From Arthrobacter gandavensis (GTDB taxonomy: Bacteria > Actinomycetota > Actinomycetes > Actinomycetales > Micrococcaceae), in the NCBI RefSeq assembly GCF_015355785.1, contig NZ_JADKYW010000002.1, forward strand, positions 62,001 to 126,000: a DNA stretch of 64,000 nt. The letters are read 5' to 3'. Position 1 is the stretch's first letter, and each line of letters begins with the position of its first letter. Both the position numbers and the translations under genes were made by a program. Positions 1 through 64,000 of the stretch are shown piece by piece. The notes beneath the pieces were generated by a model. The model was given only the letters and a program-made list of their open reading frames with translations, searched no databases and was not told where the DNA came from.

Positions 1-250
1 TCCGCATGACCTTGGCCGGTTCATCGACCAGTTCATTGAGTTTGGCCGGCCCGGACCGGCCGCCGGCGGACGGGGCCGCTGAGGCATCCGGGGACTGTTC
101 GCCGGTTTCGGACTGGCCGGTGCCTGCCGGGTCCGGGGCTTGGACCTGCTGGTCCGTGCCGTCCCGGTCCGGGGACTCCGACGGCCTGGCGGCCGGGTGG
201 CCGGGATTTCCCGGTCCGGAGAATCGCGCAGATCCGTTCTGTTCAGTCAT
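1..250 (-). CDS. bpa: Bacterial proteasome activator Bpa, N-terminal part (runs off the left edge)
   Basis: The reading frame opens with ATG at 250-248 and is still open at base 1, giving 83 residues. The first 65 or so residues are low-complexity, rich in Pro, Gly, Ser and acidic residues, and probably disordered. The last visible residues, KLNELVDEPAKVMR, match the conserved entry of Bpa (Rv3780 of M. tuberculosis has a very similar LVEQPAKVMRIG stretch). Bpa is an ATP-independent ring-shaped activator that opens the 20S proteasome of actinobacteria for unfolded substrates. The ring-forming helices and the C-terminal GQYL-type proteasome-docking tail would lie outside the window. The gene lies downstream of the small acidic ORF on the same strand, with a 41-base gap. 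The family call rests on a short motif only. Confidence 0.72.
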   Translation of the reverse strand, partial: MTEQNGSARFSGPGNPGHPAARPSESPDRDGTDQQVQAPDPAGTGQSETGEQSPDASAAPSAGGRSGPAKLNELVDEPAKVMR

Positions 251-291
251 GAATTAATGCTCTCACGCCTGGTGCCGGTTAGGCCGGGGAT

Positions 292-543
292 TCACTCGCT
301 TTCAAGCTCTTCCTCGCGCTTTTGTGCGTACTCGCCGTCGGGGCTCAGCCCGGCAGCATACTGGCCCGCGTTGAGCTGGCCCGCGGTGTAGTGGTGCTCG
401 TCGAACTCGGGGCCTGCGGCGGCGCCCTCCGGAATCCCGGCATCCTCCGCCAGGTGCGCAGCCTCGTCGTCCGGCTCGTGCAGCGGAAGGCTGATGTCTT
501 CGCGCAGATGGGGATCGTCAGGAAGGTCCTTGTTGTCTGCCAT
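292..543 (-). CDS. Small acidic hypothetical protein (83 aa)
   Basis: This is an 83-residue, strongly acidic, hydrophilic protein with no signal peptide or membrane segment. It begins MADNKDLPDDPHLRED and ends in a Glu/Lys/Arg-rich tail. I do not recognise a family. Codon usage is GC-rich at third positions, which supports real coding. It sits directly upstream of bpa on the same strand, so the two may be co-transcribed. A palindromic repeat element lies about 50 bases upstream of its start, between it and the end of ybdD. Its function is unknown. Confidence 0.6.
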   Translation of the reverse strand: MADNKDLPDDPHLREDISLPLHEPDDEAAHLAEDAGIPEGAAAGPEFDEHHYTAGQLNAGQYAAGLSPDGEYAQKREEELESE

Positions 544-581
544 TCCTCCAGCAAAGCAGCATCCGGCAGCCGCCTCAACCT

Positions 582-662
582 CCTCCCCTAACCACCGAGA
601 TGGCAGAAACTGCCCTTTTGAGACCTGTAACGTGCAGTTTCTGCCATCTCGAGGGGGGGAAG
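582..662. repeat. Palindromic intergenic element, copy 1 of 3
   Basis: A perfect 18-bp inverted repeat (left arm 596-613, right arm 634-651) has the arm CGAGATGGCAGAAACTGC. It is separated by a 20-base loop and flanked outside by a C-rich run (about 582-589) and a G-run (652-658) that could extend the stem. Two close relatives occur at 52261-52340 and 61742-61823. This copy lies 28 bases beyond the ybdD stop on the minus strand. It has no clear T-tract, so it is not a textbook intrinsic terminator. Confidence 0.85.
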
Positions 663-678
663 GGAGGCTGCTACCGCA

Positions 679-870
679 TCAGCAGCAGCGCCCGCCGGGG
701 TTGGCGTCCTGGCGGTCCATCTTGTCCCGCCAGAATTCCCGCTCGGTCAGCGGCGGAGACGAACAGCCCGACGCCGCGTGGTGCGCCTGGTACTTGCGGT
801 ACGCGTCCTCTCCCATCACGTCACGGAAGAAGCGGATGAATCCGCGCAGGTGCCCGACGACGGCGGTCAT
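679..870 (-). CDS. ybdD: YbdD/YjiX family small protein (CstA partner)
   Basis: This is a 63-residue protein of the DUF466 (YbdD/YjiX) family. Recognisable features are FRDVMGEDAYRKYQAHH in the middle, an EREFWRDKMDRQ segment, and the family's typical C-terminal PGGRCC. In enterobacteria such proteins are encoded next to CstA/BtsT transporters and are needed for pyruvate uptake. Here its ATG overlaps the cstA stop by one base (TGATG), which indicates translational coupling. The longer reading frame that continues upstream in the same frame runs antiphase through cstA and is not used. A palindromic element follows 28 bases after the stop. Confidence 0.88.
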   Translation of the reverse strand: MTAVVGHLRGFIRFFRDVMGEDAYRKYQAHHAASGCSSPPLTEREFWRDKMDRQDANPGGRCC

Positions 871-3167
871 CAGTGACCCGTCCGCGCCGGCTGTTTCTCC
901 TCCGGCAGGGCATCCCACTGTGCCTGGATTTCCTTTTCCTCCGGTGCGGCGAAGAAGCCTGCCGGCGCGAACGTCCGCGACGGCACGGCCAGGTCCTCGG
1001 CGCTCGGCGCTCCGCCGGACCGGAAGGAGCGGACCGAGGCCAGAACAGCCGTGACGATCACGATGATCGCCAGGGTCACGAACAGGATGGACAGGACACC
1101 CTGCACGAAGGTGTTCCGGACCACCGCCTCCATGGCCTCGACGGTCTTGGCCGTACCGAAGCTGGTTTCCCCGGCCTCCAGGGCGTTGCGGAAGGCGTTG
1201 TGCTGCGCCCAGTAGCCCACGGCCGGGACCGGGGAGAAGATCTTGTACATCGAGGCAGTGATGGTGACCACGGAGGCGAAGGCCAGCGGCAGCACCACCA
1301 CCCAGATGTACTTGAAGACGTTCTTCTTGGCCAGGATCGCCAGGCAGATCGCCAGCGCTATGGCAGCGAGCAGCTGGTTGGCGATGCCGAAGAGCGGGAA
1401 CAGCGTATTGATGCCACCCAGCGGATCGGTGACACCCATGATCAGGATCGAACCCCAGCCGGCAACCATGATCGCCGTGCAGATCCAGGCCCCTGTCCGC
1501 CACCCGGTATCCCTGAACTTCGGGACGAAGTTGCCGATCGAATCCTGCAGCATGAAGCGGGCGACGCGGGTGCCGGCGTCGACGGCGGTGAGGATGAACA
1601 GCGCCTCGAACATGATGGCGAAGTGGTACCAGAAGGCCATCATCGCCGGGCCGCCGATGAAGCTCTGCATGATCATCGCCAGGCCGACGGCGAGGGTGGG
1701 CGCACCGCCGGTGCGCGAGACCACCGACTCTTCACCGACGTCGGAGGCCAGGGAGGTGAGCATGTCCGGGGTGAGGTTCACGCCCGCCAGGCCCAGGGAG
1801 TTCACGAACGCGACGGCGCCCTCAACGGTTCCGCCGGTGGCGGCCGCCGAGGAGTTCATGGCGAAGTAGATGCCGCGGTCCAGGGAGATTGCTGCGACCA
1901 GCGCCATGATTGCCACGAAGGACTCCATCAGCATGCCGCCGTAGCCGATGAACCGGGTCTGGCGTTCCTTCATGATCATCTTCGGGGTGGTTCCCGAGGA
2001 GATGAGCGCGTGGAAGCCGGACAGGGCACCGCAGGCAATCGTGACGAAGAGGAACGGGAAGAGCGGGCCCGCAACCACCGGGCCGTCGTCCCGCGACGCG
2101 AACTCGCTGAAGGCGGGAACGCTGATCTCCGGGCGGACAACAATGATGGCGACCGCGAGCAGGACGATCGTGCCGATCTTCATGAAGGTGGAAAGGTAGT
2201 CGCGCGGGGCCAGCAACAGCCAGACCGGCAGCACGGCGGCGATGAAGCCGTAGATGATGATGCCCCAGGCGATGGTCACCCGGTCCAGGGAGAAGATCGC
2301 CACGCCCCATTCGGTGTCGGCGATCCAGCCGCCGCCCACGATCGCGAGCATCAGCAGCACGAAGCCGATGACCGAGACCTCGCTGACCTTGCCGGGACGC
2401 AGATAGCGCAGGTACACGCCCATGAACAGTGCAATCGGGATGGTCATGGCCACGGAGAAGACACCCCACGGGCTCTCGCCGAGGGCGTTCACGACCACCA
2501 GGGCCAGGATGGCGACAATGATGATCATGATGGTGAGGGTGGCGATCAGGGCCGCCGTGCCGCCGATCAGCCCGAGTTCCTCACGGGCCATCTGCCCCAG
2601 GGAACGGCCGCCGCGGCGCATGGAGAAGAACATGACCAGGTAGTCCTGGACCGCGCCGGCGAGGATGACGCCGACGATGATCCAAACGGTGCCGGGAAGG
2701 TAGCCCATCTGGGCGGCCAGGACCGGGCCCACCAGGGGGCCCGCGCCGGCAATCGCGGCGAAGTGGTGCCCGTAGAGCACCCTGCGGTCGGTGGCGGCGT
2801 AGTCCTTGCCGTCCGCCTTGTACTCAGCGGGTGTGGCGCGGCGGTCGTTGGGCTTGAGCAGGTGCCGCTCGATGTACTTCGAGTAGAACCGGTAGCCGAT
2901 CAGGTACGTACAGACCGCGGCAAAGACGAACCAGATGGCGTTGACGGTTTCGCCGCGGATGATTGCCAGCATGGTCCAGCTGATGCCGCCCAGCAGGGCG
3001 ATGCCCACCCAGACCGCGATCTTCAGCGGCGTCCAGGTGCTTCGGCCTTCCGCGTCGTCGACGACAGCCACCGGCGGCAGGTCCGGATCCTGGAGGAGGG
3101 TGTCTGCGTCCCCGGCCTCGGGGTCCGGACGGTCCGGGTCCCTCCGTCGTCGGTTGTCTTCACCCAT
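870..3167 (-). CDS. cstA: Carbon starvation protein CstA (pyruvate/peptide transporter)
   Basis: A 765-residue polytopic membrane protein. A hydrophilic N-terminus of about 45 residues is followed by many membrane segments. Family hallmarks are visible, including GYRFYSKYIERHLL, the YGHHFAAIAGAGPLVGP region and the AGAVQDYLVMFFSMRRGGRS stretch. CstA family members import pyruvate or peptides and are induced when carbon is short. The start ATG at 3167 has an AAAGGGG ribosome-binding site just upstream. It overlaps ybdD by one base and forms a two-gene operon with it. A CRP-like inverted sequence about 80 bases upstream suggests cAMP-type control. The length is at the upper end for the family because of the N-terminal extension. 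Confidence 0.95.
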   Translation of the reverse strand: MGEDNRRRRDPDRPDPEAGDADTLLQDPDLPPVAVVDDAEGRSTWTPLKIAVWVGIALLGGISWTMLAIIRGETVNAIWFVFAAVCTYLIGYRFYSKYIERHLLKPNDRRATPAEYKADGKDYAATDRRVLYGHHFAAIAGAGPLVGPVLAAQMGYLPGTVWIIVGVILAGAVQDYLVMFFSMRRGGRSLGQMAREELGLIGGTAALIATLTIMIIIVAILALVVVNALGESPWGVFSVAMTIPIALFMGVYLRYLRPGKVSEVSVIGFVLLMLAIVGGGWIADTEWGVAIFSLDRVTIAWGIIIYGFIAAVLPVWLLLAPRDYLSTFMKIGTIVLLAVAIIVVRPEISVPAFSEFASRDDGPVVAGPLFPFLFVTIACGALSGFHALISSGTTPKMIMKERQTRFIGYGGMLMESFVAIMALVAAISLDRGIYFAMNSSAAATGGTVEGAVAFVNSLGLAGVNLTPDMLTSLASDVGEESVVSRTGGAPTLAVGLAMIMQSFIGGPAMMAFWYHFAIMFEALFILTAVDAGTRVARFMLQDSIGNFVPKFRDTGWRTGAWICTAIMVAGWGSILIMGVTDPLGGINTLFPLFGIANQLLAAIALAICLAILAKKNVFKYIWVVVLPLAFASVVTITASMYKIFSPVPAVGYWAQHNAFRNALEAGETSFGTAKTVEAMEAVVRNTFVQGVLSILFVTLAIIVIVTAVLASVRSFRSGGAPSAEDLAVPSRTFAPAGFFAAPEEKEIQAQWDALPEEKQPARTGH

Positions 3168-3246
3168 GGTGCTACCCCTTTGTCAGCAGTGCGGTCCCTG
3201 CGGCAGCAGGGCGTGATGTGCGCCTGAGGGTAGCACCGGGAATGCG

Positions 3247-3263
3247 ATGTGGATCACATACAC
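3247..3263. promoter_or_regulatory. Candidate CRP/GlxR-type site upstream of cstA
   Basis: The sequence ATGTGGATCACAT (3247-3259) is a perfect inverted repeat, and TGTGGATCACATACAC (3248-3263) resembles the TGTGA-N6-TCACA consensus at 6 of 8 key positions. It lies about 80 bases before the cstA start. Known CstA genes are under catabolite control, so the position is sensible, but the match is imperfect. Confidence 0.35.
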
Positions 3264-3340
3264 GCCGGTGGTTCCGGGAACGGTCCGCCGAATGGTCCTG
3301 CTGCGGCACCGGGCGGCGGGGAGGCCCGGCGCCCGGCGGT

Positions 3341-4318
3341 CTACAGCGTGAGCAGGATCTTTCCGGTGTGCTGTCCGGAGTCGAAGTACTCGTGGGCGGC
3401 TGCTGCCTCGGCCAGCGGGAACGTGCGGTCAACCAGCGGTTTGATGCTGCCGTCCTTGATCAGGGGCCAGACGTATTCGCCCACGGCCGCCATGATGGCG
3501 CTCTTCTCCTCCACGGGTCGTGCACGCAGCGTCGTTCCCATGACTGCGCAGCGTTTGCTCATCAGTGCGTTGAGGTCCAGTTCAGCCCGGGTTCCGCCCT
3601 GCAGCCCGATGATGACCAGCCGGCCCGCGACGGCGAGCGCATCGACATTCCGCTGCAGGTACTTGGCGCCCATGACATCCAGGATCACGTCTGCCCCGTG
3701 CCCGTTGGTGGCGGCACGGACTTCCTCTACGAAGTCCTGTTCCTTGTAGTTGATCAGCACCTTGGCACCGAGGCTCCTGGCCAGTTCCAGCTTCGCCGGG
3801 CTCGACGCCGTCACCATGGGTATTGCGCCGACGGCCGCCACGAGCTGGATGGCCATGGTGCCGATGCCTCCGGCCCCGCCATGGATCAGCACATACTCTC
3901 CTTCACGGACTCCTGCGGCCATGAAAAGGTTCGAGAACACAGTGGCCGCCACCTCGGGGAGGGCCGCTGCCGTCACCAGGTCCATTTCCGGCGGAACAGG
4001 CAGCACCTGGCCGGCAGGAACCGCCACCTGTTCGGCGTACCCGCCGCCGGAAAGCAGGGCAACGACGTCGGCTCCGACTTCCAGCCCCTCCACTCCGGTG
4101 CCCACCGCTGCCACACGGCCGGAGACCTCCAGGCCCGGATATTCAGGGGCACCCGGAGGAACCGGATAATTGCCGTGGCGCTGCAGCACGTCGGCACGGT
4201 TGAGTCCCGCCGCGGCAACATCGATGAGGACCTCACCGGGGCCGGGGACGGGTGCCGGTACGTCGCGGAGGGCCAGGACCTCCGGGCCGCCGGGCTCGGT
4301 AATGACTATCGCTTTCAT
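3341..4318 (-). CDS. NADPH:quinone oxidoreductase, PIG3/QOR-type MDR family
   Basis: A 325-residue zinc-independent medium-chain dehydrogenase/reductase. The N-terminal catalytic domain begins MKAIVITEPGGPEVL and contains AGLNRADVLQRHGNYPVPPG, typical of the PIG3 subgroup. The cofactor-binding Rossmann region carries the GGAGGIGTMAIQLV motif near residue 150. The structural-zinc cysteine cluster is absent. Such enzymes reduce quinones or other alpha,beta-unsaturated carbonyls using NADPH, and the physiological substrate is not deducible. The gene is monocistronic between cstA (same strand, downstream) and tRNA-Ser (opposite strand). Confidence 0.88.
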   Translation of the reverse strand: MKAIVITEPGGPEVLALRDVPAPVPGPGEVLIDVAAAGLNRADVLQRHGNYPVPPGAPEYPGLEVSGRVAAVGTGVEGLEVGADVVALLSGGGYAEQVAVPAGQVLPVPPEMDLVTAAALPEVAATVFSNLFMAAGVREGEYVLIHGGAGGIGTMAIQLVAAVGAIPMVTASSPAKLELARSLGAKVLINYKEQDFVEEVRAATNGHGADVILDVMGAKYLQRNVDALAVAGRLVIIGLQGGTRAELDLNALMSKRCAVMGTTLRARPVEEKSAIMAAVGEYVWPLIKDGSIKPLVDRTFPLAEAAAAHEYFDSGQHTGKILLTL

Positions 4319-4384
4319 GGGGCCTCCTGCGGAAGTGGAGAAAATTTTGGTGAACTGCGCTCATCTGCCAGACTACTAAGCGGA

Positions 4385-4472
4385 GGAAGGTTGTCCGAGC
4401 GGCCGATGGAGCTGGTCTTGAAAACCAGTGTGCGGTAACCCCGTACCAAGGGTTCGAATCCCTTACCTTCCG
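4385..4472 (+). tRNA. tRNA-Ser (anticodon TGA)
   Basis: An 88-nt cloverleaf with a long variable arm. The acceptor GGAAGGT (4385-4391) pairs with ACCTTCC (4465-4471). The anticodon stem CTGGT/ACCAG encloses the loop CTTGAAA with TGA at 4419-4421. The T arm carries GGTTCGAATC. CCA is not encoded. A strong terminator follows 8 bases later. Confidence 0.96.
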
Positions 4473-4479
4473 CTCCCGA

Positions 4480-4509
4480 GCACCCCGGCCACTGGCCGGG
4501 GTGCTTTTG
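4480..4509 (+). terminator. Intrinsic terminator of tRNA-Ser(TGA)
   Basis: A near-perfect GC-rich hairpin, GCACCCCGGCC paired with GGCCGGGGTGC, is followed directly by TTTT. It sits 8 bases after the tRNA. Confidence 0.9.
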
Positions 4510-4563
4510 TCTACCCGCTCCATGTCATTGCATATTGTGAGCGGATGTTACTTCACCGATTTA

Positions 4564-4575
4564 TAAGCATGCTTG
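4564..4575. promoter_or_regulatory. Palindrome TAAGCATGCTTG upstream of the lipoprotein gene
   Basis: The core AAGCATGCTT is a perfect 10-bp palindrome in an AT-rich pocket 84 bases before the lipoprotein start. The identical 12-mer occurs at 29177-29188, upstream of the aldehyde dehydrogenase. A shared regulator site or promoter element is possible, but the binding factor is not recognised. Confidence 0.35.
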
Positions 4576-4658
4576 TTTTCCGCATAGCCTTTTCTGGTGG
4601 TTTCCGGCCCATTGGGGGGTGGTAACCAAAACCAATTACCGCAGAAGGAGTCATTCGC

Positions 4659-5231
4659 ATGAAATCCGCCCGCCAGATGCACCTGGCCCGCGCAGGAAAG
4701 GCTGCCTCGGCTGCCGTGTTCGCCCTCGTACTCGCAGGGTGCGGAGCCTCCGCAGACAACGATGAACCGAAAACCAGTGAGTCGCCTGCCGCGGCCTCCA
4801 GCTCCGCCTCGGCGGAAGCCGATACCGCAGCTGATGAGAAGACGGAAGACGAGGTGTCTGCGGAAACCGTCGACGCCGTCGACCTGAAGGTTGGAGACTG
4901 CCTGGTCGATGACCCGGATGCCGAACAGATTGAAGCAGTCGACGTGCTTCCCTGCACCGAGCCGCACGACACTGAGGTCTACGCGGCCATGGACATGGAA
5001 GCCGGAGCCTTCCCCGGCGAGGAGGCCGTGGACGCCGCGGCACAGGAGTTCTGCCTCGCTGAATTCCAGCCCTACATCGGCACGGATTACTCCGAGTCGG
5101 CCCTGAACATTGGCTACCTCACGCCCACGCCCTCATCCTGGACGCTCGGCAATGACCGGGAGATCCTCTGCACCGTCTACCGTATGGACGGCGAGAAGCT
5201 CAGCACCTCGGTGAAGGGTTCGAACGTCTAG
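4659..5231 (+). CDS. Lipoprotein with septum-formation-type domain
   Basis: A 190-residue exported lipoprotein. The basic N-terminus and hydrophobic stretch end in the lipobox LAGC, with the lipidated Cys near residue 28. An acidic, Ser/Ala/Glu-rich linker of about 45 residues follows, then a C-terminal domain with KVGDCLVDD, CTEPHDTEVYA, FPGE, a Cys-bearing helix and a final PSSWTLGNDREILCTVY. This pattern matches the 'septum formation' domain family of actinobacterial secreted proteins, whose molecular role is poorly defined. The start was chosen because of AGAAGGAG just upstream. Four conserved cysteines in the domain suggest disulfides. A terminator follows, so the gene is a single unit. 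Confidence 0.8.
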   Translation: MKSARQMHLARAGKAASAAVFALVLAGCGASADNDEPKTSESPAAASSSASAEADTAADEKTEDEVSAETVDAVDLKVGDCLVDDPDAEQIEAVDVLPCTEPHDTEVYAAMDMEAGAFPGEEAVDAAAQEFCLAEFQPYIGTDYSESALNIGYLTPTPSSWTLGNDREILCTVYRMDGEKLSTSVKGSNV

Positions 5232-5246
5232 TTCTCTTTCGCCGGG

Positions 5247-5285
5247 AAAGGGGATCTAACCAAAACGGTTAGGTCCCCTTTTTTG
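5247..5285 (+). terminator. Intrinsic terminator after the lipoprotein gene
   Basis: A hairpin of AAAGGGGATCTAACC with GGTTAGGTCCCCTTT (15 bp with one wobble) and a run of T. It begins 16 bases after the stop. Confidence 0.92.
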
Positions 5286-5452
5286 TGTTTGTCAATAGCT
5301 GCCTGCCGTTAGGGCACCAAAGGGTTCGAATTCATATGCCTGTCACCCCGGGGTGGTATCCAGAAGGGGTTCACCGCACCCCTTGCCGAACTACCAGGGC
5401 CATTACCGCGTGCCCCCACACCGGCATCCGTTCCCCAAAGGAGCAATGAGGC

Positions 5453-8400
5453 ATGAGATTTACCCGATGGACGGCGGTGCTGGGCACAGCACTGTCTGCC
5501 GGCCTGCTGGCCGGCCCGCTGGCGGCATTGCCCGCCCACGCGGAGGAATCACGTTCCGGCGTCGTGATCAACGAGGCCTACCTGAGCGGGGGAAGCGCCA
5601 ACGCCCCGTTCACCAACAAATTCGTGGAACTCTACAACCCGACCAGCGCCGCGGTTAGCCTCGACGGCTGGTCCCTGCAGTACCGGGCAGCGGGCAGCAC
5701 CGGTGCACCCACCGGAATCGCCGGGCTTTCCGGGAGCATCCCGGCCGGCGGCTACTATCTGGTCCAGGGCGCCAGCAACGGCACCAACGGTGTTGTCTTG
5801 CCGGCGGCCGACGCGACCATCGGCGCAAGCTTCTCCGGCTCCGCCGGCACGATCGTACTCGCGAACCAGCCTGCAGCAGTGAACCCGCTGCCCACCGGCT
5901 CCGTGACGGTCCAGCCCGGCGTCGTGGACCTGCTCGGCTACGGCACCTCCAATACCTTCGAGACAGCCCCTGCCGCCGCCCCGGCCGGCAACTCCGATCC
6001 GAAGTCCCTGAACCGCACCTCATTCGCGGACACCAACAACAACGCATCAGACTTCACGCTCAGCGCCTCCGTCACACCGACGAACACGGGCGGAACCGGC
6101 ACCGATCCCGAACCGACGGACCCGGAGCCCACCGATCCCGAACCGACGGACCCGGAGCCCACCGATCCTCCGGCCGGGGTACGCCCCATTGCGGAGATCC
6201 AGGGCACCGGTGACGCCAGCCCGCTGGTTGGCCAAACCGTCACCACCCGCGGCAAGGTCACCGCCTCCTACCCGACCGGCGGCTTCAGCGGCTACTACAT
6301 CCAGACCCCGGGCACCGGCGGCGAGCTGGACCCGGCAACGCACACGGCTTCCGACGCCGTCTTTGTCTACTCCGCAGCCACCGTGGGCCAGGTTGCCGTC
6401 GGCGACTACGTGGAGGTCACCGGAACCGTGGGCGAATACTTTGGCCTGACCCAGCTGACGGTTCCGGCCGGCGCCATGACCAAGCCCGGCGAACCGGCGG
6501 AAGAGATCAAGCCCGCCGCGGTTGCGTGGCCTGCCACCGACGCCGAGCGGGAAACCCTCGAGGGCATGCTGCTGGCACCGCAGGGCGAGTTCACCGTCAC
6601 GGACAACTACACCCTGAACCAGTACGCGGAAATCGGCCTCGCTGCCGGCGGTGAGACGCTGGTGCAGCCCACCGCAGTTGCGCCGGTGGGAACGCCGGAA
6701 CACGCGGCAGTTGCCGCGGACAACGCGGCGAAGGCCGTAAAGCTCGACGACGGCGCCACCACCAACTTCCTTTCCGCCGCCAACCAGTCCAAGCCGCTGC
6801 CGTACCTGAGCTCCACCAATCCGGTGCGGATCGGGTCTGCGGCAACTTTCACCACCAACGTGATCCTGGACTACCGGAACAGTGCCTGGCGTTTCCAGCC
6901 GCTGACCGAGCTGACTCCCGGCAACGCGCAGACGGTCCAGCCGGCGTCGTTCGAAAACTCCCGCACCGCCGCTCCGCAGAGCGTTGGCGGCAACCTGAAG
7001 CTCGCCGCCTTCAACGTGCTGAACTACTTCAGCACCACCGGAGCCGATCTCTCCGGCTGCACCTACTACAACGACCGCTCCGGAGCTCCGGTGACCGTCC
7101 GCGGCGGCTGCGATGCACGCGGCGCTGCCAACGAGGCCAACCTCGAACGCCAGCAGGCGAAGATCGTGGCAGCGATCAATGCCCTGGGCGCCGACGTCGT
7201 CGGTCTCATGGAAATCGAGAACTCCGCTGGACTGGGACAGGACCGGGACACCGCCCTGGCCCACCTCACCGAGGCACTGAATGCCGCTGCACCGGGAACC
7301 TGGGACTACGTCCGCTCCCCCGCGGCCCTTCCGGACGACGAGGACGTGATCCGCACCGCGTTCATCTACCGGACCGCCACCGCGGAACCGGTGGGCGAGT
7401 CGATCATCCTGAACAATGAGAGCGTATTCTCCAACGCCCGCGAACCCCTGGCCCAGGCCTTCAAGCCGGCCGGCGGGGAAGACAGCGAAAGCTTCGTGGC
7501 GATCGCGAACCACTTCAAGTCAAAGGGATCGGCACCGTCCAGCGGCGAGAACGCAGACAGCGGACAGGGCGGCTGGAATGCCGACCGTGTCCGCCAGGCA
7601 CAGGCCGTGGCCGCGTTCGCGGACACCGTGGCGCAGGACGCCGGAACCGAGCGGGTCTTCCTGCTCGGCGATTTCAACTCCTACGCCGCGGAAGACCCCA
7701 TGCAGGTCTTCGCCGAAGCGGGCTACCTGAACCTGGGCAAGGCCACGGGCAAGCACTCCTACGCCTTCAGCGGCCTGGTTGGCTCCCTGGACCACGTCCT
7801 GGCCTCGCCCGCGGCGGCTGAGGACGTCACCGGCACCGACATCTGGAACATCAACTCGGTTGAGTCGATCGCCTTCGAATACAGCCGGTACAACTACAAC
7901 GCCACCGATTTCTACGCTGCCGATCCCTACCGTTCCTCGGACCACGATCCGATTCTCGTCGGGATGGACCTGACCCCGGCCGAGGCCGAGGTTACGGACC
8001 TGAACCTGCTCAACATCAACGATTTCCACGGCCGGATTGATGCCAACACCGTCAACTTCGCCGGCACCGTCGAGCAGCTCAAGGCCGCCGCACCGGAGGG
8101 CAGCTCGCTGTTCCTCTCCGCCGGTGACAACATCGGCGCATCCCTGTTCGCCTCCTCGGTGCAGCAGGACCAGCCCACTATCGACGTCCTGAACGCACTG
8201 GGCCTGCGGGCCTCCGCAGTGGGCAACCACGAGTTCGACGGCGGCTTCACGGACCTCACGGACCGGGTGGTTCCCGCCGCGGAGTTCGACTACCTGGGCG
8301 CCAACGTGTACCTCAGGGGCACCACCACCCCGGCGCTGCCGGAGTACACCATCCTGGACGTGAACGGCGTTCGGGTGGCCGTGATTGGAGCAGTGACCGA

Positions 8401-9943
8401 GGAGACCGGAACCCTGGTTTCTCCGGGAGGCATTGCCACCCTCGAGTTCGGGGATCCGGTCGAAGCCGTCAACCGGGTCGCGGAACGCCTGGATGCAGAA
8501 GGCCTGGCAGACGTCATTATCGCCGAGTACCACGAGGGCGCCGGGTCGGGAACGCCCGACGGCGCCACGCTCGAGGAGGAGATCGCCGGCGGCGGTGCCT
8601 TCGCGGAGATCGCGACGGAAACCAGCGCGCTGGTGGACGCCATCTACACCGGCCACACGCACAAGCAGTATGCGTGGGATGCTCCGGTTCCGGGCGTGGA
8701 CGGCAAGACCCGTCCCGTTGTGCAGACCGGTTCCTACGGCGAGTTCGTCGGCCAGATCGAGCTGCAGTACGACGCCGAAATGGATGAGGTTCTCTCCTAC
8801 ACCGCAGGCAACGCCGCCCGTACCACCACGCCCGCTGCGGACCTGGTGGCCGCGTACCCGGCGGTGGCCGAGGTTCAGCGGATTGTCGACGCCGCCCTGG
8901 CGTTCGCTGCCGAGGTGGGCAACCAGCCCATCGGCTCGGTCACCGCGGACATCACCACGGCTTTCGCCGGAACGTCCCGCGACGACCGCGGCAACGAATC
9001 AACCCTGGGCAACCTGGTAGCCGATTCGCTGCTCTCATCGCTCGGTTCGTCCGAGCGCGGCGGCGCCGAAATCGGCGTCGTCAATCCAGGCGGGCTCCGC
9101 GCCGAGCTGTACTACGGTGAGGACGGCGTGATCACTTACGCCGAAGCCAACGCGGTGCTGCCGTTCGTGAACAACCTCTGGACTACCACCCTCACCGGTG
9201 CGCAGCTGAAGTCGGTCCTGGAGGAACAGTGGCAGCCGGACGGAAGCTCCCGGGCGTTCCTGGCCCTGGGCCTGTCAGACAACGTGACCTACACCTACGA
9301 TCCGGACCAGGCCCGCGGCTCCCGGATCCAGTCGGTCACCGTCAACGGCGCAGCGCTGGACCCCAACCGCGCCTACCGTGTGGGAACGTTCAGCTTCCTG
9401 GCACAGGGCGGGGATAATTTCTCCACCTTCGCGCAGGGTACGGACACCCGTGACTCGGGGCTGATCGACCGCGATGCGTGGATCAGCTACCTGCAGACCA
9501 GCAGCCCGGTCTCCCCGGACTTCGCCCGCCAGGGCGTCATCGTCAAGGGAGCTCCGGCTACGTCGAAGGCCGGTTCAAATGTCTCCTTCACGGTGGACAA
9601 GCTGGATCTGACCTCGCTGGGCAGCCCGGCCAACACCACGCTGGCCGTCAGCTGGGTCCCGGCCGGCGGAACCGCCGTTGCCCTGGGTTCCGTCCCGGTG
9701 GCCGCCGGCGCCGCCAATGTCACAGCCACACTCCCGGCGTCGGCGTCCGGCAGCGGATCCCTGGTTTTGGCCGCAGATCCGTCCGGCACCACGGTGACCA
9801 TCCCGGTCACCGTTGATCCGGCACCGGAACAGCCCACCTGTGTCCGTCCCGTTCCGCCGAAGAACTGGTGGGATGTCCGGGGCTGGCTGAAGTACGCGGT
9901 GGATTACGCACGCTACCTGGTCTGCACCATCAGCCGCGGCTAG
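5453..9943 (+). CDS. Secreted multidomain nuclease / 5'-nucleotidase (ExeM/NucH-like plus 5'-nucleotidase)
   Basis: A 1496-residue exported protein. Domains in order are a signal peptide (cleavage probably after PAHA, residue 30), a lamin-tail-like domain (about 35-200, VVINEAYLSGG), a TDPEP-repeat linker (about 218-240), an OB-fold region (about 245-490), and an endonuclease/exonuclease/phosphatase domain (about 512-838, with MEIEN, LLGDFNSY and SSDHDPI catalytic motifs). Next come a calcineurin-like 5'-nucleotidase (about 848-1120, NINDFHGR, SAGDN, GNHEFDGG, TGHTHK), its C-terminal domain (about 1150-1345), an Ig-like region, and a 35-residue tail with two cysteines. It could cut extracellular DNA and then dephosphorylate the nucleotides. 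There is no LPXTG anchor. AAAGGAG precedes the ATG. Activity is inferred from intact motifs. Confidence 0.92.
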   Translation: MRFTRWTAVLGTALSAGLLAGPLAALPAHAEESRSGVVINEAYLSGGSANAPFTNKFVELYNPTSAAVSLDGWSLQYRAAGSTGAPTGIAGLSGSIPAGGYYLVQGASNGTNGVVLPAADATIGASFSGSAGTIVLANQPAAVNPLPTGSVTVQPGVVDLLGYGTSNTFETAPAAAPAGNSDPKSLNRTSFADTNNNASDFTLSASVTPTNTGGTGTDPEPTDPEPTDPEPTDPEPTDPPAGVRPIAEIQGTGDASPLVGQTVTTRGKVTASYPTGGFSGYYIQTPGTGGELDPATHTASDAVFVYSAATVGQVAVGDYVEVTGTVGEYFGLTQLTVPAGAMTKPGEPAEEIKPAAVAWPATDAERETLEGMLLAPQGEFTVTDNYTLNQYAEIGLAAGGETLVQPTAVAPVGTPEHAAVAADNAAKAVKLDDGATTNFLSAANQSKPLPYLSSTNPVRIGSAATFTTNVILDYRNSAWRFQPLTELTPGNAQTVQPASFENSRTAAPQSVGGNLKLAAFNVLNYFSTTGADLSGCTYYNDRSGAPVTVRGGCDARGAANEANLERQQAKIVAAINALGADVVGLMEIENSAGLGQDRDTALAHLTEALNAAAPGTWDYVRSPAALPDDEDVIRTAFIYRTATAEPVGESIILNNESVFSNAREPLAQAFKPAGGEDSESFVAIANHFKSKGSAPSSGENADSGQGGWNADRVRQAQAVAAFADTVAQDAGTERVFLLGDFNSYAAEDPMQVFAEAGYLNLGKATGKHSYAFSGLVGSLDHVLASPAAAEDVTGTDIWNINSVESIAFEYSRYNYNATDFYAADPYRSSDHDPILVGMDLTPAEAEVTDLNLLNINDFHGRIDANTVNFAGTVEQLKAAAPEGSSLFLSAGDNIGASLFASSVQQDQPTIDVLNALGLRASAVGNHEFDGGFTDLTDRVVPAAEFDYLGANVYLRGTTTPALPEYTILDVNGVRVAVIGAVTEETGTLVSPGGIATLEFGDPVEAVNRVAERLDAEGLADVIIAEYHEGAGSGTPDGATLEEEIAGGGAFAEIATETSALVDAIYTGHTHKQYAWDAPVPGVDGKTRPVVQTGSYGEFVGQIELQYDAEMDEVLSYTAGNAARTTTPAADLVAAYPAVAEVQRIVDAALAFAAEVGNQPIGSVTADITTAFAGTSRDDRGNESTLGNLVADSLLSSLGSSERGGAEIGVVNPGGLRAELYYGEDGVITYAEANAVLPFVNNLWTTTLTGAQLKSVLEEQWQPDGSSRAFLALGLSDNVTYTYDPDQARGSRIQSVTVNGAALDPNRAYRVGTFSFLAQGGDNFSTFAQGTDTRDSGLIDRDAWISYLQTSSPVSPDFARQGVIVKGAPATSKAGSNVSFTVDKLDLTSLGSPANTTLAVSWVPAGGTAVALGSVPVAAGAANVTATLPASASGSGSLVLAADPSGTTVTIPVTVDPAPEQPTCVRPVPPKNWWDVRGWLKYAVDYARYLVCTISRG
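6101..6172 (+). repeat. In-frame 30-bp tandem repeat (TDPEP linker)
   Basis: Two exact 30-bp units (6101-6130 and 6131-6160) plus a 12-base partial copy encode alternating TDPEP pentapeptides that join the lamin-tail domain to the OB-fold. Such Pro/Asp/Thr linkers are common in secreted actinobacterial enzymes, and copy number is likely to vary between strains. Confidence 0.9.
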
Positions 9944-9966
9944 TCCGCACTGGCCGGGCCAGCAGC

Positions 9967-10010
9967 GAAGCGGCGCCGTCCGGACCATCGGGTCCTGGCG
10001 GCGCCGCTTC
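9967..10010. terminator. Terminator between convergent nuclease and ctaD genes
   Basis: A long GC-rich hairpin has AAGCGGCGCC (9968-9977) paired with GGCGCCGCTT (10000-10009), and an inner GGACC/GGTCC extension. It begins 24 bases after the nuclease stop. T-tracts are weak on both sides. It probably serves the plus-strand gene and may act bidirectionally. Confidence 0.7.
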
Positions 10011-10101
10011 TCATATGCCGCGGCAGCCGTAGGCCCTGTGGGCCGGGCGGCCGCTGGGCGGTGGGCTGGCGCACCCTGACGAAGTGTATCTACGGCCGGA
10101 C

Positions 10102-11853
10102 CTACTGCCGGGGGTCCGGGTTCTTTGGATCCTCGGATCCCATGTCCGCAGCACCGAGCACGCTCGCCACGGGGTTGTCCGTCTTCTCGTTGGCCCGCGG
10201 CTTGAGCTCGGGATGGTGCAGGTCCAGTGCCGGCCGTTCGGAACGGATCCGGGGCAGGGAGGTGAAGTTGTGGCGCGGCGGCGGGCAGGAGGTGGCCCAT
10301 TCCAGGGAGCAGCCGAAGCCCCACGGATCATCCACCTCCACTTTCTTTCCGCGCCGCCAGGTCACATAGACGTTCCAGAAGAATGGGATCAGGGAGAACC
10401 CAAGAATCAGGGAACCGATGGTGGAAAGCTGGTTCATCCCGGTGAAATTGTCCTCCACCAGGTAGTCCGCGTAGCGCCGCGGCATGCCCATCACACCGAG
10501 CCAGTGCTGGATCATGAAGGTCAGGTGGAAGCCGAGGAACAGCAGCCAGAAGTGGATCTTGCCGAGGCGCTCGTTGAGCATCTTGCCGGTCCACTTGGGC
10601 CACCAGAAGTAGAACCCGCCGAACATCGCGAACACCACCGTGCCGAAGACCACATAGTGGAAGTGCGCCACCACAAAGTAGGTGTCCGACACATGGAAAT
10701 CCAGCGGCGGAGCCGAGAGGATGATGCCGGTCAGCCCGCCGAACAGGAACGTGATGAGGAATCCGAGGGCCCACATCATGGGCGTCTCGAAGGTAATTGA
10801 ACCGCGCCACATGGTGCCGATCCAGTTGAAGAACTTAACGCCGGTGGGCACGGCGATGAGCATGGTCATGATCGCGAAGAAGGGCAGGAACACCTGCCCG
10901 GTGACGTACATGTGGTGCGCCCAGACGGTCATCGACAAGCCGGCGATCGCGATGGTCGCAAAGATCAGGCCCTTGTAGCCGAAGATCGGTTTGCGGCTGA
11001 ACACCGGCAGGATTTCGGAAATGATGCCGAAGAACGGCAGCGCGATGATGTAGACCTCCGGATGGCCGAAGAACCAGAACAGGTGCTGCCAGAGGATCGC
11101 CCCGCCGTTCTCCGGATCGAAGATGTGCGCGTCGAACCTGCGGTCCGCTCCGAGGGCGAAAAGCGCGGCGGCCAGCGGAGGAAAGGCCATCAGCACCAGG
11201 ATGGCGGTAACCAGCGTGTTCCAGGTGAAGATGGGCATCCGCCACATGGTCATGCCGGGGGCGCGCATGCAGATGATCGTGGTGACGAAGTTGACCGACC
11301 CGAGGATGGTTCCGAAGCCGGACAATGCGAGGCCGAACACCCACAGGTCCCCGCCTATGCCGGGCGAGAACGTGGTGTTGGACAGGGGCGCGTAAGCTGT
11401 CCAGCCAAAGGAAGCCGCGCCCTGCGGGGTCAGGAACCCTGAGATCGCTATCAGGGATCCGAAGAGGAAGAACCAGTAGGCCAGGGCGTTCAGGCGCGGG
11501 AACGCCACGTCCGGCGCCCCGATCTGCAGCGGCATCATCACGTTCGCGAAGCCGGCGAAGAGCGGGGTGGCGAACATCAGCAGCATCAGCGTTCCGTGCA
11601 TGGTGAAGAGCTGGTTGTACTGCTCCCGCGACGAGACAATCTCAAGTCCGGGCTGGAAGAGCTCGGCACGGATAATCAGTGCCATGACCCCGGCCAGGCA
11701 GAAGAAAATGAAGGACGTGATCAGGTACAGGTAGCCGATCTTCTTGTGGTCGGTGGTGGTCAGCCAGTCGACGACGATGCGGCCGCGGGAAACGGGCACC
11801 ACCCGCGGCGGCACGGTTGTTCCTTCATCTGCCGAATACTTCAACGTAGACAT
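10102..11853 (-). CDS. ctaD: Cytochrome c oxidase subunit I (aa3-type)
   Basis: A 583-residue, 12-helix haem-copper oxidase core subunit. Seen in order: [16 protein letters not shown] at the first helix, a haem-ligand His in [11 protein letters not shown] (about residue 86), [18 protein letters not shown] with the CuB His and cross-linked Tyr, [11 protein letters not shown] with two further CuB histidines, and HFHYVVFG with the paired haem histidines. The DKxGP-type proton-channel segments look normal. The C-terminal 60 residues are hydrophilic and poorly conserved. No subunit II, III or IV gene is next to it, so this may be a stand-alone or second copy. The neighbours are a secreted nuclease (convergent) and the hut operon (upstream). 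Confidence 0.95.
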
Positions 11854-11992
11854 TCGCGCCGCCTAGGGGTCCGCAGGAGGTTCAGTCCGTACACGGGCTC
11901 CGCCTTTCGCAGGCCAGTGTGCCTTGTATCGTAGGACCCGCTCCGGGGCAGGTCCATAGGCAGCGAAGGGTTTTGCGGCGTCCGCCTCCGGG

Positions 11993-13231
11993 TTAGCCGC
12001 CCGCCCGGACTCCCGGAATCCGCTCCCCGGCCCGCCAGACGGCGCCGGTCAGCGCCATGCCCGGGCGGTAGGCAAGGTAAGCGGCGGACGGCGCGTTGAG
12101 CAGGTGGAGATCCGCCCGGTGCCCGACGGCGAGCGAGCCGACCGCCCGCTGCCCGTCGACGTCGTTCCCTGTGTGCCTGCGCAGCGCCAGGGCCCCGCCG
12201 TAGGTCCCCGCGCGTACGGCCTCGGGAACGCTGAGTCCCATCTGCAGCACGGCTGTGGTGACGCAGAAGGCCATGGAGCTGGTGTAGGAGGTGCCGGGGT
12301 TGCAGTTCGAAGCCAGCGCGATTTCGACGCCGGCGTCCAGCAGTTCCCGGGCCGGAGCGAGCGGCTGCCGGGTGGACAGGTCACAGGCCGGCAGGCAGGT
12401 GGCCACGGTACCCGGCGTTCCGGTTCCGGCGTTCCACTTCGCCCAGCTGCCTGCGAGCGCTGCGACATCGGCCGGCGAAAGATAGTTCACGTGGTCCACG
12501 CTGGCGGCACTGAATTCCACGGCCAGCCGCACTCCCGCGCCCGGGCCCAGCTGGTTGCCGTGCACCCGCAGTCCGAGTCCGGCGTCCCGGCAGGCGGTGA
12601 GGACCCGGCGGGACTGCTCCTCGGTGAAGGCCCCGCGCTCGCAGAACACGTCCGCCCACTGCACGTAGGGGCGCACGGACGCGAGCATCGGGCCGCAGAC
12701 GAGGTCCGTGTACTCCTCGGCATCCAGGCCGTCCGGCACCAGGTGCGCGCCCAGGAAGGTCACGTCATCGACCACGCTGGACGCGATCCGGGCACTGCGG
12801 GTTTCCTGCTCCACGTCCAGTCCGTATCCGGTTTTGGTTTCGAGCCAGGTGGTCCCCCCGGCGGCCGCCTCGGCCCGGCGGGCCAGCAGCAGCCGGGTGA
12901 GGTCGTAGTCCCCGGCCGCCCGGGTGGCATCCATGGTCACGGCAATGCCGCCGGCACTGTATTCCTCCCCGGCCAGGCGCGCTGCGAATTCGGCACTGCG
13001 GTCACCGGCAAAGACCAGGTGGGTGTGTGAGTCCACCCAGCCGGGCAGCGCTGCCCGCCCGCCGGCGTCGTGCGCTTCATCCGCCGCAGGAGCCTGGGCA
13101 GCCGGGCCCAGCCAGGCAATGCGCTCACCTTCGAACACGACGGCGGCCTGCCGCAGCACGGACTCCGAGCCGCGCGCGGGGTCCATGGTGGAGAGCTCAC
13201 CAATGTTGGTGATCAGCACGGATCCGGTCAC
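11993..13231 (-). CDS. hutI: Imidazolonepropionase
   Basis: A 412-residue amidohydrolase-superfamily enzyme that opens imidazolone-5-propionate to N-formimidoyl-L-glutamate, the third step of histidine degradation. Visible hallmarks are PGWVDSHTHLVFAGDR with the metal-binding HTH pair, TTWLETKTGYGL, a DVFCERGAF segment, and NCNPGTSYTSSM near the C-terminus. The length is normal for the family. Its ATG overlaps the hutF stop by four bases (ATGA). It is the last gene of the hut operon. Confidence 0.95.
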   Translation of the reverse strand: MTGSVLITNIGELSTMDPARGSESVLRQAAVVFEGERIAWLGPAAQAPAADEAHDAGGRAALPGWVDSHTHLVFAGDRSAEFAARLAGEEYSAGGIAVTMDATRAAGDYDLTRLLLARRAEAAAGGTTWLETKTGYGLDVEQETRSARIASSVVDDVTFLGAHLVPDGLDAEEYTDLVCGPMLASVRPYVQWADVFCERGAFTEEQSRRVLTACRDAGLGLRVHGNQLGPGAGVRLAVEFSAASVDHVNYLSPADVAALAGSWAKWNAGTGTPGTVATCLPACDLSTRQPLAPARELLDAGVEIALASNCNPGTSYTSSMAFCVTTAVLQMGLSVPEAVRAGTYGGALALRRHTGNDVDGQRAVGSLAVGHRADLHLLNAPSAAYLAYRPGMALTGAVWRAGERIPGVRAGG

Positions 13232-14601
13232 GGCCGGCCCCCGCGTGCTGGTGCCCCAACCCGGACCGCGTCGAGATGAGCGGCAGCAGCCGCCAGCAGC
13301 GGCCCGGGATCGCCGAGGCGCAGGTGCCTGCCGCGTTCGGCGGTCAGGACGCCCCCGACGACGACGGCGGTGACGTCCTGCGCGGTAGCGGCCAGTGCCA
13401 GCTGGGCCGGGTCGGCTCCCGCGGTGCGGGCAGTTCGCGGGTCAACGGCCATCAGGTCGCAGGACCTGCCGGGTGCGAAGCCGGGGGCCCGGCGCCCCTG
13501 AGCGGCAGCACCGGCGTCGGAGGCTGCCCGGTGCAGGTCGGTGGGAGTGAACCGTCCGCGTACACCGGAGGCCAGGCGTTCACCGTGTTCCAGCCCGCGC
13601 ATTTCCAGCCACGGATCAATGACCGCGTGCTGGTCCGAGCCGAGCGCGATCCGGGCGCCGGCATCCGCTAACGCCGCCGCCGGGCCGATGCCGTCGGCGA
13701 GGTCCGCCTCGGTGCTGGGACACATCACCACCGCTGCTCCGGTGCTGCCGAGCAGCGCGATGTCCTCCGCGGTCAGGTGGGTGGCGTGCACGGCGGCCGT
13801 CCGGGGGCCGAGCAGCCCATGCCGGTGGAGCAGCTGGACGGGCGTGAATCCGGTGGCCGCGAGGCAGTCGCGGTTTTCGGCGGGCTGCTCGGAGACGTGG
13901 ATGTGCAGGGGCAGGTCGGGGTCCAGTCCGGACGCGATGGCCTGCAGCGCGTCCTCGGGCACGGCCCGCACGGAGTGCAGCGCGGCCCCGACTGATATGG
14001 ACGCCGGGTCGAATTCCGCCTCGACGGTGTGCCGCAGGTCCTTGAGCCGGTCCAGCCATGCGCCGGCGGAACCATCACTGAAGCGGAGCTGGTCCTGGCC
14101 CGGCGGCTGGTTGAATCCGCCGGCGAGGTAGCAGGTGTCCAGCAGGGTGAGCCGGATTCCGGCGGCCGAGGCGGCACGGGCCAGGGCCAGTTCCATGGCG
14201 TGCCCCGGATACGGCGAGCCGTCCGGACGGTGGTGCACGTAGTGGAACTCGGCGACGGAGGTGTAACCCGCCGCGACCATCTCGGCGTAGACCGGGGTGG
14301 CCAGTTCTTCGTACAGCTCCGGGGCGAGGGCAGCCGCGGCCTGGTACATGCCCTGGCGCCAGGACCAGAAACTGTCCGCCCCGCCGGTGTGGGTGCGTCC
14401 ACGCAGCACCCGGTGGAAGGCATGGGAGTGGGCGTTGGACGCCGCGGGGAAGACGACGCCGTTGAGCACCAGGTCCTCCGGGCGGGGCCGGGTGCCGGTT
14501 TCAACGGCAGCAACGATGCCCTCGGAGTCCACGCTCAGCCGGACGCCGGTTTCAAGCTGACCGTTTCGCAGAGCCCGTTCACACCACACTCCTGTTCTCA
14601 C
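13228..14601 (-). CDS. hutF: Formimidoylglutamate deiminase
   Basis: A 457-residue amidohydrolase that deiminates N-formimidoyl-L-glutamate to N-formyl-L-glutamate plus ammonia, which defines the HutF branch of histidine breakdown. Seen: SNAHSHAFHRVLRGRTH with the metal-binding histidines, ELHYVHH-like AEFHYVHHRPDG, HIHVSEQPAEN, ATHLTAEDIALL, and LGSDQHAVIDPWLEMRGLE with the catalytic Asp. It overlaps both neighbours by four bases. HutF makes formylglutamate, so a deformylase is required next. In this operon the only candidate is the M20-family gene directly upstream. Confidence 0.94.
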   Translation of the reverse strand: MRTGVWCERALRNGQLETGVRLSVDSEGIVAAVETGTRPRPEDLVLNGVVFPAASNAHSHAFHRVLRGRTHTGGADSFWSWRQGMYQAAAALAPELYEELATPVYAEMVAAGYTSVAEFHYVHHRPDGSPYPGHAMELALARAASAAGIRLTLLDTCYLAGGFNQPPGQDQLRFSDGSAGAWLDRLKDLRHTVEAEFDPASISVGAALHSVRAVPEDALQAIASGLDPDLPLHIHVSEQPAENRDCLAATGFTPVQLLHRHGLLGPRTAAVHATHLTAEDIALLGSTGAAVVMCPSTEADLADGIGPAAALADAGARIALGSDQHAVIDPWLEMRGLEHGERLASGVRGRFTPTDLHRAASDAGAAAQGRRAPGFAPGRSCDLMAVDPRTARTAGADPAQLALAATAQDVTAVVVGGVLTAERGRHLRLGDPGPLLAAAAAHLDAVRVGAPARGGRP

Positions 14602-15797
14602 AGCAGGCCCTCCAGGACGTCGGCGAGCGCCGTGGAGGAGTAGTCGGCGTCGGCGTCTTCCACGTATTCCTCCGGGGAGTGCGAGATGCCGCTGGGATTG
14701 CGGACGAACACCATGCCCGCCGGCACGTGTCCGGCCAGGATGCCGGCATCGTGCCCGGCACCGGTGGCCAGCACCGGAGCCTGCGGCAGGGCGAGCTGGA
14801 GCTGGCGCTGCAGTCCCGGATCGAAGCCGGTGGTGGGGCTGAAGGATTCCTGTGCCAGGATCACGGAGCAGCCTTCGAAAGCGGCGGACTTCTGTGCCTT
14901 GCCGTGGATGGTTTCCACCAGTGCGGCGGTGACGGCGTCCTCCTCATGCCGGACGTCGAGCCACAGCTCCACCCGCGACGCGATGACATTGGTGCCGCCC
15001 GGAACAGCGTGGATCCGGCCCACTGTGGCACGGGCACCGGGCTGGGCTGCGGCGGCCTGCTGCACGGCGGTGATGATCTGCGCTGCGGCCACCATGGGGT
15101 CCGCCCGGTCCTCCATCAGCGTGGTACCGGCGTGGTTGCCCTGCCCGTGCACGGTCAGCTTCCAGCGGCCGTGGCCCAGGATCGAACTGCCGACGGCGAC
15201 GGCGGGGCCGTCCTCGCCGAGCCCGCGGCCCTGTTCCACGTGCAGTTCCACGAAGTCGCCGATTCGGGCGAGCGCTTCCTCGTCCCGGCCAAGGTGGTCA
15301 GGGTCCAGCCCTGCGGCCCGGGCGGCGTCGGCGAAGGTGGTGCCGCCGACGTCGCGCAGGTTCCGTGCCTTGTCCGGATCGATGGCTCCGGTCAGCAGCC
15401 GCGAGCCAAGGCAGGCGACGCCGAAGCGGGACCCTTCTTCCTCGGGGAAGACGGTGATGGCCAGGGACCGGTTGCGCTGCACGCCGCGTTCCTTCAGGAC
15501 GTCGACGGCGGCAAGGGCCGCGGCGATGCCGAGCGGTCCGTCGAAGGCACCGCCGCCGGGCACCGAGTCCAGATGGCTGCCGGTGACCAGCGCGCCTTTC
15601 TGCGGTTCGCCCCACCAGGCCCAGAGAATGCCGTTACGGTCGGTCTCGACGTCGAGTCCGCGGGCCTGTGCCTCGGCGGTGAACCAGGCGCGCAGGTCCG
15701 TCTCGGCGGTTGAGAACACGGGGCGGCTGTAGCCGCCGCGGACCGGATCGCGGCCGATGCCGGAGATCGCTTCAAGAAGGGAGGTGACTGTGCTCAT
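14598..15797 (-). CDS. M20-family amidohydrolase (allantoate amidohydrolase-like) in the hut operon
   Basis: A 399-residue binuclear metallohydrolase similar to allantoate amidohydrolase/N-carbamoyl-amino-acid hydrolase. Metal-site motifs are GSHLDSVPGGGAFDGPLG, FPEEEGSRFG, ELHVEQGRGL and GAGHDAGILAG. The frame is open for another 165 codons upstream, but that part lies antiphase to hutU. The ATG at 15797 follows GAGGAA and starts the conserved protein. It overlaps hutF by four bases and follows hutU by 25 bases. No purine or allantoin genes are nearby. I infer that it hydrolyses N-formyl-L-glutamate to glutamate and formate in place of HutG. The family assignment is firm, the substrate is not. 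Confidence 0.85.
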   Translation of the reverse strand: MSTVTSLLEAISGIGRDPVRGGYSRPVFSTAETDLRAWFTAEAQARGLDVETDRNGILWAWWGEPQKGALVTGSHLDSVPGGGAFDGPLGIAAALAAVDVLKERGVQRNRSLAITVFPEEEGSRFGVACLGSRLLTGAIDPDKARNLRDVGGTTFADAARAAGLDPDHLGRDEEALARIGDFVELHVEQGRGLGEDGPAVAVGSSILGHGRWKLTVHGQGNHAGTTLMEDRADPMVAAAQIITAVQQAAAAQPGARATVGRIHAVPGGTNVIASRVELWLDVRHEEDAVTAALVETIHGKAQKSAAFEGCSVILAQESFSPTTGFDPGLQRQLQLALPQAPVLATGAGHDAGILAGHVPAGMVFVRNPSGISHSPEEYVEDADADYSSTALADVLEGLL

Positions 15798-15822
15798 TGC
15801 CGGATGTTCCTCGGGGTGGTGC

Positions 15823-17493
15823 CTATTCGGCCATGGGGATGCGGACGCCGCGCTCTTCGGCGACCTGCGCGGCTTCATCGTAGCCGGCGTCGACATGGCG
15901 CATGACGCCCGTGCCGGGATCATTGGTGAGCAGGCGTTCAAGCTTGCGGGCGGCCAGGTCGGTGCCGTCCGCCACTGAAACCTGGCCGGCGTGAAGAGAG
16001 CGGCCAATTCCCACGCCGCCGCCGTGGTGGATGGAAACCCAAGTGGCGCCGGAGGACGTGTTGAGCAGGGCGTTGAGCAGCGGCCAGTCGGCGATCGCGT
16101 CAGAGCCGTCCCGCATGCCCTCGGTTTCCCGGTACGGGGAGGCCACCGACCCGGAGTCCAGGTGGTCACGTCCAATGACGATCGGCGCGGACACCTTCCC
16201 CTCGGCGACGAGGCGGTTGAACAGCAGTCCGGCTTGCGCGCGTTCTCCGTAGCCGAGCCAGCAGATCCGGGCGGGCAGGCCTTCGAACTCAACGTGCTCC
16301 GCGGCGGCGTCGAGCCAGCGGTGCAGGTGTTCCTTGTCCGGGAAGAGTTCCTTCAGCGCAGCGTCGGTGACGGCAATGTCCGCGGGGTCCCCGGAGAGAG
16401 CCACCCAGCGGAACGGGCCCATGCCCTCGCAGAACAGCGGCCGGATGTAGGCCGGGACAAACCCGGGAAAGTCGAAAGCCCGGCCATAGCCGCCGGAGCG
16501 TGCTTCGTCGCGGATCGAGTTGCCGTAGTCGAACACCTCTGCCCCGGTGTCCTGGAAGCCGACCATCGCCTCCACCTGCCGGGCCATGGAAGCCTGGGCC
16601 TTCTTGGTGAACCCTTCCGGGTCGGCCTCGGCCTCGCGGTGCCAGTCCCCGACCGCAATTCCTTCGGGCAGGTAACTGAGGGGGTCGTGGGCGGAGGTCT
16701 GGTCGGTGACGATGTCGAAGTCCGCGCCCTGTCCGGTTTTTTGGCGGCGGAGCAGTTCAGGGAAGACTTCCGCAGCGTTGCCCACCAGGCCCACGGACAG
16801 TGCCCGCCCCTCTGCCTTGGCCGCCGTCACCTTGGTGAGGGCGGCGTCGAGGTCCGTTTCGACGTCGTCCAGGTAGCGTTTCCCGGCGCGGCGCCGCAGC
16901 CGGGACTCGTCGACGTCGACAATCAGCACAGCACCTCCGTTAAGCGTCACCGCAAGCGGCTGGGCGCCGCCCATGCCTCCGCAGCCTCCTGTGAGGGTGG
17001 CGGTGCCGGCCAGGGTACCGCCAAACCGCTTGTTGGCGATGGCCGCGAAGGTCTCATAGGTGCCCTGCAGGATGCCCTGCGTGCCGATGTAGATCCAGGA
17101 ACCGGCCGTCATTTGCCCGTACATGGTCAGGCCTTCGGCTTCCAGGCGGCGGAACTCGGGCCACGTGGACCAGTCCCCCACCAGGTTGGAGTTGGCGAGC
17201 AGCACCCGCGGCGCCCACTCGTTGGTGCGGAACACGCCCACGGGCTTGCCGGACTGGACCAGAAGCGTCTCGTCGTCGTCGAGTGTTTTCAGGGTGCGGA
17301 CAATTGCGTCGAAGGATTCCCAGTTCCGGGCGGCTTTGCCGGTGCCGCCGTAGACCACCAGGTCTTCGGGGCGCTCGGCGACCTCCGGGTCCAGGTTGTT
17401 CATCAGCATCCGCAGCGGGGCTTCGGTCTGCCAGCTTTTCGCGGTCAGCTCGTTGCCGCGGGGTGAACGGATGGTGCGGTGGGTTTCGGTCAT
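15823..17493 (-). CDS. hutU: Urocanate hydratase
   Basis: A 556-residue NAD+-dependent enzyme converting urocanate to imidazolone-5-propionate. Conserved segments are [21 protein letters not shown] at the start, [17 protein letters not shown], the [20 protein letters not shown] region, [16 protein letters not shown] for NAD binding, and [12 protein letters not shown] with the active-site Cys. Length and motifs are complete. It is the first enzyme gene after the IclR regulator (25-base gap). Histidine ammonia-lyase (hutH), which makes urocanate, is not in this window. Confidence 0.96.
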
Positions 17494-17518
17494 GAGGGGT
17501 CTCCGTCGTCGTTGCCGG

Positions 17519-18175
17519 TTAGCCGTGGGTTTGGACTGCGCTGGTTTCTGCCGTGAGGACGCGGCAGATCTCCGCCAGCCGCTCGGACGTGATCCGGTAG
17601 CTGGGCACCACCACGCTCATCGCGGCCACGGATTTTCCGCCGGCAGTCAGCGGGACGGCGACGGCGGTGATGTCCGGTTCGACGCCGTCGCTCACCACTG
17701 CGCATCCGGTCCCGTTCACCTCTCCGCGCATCGCCCTGCCGGCGGCGCTGGTCTCGAGGTCGAAGCGCCGGCCCACCCAGTTGGCGTGCCGGACGGACTG
17801 CGTGCCTTCCGCGATCGCGATGTACAGGCCGTGCCCGCCGGCCGCCGGGATGCTGAGGTAGGTGGATTCGCCGGTTTGCTCCACGATGCGGTCCATGGCC
17901 TCGCGGTAGGTGGAGATCAGGGATTCCGAGCTGAGGGCGAGGACGCCGAGCTGCACGACCGCCGGACCGGGGCGGTAGGTCCCGTTCTCCTCCCGCCGCA
18001 GGAAGTCGGTCCCTTCCAGGGTGCGCAGCAGCCGCAGCGCCGTGCTGGTGGAGAGGCCCGTTGCCTTGGCTGCTTCGGACTGTGTGACGGCGCCCTGGCG
18101 GCACACGACGCTGAGCAGGGACAGTGCACGCTCAACCGTCCGGGTGGTGCTGTCCGTCTTTGCCGCCTGGGCCAT
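17519..18175 (-). CDS. IclR-family transcriptional regulator, probable hut regulator
   Basis: A 218-residue regulator. The N-terminal winged helix (about residues 8-70) holds [11 protein letters not shown], a helix-turn-helix with [20 protein letters not shown], and [13 protein letters not shown] in the wing. The C-terminal IclR effector domain (about 80-215) includes [18 protein letters not shown] and [14 protein letters not shown]. It is first in the operon, 25 bases before hutU, so it likely controls its own operon in response to urocanate or a related intermediate. A 10-bp inverted repeat 39 bases before its start is a good operator candidate. The effector is inferred from context. Confidence 0.88.
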
Positions 18176-18213
18176 GCTGCTGCTTTCCTCGCGGGTTCGC
18201 TGCGTTCGATATT

Positions 18214-18247
18214 GCCACCTAGTAAAACAGCAATTTCACTAGGTGGC
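18214..18247. promoter_or_regulatory. Inverted repeat, candidate operator of the hut IclR regulator
   Basis: The perfect 10-bp arms GCCACCTAGT (18214-18223) and ACTAGGTGGC (18238-18247) flank a 14-base AT-rich centre. It lies 39 bases before the IclR start, within the likely promoter. It also lies 74 bases beyond the 18321 stop, so it could instead be a hairpin ending that gene, but it has no T-tract and the spacer is long. Confidence 0.6.
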
Positions 18248-18320
18248 CAGACACAGCCGGCCCGTGCTCCACCTGGAGAGCGGGCCAACTGCTGTTTCGT
18301 CCGGGGCGTGCAGGGCGTCC

Positions 18321-18524
18321 CTAGCTTTTGACCATGAAATAAAGGACCACCCCGGCCGCGATCATGAAACCGGATCCTGCCGCCCCCATCCGTCCCTGCT
18401 GAGCGCGGGTGGGCGGATCACTCTTACGCACGAAAGTCTGGATGAGCCCGAGTGCGCCGAAGCCCAGTCCAATCAGCACCAGCGCAACTAAAACGGGAAC
18501 AAGCGGGTCGGATCCCCCACTCAT
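18321..18524 (-). CDS. Small membrane protein (67 aa)
   Basis: A 67-residue protein with two predicted membrane segments (about residues 9-29 and 50-64), separated by a charged loop RKSDPPTRAQQGRMG. No family is recognised. Its ATG overlaps the stop of the preceding 83-residue membrane protein by four bases (ATGA), so the two are translated together and may form a complex. It is upstream of the hut regulator on the same strand, but a 145-base gap with an inverted repeat separates them. Confidence 0.65.
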   Translation of the reverse strand: MSGGSDPLVPVLVALVLIGLGFGALGLIQTFVRKSDPPTRAQQGRMGAAGSGFMIAAGVVLYFMVKS

Positions 18525-18772
18525 GCCATCACCGCGGCCAGGGACAGAATGATCATCGCAGACCCGAGTGCGATGCCACCCGGGATCGGCAGCAGGAGGG
18601 CTGCCTTCATCCGCTCCGGGCCGGTGTCCGCCTTCTTCGCCATCTTGTCCCCCAAAAAGAGTTCGGGCTGAGAGCTGGCGAAGCTGCTGATGGCATCCCG
18701 CTTCCGAAAAGCGAAGATGCAGGCGGCCGTCATCAGGGCTCCGATGATCAGTCCGGGCCAGGATATGTCCAC
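18521..18772 (-). CDS. Small membrane protein (83 aa)
   Basis: An 83-residue protein starting MDISWPGLIIGALMTAACIF (membrane segment 1), then a hydrophilic middle of about 35 residues with Lys/Asp/Glu, then a second hydrophobic segment ending at the C-terminus. On the coding strand AAGGAGTGATTCGTG precedes the ATG, a good ribosome-binding site. It is coupled to the downstream 67-residue protein by an ATGA overlap. No known family was recognised. Confidence 0.68.
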   Translation of the reverse strand: MDISWPGLIIGALMTAACIFAFRKRDAISSFASSQPELFLGDKMAKKADTGPERMKAALLLPIPGGIALGSAMIILSLAAVMA

Positions 18773-18886
18773 GAATCACTCCTTCTTGGTCGCTGCCTGC
18801 GGGATGGTCTCGTTGGTGTTTGATTGCGGTATCGCATGGGTTCGCTGGCGGTTCGCTCACGGTTGGCTGCGGGATGGCCCCATTGG

Positions 18887-19084
18887 TCACGACTGATCAC
18901 AGACCGACCGCCTGTCCATTCCGAACCTGCACATGAATTCCGGGTCGTTGATGTCATCGCCGTCGAGCAGGAGAATGATCGCCAGCACCACCAAGGCCAC
19001 GCAGACGGCCGTGATTATCCAGAACCGCCGCCAGCTCATTACCCGGCCGCCAGTACGGACGCCGCGTTCGTCAAACGGCCTCAC
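18887..19084 (-). CDS. Small single-pass membrane protein (65 aa, GTG start)
   Basis: A 65-residue ORF with one strong membrane helix (WIITAVCVALVVLAIILLL, about residues 22-40), basic before and acidic after it, so N-in/C-out. The C-terminal part has two cysteines. The GTG start at 19084 forms a GTGA overlap with the stop of the broken upstream frame at 19081. An internal ATG 15 codons in (19039) is an alternative start. It belongs to the same run of tiny membrane genes as 18321 and 18521. The function is unknown. Confidence 0.55.
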   Translation of the reverse strand: MRPFDERGVRTGGRVMSWRRFWIITAVCVALVVLAIILLLDGDDINDPEFMCRFGMDRRSVCDQS

Positions 19085-19318
19085 TTATCCCTCGCTTCCG
19101 CGTTTCTGCGAATAACGAGCCTGACCACATAGACGAGCAACAAGGTTCCGGGAACGCCGAGCAGCGGCGATCCGTCCGGCACATGGAATGCGAGCAGCAA
19201 TTGCCGCAACGAGACTCGCAGAGACAATCGGTCTTGCGTTTTTGTGCTTTGCCGCTGCCACCGCCGTTCCGGCGAGACCAGCGCAGGCGTAGCGGCTTGG
19301 AGCCGTTGCTTCCATCAT
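19081..19318 (-). pseudogene. Frameshifted small two-helix membrane protein gene
   Basis: A good start, GAGGAAATCG then ATG at 19318-19316, opens a frame encoding MMEATAPSRYACAGLAGTAV and a second hydrophobic stretch ending near VSASLVAAIAA. It then becomes Arg-rich and stops at 19085. From about 19195 a different frame continues sensibly (FHVPDGSPLLGVPGTLLLV, then a basic tail) to a stop at 19081-19083 that overlaps the next gene's GTG. Removing one base near 19191-19196 (GCTCGC versus GCTGC) would join the two into one protein of about 78 residues with two membrane helices. This is either a true one-base insertion or a sequencing error. Programmed frameshifting is less likely. Confidence 0.5.
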
Positions 19319-20007
19319 CGATTTCCTCGTGCACGAGACTGTGCCGGAACGGTTGCTCCGGTGGGCAGAATCTAACCCACATTCGGCTGGCAATCTGCGG
19401 TTGCAAGTACCTGCTTCCGGCCCTCGCCTACTTGAAATCCAGCTGTTTTGGCTCCTCAGCGCGGGCCCTGCTCTTCAGAAGCGCACGGATTCCCAACCGT
19501 TGTTACCTCGGGTACGGGTAGGGGCACGATAGGGCCCGGCAGCAACAATGGCTGGGAAACCGAGCGGCCTTCTTCGGAGGCTGTGGAACGCGGGAGGTTT
19601 TCGGATTGCAGTTTGCCTCGCCTGTCCCTGAACCCTCGGTGACGTAACGTCGTTTAGGCGTCATGTGCTCGAATCCTCGGTGATTTACGGTCGCATAGGT
19701 GCATTCAAAGCAACGCGTACTCCCGAAGGTTTCAGCGGGAACGCCCATAACAGCCGTATCTCCCCGAAGGTTTCAGCCGGGCAGACCCCCGGCGGTCTGC
19801 TGTTCCCCGGCGCAGCCTCAGCCGCAGCGCAGTTGGCCGGAATTCCACAGGAACACCCCGCGCTGTCTGCAGGGCCGATACCTGCATTCTGCGCCGGCTC
19901 TCGCCCGGCGGGAGGCGCGCCCCTAGACTTGGAGTCGCATCCGGCTGGGCGGGCCGCTGCCGGCCCGCATCCTTCCACGTCATGCAGATGACCGGGATCG
20001 GAGGATC
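19319..20007. other. Non-coding stretch of about 690 bp with degenerate repeats
   Basis: No reading frame here looks protein-like. The ORFs present are short, Cys/Arg/Pro-rich, lack ribosome-binding sites and overlap one another. The middle (about 19380-19720) is less GC-rich than the surroundings. The stretch contains 41-base-spaced repeats (see 19633-19785). The last 30 bases form the leader of the alcohol dehydrogenase gene. It may be decayed genes or an old insertion point, but no terminal repeats or transposase fragments were recognised. Confidence 0.5.
19633..19785. repeat. Degenerate repeats with 41-base spacing
   Basis: CCTCGGTGA occurs at 19634 and again 41 bases later at 19675, with further partial matches (GTCG, TAGG) at the same spacing. 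The exact 15-mer CCCGAAGGTTTCAGC occurs at 19722-19736 and 41 bases later at 19763-19777. The two pairs are offset by 47 bases. The unit is too degenerate, and the copies too few, to be a CRISPR array. Confidence 0.45.
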
Positions 20008-21048
20008 ATGCGCGCATGGTGGATTGAAAATCCTGCACCACTGACTGGCCCGCACGCCGGCCATCCCCTCGTTTACGGGGAAAAGCCGGACCCCGTGCCC
20101 GGGCCGGGAGAGCTGCTTCTGCGCGTCAGCGTCTGCGGCGTATGCCGGACCGACCTGCACCTGGCCGAAGGTGACCTGCCGCCGAAACGCCCGGGCGTGG
20201 TGCCCGGGCACGAAATCGTTGGCCGTGTGATCGGCAAGGGACCGGGAGCCGGACGGTTCGCAGTGGGCGACCGGGTGGGCGCTGCCTGGCTCCGCTCCAC
20301 CTGCGGCACCTGCCGGTTCTGCGTCCGGGGCGATGAAAACCTCTGCTTGGCTCCACGGTTCACGGGCTGGGATGACGACGGCGGGTTCGCTGAGCTTGCC
20401 ACGGTCCCGGAGGCCTTTGCCTATCCCATACCCGCTGTCTTTTCCGATGAGGAGGCGGCACCGCTGCTGTGCGCAGGCATCATCGGCTACCGGGCCCTGC
20501 GCCGCGCGGCCCTGCGCCCCGCTGGAAAACTGGGCATCTACGGTTTCGGCGCGTCCGCACACCTCGCCGCCCAGGTGGCCCGTGCGGAGGGCCACGAGGT
20601 GTACGTCATGACCCGTTCGGAGGAAGCCCGCCGCCTGGCCCGCGAACTGGGGGCCGTGTTCGTGGGCGGGGCCGCGGACGCTCCTCCGGAAGCACTGGAT
20701 TCAGCCATCCTCTTCGCGCCTGCCGGCTCGCTGGTACCTGCAGCCCTGCGCGCCCTGGACCGCGGCGGGACGCTCGCCGTGGCCGGCATCTATCTCAGCC
20801 CGATCCCCTCCCTGGACTACGCGGCAGATCTCTTCCAGGAACGGCAGCTGCGCAGCGTCACCGCCAATACCCGGCGGGACGGACAGGAATTCCTGTACGC
20901 CGCGGCCGGCATCCCGCTGCGCCCTACGGTCATCCCTTACCCCTTCTTCCAGGCGGACCGCGCGCTCGCGGACCTGGCGGCGGACCGTGTCACCGGAGCG
21001 GCCGTGCTCCGGCGCCCGGCGGTCAGCGAAACCAATGCCGCCGGCTGA
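20008..21048 (+). CDS. Zinc-dependent alcohol dehydrogenase
   Basis: A 346-residue zinc-binding member of the MDR family. The catalytic zinc ligands are in [16 protein letters not shown] and PGHEIVGRV. The structural-zinc cysteines are in [16 protein letters not shown] Rossmann segment with [15 protein letters not shown] follows near residue 175. This subgroup (AdhA-like) oxidises primary or secondary alcohols or reduces aldehydes with NAD(P)H. The start at 20008 follows a GGAGG-like sequence. The 3' end overlaps the start of the HAD-GH65 gene by 14 bases, so the two are probably co-transcribed. A link between alcohol oxidation and disaccharide phosphorolysis is not obvious. Confidence 0.9.
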
Positions 21049-24000
21049 GGAACCTGCCGCAGCGGGCCGTGCAGGGGACCGTTTCGTCCCGGGCCGGGCG
21101 GGCCCTGTTGGGTCGCCGTCGCTGGCGGCAGCCGTTTCACCTTACGCCGCGGTCATTTTTGATCTGGACGGCGTAGTCACCGACACCGCGTCGCTGCACC
21201 GCGGCGCGTGGCGGGAAATGTTCAACCAGGTCCTGAATGATCCGCGCTTTCCGCAGGGAACCGCGGCAGCTCCCTTCCGTGACAGCGACTACTTCGAGCT
21301 CATCGACGGCCGCACCCGTGAACAGGGAGTGCAGGCATTCCTTGCGTCCCGCGGAGCGGAGCTGCCGCGCGGCACTCCTGAGGATCCGCCGGGAACCTGG
21401 ACCGTGTACGGGCTGGGTGCCTTGAAGAACCGGATCTTCCTTGAGGAAGTGCGCAGCAGCCGTGTCCGGACATACCCGGGAACGCTCGCCCTGCTGGAAC
21501 AGCTTCGAGTCAGCCGGGTGCCCACCGGACTGGTCAGCTCCAGCCGCAACACCCCGGAGATCCTGGCCGCTGCAGGCCTGGACGGTGCCTTTGACACGGT
21601 GGTCGATGGCCTCGCGGCACTGCGCCAGCACCTTCCCGGAAAACCGGACCCGGCGATGTTCCTGGAAGCCGCACGCCGGCTCGGCATCCCTCCTACCCGG
21701 ACGGTGGTCATCGAGGACGCCGTCGCGGGAGTCCGGGCGGCCAGCAGGGGCGGTTTCGGACTCGTGGTGGGGATCGACCGGACCGGTCAGCGCGGCGACC
21801 TGGAGGAAGCCGGGGCCCGGCTGGTCCTGAACGACGTCGGTGAACTGGACATCGGCCTGGTTACCACCCACCCGTGGCATCTGGCCTACCAGGGGTTCAA
21901 CCCCTGGCACGAAGGACACCGCGAGGCACTGACTACCCTCGGCAACGGGCGCATGGCCACGCGGGGCGCAGCTCCGGAGCGCCGCGCGGATGCCATCCAC
22001 TATCCCGGAACGTATCTGGCCGGGACGTACAACCGGCAGCTGCAAAGCATTCACGGAGAACAGGACCAGGGCGAGCACATGGTGAACCTGCCGAACTGGC
22101 TGCCGCTGGATCTCCGGTTCGGCACCGGGGGCTGGTGGTCCGAAAACGGGCTGGTCCTGCTGCACGAACACCGGGAGCTGGATCTGAGGCGCGCGCTGCT
22201 GGTACGCCGGGTCAGGCTCCGGGACGGCGAAGGCAGGGAGCTGGATGTACTGCAGCGGCGCTTCGTCTCAATGTCCCATCCGGCCCTGGCCATGCTCGAA
22301 ACCACCCTGACCCCGCGCGGCTGGGACGGACCCGTCGCTGTGCGGACCGGAATCGATGCCTGGATCCGCAACGCCAACATACCGGAGGACGCCGCGTTGG
22401 GCGGCGGGCACCTGCATGTCCTGTCGGCCCGCTCCGCGGACAATCTGGAACGGACAGAAGTGCAGACCCGTCAAAGCCAAATCCGGGTGGCCACCGCAGT
22501 CAGGATCTCCTGCGGTCCGCCATCGCTGGATGTGCGCAGCCGGCCGCTTCCGGTCTCTCCCTCCCTGCCGGCACATCAAGGCCCGTGGTTCGGAATGCAT
22601 GAGGCGCTGCTTGCAGCCGGCAAATCCATGGTGGTTACCAAGTCTGCGGCCATCGTCAGTTCGCATGACCGCGCCTGTTCCTCCGCTGCGGACGGAGCGG
22701 CCGCAGTACTGGCGCGGGCCCCGCAGGACTTCGCTGCCGCGCTGGCGGCACATGAAGCGGCATGGAAAAGGCTGCTGCACCTGTTCAGCTTCAACCTGCA
22801 TGCCGACGGCGAAACCCAGCTGGTGCTCAACCTGCATGTGTTCCACCTGCTGCAGGTCCTCAGCCCGCATACCGCTGAGCTCGACGCCGGCGTCCCGGCA
22901 CGCGGACTCCACGGCGAGGGCTACCGGGGACACATTTTTTGGGACGACCTGTTCGTGCTGCCGCTGGTGACCTCCCGTATGCCCGCGGTCACGCGGGCCG
23001 TCCTGGACTACCGCTGGCGCAGGCTGGACGCCGCCCGGGACGCTGCCCGCGCCGACGGCCTGGCCGGTGCGCTGTTCCCGTGGCGCAGCGGCAGCGACGG
23101 CACGGAAGAGACCCCGCACTGGCTTTACAACCCGTTCTCTCGGGAATGGACGCGGGACAACTCCCGGCTCCAGCGCCACGGCAGCCTCGCGGTCGCCTTC
23201 AACTGCTGGCAGTACTACCTGGCGACGGCGGACCATGAGTGGCTGATTGACCACGGCGCCGAGGTCATCGTTGAGGTCGCACGGCTCGTCTCCTCCCTGG
23301 CCTCCCCGGGCGGGGACGGGCGCTTCCATATCGAGGGGGTGGTTGGACCGGACGAATACCATGACCGCTACCCCGGAGGGACTGCGCCGGGCATTGATGA
23401 CAACGCGTACACGAACGTCATGGCGTCCTGGGCCTGTGCCCGGCCGGCACGGGTCCTTGCCGCCCTGCACGGACGGGACGCCGTGGAGGTGCGCCGCCGG
23501 CTGGGGATCACCCCGGAAGAACTCGAGCGCTGGAGGCTGCTGGAACGCAACCTGTACGTCCCGTTCCACGACGGAATCATCAGCCAGTTCGAAGGCTACG
23601 GGCACCTGCAGGAACCGGATCTGGACGGCTACAGACGCCGGTACGGAAACATCGAACGGCTCGACCTGATCCTTGGTTCAGAAGGCGACAGCACCAACAA
23701 CTACAAACTTTCCAAGCAGGCGGATGTATTGATGCTCCTCTACGTTTTCGGGGAGGACCAGCTCAGGGAGCGCCTGCGCCGGATGGGCTACCGGATCTCT
23801 GAGGCACAGATCCGGACCATGGTGGAGTACTACCTCGCCCGGACTGTGCACGGATCGACGCTGAGCAGGGTTACCCTGTCCTCCGTCCTCGCGGCGTCGG
23901 ACCCCGAGCGCGCCTGGGCTACGTTCAGGGAGGCACTGGACGCGGACCTTGACGATACCCAGGGCGGCACCACCCGCACCGGCGTGCATCTTGGCGCCAT

Positions 24001-24292
24001 GGCCGGAACCATCGACGTGGTGCAGCGCAGCTTCGCGGGCCTGCGGCTGGACGCCGGAAACCTGGTGTTCGCTCCCCGGCTGCCGGCCGGCCTGCGGCAG
24101 GTGTCCTTCCGCATCCGCTACCGCGGCGTGCTTCTGGACATTGCGTTGGAGCATTCAGTTCTGAAAGTGGCAGCGGCCTCCGGCCAGGCGCCTCCGGTCC
24201 GGATCCGGGTCGGTGAGCAGCACTGGGTGCTCGCGCCGGGAGAAACCGCCGAGATCGCTTTCGGGCCGCGGTCCGGGCACGGGCACGGCTAG
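21035..24292 (+). CDS. Fused beta-phosphoglucomutase-like HAD and GH65 glycoside phosphorylase
   Basis: A protein of about 1085 residues. The HAD domain (about 40-275) starts with [18 protein letters not shown] and has SSRNTPEIL and [11 protein letters not shown]. The GH65 part starts near residue 285 ([10 protein letters not shown]), and its catalytic (alpha/alpha)6 domain carries GPDEYH with the general-acid Glu near residue 775, [12 protein letters not shown] for phosphate near 940, and a beta-sandwich tail. GH65 phosphorylases split trehalose, maltose, kojibiose or related disaccharides to beta-glucose-1-phosphate, and the HAD part would isomerise it to glucose-6-phosphate. The frame opens at 20987, but ATG 21035 better fits the upstream gene end. 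The disaccharide is unknown. In mycobacteria the two functions are encoded by adjacent genes (Rv3400/Rv3401). Confidence 0.92.
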
Positions 24293-26889
24293 GATCCGGG
24301 ATGCGTCCGGGACCGCTCCCGGACAGCGTGCGGATACTTGATCCGTTTCTGCACGTAATCGGTGAAGAACAGCGCCGGCATCGTGAGCACAGCAACCAGC
24401 ATGCCGGCGGCCACGGGCGGCGCCTGCCCCAGGGCTTCCGCCACCGGAGGAATGAAGAGGAACCCCGCCAGCGCGGCCAGTTCCGTGGCGACCGCCCAGA
24501 GCAGCAGCCGGTTCGACAGCCAGCCAAGTACCCACGGGGGCACGGATTCGCTCCGGCAGATGAAGGCGTTTGCCAGCTGTGCCAGCACCACGGTGGTGAA
24601 GGCCGCACCCGAGGCGGCGGCAAGGACGGCGGCATCCGGCGGGGCATCACCCGGACGCCACCCGGCCAGCCACATCGTCAGGGTAAAGGCGGTCATTTCC
24701 CCCACCGCCTCGACCGGTCCCAGCACCGCAAACACCCGGACCATCAGCGCACGGTCCAGCAAATGACGGCGGTCCGGCGGACGCGCCAGGACCCGCCGGC
24801 CGGGACGCTCGCTGCCCAGGGCCAGCGCGGGCAGCAGATCTGTCCCGATGTCCAGGCAAAGGATCTGCAGGACGCCCAGTGCCAGGGGAAAGCTGCCGCC
24901 GGAGAGCGCCCAGACGACGAAGGGCGTCAGCTCCGCAACATTATCCGTGAGGTGGTAGGTGAGGAAGCGCCGGATGTTGGCGTACGTCGCCCTGCCCTGC
25001 TCCACGGCGGCAATGATCGTGGCGAAGTCGTCATCCAGCAGTACCAGGTCCGCAGCCTCCCTGGCCACGTCAGTCCCGCCCGCGCCCATGGCCACCCCAA
25101 TGTCTGCCTCCTGCAGGGCCGGGCCGTCGTTAACTCCGTCCCCGGTCATGGCGAGCACGTGGCCGCGCCGCTGCAGGGCCCTGGCAACCCGCAGCTTTTG
25201 TTCCGGGGAAACCCTGCTGACCACCACTCCGTCCCGGTCCAGCAGGGCACCCAGCACCTGGTCGTCTTCCGGCAGCCCGTCCCCCTCCAGGACCATCCGG
25301 TCAGGGCCGAGCAGTCCGGTTTCCTCTGCGATGGCCTCGGCGGTGGCCGGATGGTCGCCCGTAAGCATCGCCACCCGGATGCCGGCGGTGCGCGCCTTGC
25401 GGAGGGCATCGGCCACGGACGCACGGGGCGGATCGTGCAGCCCCACCAGTCCAATCAGCTCCAGTTCGCGTTCAACCGCTGCCGGGTCCGCGGGCCACCG
25501 GCCTCCGAAAGGCGGTGACAGCGTCCCGCGTGCAACGGCGAGGACCCGCAGGCCTCTGCGGGCCATCCCCTCCAGTGCCCGTGTGCACGCCTCCTCATCC
25601 GAAGCAGCAGTGCACAGCGGCAGGATTCCCTCCGGCGCTCCCTTGACGGAGAGTTCCGTTCCTGTCACGGCGGACACCCTTTTCCGAACCGGGTCGAACG
25701 TCCACCGGTATCCAATGGCTTCTCCGGGGGTGTCTTCCAGCCCCAGCCGGCGGGCGAGTGCGTCAAGCGCCGCGTCCATAGGGTCGCCGTCGGCAGTCCA
25801 GATGCCGTCCCTCAGCCTGATCCCGCCCTCCGACGCCGCCCTCGCCGCGGCGGCAAGCACCTGTGCCTGCTGTTTCGCTGCCGTGCTGCCTTCCGCCTCG
25901 CCGCCGGGTTCGTACCCCACCCCCCGGACCGTGACGGTGCCCGCCGGCGTCCAGACTTCGACGGCGCTCATCCTGTTCTGGGTCAGCGTCCCGGTCTTGT
26001 CAGTGCAGATGTAGGTAGTCGAGCCCAGGGTCTCCACCGCCTGAAGGTGCCGGACCAGGGCGCGGCGGCCGGCCATCTGCTGGGCGCCCATGGCCAGGGA
26101 AAGCGTGACGGTGGGCAGCAGCCCTTCCGGGACCATGGCCACGGACACACCGATGGCGAACAGGAACGCGGTGTGCCAGGACACGCCGGTCACCAGCGAC
26201 ACCACGAAGAAGAGGCCGCCCAGTACCAGTGCGACGACGGAGATCAGGCGGACCACCCGCCTCAGTTCGTTGTTCAGCGGGCTCGAGGGAGGATGAGCCG
26301 CGGAGGTCAGGGTGGCAATGGCAGCAAGGCGCGTCCGGGCACCGGTGGCGGTGACCCTGCACTCCGCGGTGCCGTTGACCAGGAACGTTCCGCCGAATCC
26401 AGTGTCCCGCTCCTGCTTCGCAACGGGTTCGCTCTCCCCGGAGAGCATTGATTCGTCAACGCTGCAGGCTTCAGCGTTCAGGAACACCACATCCGCGGGA
26501 ATCCTGCTTCCGGCGAAGAGCAGGATGGAGTCTCCGCGGACCAGGTCGGAGACGTCCGTCTCCCGCACTGCCCCGTCCCGTCGGACCTTCACCTTGGAGG
26601 GCAGCAGCTCCCGCAGCTGCAGTGCGGCCCGCTCCGCCCTGCTCTCCTGCACGTAGGCGAAGACACCATTGACCACAATCACCACCAGGACGGCGACGCC
26701 GAGCTGCGGCATGCCGGCGATGAAGGACAAGGCTGCCGCCGCCCACAGCATCAGCGCAAAGAAATGCGTGAACTCCGCCGCGAACCGCCGCCAGCGCGGA
26801 ACCGGATGCACCTGCGGCAGGACATTCGGGCCCTCCGCACGCAGCAAAGCAGTGGCCTCGGACGTGCTGAGTCCGGAACCCGTGCTCAT
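24289..26889 (-). CDS. P-type cation-transporting ATPase (type II)
   Basis: An 866-residue P2-type ATPase. Order: N-terminal cation-ATPase domain (LSTSEATALLRAEGPNVL), membrane pair, actuator domain with SMLSGESEPV, M4 with the ion-binding PEGLLPTV, phosphorylation motif ICTDKTGTLTQNRM, nucleotide-binding domain with KGAPEGILPLC, TGDGVNDGPAL hinge, and C-terminal six-helix domain. The PEGLL form in M4 resembles Na+/K+-type (IIC) pumps more than the PEGLP of SERCA-type Ca2+ pumps. The frame extends 76 codons upstream, but ATG 26889 starts the conserved part. It ends in a CTAG shared with the convergent HAD-GH65 gene. The transported ion is unproven. Confidence 0.9.
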   Translation of the reverse strand: MSTGSGLSTSEATALLRAEGPNVLPQVHPVPRWRRFAAEFTHFFALMLWAAAALSFIAGMPQLGVAVLVVIVVNGVFAYVQESRAERAALQLRELLPSKVKVRRDGAVRETDVSDLVRGDSILLFAGSRIPADVVFLNAEACSVDESMLSGESEPVAKQERDTGFGGTFLVNGTAECRVTATGARTRLAAIATLTSAAHPPSSPLNNELRRVVRLISVVALVLGGLFFVVSLVTGVSWHTAFLFAIGVSVAMVPEGLLPTVTLSLAMGAQQMAGRRALVRHLQAVETLGSTTYICTDKTGTLTQNRMSAVEVWTPAGTVTVRGVGYEPGGEAEGSTAAKQQAQVLAAAARAASEGGIRLRDGIWTADGDPMDAALDALARRLGLEDTPGEAIGYRWTFDPVRKRVSAVTGTELSVKGAPEGILPLCTAASDEEACTRALEGMARRGLRVLAVARGTLSPPFGGRWPADPAAVERELELIGLVGLHDPPRASVADALRKARTAGIRVAMLTGDHPATAEAIAEETGLLGPDRMVLEGDGLPEDDQVLGALLDRDGVVVSRVSPEQKLRVARALQRRGHVLAMTGDGVNDGPALQEADIGVAMGAGGTDVAREAADLVLLDDDFATIIAAVEQGRATYANIRRFLTYHLTDNVAELTPFVVWALSGGSFPLALGVLQILCLDIGTDLLPALALGSERPGRRVLARPPDRRHLLDRALMVRVFAVLGPVEAVGEMTAFTLTMWLAGWRPGDAPPDAAVLAAASGAAFTTVVLAQLANAFICRSESVPPWVLGWLSNRLLLWAVATELAALAGFLFIPPVAEALGQAPPVAAGMLVAVLTMPALFFTDYVQKRIKYPHAVRERSRTHPGS

Positions 26890-27138
26890 TGCGCCGCCCG
26901 GACGGCCAGAAGGCCACGGGCCGCGCGCGTCGTGGCTCCCGGCATTTTCCCACTTCCACGCGTCCGGCGTACCGGCGCAGCCGCCGGCTGTTTCCAGTAT
27001 CGGTCTGCCCGGAACCGGGCGGTAGCCGGTTCCGGAAGGTTCAACGGGCCAGCTTCCGCTCCCGAAGAGCCGGATGCACTTCTCTGCGGAAGCCGGCGGG
27101 AGTAGATTGCGAGGCACCCACGGCGGAAGGGGAAAACA

Positions 27139-27585
27139 GTGGAATCAGCTGCACTGGAACGAATCCTGGTTGGCGTAGACGGCTCGGAGGCATCGGTTGA
27201 GGCACTGCAGCGGGCCCGTCAGCTCGCTGAGCCGTTTGGCGCGGAAATCCAGGCAGTCACCTGCTGGGAATACCCCCAGCTTTACGACGGCTACGTGACC
27301 ATCAAGCCGGAGGATTTCGCCGATGCCGCCTCGCATCGGATGGATGATGCCCTCGCGAAGGCCTTCGGGACGGAGGTCCCCCGCAACGTGTCCGCCCGGA
27401 CGGAGGAGGGAAATCCCAAGTCCGTCCTCACCGACCTCAGCCGCAGCGCTGACATGCTGGTGGTGGGCCGCCGCGGCCACAGCACCATGGCCGGACAGGT
27501 TTTCGGTTCGGTTTCCTCCTACTGTTCGGCGCATGCCTCCTGCCCGGTGCTGGTGGTCCATGTTCCTGACGCCGCCCGGCGCTGA
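27139..27585 (+). CDS. Universal stress protein (UspA family)
   Basis: A 148-residue single Usp domain. It begins ERILVGVDGSEASVEALQRA with the nucleotide-binding Asp. It carries the ATP-binding glycine motif GRRGHSTMAGQVFGSVSSYC near residues 113-132 and ends in CPVLVVHVP. Such proteins bind ATP and support survival under stress or starvation. The GTG start at 27139 has GGAAGGGG upstream. It is divergent from the P-type ATPase and stands alone. Confidence 0.9.
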   Translation: MESAALERILVGVDGSEASVEALQRARQLAEPFGAEIQAVTCWEYPQLYDGYVTIKPEDFADAASHRMDDALAKAFGTEVPRNVSARTEEGNPKSVLTDLSRSADMLVVGRRGHSTMAGQVFGSVSSYCSAHASCPVLVVHVPDAARR

Positions 27586-27605
27586 CATCCTCGCCCGGCC
27601 CTGAC

Positions 27606-28325
27606 CTACCCGCGGGTCCGTGACCGGCCTGCGTCCCGGGCGGTGCCCAGCAGCTGCGGGATCAGCAGGATGAGCCACAGCGCGGTGGGGATGAGGGACA
27701 GCATGGCCAGGATGAGCCCGGCGGACCCGGCGTTGGCTGGAACCAGCATGGTTGCGCCGGTGAGGATGCCGACGGCGGCGGGCAGCCTGCCGTAGATCCG
27801 GTGCCGGAGCATGGTCACTGAATAGACCAGGGTTCCGGCTGCGCCCAGCAGATAGCTGATGGCGAAGGTTCCTCCGTTATAGAGCGTAAGCATGCCCGTC
27901 CCTGCGGCTAGCAGCAGGCCCCGCTCCTGGTCCGAGGCAGCATCCGCGAACTGGCTGCTGAGCATCCACATGGAGAACGTTGCCTCACGGGAAACGATGA
28001 ACAGCAGGACGCTCCCCAGGCCCAGGATCAGGCCCAGCAGGGCCCATGCCCCGCTCGCCGCCCGGATGACGGCATACAGGGCCAGGTAGAAGGGAACCAG
28101 GGCGAGGTAATCGAGGGTCAGCAGCAGGTCGAGGCTGAGCAGTCCCAGCCACGGATTCTCCTGGAACAGCCGGAAGAACTCCGCAGCCGTAGCCGGCGGC
28201 GGATTAAGCAGGAAGACCGCAGCCTGCGCCGGAATGAGCAGCAGGACGAGCATGGCGCCGGCGGCACCAACCCTGATCATGCCCCGCCAGGAGAGATCCT
28301 GCTCCGTCCGGGATGCTTGAGTCAC
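27606..28325 (-). CDS. Polytopic membrane protein (DUF4386-like)
   Basis: A 239-residue hydrophobic protein with six or seven predicted membrane helices and short loops. It begins after a 15-residue hydrophilic leader (RGMIRVGAAGAMLVLLLIP). The pattern, including an ENPWLGLLSLDLLLTLDY segment and a C-terminal LLIPQLLGTA, resembles the DUF4386 family, whose function is unknown. It starts 17 bases after the F420-type reductase on the same strand, so the two are probably one operon. There is no enzymatic motif. Confidence 0.65.
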   Translation of the reverse strand: MTQASRTEQDLSWRGMIRVGAAGAMLVLLLIPAQAAVFLLNPPPATAAEFFRLFQENPWLGLLSLDLLLTLDYLALVPFYLALYAVIRAASGAWALLGLILGLGSVLLFIVSREATFSMWMLSSQFADAASDQERGLLLAAGTGMLTLYNGGTFAISYLLGAAGTLVYSVTMLRHRIYGRLPAAVGILTGATMLVPANAGSAGLILAMLSLIPTALWLILLIPQLLGTARDAGRSRTRG

Positions 28326-28342
28326 GGCCCGTCTCCGGCCCG

Positions 28343-28984
28343 CTACGGCAGGATTTTCAGCGCCGTGTCCCAGTCAAAGCGCTCGTGCTCGGGGTTGACC
28401 TGCAGCGCCATCACCAGGAGCATGAAGGACTCAAGCTGGCGCGACCAGCGCAGCGGACCCGTGTCCACAGGCCGCATGCCGGAGCGGGCAATAATCTCTG
28501 TGACCTGCAGTTTCGCGCTTTCCGAATCTCCCGCCACGAAGACGTCCAGGGGCAGGTCTGCGACGGTTCCCTGAATAAGGGTCTTGGCGAAGGTGGTGTT
28601 GAATGCCTTGACGACGTCCGCCCGGCCTTCCAGCAGCGCCGCAGTTTCTTCGGCTGCCGAGGTGCCCTCCGGCGTCGTAAGCCTGTCCATGGTGGCAAAA
28701 TCGACCGGGTTGCTGATGTCCACCACAACCTTGCCGGCCAGTGCGTCGCCGTGTTCCCGGATGATCCCGGCTACGGAACCGTAGGGCACGGCCAGGATCA
28801 CGACCTCTCCCGTGAACGGTCCGCCTCCGGGAGCGGCTGAGGCCCCTGCCCCGAGCGATTCCACGAGTTCAGCCACCTGGTCCTGGTTGCGGCCGGTTAT
28901 CCGGACGTCGGTCCGCCCCTGCAGCAGCCGCGTGGCCAGTCCCCGGGCCATGTGCCCGCTGCCAACAATATCGACGAGAGTCAT
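28343..28984 (-). CDS. NADPH-dependent F420 reductase-like oxidoreductase
   Basis: A 213-residue Rossmann-fold protein beginning VDIVGSGHMARGLATRLL with a GxGxxA-type dinucleotide motif. VVDISNPVDFATMDRL and VKAFNTTFAKTL are hallmark segments of the F420_oxidored family (NADPH:F420 oxidoreductase and related NAD(P)-binding proteins). Many such homologues act on substrates other than F420, so the cofactor call is cautious. GGAGGAGG lies 5 bases before the ATG. It forms a pair with the downstream membrane protein. Confidence 0.78.
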   Translation of the reverse strand: MTLVDIVGSGHMARGLATRLLQGRTDVRITGRNQDQVAELVESLGAGASAAPGGGPFTGEVVILAVPYGSVAGIIREHGDALAGKVVVDISNPVDFATMDRLTTPEGTSAAEETAALLEGRADVVKAFNTTFAKTLIQGTVADLPLDVFVAGDSESAKLQVTEIIARSGMRPVDTGPLRWSRQLESFMLLVMALQVNPEHERFDWDTALKILP

Positions 28985-29176
28985 TGCGTCCTCCTCCTTG
29001 CGCTGCCTTGAACCGTTCTGCCTTGAACCGGGGCCTCACTGGATACGGGAGATGTGCTGCAAGTCGATGTTAAAGCCGCGGGTACGGGGATGGAACAGGT
29101 GCGGCGAAGCCTGTTCCTTTGAGACCTTGGATTCCGCCGGGACAGTGCGGGGATTCCGGCCCAGGGAACAACAAGT

Positions 29177-29188
29177 AAGCATGCTTGG
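29177..29188. promoter_or_regulatory. Palindrome TAAGCATGCTTG upstream of aldehyde dehydrogenase
   Basis: This is the same 12-mer as at 4564-4575, 48 bases before the aldehyde dehydrogenase start in an AT-rich leader. It may be an operator or a recurring promoter-region motif of this genome. The factor is unknown. Confidence 0.35.
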
Positions 29189-29236
29189 TTATACCCGGCA
29201 TCGTCAGAAACGTACCCTTACAAAAGGAGAACGCCC

Positions 29237-30718
29237 ATGGCCACCGCCAACCCCGCAGCATCCGGCTGGATCCCCGCCAAGCAGTTCATCGCCGGAGAAT
29301 GGCGCGAGGGCCGCTCCGAGAAGACCCTGCCGGACACCAATCCGTTCACCGGGGATGAACTCCTGGGACTGAAGCTGGCTTCCCTCGAAGACCTGGACGA
29401 CGCTTATGACAGCGCCAGCGCTGCCCAGCCCGGGTGGGCCGCCGCTCCCCCCGCCGAACGCCGCCGCGTTCTTGAACGCGCCGCCGAGATCCTGGACGAA
29501 CGCCGCGATGAAATCGCCGCCTGGCTCGCCGCCGAATCCGGAAGCACCGTGGTGAAGGCCAGCATCGAAATCGATTCCGCGATCGGCATCACCCGGGAAG
29601 CAGCGTCCTACCCTCACCGCGTCCACGGGCAGATCCTCGACTCGGACATTCCGGGCAAGGAAGACCGCGTGTACCGGGACCCCCTCGGCGTCGTGGGCGT
29701 CATCAGCCCCTGGAATTTCCCGCTCCATCTCTCCCAGCGCTCGGTGGCACCTGCCCTGGCAGTGGGCAACGCCGTCGTGCTCAAGCCCGCCAGCGACACC
29801 CCGGTGACCGGCGGCCTGCTGATCGGCAAGGTCTTCGAAGAGGCAGGACTGCCGGCCGGCGTGCTGAGCGTCGTCGCCGGCGCCGGCTCGGAAATCGGTG
29901 ACGCGTTCGTCGAGCATCCGGTGCCGTCCTTGATTTCCTTTACCGGTTCGACGGCGGTGGGCAAGAATGTTGGCGCCCTCGCCGCCAGCGGTGAGCATCT
30001 GAAGCACACGGCACTCGAACTGGGCGGCAACGGTCCGTTCGTGGTCCTGGCCGATGCGGACGTGGACCAGGCCGTCCGCGCAGCGGTGATGGGCAAGTTC
30101 CTGCACCAGGGACAGATCTGCATGGCCATCAACCGGATCATCGTTGAAGACGCCGTTCATGACGAGTTCGTCCAGAAGTTCACCGAGCATGTCCGGTCCC
30201 TCCCGGCCGGCGACCCCACCGACCCGAAGACCGTGATCGGCCCGATCATCAACGCCAAGCAGCTCGAAGGGCTGGAAGAGAAGATCAGCACGGCCCGCAA
30301 GGAAGGCGCGGAGGCTGTCCTCGAAGGAACCACGGACGGACAGGTGCTCAGCCCGTGGATCTTCACCGGCGTCACGCCGGAGATGGAGCTGGCCCGCGAG
30401 GAGATCTTCGGCCCGCTCGCCGGGATCCAGCGGGCCCGCGACGCGGAGCACGCACTGGAACTGGCCAACGCCACGCCTCAGGGTCTCTCCGGCGCGGTCT
30501 TCACTGAGTCAGCCGAGGGCGGCCTGAAGTTCGCCCGGCGCCTGCAGGTGGGCATGGCCCACGTGAATGACATGCCGGTGCATGACGAGCCGCACGTGGC
30601 GTTCGGAGGAGTGAAGAACTCCGGGCTGGGCCGGTTCAACGGCAGCTGGGCCATCGATGAGTTCACCAAGGACCAGACGCTTACGCTCCAGCACGAACCG
30701 CGGCAGTACCCCTTCTAG
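29237..30718 (+). CDS. Aldehyde dehydrogenase (aromatic/vanillin-type)
   Basis: A 493-residue NAD(P)+-dependent [24 protein letters not shown] is the cofactor-binding stretch, [11 protein letters not shown] the Rossmann turn, LELGGN holds the general-base Glu (about 262), and GQICMAINR holds the catalytic Cys (about 295). The C-terminal [14 protein letters not shown] is typical of vanillin/benzaldehyde dehydrogenases and related aryl-aldehyde enzymes. AAAAGGAGAA precedes the ATG. The last 38 bases overlap the end of the convergent FAD/NAD(P)-binding gene. The physiological aldehyde is not clear. Confidence 0.92.
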
Positions 30719-32693
30719 CCGTCCCGTTCCTATCCTGCTCCCGGGGGAAGCTGTTCCCCCGGGCCAGGACGGCGGCGGCGATGTCATCGGCGTCGCGCAG
30801 GGTCCTCGAACCGGCCGACCCCGGCGCGCCGGACTCCGCCGCGATGGCCGTGCCCCACTGCACCGAGGAAAGCTGCAGGCCCAGGATGTAGAGGTTCTCC
30901 TGGGGCTCTCCCTTGACGTCCAGCGGCCGGTACGGCGGCAGGGAAACGTCCAGCCCGGGAGTCAGTACCGGGGTGCCGTTGGGCGCCATCATGACCTTGG
31001 GCCGCGCTTCGCCGCGGTGCAGCAGGTCAGCCAGCAGCGGAGAGAGCGTGGCGTTGACCCGGTTGGGCGGCATCATGGCTTCCACCAGGGTGGCAGCCGC
31101 GTATTCACCGGACACCCAGGGCGAGGATGCGGTGAAGACGGCACGTGCCTCGTCGACGTCGAACCGCGGATCGGGTCCCACGAAGTGAACCAGTCCTGCC
31201 CGGACGAGGGCCGCGAGCTGTTCGATCCGCTCCGGCGGCGGCCCGGAGGCCAGGCCTTCCACCAGGGGTTCAAACCAGCCGCGCAGCTCGGTGAGCCAGG
31301 ATTCTTCCGCCAGGCCGCCGTCGGCCACTACCGCCTTGAGCACGGACCGGCCCGCGTTCAGCGCCCCGATCGCCATCTTCAGCGGATCGTCCTCGCCTTT
31401 CGCCGAGCCGGCGGCGTCGTCCTCCAGATACCGCAGGATTTCCGCGTCCAGGTCCTCGGGACCGGCGAACGGGCGGCGTCCCAGCGGCTGGGCCAGCGCC
31501 TCCATGCTGGTCCGCCGGGCCGGCGGAACACAGCGCGCCAGCACTTTTTCCTTGGCCGCGTCCCACTCCGGGCCGGGCAGGCTGAGCGCGGCTTCGAGCT
31601 CCGCCAGGAACTCGCCGGCGGGGACGTTCAGGCACCGGGGGTCGGTTCGGGCCAGGGTCGAGTAGTACGCCCACACGGAGTCGCGGTGAAGCAGCGGCCA
31701 GAGGTCGTGGTCGAAGCCGGGCTGGATGCCTTCTGCGGCGAACCTGCCGGCAGTTTCCTCGGTAAGCCAGCGGAGTTTCACGCTGCGCGGCACATAGCTT
31801 TCGAGCTTCGCCTTGGCGCGGTACGGAGTTCCACGCCGGGAGGCAGCAACCAGCACAGGCTCCCGCCCGGAGGGTTCGTAGCGCAGGGCACGGCCCGCCG
31901 GTTCCCCGGTGGACACGAAGACGCCCCCGCGGCCCAGCGTCACGTGCGCCATGATGTCGAAGAAGTTCAGGCCCAGTCCGCGCACCAGCACCGGTTTTCC
32001 GGCAGGCAGCACTGAAAAGTCCGCATCAGATGGAACGGCCGGCGGCAGGTACTGCAGGCCCAGCCGGGATGCGGCGTCGTTAAGCCGGTTCTGCTCCGGT
32101 GTGAGGGCGGCCGGCAGGTGGCCCACGGCCAGCACGACTGCGTCCGCAGCCAGCGGTTCTTCCCCCGCCAGGTCAATGGCGAACCCGGCGCCTTCACGGT
32201 GCAGGGACAGGGCTTCGGCCCGGTGGTGGTGGACGACGGCGGCGCCCGCCTGGGCGGCAGCGTCCGCCAGGCGCGCGTAGGTCCATTCCAAATACCGGCC
32301 GTACAGTGCGCGGCTGGGGAAATCGGCAGGACCGAGCCGGGCTATTTCCTCCCGGTCCCCGGCGCTCAGCGACGGTGTCGGGTCTGTTGCCATGCGGCGC
32401 ACCCATTGGCCCAGCGAGAGCCCAGTGGCTGAGGGTGCGAACTCTTCGGCAGTCCGCCCGGCGGGCACCACTGTGGGAAAAAGGCAGGGGGTGTTCATCA
32501 GGAACTGGCGGGACTGGCTGGTGCGCCACACGTGCCCCGGCCCCGGATTGAACGGATCAACCATGCTGACCTGCAGTGCGGGGCGGTCTTCGGCAGGCAG
32601 TGCCAGGCAGCGGGCGAGCAGCCGGTCCAGGACCGAGACGCCGCGCGGACCGGCACCGATGACGGCGACGCGGAGATTCTGGCCTTTGTCCAT
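30681..32693 (-). CDS. FAD/NAD(P)-binding protein (large HCO/lysine-oxygenase-like)
   Basis: A 670-residue protein with an N-terminal Rossmann motif [40 protein letters not shown] follows, typical of the NAD_binding_9 family (FAD-NAD(P)-binding domain proteins of actinobacteria). The middle has a second dinucleotide-binding segment ([14 protein letters not shown], then [14 protein letters not shown]), and a C-terminal half of unclear fold follows. Members are thought to be flavin monooxygenases or oxidoreductases, often near natural-product or stress genes, but no substrate is established. It overlaps the ALDH 3' end by 38 bases on the opposite strand. Confidence 0.75.
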
Positions 32694-32752
32694 TCTTCTA
32701 GGGTATCTGCCGGGTCCTGTCCCGGTTCGCTTCCGCCCCGGGCCGGGGCCGG

Positions 32753-32938
32753 TTAGGTGAAGGACAGATAGAAGAACACAGCCGCCACAAAGACCCCAAG
32801 GATCCAGAACCAGCGGTTCGCCCGCTTCCGGCGCACAACGTCCTCCACCGGGATCCGGGACCCGCGGAAAATCAGCACGATCAGGATGACGGCGGCAACG
32901 ATGCCGGCCAGCGACAGCACCGGGGCGAGGATCGACAC
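32753..32938 (-). CDS. Small membrane protein (61 aa, GTG start)
   Basis: A 61-residue protein with two hydrophobic segments (LAPVLSLAGIVAAVILIVLI and WFWILGVFVAAVFFYLSF) joined by a basic loop with RRKRANR. The basic loop suggests that both termini face outward. GAGAGGAA lies upstream of the GTG. No family is recognised. It lies between the FAD/NAD(P)-binding gene and the kdp locus, transcribed away from kdp. Confidence 0.6.
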   Translation of the reverse strand: MSILAPVLSLAGIVAAVILIVLIFRGSRIPVEDVVRRKRANRWFWILGVFVAAVFFYLSFT

Positions 32939-33075
32939 GGCGGGGTTCCTCTCAGCGGGGGTCTGCGTTCCCAGAACACTACGCGCACGTCCGGGCGCGG
33001 CGGAACGGCGCCGGCCCCGGAGCCGGGCCGCGGGGTCGAACCGCAGGGATTTCGTTATGGTCCGCCGGCCCCGCG

Positions 33076-33097
33076 TTAGGAATCCGTAAGGATCCGG
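33076..33097. promoter_or_regulatory. Direct repeat upstream of kdp, candidate KdpE site
   Basis: TAGGAATCCG (33077-33086) and TAAGGATCCG (33087-33096) match at 8 of 10 positions in direct orientation with a 10-base step, as expected for OmpR/KdpE-class regulators. TCCGGAAAACG and TCCCGGAAAAG follow at once. The block is about 100 bases before the first start of the operon. Confidence 0.4.
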
Positions 33098-33194
33098 AAA
33101 ACGTCCCGGAAAAGGGTTTCTACTCAGTTCGGCGCTTCACTGCGCCCTCCCGCCGGACCGGCGGGAGCAGGAACGAGTTTGTTGGGGGCACCCC

Positions 33195-33278
33195 TTGCTG
33201 GATGTACTGATAGCCGCAGGAACGGCCGCGTTCTTCGCCGGACTTGCCTTGCTGGCCCGGGCGGTGGAGAAGCTGTGA
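33195..33278 (+). CDS. 27-residue hydrophobic ORF leading the kdp operon
   Basis: A TTG-started ORF of 27 codons encoding [20 protein letters not shown] and then ARAVEKL: one membrane helix with a positively charged end. Its TGA overlaps the GTG of kdpF (GTGA), exactly the coupling used elsewhere in this operon. GGGGG lies about 6 bases upstream of the TTG. It could be a second KdpF-like stabilising peptide or merely a translated leader. The start codon is uncertain because no ATG or GTG is in frame. Confidence 0.45.
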
Positions 33279-33364
33279 CCTTCTTCGACTACGCCGCGCT
33301 GATCCTGGCCGCTGCCTCGGCAGTCTACGTACTGGCTGCGCTGCTGCGGCCGGAGAAATTCTGA
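33275..33364 (+). CDS. kdpF: KdpF, small subunit of the K+-transporting ATPase
   Basis: A 29-residue peptide starting at GTG 33275, [20 protein letters not shown], ending with the family signature LLRPEKF. KdpF is a single-helix lipid-like stabiliser of the KdpABC complex. Its stop overlaps the kdpA start by one base (TGATG) and its start overlaps the upstream 27-codon ORF. It is below the size most gene finders report. Confidence 0.88.
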
Positions 33365-35025
33365 TGGCCGGCTGGCTGGCGGTCGGCCAGTTCCTCGCCG
33401 TCGCACTGGTTCTTGCCCTGACCCACCGGCCGCTGGGCGACTACCTGGCGCACGCCTATTCCTCGAAAAAGGACCTCGCACCTGAACGGGGCGTGTACCG
33501 GATGCTGGGCGTCGCGCCGCGCTCGGAACAGACCTGGCAGTCCTACCTGCGCTCGGTCCTGGTGTTCTCCGCACTGGGAGTCCTGGCGCTCTATCTGCTG
33601 CAGCGTTTGCAGCCGCTGCTCCCGGCGTCGCTGGGGCTCCCCGCTGTTCCGGAGGGCCTGGCCTTCAACACGGCAGTGTCCTTCGTGACCAACACCAACT
33701 GGCAGTCCTACTCTCCGGAAGCCACCATGGGCTACGCAGTCCAGGCCGCGGGACTGGCGGTGCAGAACTTCCTCTCCGCCGCCGTCGGGCTTTGCGTGGC
33801 GATGACGCTGGTGCGCGGATTCGCGGGCCGCGGGGCACAGACCATCGGCAATTTCTGGGTGGACCTCACCCGGTCCGTAACCCGCGTCCTGCTGCCCGGC
33901 GCCGCGCTGGGCGCGCTGGTCCTGCTGCTGGGCGGGGTCATCCAGAACTTCAACGGCTTCACCGACGTGGGAACCCTGGCCGGCGGCACCCAGAGCATCC
34001 CGGGCGGTCCGGTAGCCACACAGGAAGCCATCAAGCTGCTGGGCACCAACGGCGGCGGCTTCTTTAACGCGAACTCTGCCCATCCCTTCGAAAACCCGAA
34101 CGCGTTCACCAGCCTGGTCTCCGTACTGCTGATGCTCATCATTCCCTTCTCCCTGCCGCGCACGTTCGGCACCATGCTTGGGGACCGCCGCCAGGGCTAC
34201 GCCATCCTCGCTGCCATGGCAGGAATCTTCATCGTCTCCCTTGCTGCCATGACGGCGTTTGAATTCGCCGCCGCGGACGGACCCGCCGGCTCCATGGAGG
34301 GCAAGGAAACCCGCTTCGGGATCGCCGGCTCCACCTTGTTCGGCAGTACCAGCACCCTCACCTCCACGGGTGCCGTGAACTCCATGCATGACAGTTTCGG
34401 TGCGCTGGGCGGGATGATGGCCATGCTGAACATAATGCTGGGCGAGATCGCCCCCGGCGGTGTGGGTTCCGGGCTCTACGGCATGCTTGTCCTGGCCGTG
34501 GTGGCTGCCTTCGTTTCCGGGCTGCTGGTGGGACGCAGCCCGGAATACGTGGGCAAGAAGATCGGCCCGCAGGAGATCAAGCTGGCCTGCCTCTATGTGC
34601 TGACCATGCCCGCACTGGTCCTCGCCGGCACCTCACTGAGCTTCGCCCTGCCGGGGATCCGCACGGACATCGAAGAGACGTCCATGCTCAACGAGGGCCA
34701 GCACGGCTTCAGCGAGGTTCTCTACGCGTTCACGTCCGCGGCCAACAACAACGGTTCGGCCTTCGCCGGCCTGAGCGCCAACACTCCGTGGCTGAACACG
34801 GCACTGGCTCTTGCCATGCTCCTGGGCCGTTTCCTGCCCATCATCTTTGTCCTTGCGCTCGCCGGGACCCTGGCTGCGCAGGGCAGGGTCCCCGTAACGG
34901 CCGGGACCCTGCCCACCCACCGGCCGCAGTCGGTGCTGATGCTCAGCGGTGTCACCGTCCTGGTCACCGCCCTCACGTTCTTTCCCGTACTCGCGCTGGG
35001 TCCCCTGGCAGAAGGACTGATCTGA
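33364..35025 (+). CDS. kdpA: K+-transporting ATPase subunit A
   Basis: A 553-residue channel-like subunit that selects and binds K+. The four selectivity loops are visible: [50 protein letters not shown] and [13 protein letters not shown]. The N-terminal [20 protein letters not shown] is typical. A longer frame opens upstream, but ATG 33364 fits kdpF coupling and the family start. It is followed after one base by kdpB. The complex acts in the cytoplasmic membrane under K+ limitation. Confidence 0.97.
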
Positions 35026-35026
35026 C

Positions 35027-37186
35027 ATGTCCACCCTTACCAAGCAGCATTCTTCCCGACCCGGCAACGCCCCCGCGCCCGTGGCCGCCCCGCCGTCGTC
35101 ATTAGGCCTGAAGCAGGCAGCCGCTGCCTTCCCGGTGGCCATCCGCAAACTGGATCCACGCAGGATGTGGCGCACACCGGTCATGTTCACCGTGGAGGCC
35201 GGAGCGGTCCTGATCACCGCAATCGCCGTGGCGGAATCCTTCACCGGCGCTTCCCCGTCCTCCGGAGGCTCCCCCGTACCGGCCGGTTTCACCTGGCTCA
35301 TTGCCCTCTGGCTCTGGCTCACCGTCCTCTTCGCGAACCTGGCCGAAGCCGTGGCCGAGGGACGCGGCAGGGCGCAGGCCGCCTCGCTGCGGGCAACCCG
35401 TACCACCACGGCTGCCCGGCGTGTCAGCGGCTACGCTCCGGAGTCCGATCCCGGCGCGCTGCAGGCCGCTGTGGAAGACGTGGCGTCGGCAGACCTGGTG
35501 CTGGGCGACGTCGTCGTAGTTGCCGCCGGGGAGGTGATTCCGGGCGACGGTGACATCGTGGAGGGCATCGCCTCCGTAGACGAGTCGGCGATTACCGGCG
35601 AATCCGCGCCCGTGGTGCGCGAATCCGGGGGCGACCGGTCTGCGGTCACCGGCGGGACCCGCGTCCTGTCGGACCGGATCGTGGTCCGGATCACCAGCAA
35701 GCCGGGCGAAACGTTCGTGGACCGGATGATCTCGCTGGTGGAAGGAGCCGCGCGCCGGAAGACTCCCAACGAGGTGGCGCTGGACATCCTGCTCTCCACG
35801 CTGACCCTGGTCTTCCTGCTGGTGGTGCTGACCCTGAACCCAATGGCCGGGTATGCCGGTGCCGTCATCAGCGTCCCCGTGCTCACGGCCCTGCTGGTCT
35901 GCCTGATCCCCACCACCATCGGTGCCCTGCTCTCCGCCATCGGCATTGCAGGCATGGACCGGCTGGTGCAGCACAACGTGCTGGCCATGTCCGGCCGGGC
36001 CGTGGAAGCGGCCGGGGACGTGACCACCCTGCTGCTGGATAAGACCGGCACCATCACCTACGGCAACCGGCAGGCCGCGGAGTTCTATCCAGTGGCCGGC
36101 GCCCCGCTGGAGGAACTCATCCGCGCTGCTGCACTGTCCTCGGCACTGGACCCCACTCCGGAGGGCAGGTCCATTGTTGAACTCGCAGCATCCCGGGGCG
36201 TGGCCGCCGTTCCCGCCCCAGGCGCGGCGGGGATTCCGTTCACTGCGCAGACCCGGATGAGCGGACTGGATTTCCAGGACGGCTCCAGCGTGCGCAAGGG
36301 CGCGGGTTCCGCGGTGATGGACTGGGCCGCGGAAAGCGGAGGCATCCCCGTCGACGTCCTGTCCGACCTCACCTACCGGGTGGACACGGTCTCCGCCGCC
36401 GGCGGTACCCCGCTGGCGGTCGCGGAACGGAATGCGGCAGGCGCCTCCCGCATCCTCGGCGTCGTCTATCTGAAGGATGTGGTGAAACAGGGCCTGAAGG
36501 ATCGTTTCGCCGAACTGCGCCGGATGGGCATCCGGACGGTAATGGTCACCGGCGACAACCCCCGCACCGCCAAGGGCATTGCCGCTGAGGCCGGGGTGGA
36601 CGACTACCTGGCCGAAGCGGCTCCGGAGGACAAGATCGCCCTGATCCGCCGGGAGCAGGACGGCGGCCGGCTCGTAGCAATGACCGGCGACGGCACGAAC
36701 GATGCACCCGCACTGGCCCAGGCCGATGTGGGGGTCGCCATGAACACCGGCACCTCCGCGGCCAAGGAAGCCGGCAACATGGTGGACCTGGATTCGGACC
36801 CCACCAAGCTGATCGACATTGTGCGGATCGGCAAGCAGCTGCTCATCACCCGCGGCGCGCTGACCACGTTCTCCATCGCCAACGACGTCGCCAAGTACTT
36901 CGCGATCATTCCGGCGATGTTCATGGGGCTTTTTCCCGGCCTGGCGGTCCTGAACGTCATGGGCCTGCACTCCCCGGCCTCGGCGATTCTCTCCGCGGTG
37001 ATCTTCAATGCCGTCGTCATCCTGGCCCTGATACCGCTGGCGCTGCGCGGGGTGAAGTACCGCGCGGCCGGCGCGGCCGGCGTCCTCAGCCGCAACCTGC
37101 TTGTTTTTGGCGTCGGCGGCGTGCTGGCTCCGTTCCTCGGCATCAAACTGATCGACCTTGCCGTCTCCCTGCTTCCCGGTTTCTAG
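35027..37186 (+). CDS. kdpB: K+-transporting ATPase subunit B (P-type ATPase)
   Basis: A 719-residue P1A-type ATPase that powers KdpA. Motifs: [18 protein letters not shown] in the actuator domain, [20 protein letters not shown] in M4, [14 protein letters not shown] with the phosphorylated Asp near residue 338, and [18 protein letters not shown] and [19 protein letters not shown] in the P domain. The N-terminus is about 35 residues longer than in E. coli KdpB and is Pro/Ala-rich. One base separates it from kdpA. Confidence 0.97.
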
Positions 37187-37202
37187 CACCAAAGGACATC
37201 CC

Positions 37203-37799
37203 ATGACCATGTTCCGTTCCACGGCCCGGCAGTTTGCCGTGGCCGCCAAGGCCCTGGCACTGTTTACCCTGCTGCTGGGCATCGCCTATCCGCTGCTCGC
37301 CACCGCCGCCGCGCAGACGGCCGCCGGGCATTTGGCCAACGGCTCACCTGTCTCGGCCGGCGGTAATATCACCGGCTCGGCCCTGCTCGGCCAGTCGTTC
37401 ACGGACGATTCCGGCGCGGCCCTGCCGCAGTGGTTCCAATCCCGCCCCGGAACCTACGACGGCGCTGTCTCCGGCGGCAGCAACCTGGGACCGTCCAGCA
37501 CCGAACTGGCGGAGGCGCTCGAGGAACGCCGCCAGGCCGTGGCCGGCCTGGAATCGGTTCCGGCCGCAGACGTACCCGCCGATGCGCTCACCGCCTCTGC
37601 GTCAGGACTGGACCCCCATATCAGCCCGGAATACGCGTACCTCCAGGCGGCACGGGTAGCGCAGGCCCGGGAGCTGCCCGAACCCGCCGTCCGTGCCCTG
37701 GTGGACACGGCTGTGCAGGGCCGAATCGCGGGGTTCATGGGCGAACCAACCGTAAACGTGTTGGAACTGAACATGGCACTGCGGGAGCTGGACAATTAA
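37203..37799 (+). CDS. kdpC: K+-transporting ATPase subunit C
   Basis: A 198-residue subunit with one N-terminal membrane helix (LALFTLLLGIAYPLL) and a periplasm-side domain containing GSALLGQSFTDD, FQSRPGTYDG, SGLDPHISPEYAYLQAARVA and the terminal NVLELNMAL. All are standard KdpC features. The ATG at 37203 was preferred over an earlier in-frame ATG that lies inside kdpB. The gap to kdpB is 16 bases and to kdpD is 3. Confidence 0.96.
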   Translation: MTMFRSTARQFAVAAKALALFTLLLGIAYPLLATAAAQTAAGHLANGSPVSAGGNITGSALLGQSFTDDSGAALPQWFQSRPGTYDGAVSGGSNLGPSSTELAEALEERRQAVAGLESVPAADVPADALTASASGLDPHISPEYAYLQAARVAQARELPEPAVRALVDTAVQGRIAGFMGEPTVNVLELNMALRELDN

Positions 37800-37802
37800 G
37801 GG

Positions 37803-40304
37803 ATGACACGAGGAGAGCTCCGGGTGTTCCTGGGCGCAGCCCCGGGGGTCGGAAAGACCTACACCATGGCGGAGGAAGGCCACCGCCTGCGCGGCGAGGG
37901 CCGGGACGTGGTGGTGGCCGTGGTGGAAACCCACGGCCGGGCCGCGACGGCCGCAGCCGTTAGGGGCCTGGACGAGGTTCCCCGGCGCCGGGTGGATCAC
38001 CGCGGCCTGCTGCTCGAGGAACTGGACCTGCCCGCGGTGCTGGCACGGCAGCCGGAGTATGCACTGGTGGATGAACTGGCGCATACCAACGCACCGGGCC
38101 TTGAACACGCCAAACGGTGGCAGGATGTCCAGGCCCTGCTGGCTGCCGGAATCAATGTGCTCTCCACCGTGAACATCCAGCACATCGACTCGCTCAACGA
38201 CGTGGTGGAAGGCATCACCGGCACCGTACAGCGCGAAACCGTGCCGGACAGCGTGCTCCGTTCGGCGGACCAGATTGAACTGGTGGACATCGCCCCGGAG
38301 CTGCTGCGGGGCCGGCTGGCCGAGGGAATCATTTACCCGGCTGCACGGGTGGATGCGGCGCTGTCCAACTACTTCCGCGTGGGTAACCTGACTGCCCTGC
38401 GCGAGCTGGCGCTGCTCTGGCTTGCCGATGAAGTGGACAGCGCCCTGAACCGGTACCGGACGCAGAAGGGAATCCGCAGCAAGTGGGAGGCCCGCGAGCG
38501 CGTTGTGGTGGCACTCACCGGAGGACCGGAGGGGCAGACGCTGCTGCGCCGGGGCGCCCGCATCGCAGCACGTTCAGCGGGCGGTGAGCTGCTGGCCGTG
38601 CACGTGACCAATCCTGACGGACTGAGGGGAAGCCGCCCCGGCGAGCTGGCCGTGCAGCGGGCCCTGGTGGAGAAACTCGGCGGCACCTTCCACCAGGTGG
38701 TGGGATCGGACGTTCCCGGTTCCCTGGTGGATTTTGCCCGGTCCGCCAACGCCACCCAGCTGGTTATTGGGGTCAGCCGCCGGGCCCGGTTGAAGGCCCT
38801 GTTCGGCGGCCCCGGCATCGGTGCCACCGTCATCCGGCTGTCCGGGGACATCGACGTGCACATCGTGAACCACGGCGCCGCCGGGGGCAACCGCGGGCTG
38901 CCGCGGCTGGGCGGGGCACTGAGTGCCCGTCGGCGCCTGGCAGGGTTCGCCCTTGCCCTCGCCGGAGGTCCGCTGCTCACCTGGCTGCTGGTGGGGGTGA
39001 GCACCCCCGAATCCGTCACCAGCGATGTGCTGGCCTACCAGCTCCTGGTGATCCTGGTGGCGCTGGCGGGCGGGATCTGGCCGGCCCTCTTCGCGGCCCT
39101 GCTCTCCGGCGTCACGCTGGACTATTTCTTTATCCAGCCGCTGCACACCGTCACCGTCTCCGAACCGCTGCATCTGTTCGCCCTGGTGCTTTACTCTGCC
39201 AACGCCATGCTGGTCAGCTTCGTGGTGGACCGCGCTGCCCACCGCTCGCGTGCAGCCCGCCGGGCGGCGTCGGAATCGGACCTGCTGGCGTCCGTGGCCG
39301 GCAACATCCTGCGCGGCGAAGACGCGGTGGAAGCGCTGGTGGGCCGGGTCCGCGAAGCATTCAACCTGGATGCTGCCCGGCTGCGGACAGGCGACACCGA
39401 CCTGGCTGTCTCCGGCACCCCGCGGGGCACCGCCGCGCACCGGGTCGAGGTGGGCGAATCAGTCCTTGAACTCTTCGGCAGCGTTCCCGGGCCGGCGGAC
39501 CTGCGCCTGCTGGAAGTCATCGCTGCCCAGCTGGGTGCGGCACTGGACTACCGGGAGCTGTCAGTGCGGGCCGAGGGCATAGGCCCGCTCGCCGCCGCGG
39601 ACCGGGTCCGGACCGCCCTGCTGGCTGCCGTGGGGCATGACCTGCGCCGGCCCCTGACTGCGGCGACCGCAGCTGTGACCAGCCTGCGCGCCGAAGACGT
39701 GAACTGGAGCGAAGCGGACCGGCAGGAACTGCTCGCCACCGCGGAGGAATCCCTGGCCACCCTGTCCGAGCTGGTGACCAGCCTCCTGGACGTGAGCAGG
39801 CTCCAGGCCGGTGCCCTGGCTGTTTCCCTCGCCCCGCTGGAGGCTGCCGACGCGGTTCTGCCCGCGCTGGAGGAACTGCGCCTCGGTCCGGGGCAGGTGC
39901 AGCTGGACCTTCCTCCCGGGCTTCCTGCGGTGCTGGGCGATTCAGTGCTGCTGCAGCGGGTGCTGGTAAACGTGCTGGCGAACGCGGTGAGGTTCTCGCC
40001 CCCGCAGGAGAAGGTGCTGTTGGCCGCGAGCGAGTTCGGCGGGAAAGTGGAGGTGCGAGTCATAGACTGCGGGCCTGGGATTTCCCCGGAACGAGGCGAT
40101 GAAATGTTCGTTCCCTTCCAGCGTTTGGGGGATACGGACAACCAGACCGGGCTGGGCCTGGGGCTGGCAGTGGCAAAAGGATTCATGGAAGGCATGGGCG
40201 GCACCCTGGAGACGGAAACAACCCCCGGCGGCGGACTCACCATGGTGCTGGGCCTGCCCACAGTTCGAGCAGCCGCGCCGGTGGGAAGCGCGGAGCTGCT
40301 GTGA
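37803..40304 (+). CDS. kdpD: Osmosensitive K+ channel sensor histidine kinase
   Basis: An 833-residue sensor kinase. Order: KdpD domain (1-210) with the Walker A GAAPGVGKT and DELAHTNAPG, a Usp-like domain (about 235-360), a four-helix DUF4118 membrane block (about 380-490), a GAF-like region, HisKA with GHDLRRPLTAA (His near 611), and HATPase with NVLANAVRFSPP, DCGPGISPE and GLGLGLAV. It senses low K+ or turgor and phosphorylates KdpE. It ends in a GTGA overlap with kdpE, so kinase and regulator are made together and downstream of the pump genes. Confidence 0.96.
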   Translation: MTRGELRVFLGAAPGVGKTYTMAEEGHRLRGEGRDVVVAVVETHGRAATAAAVRGLDEVPRRRVDHRGLLLEELDLPAVLARQPEYALVDELAHTNAPGLEHAKRWQDVQALLAAGINVLSTVNIQHIDSLNDVVEGITGTVQRETVPDSVLRSADQIELVDIAPELLRGRLAEGIIYPAARVDAALSNYFRVGNLTALRELALLWLADEVDSALNRYRTQKGIRSKWEARERVVVALTGGPEGQTLLRRGARIAARSAGGELLAVHVTNPDGLRGSRPGELAVQRALVEKLGGTFHQVVGSDVPGSLVDFARSANATQLVIGVSRRARLKALFGGPGIGATVIRLSGDIDVHIVNHGAAGGNRGLPRLGGALSARRRLAGFALALAGGPLLTWLLVGVSTPESVTSDVLAYQLLVILVALAGGIWPALFAALLSGVTLDYFFIQPLHTVTVSEPLHLFALVLYSANAMLVSFVVDRAAHRSRAARRAASESDLLASVAGNILRGEDAVEALVGRVREAFNLDAARLRTGDTDLAVSGTPRGTAAHRVEVGESVLELFGSVPGPADLRLLEVIAAQLGAALDYRELSVRAEGIGPLAAADRVRTALLAAVGHDLRRPLTAATAAVTSLRAEDVNWSEADRQELLATAEESLATLSELVTSLLDVSRLQAGALAVSLAPLEAADAVLPALEELRLGPGQVQLDLPPGLPAVLGDSVLLQRVLVNVLANAVRFSPPQEKVLLAASEFGGKVEVRVIDCGPGISPERGDEMFVPFQRLGDTDNQTGLGLGLAVAKGFMEGMGGTLETETTPGGGLTMVLGLPTVRAAAPVGSAELL

Positions 40305-40975
40305 AGATCCTGCTGGCAGACGACGACGTCCAGATCCTCCGCGCCCTCAGGATCACCCTGTCCGCGTACGGCTACGAGGTGGTCTCGGCGTCCGACGGCG
40401 CGGCGGCGGTGCGCCGGGCGGTGGACTGCCATCCGGACCTGCTGGTCCTGGACCTCGGAATGCCCGGGCTCAGCGGCATGGAAGTCATCGAAGCCGTCCG
40501 CGGCTGGAGCACCATGCCCATCCTGGTGATCTCCGGCCGGTCCGATTCCGCAGAGAAGGTGCGGGCGCTGGACCTGGGTGCGGATGACTACGTCACCAAG
40601 CCTTTCTCCGCCGAGGAACTCCTGGCCCGGATCCGTGCCCTGAAGCGCCGCACCGGCGCCGCCCAGGACAGCCCCGCAGTCACTTTCGGCGATGTCACCG
40701 TGGACCTGGCTGCGCGCCGGGTTTCCCGGCTCAGCGACGGCACCGGCATCCGGCTCACACCCACCGAATGGCATCTGCTGGCGGCATTGCTGCGCAGTCC
40801 CGGCCACCTGCTCACCCAGGCCCAGCTCCTCAACGATGTCTGGGGGCCGGGCACCAGCGATTCGGGTTACCTGCGCCTGTATATGGCTCAGCTGCGGCGG
40901 AAACTTGAACCGGATCCCTCGCATCCGGTCCACTTCCTGACCGAACATGGCATGGGATACCGGTTCCAGCCCTAG
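40301..40975 (+). CDS. kdpE: KDP operon response regulator
   Basis: A 224-residue OmpR-class regulator starting at GTG 40301. The receiver domain has LADDDVQILRAL with the acidic pocket, LVLDLGMPGLSGME with the phosphorylated Asp near residue 51, and YVTKPFS with the conserved Lys. The C-terminal winged helix has LTPTEWHLLAALLRSPGHLL and LRRKLEPDPSHPVHFLTEHG. It activates kdp transcription under K+ limitation. A direct repeat upstream of the operon is a candidate target. Confidence 0.96.
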   Translation: MKILLADDDVQILRALRITLSAYGYEVVSASDGAAAVRRAVDCHPDLLVLDLGMPGLSGMEVIEAVRGWSTMPILVISGRSDSAEKVRALDLGADDYVTKPFSAEELLARIRALKRRTGAAQDSPAVTFGDVTVDLAARRVSRLSDGTGIRLTPTEWHLLAALLRSPGHLLTQAQLLNDVWGPGTSDSGYLRLYMAQLRRKLEPDPSHPVHFLTEHGMGYRFQP

Positions 40976-41109
40976 GCGCCGCGGGTGGTCCGCCGCCGGG
41001 ACGGAGCGCCCCCCTCCTCCTCCCGCCGGTGATCGCAGTTAGGCCGACACACAGATCATTTGCGGCATAGAACATCTACTCATCCACATGCACGGCTAGG
41101 ATGTGCTGC

Positions 41110-41607
41110 ATGACAAACGGCGGCACCTCTGCGGACGGCCCGGGCGTCAGGCCGGGAAGACTTGGCTGGGACCTCGGCGTGGTGGCGGGCTCCTACCAGT
41201 CAAGAATGGAAGCTGCCCTCGACGGCACGCCCGGCGGGCTGCGCGGTTTCCTGGTCCTGTCCACGGTCGCCTACTGCGCCCCGCCCAACCAGCAGGCCCT
41301 CGGCGCCCATCTGGGCATAGACAGGACGGTGCTGACTTACCTGATAGATGCGCTGGGCGAGGCCGGAGAAGCTGAACGCATTCCGGATCCGGCGGACCGG
41401 CGGGCCCGTAAAGTGGTGGCGACCGCTGCAGGACGCGCCCGCCTGGCAGCCTGCGAAAAGCGTATCGCGGCAGAGGAAGCGGCACTGCTGTCCGGGCTTG
41501 AGCCCGACGACGCGGAACTGCTCCGCACGCTCCTCCATCGCCTTGCAGGCCAGGCCCACCGGCCGGCGTCGGGCAGCAATCCCTGCGCTTCCCTGGACGC
41601 GGGATAA
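41110..41607 (+). CDS. MarR-family transcriptional regulator
   Basis: A protein of about 165 residues with a winged-helix fold of the MarR class. The recognition region is NQQALGAHLGIDRTVLTYLIDALGEAG, followed by the wing IPDPADRRARKVVATAAGRARL and a C-terminal dimerisation helix pair. ATG 41101 and ATG 41110 are both possible. The second has AGGA at a better distance. It lies between kdp and the thiamine operon and is probably autonomous, and no target is evident. MarR proteins usually respond to small phenolic or oxidant ligands. Confidence 0.85.
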   Translation: MTNGGTSADGPGVRPGRLGWDLGVVAGSYQSRMEAALDGTPGGLRGFLVLSTVAYCAPPNQQALGAHLGIDRTVLTYLIDALGEAGEAERIPDPADRRARKVVATAAGRARLAACEKRIAAEEAALLSGLEPDDAELLRTLLHRLAGQAHRPASGSNPCASLDAG

Positions 41608-41641
41608 CCCGGCTGGCCATTTGCCCGGAGACTTCGTAGAG

Positions 41642-41722
41642 TCGGCTGCAGTGACACGGGGTGCCGCAAGGCTGAGATGAGACCCGTCGAACCTGATCTA
41701 GTTAGAACTAGCGAAGGGATGT
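41642..41722 (+). promoter_or_regulatory. TPP riboswitch (THI element) of the thiMED operon
   Basis: The conserved THI-box blocks are present in order: ACACGGGGTGCC, GGCTGAGATGAGACCC, CGAACCTGATCTAGTTAG and ACTAGCGAAGGGA. The final AAGGGA is also the ribosome-binding site of thiM, and the flanking TCGGC (41642-41646) can pair with GCCGA (41724-41728), which includes the first base of the start codon. Ligand binding would thus hide the translation start, so control is probably translational. Confidence 0.93.
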
Positions 41723-41727
41723 CGCCG

Positions 41728-42537
41728 ATGACTATTGGCCTGACACCATATTCCGTTTCCGCCCTCCTTTCCCGCGTGCGCAGTGAACCGCCGCTGGTGC
41801 AGTGCCTGACCAACACCGTGGTCACCAACTTCACCGCCAACGTGCTGCTGGCTCTCGGTGCCGCTCCCGCCATGACGGACATACCCGGTGAGGCCGGGCC
41901 GTTCGCGCGGATCGCCTCCGGGGTGCTGATTAACCTGGGCACCCCGCACGCCGAACAGCGCACGGCCATGCTGGAAGCCGCCGCAGCTGCCAACGATGCC
42001 GGCACACCCTGGGTCCTGGACCCGGTGGCCGTGGGCAGCCTCCCGGTACGCACTGCCCTGGCCGCGGAGCTGCTGGTGCTGCGGCCCACCGCGGTGCGCG
42101 CCAACGCGTCTGAAATCATGGCGCTGGCCGGGCTGGGGGCCGGCGGGCGCGGGGTGGATGCCACGGATAATCCCGAAGATGCCCTTCCCGCCGCCGAACT
42201 GCTGGCCGCCAAATACGGTTGTGTGGTGGCGGTTTCCGGCCCCACCGACGTTCTTACCGACGGCGAATCAACCCTGCGGATCAGCAACGGAGATGTCCTG
42301 CTGACCAAGGTCACCGGCGGAGGCTGCGCCCTGGGCGCAGTGACGGCCGCGTTCCTGGCCGCCGCCGGCGACGGGGCGCAGCTCACTGCCGCGGCGGCGG
42401 CCACGGCCGCCTACACCATCGCCGCCGAGCAGGCTGCGGCGGGTGCGGCGGGGCCGGGATCCTTCGCCCCGGCGTTCCTGGACGCACTGGCCGGACTCTC
42501 ACCCGAGCACATCACCGCCATGCTGGTGGCGGCATGA
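41728..42537 (+). CDS. thiM: Hydroxyethylthiazole kinase
   Basis: A 269-residue ribokinase-fold salvage enzyme that phosphorylates 4-methyl-5-(2-hydroxyethyl)thiazole. Seen: [49 protein letters not shown] and the catalytic-Cys loop [13 protein letters not shown] near residue 200. ATG 41728 is chosen over ATG 41719 because AAGGGA is 8 bases away. It overlaps thiE by four bases. It is the first gene under the TPP riboswitch. Confidence 0.95.
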
Positions 42538-43223
42538 GCGCCGGCGTGCAGTCCGGACTGGTCCGCCGGCCCCGCGCCCTGGCACGGAACACCGGCATCT
42601 ACCTGGTCACGGACACCAAGCAGTGCGGAGACCGGGGCGTTGCCGCAGTGGCTGCCGCTGCCGTAGCCGGCGGTGTGCGGACAGTCCAGGTCAGGGAGAA
42701 GCATGCCTCAGCCGCAGACTTCTTCGAGCTAGTACTCGCCGTGGCGGACGCCGTCGGGAACCGCGCCCTGGTGCTGGTCGATGACCGGGTGGACATTTAT
42801 CTCGCGGCACGGGCGGCCGGTGCCCGGGTGCACGGCGTCCACGTGGGCCAGAGCGATCTGGCGGCCACGGCCGTGCGCGCGCTGGTGGGCCCGGACGCCG
42901 TCGTCGGTTTGACCGCTAATACGCCCGCCCATCTGGATGCCGTGCGCTCGCTGGCGCCGGGAACGGTGGACTACCTCGGCGCCGGGGTCATCCATCCCAC
43001 CAGTACCAAACCGGATCATCCCGCCCCGCTGGGCGTGCACGGGTTCCGGGCCTTTGCCTCCGCTGCCCCGGTTCCGTCCGTGGCGATCGGTGGAATTGGA
43101 CTGCCGGATATCCGTGGCCTGCGGGCCGCCGGCGCGTCCGGAGCCGCCGTCGTATCCGCTATCTGCACCGCCGTCGATCCGCAGCGCAGCGCCGAGGAAC
43201 TGGTGGCAGCGTGGGAGGGCTGA
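42534..43223 (+). CDS. thiE: Thiamine-phosphate synthase
   Basis: A 229-residue TIM-barrel enzyme joining HMP-pyrophosphate and thiazole phosphate to thiamine phosphate. Seen: [70 protein letters not shown] and [11 protein letters not shown], all family signatures. ATG 42534 overlaps the thiM stop (ATGA). The long frame upstream lies antiphase inside thiM. Its end overlaps the thiD-tenA start by 13 bases. Confidence 0.95.
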
Positions 43224-44767
43224 GCGTCCGGGACGTTCCGCGCGTCCTCAGCATCGCCGGTACCGACCCCACCGGCGGCGCCGGCATCCAGGCCGACCTG
43301 AAGTCCATCGCCGCCAACGGCGGGTACGGAATGGCAGTCGTCACCGCGCTCGTTGCCCAGAACACCCACGGAGTCCGCTCCGTGCACACCCCTCCTGCCG
43401 GGTTCCTGCGCGAACAGCTGGACGCGGTGAGCGACGACGTCGTTATTGACGCCGTGAAAATCGGCATGCTGGGCAGCACCGAGGTCGCCCGGACAGTGGG
43501 CGCCTGGCTGGCTGGCGTCCGGCCCCCGGCGGTGGTCCTGGATCCGGTGATGGTGGCCAGCAGCGGTGACCGGCTGCTCAGCCGCGACGCCGAAAACGCG
43601 CTGCGCGGCCTGCTGCACCGCGTTGACCTGGTGACCCCGAACCTTCCCGAACTGGCTGCACTCCTGGAAGTGGAACCGGCACAGACCTGGGAGCGCGCGC
43701 TGGATCAGGGACGCCGCCTGTCCGGCGCGTACAACACCGCAGTGCTGGTGAAGGGCGGGCATCTGGCCGGATCCGCGGCGCCGGATGCGCTGGTGATGCC
43801 CGGCGGGGACGGCCTCACGGTGTCCGAGTTCAGTTCAGCGCGGGTGGAAACCAAGAACACCCACGGCACCGGCTGTTCGCTCTCCTCCGCGGTTGCCACA
43901 CTCTTTGCCCGGACCGGCAGCTGGGTTTCCGCACTCGGCGCGGCCAAGGCCTGGCTGCAGGAAGCACTGGAGACCGCGGACCTGCTGGAGGTGGGAACCG
44001 GACACGGACCGGTGAACCACTTTGCCGGCCCCTGGCAGCGTGGCCTTGCCCCGCTGCCCCTCCCCTCCGGCACCGGTGTTCCACCCCGCGGTGAGCGCAC
44101 GGCCGGGCTTTGGTCCCGAACCGCGGACGTGCGGGAGCGGATCGCCTCCCTGGACTTTGTCCGCGGCTTGGGGGACGGGTCCCTGGACCAGGCAGTGTTC
44201 GCCAGGTATCTCGCCCAGGATGCGATCTACCTGCGGGGTTATGCCCGCGCCCTGTCCCGGGCCAGTGAACTGGCTCCGACCCTTCAGGAGCAGCTGTTCT
44301 GGGCAGAAAGTGCCAGCGGGGCCCTGGAAGCTGAACTTGAACTTCACCGGAACTGGCTTCATGCCAATACCGCAGGCGGCGGACTCCCCGGGACCGGCAA
44401 GGCTCCGGCGGACCCCGCCGAGGGGCTGGCCGCCGGACCGGTGACCCGCGGCTACCTGGACCACCTGCTGGGGACGGACCGGCACCGCGGTGACCGGCTG
44501 GAGTACGCCCGGCTGGTGGGCGCGGTGCTCCCCTGCTTCTGGGTCTACGCGGAGGCCGGTGCGGCACTTGCCGCCGGAAACCACGCCTCGCATCCCTACC
44601 GGGAGTGGCTGGACACCTACGCTGATCCGGCTTTCGCGGCCGCCACTGCCCGCGCCGTCGGAATCCTGGAAGATGTGCTTGCCGGGGATGACGCACAGCG
44701 GCGTGCCGCCGGGGAAGCGTTCGCACTGTCCGTGCAGTGGGAACATGACTTCTTCGCGGCCGGCTAG
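43211..44767 (+). CDS. thiD: Fused HMP(-P) kinase ThiD and TenA-type thiaminase II
   Basis: A 518-residue bifunctional protein. Residues 1 to about 275 are ThiD: SIAGTDPTGGAGIQADLKS, VVLDPVMVASSGD, LVTPNLPELAALL and THGTGCSLSSA. Residues 295-518 are TenA: WSRTADVRERIASLDFVRGL, FARYLAQDAIYLRGYARALS, LPCFWVYAEAG with the catalytic Cys, and a final FALSVQWEHDFFAAG with the conserved Glu. ThiD phosphorylates HMP twice, and TenA recovers HMP from degraded thiamine. Together with thiM and thiE the operon is salvage-oriented, since thiC and thiG are not here. The GTG start overlaps thiE, and the stop CTAG is shared with the convergent channel gene. Confidence 0.94.
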   Translation: MGGLSVRDVPRVLSIAGTDPTGGAGIQADLKSIAANGGYGMAVVTALVAQNTHGVRSVHTPPAGFLREQLDAVSDDVVIDAVKIGMLGSTEVARTVGAWLAGVRPPAVVLDPVMVASSGDRLLSRDAENALRGLLHRVDLVTPNLPELAALLEVEPAQTWERALDQGRRLSGAYNTAVLVKGGHLAGSAAPDALVMPGGDGLTVSEFSSARVETKNTHGTGCSLSSAVATLFARTGSWVSALGAAKAWLQEALETADLLEVGTGHGPVNHFAGPWQRGLAPLPLPSGTGVPPRGERTAGLWSRTADVRERIASLDFVRGLGDGSLDQAVFARYLAQDAIYLRGYARALSRASELAPTLQEQLFWAESASGALEAELELHRNWLHANTAGGGLPGTGKAPADPAEGLAAGPVTRGYLDHLLGTDRHRGDRLEYARLVGAVLPCFWVYAEAGAALAAGNHASHPYREWLDTYADPAFAAATARAVGILEDVLAGDDAQRRAAGEAFALSVQWEHDFFAAG

Positions 44768-45402
44768 GCTTCCCGTCCGCCGGCCGGGTTCGAGGCTGTC
44801 CGGCCGGCCAGCGGAATCCGCCACCCGTAGCGCAGGGAAAGGATGCGCAGCGTGAACACCAGCCCCGCCACGGCGATACCGAGGACAGGACCGAAGACAC
44901 CGAGGGCCGTGAACAGCGAAACCATCCCGGCGCCCAGCAGGGCCGGGACAGCGTAGACGCCGCGCGGGTTGAAGACCTGCGGCACTTCATTGGCCACCAC
45001 GTCACGCAGCAGTCCACCGCCCACAGCTGTGGTAACTCCCAGCAGTGCGGCGGAAACCGGGTTGAGGCCGGCCTGGTGCGCGGTCAGCGTGCCGGTCACA
45101 CAGAACAGGGCCAGCCCGGCGGCGTCGAATACCAGCAGGGTGCGCCGGTACCTCTGCACCCCCAGGGCGTGAGTGAATACCAGAATGGCGGCCAGGAGCG
45201 GTGGAAGCAGATAGATCGGCTTCGTGAAGGCCAGCGGCACGCCCTGGTTGATGATCAGGTCCCGTACCACCCCTCCCCCAAGCCCCACGAAGGAACCGAG
45301 CATCAGCGAGCCGACAATGTCGAAATTCCGCCGGGCCGCCAGGAGCGAACCCGAGACGGCGAAGAAAAAGATTCCGGCCAGGTCGAGGATCAGGAGTGTC
45401 AT
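44764..45402 (-). CDS. TRIC-type (UPF0126/YicG) membrane channel
   Basis: A 212-residue protein with seven predicted helices arranged as two three-helix repeats plus one. Each repeat carries a glycine-rich signature, here GLGGGVVRDLI and AVGGGLLRDVV, typical of the YicG/TRIC family of trimeric K+-permeable channels. It begins MTLLILDLAGIFFFAVSGSL, and GGAGAA precedes the ATG. It ends in a CTAG shared with thiD-tenA. Physiological ions are inferred from prokaryotic TRIC work. Confidence 0.88.
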   Translation of the reverse strand: MTLLILDLAGIFFFAVSGSLLAARRNFDIVGSLMLGSFVGLGGGVVRDLIINQGVPLAFTKPIYLLPPLLAAILVFTHALGVQRYRRTLLVFDAAGLALFCVTGTLTAHQAGLNPVSAALLGVTTAVGGGLLRDVVANEVPQVFNPRGVYAVPALLGAGMVSLFTALGVFGPVLGIAVAGLVFTLRILSLRYGWRIPLAGRTASNPAGGREA

Positions 45403-45597
45403 TGCGGTTCTCCAGCAGCTAGGGGGTACCGCGTCTTATCCTGCCAGCCCGCTTCCGGCTTGCCGACGGACTGGGAAGTGCCTACGTTCTCGGCTGCACT
45501 ATTGGGCGGGGAACGGCCGATGTGATGAAGACACAGTATCCGGCCCTCCAGCGTCCCGTTCGCGGTCTGTGTCTCCGGGCACCCCTAGGATGGGCTC

Positions 45598-47712
45598 ATG
45601 ACTTCCGCGAGCGCAGAGACCCCGCAGGACACTGAGGACGAATTCCTCTGGCTGGAAGATATCTATGGGGACAGGCAGCTGGACTGGGTTCGGGCGCAGA
45701 ACGCCGAAACCGAGGCACTGCTCTCCGCCACGGACTTTGAACAGACCGAGGAACGGCTGCTCGAAGTCCTGGATTCCACCGACAGGATCCCCATGGCGGT
45801 CAAGCGCGGGGACTGGTACTACAACTTCTGGCGGGATGCGGAGCACCCCAAGGGCCTCTGGCGCCGCACCACGTGGGAGAGCTACGCCGGCCCCGCCACC
45901 GAGTGGGAGGTCCTGCTGGATGTTGACGCCCTGGCTGCGGCCGAAGGCACCGAGTGGGTCTGGGGCGGCGCCCGGTTCCTCCGCCCGGCGGACGGCACCT
46001 CCTACCGGCGCGCCCTGGTAATCCTCTCCCCCGACGGCGGGGATGCTGCCCGCTACCGGGAGTACGACGTCGAGGACCATGCCTTTGTGCCCGGAGGTTT
46101 CGACCTGCCCGTCGCCAAGACCCAGGTCTCCTGGGCCGGCCCGGACACCCTGTACGCGGCCACGGACTTCGGGCCGGGGAGCATGACCACGTCTTCCTAT
46201 CCCCGGACTGTGCGGACACTGCACCGGGGAGAGGACCCGGGCTCCGCCGAACTCTGCTTCGAGGTGCCCGAGGACCACATGATGGGCTACGTCCACCATG
46301 ACCAGACTCCCGGCTTCGAACGGGACCTTGCCGTGGACATCATCGACTTCTACGACAGCGTCACGTACCTGCGGCAGGACGGGGACTGGACCCGGATCGA
46401 GGTGCCGCTGGACGCGAACGTGGACCTGCACCGGCAATGGCTGGTGCTGCGCCCGCGCACCGACTGGCTGGTGGGCAGCACCCTGCACAAAGCCGGTTCG
46501 CTGCTGGCCGCAGAACTGACCGCTTTCCTGGCCGGAGACCGGAACCTGCGCACCCTGTTCACGCCGGAGCCGACCGTGTCCCTGCAGTCCTGGAGCTGGA
46601 CCCGGGACTACCTGCTGCTGAACCTGCTACGCGATGTCTCCTCCGAGATCCAGGTGCTGGACCCCGCCGCGGACTGGCGCGCCACGGAGCTTGATGCCTG
46701 CCCGCCGCTGCATTCAGTGGACGCCTACGCGGTGGACGATGAAGACGAGGCAGCAGGAAACGACTACTGGCTGGTCAGCACCGGTTTCACCACACCGTCC
46801 ACGCTCTCCCGCGGCAGCCTGGGCAAGCTGGGCGAACCGGCAGCACCGGTGAAAACCTCCCCTGCCTTCTTCGATGCCTCCGGCTGCACCGTAGAGCAGC
46901 ACTTTGCCGTGTCCGAGGACGGCACCCGCGTGCCGTATTTCCAGGTGGGACACAAGGGCATGGTGCTCGACGGCGGCAACCCCACGGTCCTGTCCGGTTA
47001 CGGCGGGTTCGAACAGGCCCTCACCCCGGCCTATTCCGGTGTGGTGGGGCGCGGCTGGCTTGATCGCAGCTTTACCGATGCGTCCGGGACCCTGCGGCGC
47101 GGGGTCTATGTACTGGCCAACACTCGCGGCGGCGGTGAATACGGGCCGGACTGGCACCGGGCCGCACTGCAGCAGAACCGGCACCGGGCGTACGAGGACT
47201 TCGCTGCCGTGGCACGAGATCTCATTGCACGGGGCGTCACATCCCGGGAGCATCTGGGCTGCACCGGCCGCAGCAACGGCGGCCTGCTGGTCGGCAACAT
47301 GCTTACCCTGTATCCGGAACTCTTCGGCGCCGTTTCCTGCGGCGTCCCGCTGCTGGACATGCGCCGGTACACCAAGCTGTCCGCGGGCGCGTCCTGGATC
47401 GCCGAATACGGCGACCCGGACGATCCCGAGCAGTGGGAGTTCATCAAGACCTTCTCCCCGTACCACCTGCTGCGCGCAGACGTTCAGTACCCCCCGGCGC
47501 TGATCTGGACTGCCACGAGCGACGACAGGGTGGGGCCGGTCCAGGCACGGAAAATGGCGGCCCGGATGAAGGCTCTGGGAGTGGACCGGGTATGGTTCCA
47601 CGAAGCCCTGGAAGGCGGCCACGCGGGCGCCGCGGACAACCGCCAGTCAGCGCGCATGCACGCAATGTCCTATGAGTTCCTGTGGGAAGCCCTGACCGGC
47701 CAGTTGTCTTGA
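45598..47712 (+). CDS. Prolyl oligopeptidase-family serine peptidase (S9A)
   Basis: A 704-residue cytosolic peptidase. The N-terminal beta-propeller region starts with DEFLWLEDIYGDRQLDWVRA, and the alpha/beta-hydrolase domain contains the nucleophile in GCTGRSNGGLLVGN (Ser near 558), the Asp in TSDDRVGPVQARK (near 643) and the His in LEGGHAGAADN (near 676). There is no signal peptide. The family cuts short peptides after proline. RBS AGGATGGG is near the ATG. It is a single gene between the TRIC channel (divergent) and tRNA-Ser(GCT). Confidence 0.93.
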   Translation: MTSASAETPQDTEDEFLWLEDIYGDRQLDWVRAQNAETEALLSATDFEQTEERLLEVLDSTDRIPMAVKRGDWYYNFWRDAEHPKGLWRRTTWESYAGPATEWEVLLDVDALAAAEGTEWVWGGARFLRPADGTSYRRALVILSPDGGDAARYREYDVEDHAFVPGGFDLPVAKTQVSWAGPDTLYAATDFGPGSMTTSSYPRTVRTLHRGEDPGSAELCFEVPEDHMMGYVHHDQTPGFERDLAVDIIDFYDSVTYLRQDGDWTRIEVPLDANVDLHRQWLVLRPRTDWLVGSTLHKAGSLLAAELTAFLAGDRNLRTLFTPEPTVSLQSWSWTRDYLLLNLLRDVSSEIQVLDPAADWRATELDACPPLHSVDAYAVDDEDEAAGNDYWLVSTGFTTPSTLSRGSLGKLGEPAAPVKTSPAFFDASGCTVEQHFAVSEDGTRVPYFQVGHKGMVLDGGNPTVLSGYGGFEQALTPAYSGVVGRGWLDRSFTDASGTLRRGVYVLANTRGGGEYGPDWHRAALQQNRHRAYEDFAAVARDLIARGVTSREHLGCTGRSNGGLLVGNMLTLYPELFGAVSCGVPLLDMRRYTKLSAGASWIAEYGDPDDPEQWEFIKTFSPYHLLRADVQYPPALIWTATSDDRVGPVQARKMAARMKALGVDRVWFHEALEGGHAGAADNRQSARMHAMSYEFLWEALTGQLS

Positions 47713-47719
47713 ACCTGTT

Positions 47720-47749
47720 TTGCTGAAAGCACCCCATTATGGGTAGTCT
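47720..47749 (+). promoter_or_regulatory. Candidate promoter of tRNA-Ser(GCT)
   Basis: TTGCTG (47720-47725) and TAGTCT (47744-47749) are separated by 18 bases and end 35 bases before the tRNA, in otherwise non-coding DNA just after the peptidase gene. Confidence 0.45.
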
Positions 47750-47784
47750 TGACAGGCTGGCAGCGTGAGTTTGCCAGGGCAATT

Positions 47785-47872
47785 GGAGACGTGCCAGAGC
47801 GGCCGAATGGGCTTCACTGCTAATGAAGTGTGGGCCTAAAGCCCACCGGGGGTTCAAATCCCCCCGTCTCCG
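47785..47872 (+). tRNA. tRNA-Ser (anticodon GCT)
   Basis: An 88-nt tRNA with a long variable arm. The acceptor GGAGACG (47785-47791) pairs with CGTCTCC (47865-47871). The anticodon loop CTGCTAA is in an ACTTC/GAAGT-type stem with anticodon GCT. The T arm carries GGTTCAAATC. The 3' CCA is encoded (47873-47875). A terminator follows. Confidence 0.96.
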
Positions 47873-47879
47873 CCAGTGG

Positions 47880-47910
47880 AACACCCCGGTCTTCGGACCG
47901 GGGTGTTTTC
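47880..47910 (+). terminator. Intrinsic terminator of tRNA-Ser(GCT)
   Basis: A perfect 12-bp hairpin, AACACCCCGGTC with GACCGGGGTGTT and a TTCG loop, is followed by TT. Confidence 0.92.
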
Positions 47911-47954
47911 TGTATAGGAACTGCTCCCCTAACTGCAGGAGGTGAACCGCACGC

Positions 47955-48038
47955 ATGGATGACGGAAACAGTCGATCTACCGCGCCGCGCGGGCCTCGCC
48001 GGCGCATGAGGGAAGCACTTCTCCCCAGCCTCTCCTGA
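47955..48038 (+). CDS. 27-residue Arg/Pro-rich leader peptide of mgtE
   Basis: An ORF of 27 codons, MDDGNSRSTAPRGPRRR followed by MREALLPSLS, with an excellent AGGAGGT ribosome-binding site (47937-47943) 11 bases before the ATG. It lies 155 bases upstream of mgtE and no other gene lies between. The N-terminus is acidic and is followed by Pro/Arg clusters. This loosely parallels the MgtL leader of the enterobacterial mgtA gene, which also has an acidic/proline start and a PRRR run, and whose translation reports on Mg2+. Two hairpins with alternative pairing follow directly. A role in Mg2+-dependent attenuation is inferred. Confidence 0.6.
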   Translation: MDDGNSRSTAPRGPRRRMREALLPSLS

Positions 48039-48052
48039 CGGCTGATCCCGGT

Positions 48053-48109
48053 CTGCGGCACGCCGCAGCACCTGCTTTCCCGTGCCGGCCGCCCGCATCA
48101 CTGCGGCAC
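48053..48109 (+). promoter_or_regulatory. Alternative RNA hairpins in the mgtE leader
   Basis: CTGCGG-CACG-CCGCAG (48053-48068) forms one hairpin, and GTGCCG (48082-48087) with CGGCAC (48104-48109) forms another. However CGGCACG (48056-48062) can instead pair perfectly with CGTGCCG (48081-48087), and the 9-mer CTGCGGCAC occurs twice (48053 and 48101). Two mutually exclusive folds are thus possible. The segment starts 15 bases after the leader-peptide stop. Confidence 0.5.
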
Positions 48110-48192
48110 CATACCGGCCCACACCTCACAGCTGCACACCCGCGGTTCTACCGCGTCCGTTCCTGTGTGCCCCGTCCGTAGGAAAGCGGATC

Positions 48193-49551
48193 ATGATCAA
48201 GTCACCTGGCCTCTCCTTCGATACCACCGCTGCCCTTCTGGCACAGGCCCTCAGCGGCGGCAACCTGTCCCGCGCAGCCCGAGCCCTCCAGCCGCTGGAC
48301 GTGGCAGAAACCCTTGAACAGCTTGAACGCCTGAGCACCATCGACCGTGCGGTGGCGTACCGTACCCGGCCCAAGGACCGGGCGCTGGAAGTGTTTGAAC
48401 GCTTTGACGCACCGGTGCAGGCAGACCTCCTGGCCGGCCTGCAGGACGCCCAGGTGGCAGAGGTCTTTTCGGCGTTGAACCCCGAAGACCGGGTGCCGCT
48501 GCTGGATGAACTGCCGGCGACCGTGGCCAGCCGGCTGGTTCAGGGACTGGATGAAAAAGACCGGGCGCTCACCACCGCTGTGCTCGGCTACCCGCGCGGG
48601 GCTGTGGGCCGCTACATGAGCCCGCGGGTGGTCACTGCCCGCCCCGGGATGACGGCCTCCGAAGCCCTGGACCGGGTCCGGCGGCAGCTGGACGAGGCCG
48701 AAAGCATCTACGTTGTTGCCGTGACGGACTCAAGCCGCCATCTGCTCGGCGTCGTGCCCCTCCGGGACCTGCTCCGTGCCGGCAGCACCGAACGGGTCGC
48801 GGACCTGATGACGTCCCCGTCCTCCGTCCCCGCCTCCCTGGACGCGGAGGAAGCAGCCCGGTACTGCGCCGACGCCAAGGTCCTGGTGCTGCCCGTCGTC
48901 GACGCCGAAGGCCGGCTGGTTGGCGTCCTGACCGTGGACGACGCGCTGCGGATCCTCGAAGCCGCGGAAACCGAGGACTCGGCGCGCTCCGGCGGTTCCG
49001 AGCCCCTGCGCCGGCCGTACCTCGCAACGCCGGTCCGGTCCATTGTGCGCGCCCGGGTCGTATGGCTGCTGGTCCTGGCACTCGGGGCAACCCTCACCGT
49101 CCAGGTCATGGATGTCTTCGAAACAACCCTGGCCGAGCAGGTGGTGCTGTCACTGTTCATTCCCCTGCTGATCGGCACGGGCGGCAACACCGGCAACCAG
49201 GCCGCGACCACCATTACACGGGCGCTGGCGCTGGGAGACGTGCGGCCCCGTGACGTCGTTCAGGTCGTTGCCCGTGAGGTGAGGGTCGGCGCGCTGCTGG
49301 GCCTGCTGCTCGGCGGGCTCGGATTCATCATCACCTCCGTGCTCTTCACGGTGCCGCTCGGGACCGTGATCGGATTGACGCTGCTGGGCGTCTGCACCAT
49401 GGCAGCCGCTGCCGGAGGGCTCATGCCGATCCTTGGCAAGTCCCTGAAAGTCGATCCGGCCGTGTTCTCAAACCCCTTCATTTCGACTTTTGTTGATGCC
49501 ACCGGGCTGGTCATCTACTTCCTGATCGCGTCTGCCGTGCTGGGCCTTTAG
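48193..49551 (+). CDS. mgtE: Magnesium transporter MgtE
   Basis: A 452-residue Mg2+ channel. Order: N domain (about 1-125, LAQALSGGNLSRAARALQPL and ALNPEDRVPLLDELP), a CBS pair (about 130-255, GRYMSPRVVTARPGMTASEAL and LLVGVLTVDDAL-like LVGVLTVDDALRIL), a plug helix, and a five-helix pore domain with LFIPLLIGTGGNTGNQAATT, the selectivity signature, and SNPFISTFVDATGLVIYF. Cytosolic Mg2+ bound to the N/CBS domains closes the channel. ATG 48193 follows TAGGAAAG. An earlier in-frame ATG at 48082 lies in the leader hairpins and is not favoured. Confidence 0.95.
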   Translation: MIKSPGLSFDTTAALLAQALSGGNLSRAARALQPLDVAETLEQLERLSTIDRAVAYRTRPKDRALEVFERFDAPVQADLLAGLQDAQVAEVFSALNPEDRVPLLDELPATVASRLVQGLDEKDRALTTAVLGYPRGAVGRYMSPRVVTARPGMTASEALDRVRRQLDEAESIYVVAVTDSSRHLLGVVPLRDLLRAGSTERVADLMTSPSSVPASLDAEEAARYCADAKVLVLPVVDAEGRLVGVLTVDDALRILEAAETEDSARSGGSEPLRRPYLATPVRSIVRARVVWLLVLALGATLTVQVMDVFETTLAEQVVLSLFIPLLIGTGGNTGNQAATTITRALALGDVRPRDVVQVVAREVRVGALLGLLLGGLGFIITSVLFTVPLGTVIGLTLLGVCTMAAAAGGLMPILGKSLKVDPAVFSNPFISTFVDATGLVIYFLIASAVLGL

Positions 49552-49674
49552 CTCATCCGGCACTCTCCGGCCCCCGGGGCCTGAACCACGCCTGGAGCGC
49601 AGCCTGTTCCGAGCGGCCGGAAGGGGCATAGGCTGGAGCGCACCACCTGCGAACCGGATCGGAAGGATTTACCC

Positions 49675-50694
49675 ATGGAGATGCGCCTGCTGGGCAACAG
49701 CGGAACGGCTGTCAGCAACTACGCCCTAGGCACCATGACGTTTGGCAATGAAACCGATGAAAAAACCTCGCACCGGATGCTGGAGGATTATCTGGCGGCG
49801 GGCGGCAACTTCATCGACACTGCGGACATTTACAACGCGGGCGCCTCGGAAGAAATCGTCGGCAAGTGGCTGCACGCCAACCAGACAGCGCGCAACACCA
49901 TGGTCCTGGCCACCAAGGCCCGCTTCCCCACCGGTGAGAACGCGAACGACGCCGGCAATTCGCGCCGTCATCTGCGCCGCGCCCTCGAAGCATCGCTGCG
50001 TCGGCTGGGGGTCGACCACATCGACCTGTATCAGCTGCATTCCTGGGATCCCCTGACGCCCCTGGAGGAGAGCCTGGGCTTCCTGCAGGACGCTGTCACC
50101 TCCGGCCTGATCAGCTACTACGGTTTCTCCAACTTCACCGGATGGCAGCTCACCAAGGCAGTCTGGATGGCGAAGCTGCACAACTGGCAGCCCCCGGTGA
50201 CCCTGCAGCCGCAGTACAACCTGCTGGAGCGGGAAATCGAATCGGAGATTGTGCCGGCAGCGCTCGACGCCGGTCTGGGCCTGCTCCCCTGGTCTCCCTT
50301 GGCCGGCGGCTGGCTCACGGGCAAATACCACCGCGAAACCGTTCCGTCCGGCAACACCCGCGTGGGCGAGAACCCGGCGCGGCAGTTCCAGGGCTGGGAC
50401 CTGCGCAGCTCGAACCCGCAGACATGGGACGTGCTGGAAGCTGTGCACCAGATCGCCGCGGCCCATGGCGCGACGCCGGCCCAGGTGTCCCTCGCCTGGC
50501 TGGCCGGGCGCCCCGGGGTCACCTCCGTGATTCTGGGGGCACGGACCCCGGACCAGCTGGACGGCAACCTGCAGGCAGCGCAGCTGGAACTAAGCCCGGC
50601 GGAAATCCGTCGGCTGAATGACGCCAGCGCCCCGGCTGTGGGCAACTATCCCTACGGCCATGACGGGCTCATCCAGCGTTCCCGGAAGCTCTAG
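49675..50694 (+). CDS. Aldo/keto reductase
   Basis: A 339-residue TIM-barrel NADPH-dependent reductase. The catalytic tetrad is visible: Asp and Tyr in FIDTADIYNAGASEE, Lys in LATKARFP and His in LYQLHSWDPLTPLEE. NADPH-binding LAGRPGVTSVILGARTPDQL is near the C-terminus. It resembles the AKR11/12-like bacterial general reductases. AAGGATT precedes the ATG. The stop CTAG is shared with the convergent gene. The substrate is unknown. Confidence 0.92.
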   Translation: MEMRLLGNSGTAVSNYALGTMTFGNETDEKTSHRMLEDYLAAGGNFIDTADIYNAGASEEIVGKWLHANQTARNTMVLATKARFPTGENANDAGNSRRHLRRALEASLRRLGVDHIDLYQLHSWDPLTPLEESLGFLQDAVTSGLISYYGFSNFTGWQLTKAVWMAKLHNWQPPVTLQPQYNLLEREIESEIVPAALDAGLGLLPWSPLAGGWLTGKYHRETVPSGNTRVGENPARQFQGWDLRSSNPQTWDVLEAVHQIAAAHGATPAQVSLAWLAGRPGVTSVILGARTPDQLDGNLQAAQLELSPAEIRRLNDASAPAVGNYPYGHDGLIQRSRKL

Positions 50695-51332
50695 AAGTCC
50701 TCGGGGCGCAGGTTCTGCGCCCATCGGCTGATCTCGGCGTCGTCGGGGGCAGCGCCCTCCTTGTCCTTCGCCTTTTCTGCCGGCTTATCCTTCCCCGCCG
50801 CTCCGTTCTCTGATGCGGCCGGGGCCGCGGCCGCGCTGCGCGCAGCAGCGTCCGGGGCTGCAGTTTCATGCCTCTCTTCGGCCTCGGTCTCCGGCGTTTC
50901 GGGCTTCGTCGAATCCGCGGATTCGGCAGGGGCCGCGCCGGGGGCGCCGGCATCCGTGGCCGGAGGCTGCTCCGTCCGGGGGCGGGAGAAGGGAACCGGA
51001 TGTGAGGCCATGGAGGCTACTGCGGCGCTGGCTGCACGCAGGCCGCAGCCGGTGTTCCGGGCATAGATCTGGATGGCGCGGATCGGCTGGCCCTGGGCAA
51101 TCGCAGCGTAGACCTGCTGGTGGCCTTTCTCGTCCAGCTGCGCTGCGGCCTCACGCGCCGCCTCCAGAGACGTTCCGGCCGGGGCGCGGAGCGGCTTGCC
51201 CGAACTGCCGGTGCCGGATTGCGCAGGCTTGTCAGCGGCCGGACCGCCGGCGCGCTTGCGCTGGGCGCGTCCGACCAGAAAGTTCACGAGCACGATCGCA
51301 GTGACGAACAGGACAATGACCACAAACTCCAT
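50691..51332 (-). CDS. Membrane-anchored hypothetical protein with low-complexity tail
   Basis: A 213-residue protein with an N-terminal membrane helix (MEFVVIVLFVTAIVLVNFLV) and then a basic stretch, so it is anchored with its body inside the cytoplasm. A folded segment of about 60 residues (SLEAAREAAAQLDEKGHQQV, then AIQIYARNTGCGLRAASAAV) resembles the helical ribosomal L7/L12 C-terminal-like modules seen in short actinobacterial proteins. The remainder is Ala/Pro/Glu-rich and probably disordered, ending in WAQNLRPEDF. The function is unknown. Confidence 0.7.
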   Translation of the reverse strand: MEFVVIVLFVTAIVLVNFLVGRAQRKRAGGPAADKPAQSGTGSSGKPLRAPAGTSLEAAREAAAQLDEKGHQQVYAAIAQGQPIRAIQIYARNTGCGLRAASAAVASMASHPVPFSRPRTEQPPATDAGAPGAAPAESADSTKPETPETEAEERHETAAPDAAARSAAAAPAASENGAAGKDKPAEKAKDKEGAAPDDAEISRWAQNLRPEDF

Positions 51333-51431
51333 ACCTCGATCCTAGCTTTATCCCGGCAGGGCTTGGCTGTGCCGCCGGTATATTGGCGCGCAGGACACAT
51401 CCGCCGCGCCACCCCACCCCGTAAGGACGCC

Positions 51432-52256
51432 ATGAAAACCGAATCCGATCTGAGGTCCCTGCACGTCACACTGGACGGAGGCATCGCTGAGGTGAAGCTG
51501 CTCGGCCCGTCCAAGGGCAACGCCATGGGTCCGGATTTCTGGGCTGAACTGCCCCGGGTCTTCGCCGAGCTGGACGCGGACGAGGATGTTCGGGCGGTCC
51601 TGCTCTACGGGTCCGGGGAGAACTTCAGCTATGGCCTGGACCTTCCGACGATGGAGCCCGTGTTCCGTCCCCTTCTTCAATCCCGCGGAACGGACGCGCG
51701 CCTGCGTGCGGAGTTCCGGCACCGGATCAAGGCACTGCAGGACGCCGTGAGTTCCGTGGCACGCTGCAGCAAACCCGTGATCGCAGCGGTCGAGGGCTGG
51801 TGCATCGGCGGCGGTGTGGACGTGATCGCGGCGGCGGATATCCGGATCGCCTCTCCGGCAGCGAAGTTCAGTATCCGGGAGGTCAAGGTCGGGATCGTCG
51901 CGGACCTCGGATCACTGCAGCGGCTGCCCGGCATTAGTGGTTCCGGGGCGACCCGGCACCTGGCCCTGACGGGTGAAGACTTCGCTGCCCAGCGCGCCCT
52001 TGAACTGGGACTGGTCACGGAACTGGCGGACGACGTCGTCGGGCGCGGCCGTGAACTGGCCGCGCAGATCGCGGCAAACCCCCCGCTGGTGGTACAGGGC
52101 GTGAAACAGGTCCTGAACCAGGGCAGTGAACCGGCAGCGCAGGCCGGGCTGGACTATGTGCAGGTATGGAACACTGCGTTCCTTCCCAGCCGGGACTTCG
52201 CCGAGGCCAGTACGGCGTTCGCCGAGCGCCGCCCCGCTGTCTTTACCGGGGACTAG
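51432..52256 (+). CDS. Crotonase-family enoyl-CoA hydratase/isomerase, dienoyl-CoA isomerase-like
   Basis: A 274-residue crotonase. The oxyanion-hole segments are GSGENFSYGLDLPTM and AVEGWCIGGGVDVIAAADI. REVKVGIVADLGSLQRLPG closely follows the pattern of delta3,5-delta2,4-dienoyl-CoA isomerases (ECH1), including the catalytic Asp in ADLG. Such an enzyme would help oxidise odd-position unsaturated fatty acids. The start is ATG 51432 behind TAAGGACG, and the earlier frame is antiphase to the neighbouring gene. A palindromic element follows 17 bases after the stop, then a GntR regulator on the same strand. Confidence 0.88.
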   Translation: MKTESDLRSLHVTLDGGIAEVKLLGPSKGNAMGPDFWAELPRVFAELDADEDVRAVLLYGSGENFSYGLDLPTMEPVFRPLLQSRGTDARLRAEFRHRIKALQDAVSSVARCSKPVIAAVEGWCIGGGVDVIAAADIRIASPAAKFSIREVKVGIVADLGSLQRLPGISGSGATRHLALTGEDFAAQRALELGLVTELADDVVGRGRELAAQIAANPPLVVQGVKQVLNQGSEPAAQAGLDYVQVWNTAFLPSRDFAEASTAFAERRPAVFTGD

Positions 52257-52260
52257 CCAG

Positions 52261-52340
52261 CCCCCCCAACCATCGAGATGACAGAAACTGCCCGTATCCG
52301 GCCTGTAACGAGCAGTTTCTGCTATCTCGGTGGGGGAGGG
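52261..52340. repeat. Palindromic intergenic element, copy 2 of 3
   Basis: The arms CGAGATGACAGAAACTGC (52274-52291) and GCAGTTTCTGCTATCTCG (52312-52329) pair at 16 of 18 positions. A C-run (52261-52267) and a G-run (52331-52335) flank them. The core starts 17 bases after the crotonase stop. The loop shares CCTGTAACG with copy 1. Confidence 0.85.
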
Positions 52341-52374
52341 AAAGGCGGCGAGCTGCCAGAACTAGACTTGGGGC

Positions 52375-53046
52375 ATGGCAGTAACGGACGAGGCGATCAC
52401 CAAAATCAAGGCAATGCTCACCAGCGGTGAGCTGAAGGCCGGTGACCGGATTCCTCCGGAGAAGGAACTCAGTGAACGCCTCGGGCTGTCCCGCAGTTCA
52501 TTGCGCGAAGCGGTCAAGGCTCTGGAACTGGCCCGGGTACTGGATGTGCGCCGGGGCGACGGCACCTACGTCACCAGCCTCGAACCGGCCATTCTGATGG
52601 AAACCTTGTCCTTCGTGGTGGACCTGCACCAGGAAGGGGCAGCTGCGGAACTCCTGGAAGTGCGGCGCATCCTGGAGCCGGGATCAGCGTCCCTCGCAGC
52701 CCGGCGTATCACGCCGGGCACGGCCGCGGAGCTCCGAACGTGTCTGGCCGCGGTGGGGGATGGCTCCAGCGTCGAAGACCTGATTGCCCACGACCTCGCG
52801 TTCCATGCCCTCGTCGCCAAAGCCTCCGGGAACGCCTATCTGCACGGCCTGCTCGAGGGACTCGCCGCCGGCACCCTGCGCGGCCGGATCTGGAACGGCC
52901 TGGTGCAGGACAAGGCCGTATCCGCCACGCTTGCCGAGCACGGCGCCATTGCCGCCGCCATCACTGCCGGGGATCCGGACCTCGCCCGCGCGCTGATGAC
53001 AGTGCACGTCAGCGGCGTGGAATCCCGGATCCGCGCCGTCGCTTAG
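52375..53046 (+). CDS. GntR/FadR-family transcriptional regulator
   Basis: A 223-residue regulator. The winged helix (about 5-68) has LKAGDRIPPEKELSERLGLS and RSSLREAVKALELARVL, then RRGDGTYVT in the wing. The C-terminal all-helical FCD effector domain (about 85-215) includes EVRRILEPGSASLAARR, HDLAFHALVAKASGN and a metal-binding His pattern. FadR-subfamily members bind small organic acids or metabolites. It follows the crotonase on the same strand, but the palindromic element lies between, so co-regulation is possible but unproven. Confidence 0.9.
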   Translation: MAVTDEAITKIKAMLTSGELKAGDRIPPEKELSERLGLSRSSLREAVKALELARVLDVRRGDGTYVTSLEPAILMETLSFVVDLHQEGAAAELLEVRRILEPGSASLAARRITPGTAAELRTCLAAVGDGSSVEDLIAHDLAFHALVAKASGNAYLHGLLEGLAAGTLRGRIWNGLVQDKAVSATLAEHGAIAAAITAGDPDLARALMTVHVSGVESRIRAVA

Positions 53047-53082
53047 GCCCGCTCCTGACCGCCGTTCCAGGCCGGCCCCCGC

Positions 53083-55248
53083 TCAGGCCTTCAGCGCCAG
53101 CACAAACGGCAGGACGGATTCAACGCCGGCCAGGCGCAGGGTACGGCCGGCTTCGGTGAGGGTCCAGCGGCTGTCCGCGAAGTCATCCACCAGCAGCACC
53201 GGCCCGGGATTCTCCGCGAACCATGCGGCGCCCTCAGGCGGAACCGCGAACTGTTCCCAGACCGAAGCCAGCCGGAACGCGCTGTTGCCGCCGGGTCCGC
53301 CGGATGGTCCGCCATGCGGCAGCTGCAGGGCTCCCAGGTATGGGATGCGGCCCAGCTCGGAGAGCCCCTGGGCGAGGGACCCCACCAGCTGAGGTCGGGT
53401 CCGGCTGGGTACGGATACGATCGCCACCGGCCGCTGGGACCAGCCCCATTGGGCCAGCACCTGGACGCAACCGTTCAGCAGCGCTTGGTCCACCCGGGTG
53501 TCCTCGGCGCCGGGGCCGAAGATCTCACGCAGCCGTCCGCCCCAGCCAAGGTCCGTCAGGCGGGCGAGCGCGCGTCCGGTGGAGACGGCGGCGTCGGGTT
53601 TGATCTTTCCCTTGACCGGCACCCCCAGCCTGCCCATACCGCTGGGGTACATGCCGCGCGGATCGATGTCCACGCCCACCCGGGCCAGGGCCTGCCCGGC
53701 ACTGTCTGCGGCATCGCCGGCGACCTCGTCCGAGTACCAGCGCCCGGCGCAGTTGTCGCAGCGGCCACACCGCGCAGCCGCAGGATCATCCAGCTGCCGG
53801 GAAAGGAACTCCATCCGGCAGCCGCTGGTGTTCTCGTAGTCCAGCATGGCCTGCTGTTCCCGAACCCGGGCGGCAGCGATCCGCTCGTAGCGTTCCCTGT
53901 CATAGCTCCACTGCCGGCCGGTCCCCCGCCAGCCGCCGGTGACGCGCTCGACTGCGCCGTCCACGGCGAGCACCTTCAGCAGCAGTTCCAGCGGTGAGCG
54001 CTTCAGGTTCACCAGGGTTTCGAGCGCACCGGTGGAAAGCACCGATCCGTCGGCGAGCTCACGCAGCACCGCATTCGCCGGGCCTTCCGACGGCATGGAG
54101 GACGTGGCGAAGTACTCCCAGATATCCCGATCCTCGGCACCGGGCAGCAGCAGTACGTCGGCGTTGGGGGTACCGCGGCCGGCACGGCCAACCTGCTGGT
54201 AGTACGCAACGGGGGACGATGGGGCACCCAGGTGGACCACGAAACCCAGGTCCGGTTTGTCGAAGCCCATGCCCAGCGCGCTGGTGGCCACCAGCGCCTT
54301 GACCTCGTTGTTCTTCAGGGCGGCTTCGGCTGCCTCCCGGTCTGCCGGATCCGTGCGGCCGGTGTAGGCGAGGACGGGATGCCCCGCCTTCTGCAGCAGC
54401 CGGGCGGTGTCCTCCGCGGCAGAGACCGTGAGCGCATAGATGATGCCGCTGCCGGGAAGCTCGTCGATGTGGGTCAGCAGCCACGCGAGCCTGCTGCGCG
54501 GGCTGGGCAGCCGGAGCATGCCGAGGCGGAGGGAGTCCCGGGCCAGGGCGCCGCGGATGGTAAAGACCTCTTCCCCGCCGGCAGCGAGCTGCTCCTCCAC
54601 GTCCTTGACCACCCGGGAGTTCGCGGTGGCCGTGGTGGCGAGGACGGGCACGGAGTGCGGAAGCTGTTCAATCAGGTGCCGGATGCGGCGGTAGTCCGGC
54701 CGGAAGTCGTGGCCCCAGTCGGAGATGCAGTGGGCTTCATCGATCACCAGCAGCCCGGAGCGGCGGACCAGTTCAGGCAGGTGGTTCTCCCGGAACCCGG
54801 GGTTGTTCAGCCGTTCCGGGGAGACAAGGAGCACATCCACGGTGTCCGCTTCCAGGCGGGCGGAGATGTCCTGCCATTCGAGCTGGTTGGCCGAGTTGAT
54901 GGCGGCGGCGCGGACGCCTGCCCGGGCGGCGGCGGCAACCTGGTCCCGCATCAGCGCAAGCAGCGGAGAGACGATCAGAGTCGGCCCGGCACCCCGGGCG
55001 CGCAGCAGCAGGCTGGCCACGAAGTAGACGGCGGACTTGCCCCAGCCGGTGCGCTGGACCACCAGCGCACGTCTTCCTCCCCTGACCAGGGCCTCAATCG
55101 CCTCGTACTGCCCTTCGTGGAACTCGGCGTCGTCCCTGCCCACCAGTGCGCGGAGCAGGGCTGTTGCTTCCGAGCGCAGGGCAGCGGCGTCGTCCGGTTC
55201 GCGTGAAACGGGAGGGACTGTGGTGTGCTGGGCGGATACCGGTTCCAT
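53083..55248 (-). CDS. recQ: RecQ-family DNA helicase with C-terminal phosphoribosyltransferase-like domain
   Basis: A 721-residue helicase. The Walker A region reads QRTGWGKSAVYF, the DEAH box is VIDEAHCISDWGHDFRPDYRR, and motif VI is QQVGRAGRG. The zinc-binding cysteines lie in CGRCDNCAGRWY, after CRMEFL. The last 80 residues (GPVLLVDDFADSRWTLTEAG) resemble the PRPP-binding loop of phosphoribosyltransferases/ComF rather than the usual HRDC domain, an arrangement known in actinobacterial RecQ. The frame continues a further 400 codons upstream, but that part is antisense to the mutase gene. ATG 55248 is therefore chosen. Confidence 0.92.
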   Translation of the reverse strand: MEPVSAQHTTVPPVSREPDDAAALRSEATALLRALVGRDDAEFHEGQYEAIEALVRGGRRALVVQRTGWGKSAVYFVASLLLRARGAGPTLIVSPLLALMRDQVAAAARAGVRAAAINSANQLEWQDISARLEADTVDVLLVSPERLNNPGFRENHLPELVRRSGLLVIDEAHCISDWGHDFRPDYRRIRHLIEQLPHSVPVLATTATANSRVVKDVEEQLAAGGEEVFTIRGALARDSLRLGMLRLPSPRSRLAWLLTHIDELPGSGIIYALTVSAAEDTARLLQKAGHPVLAYTGRTDPADREAAEAALKNNEVKALVATSALGMGFDKPDLGFVVHLGAPSSPVAYYQQVGRAGRGTPNADVLLLPGAEDRDIWEYFATSSMPSEGPANAVLRELADGSVLSTGALETLVNLKRSPLELLLKVLAVDGAVERVTGGWRGTGRQWSYDRERYERIAAARVREQQAMLDYENTSGCRMEFLSRQLDDPAAARCGRCDNCAGRWYSDEVAGDAADSAGQALARVGVDIDPRGMYPSGMGRLGVPVKGKIKPDAAVSTGRALARLTDLGWGGRLREIFGPGAEDTRVDQALLNGCVQVLAQWGWSQRPVAIVSVPSRTRPQLVGSLAQGLSELGRIPYLGALQLPHGGPSGGPGGNSAFRLASVWEQFAVPPEGAAWFAENPGPVLLVDDFADSRWTLTEAGRTLRLAGVESVLPFVLALKA

Positions 55249-55368
55249 ACCTTCCACTATTCCAGCCGCCACGGACAGGTTCGGACGCCGGGGAAAGAGA
55301 TTGTGGAAAACCTTTGCCCTCAACCGGTGTGCTCCGGCCTGCAGCGCGCCCGCTATAGACTGCAAGGC

Positions 55369-56775
55369 GTGACTACTGCATTCGATCTTTCTGCCTCCTT
55401 CAAGGCCTATGACGTCCGAGGTGTTGTTGGCGAGACCATCACCCCGGAAATCGTCAAGGCCGTCGGCGCTGCCTTTGTCGATGTCCTTGGCCTGGCCGGG
55501 GAGACCGTCCTGGTGGGCGGGGACATGCGCCAGTCCTCCCCCGAGTTCGTTAAGGACTTCGCCGCCGGTGCCACCGCGCGCGGAGCCTACGTCCTGCTGC
55601 TGGACCTCATCTCCACCGATGAGCTGTACTACGCCTGCGGCTCGCTGAACGCGGCGGGCGTGACTTTTACCGCCAGCCACAACCCGGCCCAGTACAACGG
55701 CATCAAGATGGCCAAGGCCGGAGCTATTCCGATCTCTTCGGAAACCGGGCTGAAGGAAATCCAGGCAGCCGCGGAGCGCTACCTCAACGACGGGGTGATC
55801 AACTCCGTGGAGGCTCCGGGCCAGATCAGCGTGCGGGACGTCCTCGGCGACTACTCCGCTTACCTGCGCGACCTGGTGGACCTGCGCGGCATCCGGCCGC
55901 TGAAGGTAGTGGTGGACGCGGGCAACGGCATGGCCGGCCTCACCACACCGGCGGTGCTGGGCGACTCCATCCTGCCCGGGCTGCCGCTGGACATCATCCC
56001 GCTGTACTTCGAGCTGGACGGCTCCTTCCCCAACCACCCGGCGAACCCGCTGGAGCCGGAGAACCTGCGGGACCTGCAGGCCGCCGTAGTCGAGCACGGC
56101 GCAGACCTGGGCCTGGCGTTCGACGGCGATGCCGACCGCTGCTTTGTCATCGACGAACTCGGCGCCCCGGTGAGCCCCTCCGCCGTCACGGCCCTGGTGG
56201 CCCGCCGCGAAATTGCCCGCGCCAGGGAAGCCGGCGAAGAGGCACCGGTGATCATCCACAACCTGATTACCTCCCGCGCCGTTCCGGAACTGGTGGAGGC
56301 CTCCGGCGGCCGCGCTGTCCGCACGCGCGTGGGCCATTCCTTCATCAAGGCGCTGATGGCCTCCGAGGGCGCCGTCTTCGGCGGCGAACACTCCGCGCAC
56401 TACTACTTCCGCGACTTCTACAACGCTGATACCGGGATGCTGGCGGCCATGCACGTGCTCGCTGCCCTGGGCGAGCAGGACCTGCCGCTCTCGGACCTCG
56501 CCCGCGAATACGAGCCGTACTTCTCCTCCGGAGAGATCAATTCAAAGCTCGACGACGTCCAGGCGGCCGTGGACCGGGTGCGCAGCGAGTACGACCGTCC
56601 CGGCGTCACCGTGGACGAGATGGACGGATTGACTTTCACCTCAGATGACGGACGGTGGTGGTTCAACCTCCGCGCGTCCAATACCGAACCCTTCCTCCGG
56701 CTCAATGCCGAGGCAGAGGACCTTTCCACGATGGAATTGGTCCGCGACCGTGTTCTTGAACTAGTTAGGAAATGA
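55369..56775 (+). CDS. manB: Phosphomannomutase/phosphoglucomutase
   Basis: A 468-residue alpha-D-phosphohexomutase. Seen: FKAYDVRGVVGETI at the start, the phosphoserine loop TFTASHNPAQYNGIKMAK, the metal-binding DGDADRCFVID, GEHSAHYYFRDF for sugar recognition, and the C-terminal RASNTEPFLRLNAEA phosphate-binding loop. The GTG start at 55369 follows AAGG. An upstream in-frame extension overlaps recQ and is rejected. It supplies mannose-1-phosphate or glucose-1-phosphate for cell-envelope glycans. The next small gene follows after 4 bases. Confidence 0.93.
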   Translation: MTTAFDLSASFKAYDVRGVVGETITPEIVKAVGAAFVDVLGLAGETVLVGGDMRQSSPEFVKDFAAGATARGAYVLLLDLISTDELYYACGSLNAAGVTFTASHNPAQYNGIKMAKAGAIPISSETGLKEIQAAAERYLNDGVINSVEAPGQISVRDVLGDYSAYLRDLVDLRGIRPLKVVVDAGNGMAGLTTPAVLGDSILPGLPLDIIPLYFELDGSFPNHPANPLEPENLRDLQAAVVEHGADLGLAFDGDADRCFVIDELGAPVSPSAVTALVARREIARAREAGEEAPVIIHNLITSRAVPELVEASGGRAVRTRVGHSFIKALMASEGAVFGGEHSAHYYFRDFYNADTGMLAAMHVLAALGEQDLPLSDLAREYEPYFSSGEINSKLDDVQAAVDRVRSEYDRPGVTVDEMDGLTFTSDDGRWWFNLRASNTEPFLRLNAEAEDLSTMELVRDRVLELVRK

Positions 56776-56779
56776 GCTC

Positions 56780-57250
56780 ATGGCTGATGTTGAACTGACC
56801 GGCGGGGAACCTTCCGCCCAGGTACAGGATGACCTGAACTCGCTGCTGGGCACCGCCCTCGGTGTCACGCAGGAACAGCTCGAAGCGCAGGGCGCCTTCC
56901 TGCCGGCTGCCCTGGTGGTGCAGGCCGACGGCGAGCTGCGCATGGTTGCCGTCTCCCCCGAGGAGAGCGACGAGGACCTGGACGCCGAGTCCATGATCGA
57001 CGACCTCTACACCGTCCTCCGGGACCAGAAGGACCAGAACCGCGCAGTAGCAGTGTTCTCGGACATCACCCTCCCGGACGAGGGCACCGACGCCATCCAC
57101 GTGGTGGCGGAACATTCCGAGGGCGTCTGCATCTCGGCCATCCAGACGTACTCCCAGGAGAACGGCGCCTGGACGTTCAATGACCCCATCTGGGAGTCCG
57201 GTGAGCCGGCCGTCTGGGCAGATGGCACCGAAGCGCCGGCCGAGTCCTAA
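56780..57250 (+). CDS. Conserved hypothetical protein (156 aa)
   Basis: A soluble acidic protein of 156 residues with no signal or membrane segment. It has a plausible alpha/beta fold: FLPAALVVQADGELRMVAV, a helix with LDAESMIDDLYTVLRDQ, then RAVAVFSDITLPDEG and AIHVVAEHSEGVCISAIQ. I do not recognise a named family. It begins 4 bases after manB and probably shares its transcript. A strong bidirectional terminator follows. The function is unknown. Confidence 0.7.
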   Translation: MADVELTGGEPSAQVQDDLNSLLGTALGVTQEQLEAQGAFLPAALVVQADGELRMVAVSPEESDEDLDAESMIDDLYTVLRDQKDQNRAVAVFSDITLPDEGTDAIHVVAEHSEGVCISAIQTYSQENGAWTFNDPIWESGEPAVWADGTEAPAES

Positions 57251-57280
57251 TCCGGACGACTCCTAACCCGGCAGAGCATA

Positions 57281-57328
57281 AACAGGCAGGCCCCGCACTC
57301 AGCAGCTGAGTGCGGGGCATGCCTGTTT
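57281..57328. terminator. Bidirectional terminator between manB operon and pckG
   Basis: CCCCGCACTCAGC (57291-57303) pairs with GCTGAGTGCGGGG (57305-57317). An outer AACAGGC/GCCTGTT pair extends the stem, with TTT on the plus side and a matching T-rich end on the minus side. It lies between two convergent genes. Confidence 0.9.
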
Positions 57329-57334
57329 GAGGAC

Positions 57335-59230
57335 CTACTTCGCGGCCGCGAACCGCTCCTTGAGCTCAGCCAGCTTGGCCGTGAGCTCCTCGGGCAGTGA
57401 AGCACCGAAGCGGGCGTACCACTCGTCAATGCCAGCCAGTTCGGCTTCCCACTCGGCCGGATCCACGCGCACCGCCGCTTCGACGTCGGCCGGAGTCATG
57501 TCCAGGCCCTTGAGGTCGATCGATTCACCGGTGGGCACGAAACCGATCGGGGTCTCGACGGCGTCCGACTGGCCTTCGAGGCGCTCGATGACCCACTTGA
57601 GCACGCGCGAATTTTCACCGAAGCCGGGCCACGCGAAGCCGCCGTCTGCCGTGCGGCGGAACCAGTTGACGAGGAAGATGGCCGGGAGCTTTTCCTGGTT
57701 GGCCTTTGCACTGAGCGTGATCCAGTGCTTGAGGTAGTCACCGGCGTCGTAGCCGATGAACGGCAGCATCGCCATCGGATCGCGGCGGACCACGCCAACG
57801 GCACCGGCGGCCGCAGCCGTAGTTTCCGAGGACAGTGTGGAACCCATGAAGATGCCGCTGGTCCAGTCCCTGGCCTGGGTTACCAGCGGGACGGTGGTCT
57901 TGCGGCGGCCGCCGAAGAGGATCGCGGAGACGGGCACGCCGTTCGGGGAATGGTATTCCTCGGCCAGCATGTCGATCTGGTCGATGGGCGTGCAGAAACG
58001 GGAGTTCGGATGCGCCGCCGGGGTGCCCGCTTCCGGGGTCCAGTCGTTTCCACGCCAGTCGGTGAGGTGCGCCGGCGTTTCGTCGGTCATGCCTTCCCAC
58101 CAGACTCCGCCGTCGTCGGTCAGTGCCACATTGGTGAAGATCGAGTTGCCCTTGGCAATGGCCCGCATCGCGTTGGGGTTGGTGCTCCAGCCGGTGCCGG
58201 GGGCGACGCCGAAGAGGCCGGCCTCCGGATTGGTGGCACGGAGTTCACCGTCGCGGCCGAAGCGCAGCCAGGTGATGTCATCGCCGAGGGTCTCCACCTT
58301 CCAGCCTTCGACCGTGGGGTCCAGCAGCGCCAGGTTGGTCTTGCCGCAGGCCGAGGGGAACGCAGCCGAAACGTAGTAGTCCTTCTTTTCCGGGCTGGTG
58401 AGCTTCAGGATGAGCATGTGCTCGGCCAGCCAGCCTTCGTCGCGGGCCATGACCGAGGCGATGCGCAGGGCGTAGCACTTCTTGCCCAGCAGCGCGTTGC
58501 CGCCGTAACCGGAGCCGTAGGAGTAGATGGAGCGGTCTTCGGGGAAGTGGACAATCCACTTCTCCTCGTTGCACGGCCAGGACGCATCTTCCTGACCGTC
58601 TTCCAGCGGTGCACCCACGGAGTGCAGGGCGGGAACGAAGAAGGCATCCAGCTCTTCCATCTTCCGCAGCACGTCGGTGCCGATGCGCGCCATGATGCGC
58701 ATGGACGCCACAACGTAGGCGCTGTCAGTGATTTCGATGCCGAACTTCGGGTCCTCGGCGTCGAGGTGGCCCATCACGAACGGAATGACGTACATGGTGC
58801 GCCCGCGCATTGAACCGGCGAAGAGCCCGTTCAGCTTGGTGCGCATTTCCGCGGGGTCCATCCAGTTGTTGGTGAACCCGGCGTCTTCGCGCTTCTCGGA
58901 GCAGATGAAAGTCTGCTCCTCCACGCGGGCCACGTCCTTGGGGTCGGAGAAAGCCGCAAAGGAGTTGGGGAAGGTTTCGGGGTTCAGGCGGATCAGGGTT
59001 CCGGCATCGACCAATTCGTCCGTCAGTGCCTTGTTCTCTGCCTCGGAGCCGTCAACCCAATAGACTTCGGCGGGCTGCGTCAGCTCGGCCACTTCCTTCA
59101 CCCAGGCCAGCAGGCCGCTGTGGGTGGTGGGTGCCCCGTTGGAGGCCCCCCTGATCTTGCTGTCCTGCAACTGGCTAGGAGCAGCGTTGCCGCTCTCATC
59201 GAGAACTAGCTGACGCGCGTCATCGCCCAT
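57335..59230 (-). CDS. pckG: Phosphoenolpyruvate carboxykinase (GTP)
   Basis: A 631-residue GTP-dependent PEPCK converting oxaloacetate to PEP for gluconeogenesis. Hallmarks: [56 protein letters not shown], the P-loop [14 protein letters not shown] with the reactive Cys, [18 protein letters not shown], and SETTAAAAG with NWF later. ATG 59230 follows GAAGGGAAG, and the 21-codon extension upstream lacks similarity. A CRP-like site lies about 150 bases upstream, which fits control by carbon source. Confidence 0.96.
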
Positions 59231-59376
59231 GACTCTTCCCTTCGTTGGGTCACTGGTGTTTTTTGATGCTATTTCCAACCTCCGGGGCTCCAACGGCGAA
59301 AAGATGTTACCTATGTGGCGTATGACTCCAAGTTTGCCTAGATTTCAGGGGTAGTTCAGCGTGCAGCACCCTTTCG

Positions 59377-59392
59377 TGTGACGAAGGTCATA
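59377..59392. promoter_or_regulatory. Candidate CRP/GlxR-type site upstream of pckG
   Basis: TGTGACGAAGGTCATA matches TGTGA-N6-TCACA at 9 of 10 positions. It is 147 bases before the pckG start, in the pckG/tRNA-Arg intergenic region. Confidence 0.5.
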
Positions 59393-59404
59393 TAGACCGG
59401 TCTA
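59393..59404. promoter_or_regulatory. Perfect 12-bp palindrome TAGACCGGTCTA
   Basis: TAGACCGGTCTA abuts the CRP-like site. AGACCGGTCT-type palindromes are common operators of TetR-family repressors. No TetR gene is nearby, so any such factor would act from elsewhere. Confidence 0.4.
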
Positions 59405-59428
59405 GTTATTCACCGTAATGGAACTCGA

Positions 59429-59458
59429 TTGGCGTTCTCTCCGGAACCCCGCTATAGT
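59429..59458 (+). promoter_or_regulatory. Candidate promoter of tRNA-Arg(ACG)
   Basis: TTGGCG (59429-59434) and TATAGT (59453-59458) are separated by 18 bases, 77 bases before the tRNA. Confidence 0.5.
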
Positions 59459-59534
59459 TATCTACGGCCAAACAGCCACGGAAGAACTTGAAAGAAGCAG
59501 GGGAAACCCCGTAACTTCCAGAATATTCCAGAAT

Positions 59535-59607
59535 GCGTGCGTAGCTCAACGGATAGAGCATCTGACTACGGATCAGAAGGTTGGGGGTTCGAATCCCTTC
59601 GCGCGCA
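59535..59607 (+). tRNA. tRNA-Arg (anticodon ACG)
   Basis: A 73-nt cloverleaf. The acceptor GCGTGCG (59535-59541) pairs with CGCGCGC (59600-59606). The anticodon stem TCTGA/TCAGA encloses CTACGGA with ACG at 59568-59570. The T arm carries GGTTCGAATC. The CCA is encoded (59608-59610). The A at position 34 would be edited to inosine, and the editing enzyme gene tadA begins at the right edge of this window. Confidence 0.96.
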
Positions 59608-59616
59608 CCACTGAAG

Positions 59617-59659
59617 AACCCCGCCTGACCAGGTACATCCCGGTCAGGCGGGGTTTTTT
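59617..59659 (+). terminator. Intrinsic terminator of tRNA-Arg(ACG)
   Basis: AACCCCGCCTGACC and GGTCAGGCGGGGTT pair perfectly over 14 bp and are followed by TTTT. Confidence 0.93.
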
Positions 59660-59730
59660 GCTGTCCGGGCGTCGGCGCCGGTGCCGGAGCCCACTTGCCC
59701 GCGGCCGCTGTGGCTGAGAGGCTCGGCGTC

Positions 59731-61155
59731 ATGACTGAATCGCTGGAAACTGACGTAGTTGTCCTTGGCGCCGGGGCTGCGGGGGAAAACGCCGCTGGCC
59801 GGGTAGTCGGCGCCGGCCTTGAATCGATCCTCGTGGAGTCCGCCCTGGTGGGCGGGGAATGCTCCTACTGGGCCTGCATGCCGTCCAAGGCGCTGCTGCG
59901 CCCGGGTACCGCCCTGGCGGAGGCACGGGCGGTCGACGGCTCACGCGAAGCAGCAGCGGGAAGCCTGGACGTCCCTGCCGTCCTGCGGCGCCGCGATTCG
60001 TTCACCTCCAACTGGGACGATGCTTCCCAGGTCCAGTGGGTCAAGGACACCGGTATCGGCCTTGTCCGCGGGCGGGCCCGCCTGACCGCGGAGCGTACCG
60101 TCGAAATAACGGACGACGGCGGAACCCGGGTGAGCATCACGGCGCGGCACGCCGTCGTGCTCGCCACCGGCTCTGTTCCCCTTGAGCCTCCCGTGGACGG
60201 CCTGGCGGACGTGGAGTACTGGGGCACCCGGGAGGCCACCTCCTCCAGCGAGATTCCCGGTCGCCTTCTGGTCCTGGGCGGCGGGGTGGCCGGCACGGAG
60301 CTGGCCCAGGCCTACGCCCGGCTGGGCTCCAAAGTCTCCATGGTGGCCCGGCACGGAGTCCTGGATTCACTTCCAGGCCCGGCCGCGAAGCTGGTCACGG
60401 ACGCCCTGGAAGCTGACGGCGTCGAAATCCACAGCAACACCTCGCCGGAGCGGATCTCCACAGACGGATCCGGCGCGATTGTCATGGAGCTGCCGGGCGG
60501 GCAGCTCCTGTCCGGTGACCGGCTGCTCGTCTCCACCGGGCGCCGCCCTGCGCTGGACGGACTGGGCCTGGAAGAGCTGGGCCTGGACCCGGCCTCGCTG
60601 CGGACCGATGATTCCGGACTGGTGGCAGGCGCCGAAAACTGGCTGTACGCCGTGGGCGACGCAGCGGGGAAGGTACTGCTGACCCATCAGGGCAAATACG
60701 AGGCGCGCGCCACCGGATCAGCCATAGCAGCACGTGCCCGGAAGGAGATCGGCTTTGGCGAGCCGCCGGCTTACAGCCGCTTCGCGTCGACGGCGGACCA
60801 CACCGCGATTCCGCAGGTCGTCTTCACGGATCCGGAGATCGCCATGGTCGGCCTCAGCGGCCGGGACGCGCGCGCCCGGGGAATCCGGGTGAGCGAAACG
60901 TCCCTGCCGCTGAGCGTGGCCGGATCCTCCCTGTTCGCGGACGGGTACACCGGATGGGCCCAGATGGTGGTGGATGAGGACCGCGGGATCCCCGTGGGGT
61001 TCACGTTCGCGGGACCGGGCGTGGCGGAACTGCTGCACGCTGCCACGATCGCGGTTACGGCCCAGGTGCCGCTGGACCGGCTGTGGCACGCAGTTCCGGC
61101 CTACCCCACCATTAGCGAAATCTGGCTGCGCCTGCTGGAAAAGTACGGACTCTAG
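59731..61155 (+). CDS. Pyridine nucleotide-disulfide oxidoreductase (dihydrolipoamide dehydrogenase/mercuric reductase-like)
   Basis: A 474-residue flavoprotein. The FAD-binding motif is VLGAGAAGENAAGRV, the redox-active pair is ECSYWACMPSKALL (C-x4-C kept, but the flanking sequence is unlike GGTCLNxGC), NAD(P) binding is VLGGGVAGTELAQAY, and the second FAD motif is YAVGDAAGK. The dimerisation domain ends in PAYPTISEIW, where true lipoamide dehydrogenases have HPTxSE. The catalytic His is therefore replaced by Tyr. It may reduce a different disulfide or quinone. ATG 59731 is chosen because the twelve upstream codons are outside the family. No lipoate-enzyme genes are nearby. Confidence 0.88.
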   Translation: MTESLETDVVVLGAGAAGENAAGRVVGAGLESILVESALVGGECSYWACMPSKALLRPGTALAEARAVDGSREAAAGSLDVPAVLRRRDSFTSNWDDASQVQWVKDTGIGLVRGRARLTAERTVEITDDGGTRVSITARHAVVLATGSVPLEPPVDGLADVEYWGTREATSSSEIPGRLLVLGGGVAGTELAQAYARLGSKVSMVARHGVLDSLPGPAAKLVTDALEADGVEIHSNTSPERISTDGSGAIVMELPGGQLLSGDRLLVSTGRRPALDGLGLEELGLDPASLRTDDSGLVAGAENWLYAVGDAAGKVLLTHQGKYEARATGSAIAARARKEIGFGEPPAYSRFASTADHTAIPQVVFTDPEIAMVGLSGRDARARGIRVSETSLPLSVAGSSLFADGYTGWAQMVVDEDRGIPVGFTFAGPGVAELLHAATIAVTAQVPLDRLWHAVPAYPTISEIWLRLLEKYGL

Positions 61156-61683
61156 CTAGCCCCGCGGAACCACGAAATCAGTGACGCGGGCGTCGCGTCC
61201 GTCCAGTTCAGCCCACGGAACCTCCAGCTGCATGACGGTGAGACCGGAGGTTGGGTAGCGTGTGGCCATCTCCATGACGGCATCCTCATCCGAGCGGATG
61301 GAGGCCAGCCGCATGGCAACTTCCTGCACGCCGGGCATGTGCCCTATAACCAGCAGGCTGGTGACGGTCTCCGGAACGTGATTGATGACGCTGAGGATCT
61401 CGGACGGGGAAGCGTCGTACAGCCGGTCTTCCAACTTCGCGGTGGGAGCCTTCTCCCCCAGCTCGTCGCAGACCCAGGTACAGGTCTGCCTGGTCCGCAG
61501 GGCGGAGGAGCAGAGGATGAAATCCGGAACGGCGTCGTTCTCCCGCATCCAGACGCCTGCCTGCGGGGCGTCCCGGTGGCCGCGGCCGGAGAGCGGCCGC
61601 TCATGGTCCGAGGTGACCTCACGCGGCCAGTCTGCCTTGGCATGCCGCAGCAGCATCAGTTTCTTCAGGTGGTGGCCGCTCAT
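61156..61683 (-). CDS. SixA-type phosphohistidine phosphatase (histidine phosphatase family)
   Basis: A 175-residue protein with the phosphatase signature LMLLRHAKADWP near the N-terminus, SSALRTRQTCTW, and VIGHMPGVQEVAMRLA with the second catalytic His. The length and the RHAKA motif match the SixA branch, which removes phosphate from histidines of signalling proteins in E. coli. Other small-molecule substrates are possible in actinobacteria. It is convergent with the flavoprotein gene, with no bases between the stops. Confidence 0.86.
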   Translation of the reverse strand: MSGHHLKKLMLLRHAKADWPREVTSDHERPLSGRGHRDAPQAGVWMRENDAVPDFILCSSALRTRQTCTWVCDELGEKAPTAKLEDRLYDASPSEILSVINHVPETVTSLLVIGHMPGVQEVAMRLASIRSDEDAVMEMATRYPTSGLTVMQLEVPWAELDGRDARVTDFVVPRG

Positions 61684-61741
61684 GGGCCCAGTCTATCGGC
61701 GTGCCGGGTTCCGCCCTGCGGGCCCTGCTCCCGCCCGGCGG

Positions 61742-61823
61742 CCCCTCACCTCCCTCGAGATGACAGAAAGTGCTGGTCTGAGAGCTCAAACCAGCACTTT
61801 CTGCCATTTCGATGGCGGGGGGC
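61742..61823. repeat. Palindromic intergenic element, copy 3 of 3
   Basis: The arms at 61756-61777 (CGAGATGACAGAAAGTGCTGGT) and 61790-61811 form a 22-bp stem with two imperfect positions. C- and G-rich flanks are again present. Compared with copies 1 and 2, the inner pair AACTGC/GCAGTT is changed to AAGTGC/GCACTT, a compensatory change. It lies 23 bases after the winged-helix gene's stop. Confidence 0.85.
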
Positions 61824-61833
61824 GCAGGGACAG

Positions 61834-62688
61834 CTAGATGCTGTACTCCGGGGCAGCCCAGACAACCACTTCAGGGTGCTCGTAGAAGCGGTAGCCCTGG
61901 CCCCGGACGGTGCGCACGGTGTTGGCCAGTCGGCCAAGCTTCGAACGCAGGCGGCGGATGTGGACGTCGATGGTCCGCTCGTTGGGCACTTCCTCGGCGT
62001 TGCGCCACAGCCCACAGAGGAGTTCTTCGCGGCCCACGGTCCGGGAAGCGTTCTCCACGAGGTAGTTCAGCAGTTCGAATTCCTTGAACGTCAGGTTCAG
62101 GGTCTCGCCGTCCAGGTGGACCTCGCGGCGGGACAGGTCAATCAGTACGCCGGAGGGCCGCGGAGCACTTTGCTGGACAGGCGACGGGGAAGAAATTTCC
62201 TGGCGCGGCGCCCGGTTGACCGTAGGGTCCCCCAGCGCCTGGCGAACGACGTCGATGTCCGACCCGGAAGCACCCGAAGGCGCCAGCGCAACGGCAGCAT
62301 GGCTTTGCGCACCCGGAACCAGCGTCTGGACGTGCGCCCGGATTTCCTGGGCGAGCTTACTCAGGGTGGTCCCGTTGGCGGCCGCAGTGTCCTCGTCGAG
62401 GCCAACGTAGATTACGAAGCCGCGGGCGACGGTGTCGCTGCCGACCGGCTGGGGTCCGGGAGTTCCCGACGCCGCCACCACCGGGGTGGGGCCGGTTAGG
62501 GGCGTTCCCTCGCCAAGCGGGGACCGCGGGGATCGGATCCCCGTGGGAACTACCTGGCCTGGGAACTGCTGTCCCGTGGCCGGCGCCCCGAATGCGCCGG
62601 GGAACCCGGCTGGACGTGCAGGCATTCCTGCTGCCCGGCTCTGGGCATTGCGGAGGGAGATGTGGACGTACCCGGATGCTACTGACAT
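61834..62688 (-). CDS. Winged-helix DNA-binding protein with long N-terminal extension
   Basis: A 284-residue protein. Residues 1-90 are Pro/Gly/Ala-rich. Residues 95-150 hold a small alpha/beta segment (GFVIYVGLDEDTAAANGTTL). Residues 185-275 are an OmpR-type C-terminal winged helix (VLIDLSRREVHLDGETLNLT, FKEFELLNYLVENASRTVGR, and RTIDVHIRRLRSKLG followed by RTVRGQGYRFY). There is no phospho-receiver domain. This architecture is common in Micrococcaceae but its role is not established to my knowledge. A long AT-richer leader region lies upstream. Confidence 0.82.
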   Translation of the reverse strand: MSVASGYVHISLRNAQSRAAGMPARPAGFPGAFGAPATGQQFPGQVVPTGIRSPRSPLGEGTPLTGPTPVVAASGTPGPQPVGSDTVARGFVIYVGLDEDTAAANGTTLSKLAQEIRAHVQTLVPGAQSHAAVALAPSGASGSDIDVVRQALGDPTVNRAPRQEISSPSPVQQSAPRPSGVLIDLSRREVHLDGETLNLTFKEFELLNYLVENASRTVGREELLCGLWRNAEEVPNERTIDVHIRRLRSKLGRLANTVRTVRGQGYRFYEHPEVVVWAAPEYSI

Positions 62689-63095
62689 TTTGGGACCTCA
62701 GTGGTGAATTGCCGTCTGCACGGCTCTATGCAGGGAGTGTGCCCAGGAGAGTGGCGCGGGTTCGCGCCCATCAGATGGACGGGTGTGTTGCCTGGGATGG
62801 GGGGTGGTTTTCCTAGGCCTGCATTCGACGACAGCAGTTCCTGCCGCCGGCATGGCTGCCGGCGGGAAGATCTGCGACACATGCTGTCGTGTGGATGTTC
62901 ACGTTACGGATTATTGCATGTAACAAAGGCATACGCACAAGTAACAATGCCGCCCCCGTCTCACATTGTGGACCAAGGAGGCGCCGTTGTGATCGATCTC
63001 ACCGTACCGCCCTGGCTGCGCCCGATATGCTTGGTATTCCCCAATCGGAATAAATGCCGGATTTACAAGCATTCTCACCGAACTGTTCGGAAAAT
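62689..63095. other. Intergenic region between winged-helix gene and upp terminator
   Basis: About 400 bp without a convincing gene. The 200-residue plus-strand frame that crosses it also crosses the upp terminator and runs antisense into upp, so it is rejected. Part of the region (about 62895-63100) is clearly AT-richer than the rest and holds three GTWAC words (62903, 62920, 62941). It probably contains the promoter of the winged-helix gene. Confidence 0.5.
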
Positions 63096-63132
63096 GACAA
63101 AGGCGGCTCGTAAGCACACTTACGAACCGCCT
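63096..63132 (-). terminator. Intrinsic terminator of upp
   Basis: AGGCGGCTCGTAAG (63101-63114) pairs with CTTACGAACCGCCT (63119-63132) with one mismatch and a CACA loop. Read on the minus strand it is followed by TTTGTC. It lies 68 bases after the upp stop. Confidence 0.75.
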
Positions 63133-63199
63133 GAAGTCAAGCTTTGCTTCAATCGTCCAGATAGTGAGACTGATCGGGGCGTTTGCAGCTTTGTTGGGG

Positions 63200-63835
63200 C
63201 TAGTGAACGACGCCGTAAAGACGGTCTCCAGCATCTCCCAAGCCAGGCACGATATAGGCCTTTTCGTCGAGACGCTCGTCGATGGACGCCAGGACGATGG
63301 TGACGTTGGCGTCAGCCAGCTCCTCTTCCAGAATGCTCAGGCCTTCCGGAGCTCCCAGCAGGCAGATGCACACAATCTCCGCCGCACCGCGGTTGAACAG
63401 GAACTTGATGGCCTCACGCAGCGTGCCGCCGGTGGCAAGCATCGGATCCAGGACAAAGACCTGGCGTCCGGTCAGATCGTCCGGCAGTCGCTCGGCGTAG
63501 GTGATCGCCTCGAGGGTTTCCTCGTTGCGGGCCATCCCCAGAAAACCCACCTCGGCCGTGGGGACCAGCCGTGTCATGCCCTCGAGCATGCCCAGTCCGG
63601 CGCGCAGGATGGGAACCACCAGCGGGGTGGGCTTTACCAGCCCGGTACCAATGGTCGAGGTGACCGGGGTTTCGATATTGACGGGCTCCACGCGGACATT
63701 GCGGGTGGCTTCATACGCCAGCAGGGTCACGAGTTCTTCAGTCAGGAGCCGGAAGACTGGGGACGGGGTGTCCTTGTCCCGGAGCACCGTCAATTTGTGG
63801 GCTACGAGGGGATGATCCACTACTAGTACGCGCAT
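63200..63835 (-). CDS. upp: Uracil phosphoribosyltransferase
   Basis: A 211-residue salvage enzyme forming UMP from uracil and PRPP. Seen: [20 protein letters not shown] at the start, [14 protein letters not shown], the PRPP loop [20 protein letters not shown] near residue 135, and the C-terminal [14 protein letters not shown] that binds uracil. Length and motifs are complete. It is transcribed alone with its own terminator, divergent from tadA with an 80-base intergenic gap. Confidence 0.96.
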
Positions 63836-63914
63836 GGTTCCAAACTACCATCGAGGCATCTCCGCACCCCCGCGGATTTGCCTGCCCCGCACGGAAATAG
63901 GGGACCATATCCCT

Positions 63915-64000
63915 ATGGAATCGCCCACAGTCGCTCACCAGGCCTGGATGGGGCTCGCCCTGGAGCAGGCCCGCGCCGCCCTGGACACCGACGACGTCCC
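63915..64000 (+). CDS. tadA: tRNA-specific adenosine deaminase TadA, N-terminal fragment (runs off the right edge)
   Basis: The frame opens with ATG 63915 and is open to the end: 28 codons, with HQAWMGLALEQARAALDTDD. This matches the first helix of TadA (family form: WMxLALxxAxxAxxxxDVPVGAV), and the sequence stops just before the VPVGA strand. TadA deaminates A34 of tRNA-Arg(ACG), which is encoded about 4 kb to the left. The catalytic HAE and PCxxC motifs lie outside the window, so the call rests on a short match. Confidence 0.7.
   Translation, partial: MESPTVAHQAWMGLALEQARAALDTDDV

What the first reader, a model, noticed from the sequence alone, without database searches (positions are those of the whole stretch)
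47955..48038. Arg/Pro-rich leader peptide upstream of mgtE, a possible Mg2+ sensor
A 27-codon ORF with an AGGAGGT ribosome-binding site lies between tRNA-Ser and mgtE. It starts with acidic residues and then has Pro/Arg clusters (MDDGNSRSTAPRGPRRR). The enterobacterial mgtA leader MgtL also has an acidic/Pro start and a PRRR run, and its translation depends on Mg2+. An equivalent for an actinobacterial mgtE would be a distinct, possibly undescribed, device.
Basis: partly seen in the sequence, partly recalled or inferred. Interest (0 to 1): 0.75.

Follow-up and report, generated by a model that had tools for sequence, protein, structure and literature searches.

The report
Leader mini-gene ahead of magnesium transporter
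A tiny gene just ahead of a bacterial magnesium-transporter gene is conserved in many actinobacteria and looks like a translation-operated switch for that transporter, probably related to a mini-gene recently described next to a magnesium-sensing RNA in mycobacteria.

Summary
The 27-codon ORF at 47955-48038 is real and conserved. Its Shine-Dalgarno, start and core M-[DE]-D-G-x-S-R recur upstream of mgtE in 42 of 395 family genomes, also where mgtE is not beside tRNA-Ser. Diverged versions precede mgtE in other families. The same SD-start-AGTC core follows 15 of 18 M-box Mg2+ riboswitches found in the class (1 background hit in 107 kb; 14 of the 18 come from one genus), including ORFs of the mycobacterial uORF2 type, which a 2026 paper calls specific for mycobacteria. 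Four mgtE relatives have both M-box and uORF; the window has no M-box. In Arthrobacter-type leaders codons 9-14 (the Pro/Arg cluster) pair with a segment 52-192 nt downstream (84% paired, slid controls 30-46%, compensatory changes). Two frameshifted uORFs keep the helix, so these codons are conserved mainly as RNA; the window has 12 of 16 pairs. Codons 6-8 are rare, and a C-rich, G-poor tract follows. Best reading: a translated attenuator of mgtE, possibly Rho-dependent; Mg2+ response and polarity are inferred.

The parts
47937..47944 (+). Shine-Dalgarno AGGAGGTG of the leader ORF
   Evidence: Sequence; GAGGTG is invariant in alignment A2 of 41 leaders
47955..48038 (+). Leader ORF (uORF), 27 aa; conserved core is codons 1-8 (M-[DE]-D-G-x-S-R-S)
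47970..47978 (+). Codons 6-8 AGT-CGA-TCT, rare in this organism (4.4%, 3.4% and 3.1% of the codons of their amino acid); proposed slow zone
   Evidence: AGT and CGA 32 of 32, TCT 27 of 32 in-frame leaders; codon use from 27 long non-overlapping window ORFs, 15,887 codons
47979..47994 (+). 5' strand of long-range helix B (uORF codons 9-14)
   Evidence: 84.4% of cells paired in 34 leaders, slid controls 30-46%, 18 cells with both sides changed; 12 of 16 pairs in the window
48091..48107 (+). 3' strand of helix B (one bulged base), 96 nt after the 5' strand
   Evidence: pairs 49, 50 and 52 of the core are broken in the window, and its duplex does not exceed shuffles
48108..48133 (+). C-rich, G-poor tract, possible Rho-utilisation site
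   Evidence: C 50%, G 12%; C 32-54% and G 0-17% in all 34 leaders. The 60-nt window from 48093 has C-G = 0.30, reached by 0.1% of 60-nt background windows and by 1.1% of 155-nt background segments
48134..48170 (+). Terminal hairpin GCACAC...GTGTGC with inner CCGCGG...CCGCG hairpin, just 5' of the mgtE SD
   Evidence: Outer helix 92.9% paired, both-side changes at 2 of 6 pairs; inner helices 71.9% and 81.8%
48176..48189 (+). mgtE Shine-Dalgarno inside a 4-bp hairpin (CCGT AGGAAA GCGG)
   Evidence: 93.4% paired in 34 leaders
48193..49551 (+). mgtE, Mg2+ transporter (452 aa)
   Evidence: Pfam MgtE, CBS, MgtE_N
47785..47875 (+). tRNA-Ser(GCU), followed by a terminator-like hairpin at about 47880-47909; a neighbour, not part of the device
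   Evidence: the leader exists elsewhere in G002, G003, G006 and G024

Best explanation
The ORF is a translated leader cistron (uORF) of the mgtE transcript. It belongs to a broad actinobacterial group of Mg2+-transporter leader ORFs that probably also includes the M-box-linked uORF2 of mycobacteria. In this lineage it works as an attenuator without an M-box. A ribosome starts at a strong SD, reads two acidic codons and then rare codons 6-8. Its progress decides whether codons 9-14 pair with a segment next to a C-rich tract ahead of mgtE, and this helix, most likely through Rho, sets read-through into mgtE. Shown: conservation, mgtE linkage, co-occurrence with M-box leaders, the helix by covariation in the clade, rare codons, the C-rich tract. 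Inferred: translation in this organism, pausing or drop-off, Rho, Mg2+ as signal, and polarity (by analogy with mgtA and corA: efficient translation at high Mg2+ turns mgtE off).
For: Core upstream of mgtE in 42 family genomes and in 28 of 29 pattern hits, partly the same genomes. SD GAGGTG invariant in 41 leaders with varying spacing to the start. ATG in 42 of 42 cores found by DNA similarity; TTG or GTG in some diverged relatives. Ser6 kept through AGT, AGC and TCT (0 of 500 shuffles) and Gly4 through all four codons, in 43 distinct MDDG-type sequences. Strict SD-start-AGTC pattern, set after seeing the sequences, in 16 of 100 further mgtE upstream regions against about 0.8 in shuffles and 3 antisense. 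Same core in 15 of 18 M-box leaders. M-box and uORF before mgtE in L077, L079, L081 and L230: 4 of 36 scanned regions with a uORF, 0 of 70 without. Helix B 84.4% paired, covariation 0.177 against 0.147 in shuffles, 0 of 500; kept in frameshifted L036 (13 of 16) and L047 (12 of 16). Rare AGT CGA TCT. C-rich tract in 34 of 34. M-box uORF2 translated and its leader Rho-regulated in Mtb (PMC12810186).
Against: Computed accessibility of the mgtE SD and of the C-rich tract hardly changes when the uORF is masked by a ribosome, so the output step is not explained. In Mtb the main Rho-dependent end maps upstream of Rv1805A, which its authors read as termination not depending on translation of that ORF (PMC12810186, discussion). 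The window's helix is broken at core pairs and its duplex is no better than shuffles (z = -0.3); L051 and L074 likewise fall short, and none of the 4 Glutamicibacter leaders tested shows it. Two of five helix measures did not exceed shuffles (306 and 473 of 500). Synonymous against non-synonymous codon types at codons 2-8 (5 to 9, expected synonymous fraction 0.22) do not show peptide selection. No uORF was seen in 24 of 40, 32 of 40 and 14 of 20 further mgtE regions, and a nucleotide profile found no clear case outside the family. 14 of the 18 M-boxes are from one genus. No expression data.
Confidence: 0.55

Rival explanations
1. RNA-only element: the conserved stretch is a structured cis-regulatory RNA or a protein-binding site, and the open frame is incidental.
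For: AGTCGA is invariant at wobble positions in the 32 leaders; codons 9-14 are conserved as a helix; frameshifts after codon 8 are tolerated in L036 and L047.
Against: SD invariant with variable spacing to the start; codons 2-4 vary almost only at third positions and Ser6 is kept through AGT and TCT (sequences picked as MDDG-type, phylogeny not controlled); mycobacterial uORF2 is translated (PMC12810186).
Confidence: 0.22
2. MgtL-like peptide sensor: the nascent acidic chain destabilises or stalls the ribosome at low Mg2+ (intrinsic ribosome destabilisation).
For: Acidic residues at codons 2 and 3 in 43 of 43 MDDG-type sequences (picked as such); early acidic pairs can destabilise ribosomes (passages of PMC11282234); mgtE is a Mg2+ gene; EPP or EPG in some relatives (L192, L204, L220, L221, L227).
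Against: No EPDP motif; Pro/Arg residues are not kept as peptide; M-box relatives L236-L238 have no acidic residue near the start (MSPGHSP, MSSGGSP, MSSGSSP). PMC11282234 says di-acidic residues alone are not enough.
Confidence: 0.25
3. Functional small protein acting in trans (as its authors propose for Rv1805A) rather than a cis leader.
For: N-terminal conservation across actinobacteria; the Mtb paper reports a copy without M-box (Rv0115A).
Against: Past the first 8 residues the sequence varies and is frameshifted in two relatives; length 15-47 aa; in 45 leaders the ORF ends 105-270 nt before mgtE.
Confidence: 0.1
4. Chance ORF in tRNA-flanking DNA.
For: Short ORFs are frequent here (one search lists 49 of at least 20 aa overlapping 4 kb).
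Against: Conserved with mgtE in genomes where the tRNA is elsewhere.
Confidence: 0.01

Closest known systems
Mycobacterial M-box uORF2 (Rv1805A / Rv1535A / Rv0115A), D'Halluin et al. 2026, PMC12810186
   Same: Strong SD, short ORF with a conserved N-terminus, Mg2+-related leader; the M-box loci found here read MSSSDSP or MSPGDSP with Pro7 and share the AGTC core
   Different: Window has no M-box, Arg instead of Pro at residue 7, an MDDG start, and its clade has a long-range helix. The paper calls the peptide specific for mycobacteria. I did not have the Rv1805A sequence itself; the match rests on the paper's description and on unnamed loci with PPE genes
Enterobacterial mgtL-mgtA leader (passages of PMC11282234, PMC11552253)
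   Same: Short acidic-start ORF before a Mg2+ transporter gene, pyrimidine-rich tract after it, ORF part of a leader structure
   Different: No sequence homology, no EPDP; Rho and Mg2+ dependence untested here; MgtE, not MgtA
corL-corA leader (passages of PMC11552253)
   Same: uORF with few acidic/Pro residues, alternative pairing in the leader, rut-like tract
   Different: Unrelated sequence; UUG-started uORF within stem A there
M-box (ykoK) riboswitch RF00380
   Same: Found upstream of this uORF type in L077, L079, L081, L230 and the loci
   Different: Not detected in the window at E up to 1
mgtE motif SRC-65-1 (passages of PMC11109978)
   Same: Candidate regulatory RNA upstream of mgtE
   Different: Reported only in Thioalkalivibrio; classed as a riboswitch candidate, not a uORF

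Membership tests
Mycobacterial uORF2 (Rv1805A) family | Strong conserved SD2 before the ORF | tested here: met
   AGGAGGTG in window; aggaggtga before the ORF in L231-L234, L240, L242-L244 and L246-L248
Mycobacterial uORF2 (Rv1805A) family | Proline at residue 7 | tested here: not met
   Window has Arg7; so it is described as a relative in a wider group, not filed as a member
Mycobacterial uORF2 (Rv1805A) family | Located 3' of an M-box (not universal: Rv0115A has none) | tested here: not met
   No RF00380 in window 46000-52000 at E up to 1; present in relatives L077, L079, L081, L230
Mycobacterial uORF2 (Rv1805A) family | Translated | not testable with these tools
   Indirect only: SD, start and third-position pattern
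MgtL leader peptide | EPDP destabilising motif after Met | tested here: not met
   Window reads MDDGNSR
MgtL leader peptide | Rho-dependent terminator between uORF and transporter gene | tested here: inconclusive
   C-rich, G-poor tract present; termination itself not testable
MgtL leader peptide | uORF sequence takes part in alternative leader structures | tested here: inconclusive
   Helix B supported in the clade, weak in the window; no computed effect on SD or C-tract
M-box riboswitch | RF00380 aptamer in the leader | tested here: not met
   (window 46000-52000, E up to 1)

The most novel reading that the evidence does not exclude
A class-wide actinobacterial Mg2+-transporter leader ORF is itself a translation-based sensor. 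It originally worked in series with the M-box and took over sensing alone in Arthrobacter and its relatives, using an acidic start plus invariant rare codons as a pause zone that gates a long-range RNA helix.
Probability: 0.3. Interest if true: 0.85.

Novelty: new variant of a known kind. Interest (0 to 1): 0.68.

Why it matters
It links an unexplained mycobacterial small ORF to a far wider set of leader ORFs, and it argues that their role is regulatory and tied to Mg2+ transport. It also gives cases where no riboswitch is found but the leader ORF is present. That makes it testable, in a harmless soil bacterium, whether the ORF alone can sense Mg2+. It would extend Mg2+-responsive leader ORFs from enterobacteria to actinobacterial mgtE.

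Tried and rejected
Rfam search of window 46000-52000: only tRNA reached its gathering score; four other families appeared below theirs. That helix B acts by hiding the mgtE SD was not supported by partition functions. That all relatives share helix B was rejected: of 34 loci outside the clade only L104, L178 and L204 reached p of 0.007 or less. L125 (Truepera MAG) was set aside as unrelated: its hit is the start of a longer ORF with no mgtE in the piece held. Counting synonymous codon types gave no signal. A looser pattern was no better than shuffles in the order and class sets. My expectation that mgtE regions without the uORF would carry the M-box instead was wrong: 0 of 70. A nucleotide profile matched 25 of 396 order genomes; 6 of these are in the family, and the other 19 scored 21 bits or less and were not followed up. 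A pattern search of the own genome gave 8 places against 6 in the reversed-pattern control; only the window's place is this element as far as I looked.

Rows dropped: of 45 leader sequences 34 entered the covariation set. Left out were 4 Glutamicibacter (L073, L122, L124, L132), L064 (mgtE start misplaced by BLAST) and 6 near-duplicates (L052, L054, L057, L059, L068, L075). L036 and L047 were left out of the codon table. In one search, 8 diverged sequences that line up as MDDG-type were added to the 45; those that do not (L079, L082, L092, L104, L108, L109, L112, L113) were left out.

Corrections on checking: an earlier count gave the spacing of helix B as 100-250 nt (it is 52-192) and said that 17 of 29 genomes of the genus lack mgtE (not borne out by the calls). 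Confidence in the best reading was lowered from 0.6 to 0.55, because the Mtb termination site lies upstream of Rv1805A and because the start-codon argument is weaker than first written.

Full report
At 47955-48038 there is a 27-codon ORF behind AGGAGGTG, between tRNA-Ser(GCU) and mgtE. mgtE is taken to start at 48193: its ATGATCAA start and SD are conserved, and Pfam recognises MgtE, CBS and MgtE_N.

It is not chance and it is tied to mgtE. The 81-bp core was searched in 395 genomes of the family, own genome included. 51 had a match at E up to 0.001; 42 of these (48-147 bits) lie upstream of mgtE, and 9 have only hits of about 40 bits or less. In G002, G003, G006 and G024, same genus, the tRNA-Ser lies elsewhere, yet the core is there before mgtE. 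A degenerate pattern over the genome collection gave 29 loci: 28 upstream of mgtE, in records named Arthrobacter, Paeniglutamicibacter, Glutamicibacter, a Micrococcaceae MAG and one Sporosarcina, plus one unrelated (L125). Many of these are the same genomes as the 42. That the family is Micrococcaceae is inferred from these names. The nearest relative, G010, has the contig length of an Arthrobacter koreensis record.

The peptide core is M-[DE]-D-G-x-S-R-S. Beyond codon 8 it varies, and two relatives (L036, L047) are one base short there. In 43 distinct MDDG-type sequences codons 2-4 vary almost only at third positions, all four Gly codons occur at codon 4, and Ser6 is kept through AGT, AGC and TCT (0 of 500 column shuffles). 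Phylogeny was not controlled, and 8 of the 53 sequences were picked because they line up. Counting synonymous against non-synonymous codon types in 32 leaders was not informative (5 to 9 at codons 2-8, expected synonymous fraction 0.22). Codons 6-8, AGT CGA TCT, are rare here (4.4%, 3.4% and 3.1% of Ser, Arg and Ser codons in 27 window ORFs). AGT and CGA are in 32 of 32 leaders and TCT in 27 of 32; in more diverged relatives AGT and CGA do change.

Why codons 9-14 are conserved: a scan of column pairs in 34 leaders found them complementary to a segment 52-192 nt downstream (96 nt in the window). On a separate MAFFT alignment 16 pairs are 84.4% standard against 30-46% for slid partners. The covariation score is 0.177 against 0.147 in shuffles (0 of 500), with 18 cells changed on both sides. 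Two of the five measures did not exceed the shuffles: pairs with a change on both sides (306 of 500 reached it) and further pair types (473 of 500). The structure was derived from these sequences, so the percentage leans towards it, and related sequences can exceed shuffles without structure. Frameshifted L036 and L047 form 13 and 12 of the 16 pairs (range in the set 10-16; L034, the closest to L036, forms 12), and their duplexes beat all 150 shuffles. The window forms 12 of 16 but is broken at three core pairs, and its duplex does not beat shuffles (z = -0.3). Of 8 clade members tested one by one, L036, L039, L046, L047 and L069 beat all 150 shuffles; L031 (the window), L051 and L074 did not. 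Outside the clade, of 34 loci, only L104, L178 and L204 reached p of 0.007 or less.

Downstream lie a C-rich, G-poor tract (C 32-54%, G 0-17% in 34 of 34), a terminal hairpin (92.9% paired) and a small hairpin holding the mgtE SD (93.4%). In the window a 60-nt stretch has C-G of 0.30, which 0.1% of 60-nt background windows reach; asked of whole 155-nt segments it is 1.1%. For the structure the shuffles reached the observed values 3 (cells paired), 77, 8, 267 and 18 (covariation score) times of 500. Partition functions with a ribosome masked over codon 7 remove helix B (median probability 0.67 to 0), but leave the mean accessibility of the mgtE SD (0.42) and of the C-tract (about 0.5) nearly unchanged; with the ribosome at the start codon helix B rises to a median of 0.87. 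The output step is therefore not explained by SD occlusion; Rho-dependent termination is suggested by the C-tract and by analogy only.

The wider group. I looked at 40 further family mgtE regions, 40 of the 66 outside-family places, and 20 of the 35 outside-order places. By eye I saw the uORF in 16, 8 and 6 of them. A strict pattern (GAGGT, start, AGTC), set after seeing the sequences, finds 8 of 40, 5 of 40 and 3 of 20, against shuffled means of 0.34, 0.34 and 0.12 and one antisense hit in each set. Examples: MDDGPSREPAP, MSDSHSRSS, MSSDSHSRR, MEPGSSRDH, MRSEPPSRR.

The M-box link. cmscan found RF00380 upstream of the uORF in L077, L079 and L081 (family) and L230 (class): 4 of 36 scanned regions with the uORF and 0 of 70 without it. 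Of these four only L079 fits the strict pattern; in the others the uORF was assigned by eye. In 197 class genomes 18 M-boxes occur in 9 genomes, 14 of the 18 in five genomes of one genus. 15 of 18 carry the strict core 218-289 nt from the start of the M-box, a sixteenth (L245) has it with ATT for the start codon, L235 is diverged, and in L241 I saw none; the background was 1 hit in 107,068 bases. The ORFs read MSSSDSPDRSP, MSPGDSPYPKS (one such locus precedes a PPE gene), MSPGHSPRLSW (before a CorA gene), MPEGNSQQPG (before a BPD-type permease). They fit the description of uORF2 in PMC12810186 (abstract, sections 5, 7, 8, 9 and 11 and passages read): strong SD, M-box, proline at position 7. 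I did not have the Rv1805A sequence itself. That paper shows by lacZ fusions that uORF2 is expressed, reports Rho-dependent termination in the leader, calls the peptide specific for mycobacteria and its role unclear. It also notes that the main termination site lies upstream of Rv1805A, which speaks against a simple coupling of that ORF to Rho. That the window uORF is related rests on position, SD, AGTC core, gene context and bridging loci, not on a significant peptide alignment. The window has Arg7 and no M-box.

Mechanism. Most likely a translated attenuator. The enterobacterial precedents are mgtL (EPDP drop-off at low Mg2+, Rho; passages of PMC11282234) and corL (passages of PMC11552253, which also says that no Rho termination was detected for mgtA in E. 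coli). Mg2+ dependence, Rho and polarity are inferences. Eight literature searches (four of them returned nothing) listed no actinobacterial mgtE leader ORF of this kind other than the mycobacterial work; only open-licence PMC papers are held.

Noticed in passing
window 47785-47875 and 47970-47972: The tRNA gene beside mgtE in this clade, tRNA-Ser(GCU), decodes AGU (recalled), the rare Ser codon 6 of the uORF; possibly coincidence.
   Followed up: no
L245, core about 263-275 nt after the M-box start: M-box leader with the uORF core intact but ATT in place of the start codon.
   Followed up: no
L236: M-box plus uORF (MSPGHSPRLSW) upstream of a CorA gene (Pfam), so the pair is not restricted to mgtE.
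   Followed up: partly
L239: M-box plus uORF (MPEGNSQQPGDA) upstream of a BPD-type permease; in the same genome's mgtE region (L213) I saw no uORF.
   Followed up: partly
L077 and L078: Same genus: one mgtE leader has M-box and uORF, the other the uORF only (no M-box at E up to 0.1); suggests recent M-box loss.
   Followed up: partly
L123 (NZ_JADHDY010000005): A record named Sporosarcina beigongshangi carries an Arthrobacter-type mgtE leader; probably a mislabelled genome.
   Followed up: no
25 of 45 leaders, 30-130 nt upstream of the uORF: An exact TAGGAT box, a likely promoter -10; not present in the window, where tRNA-Ser and its terminator occupy that stretch.
   Followed up: partly
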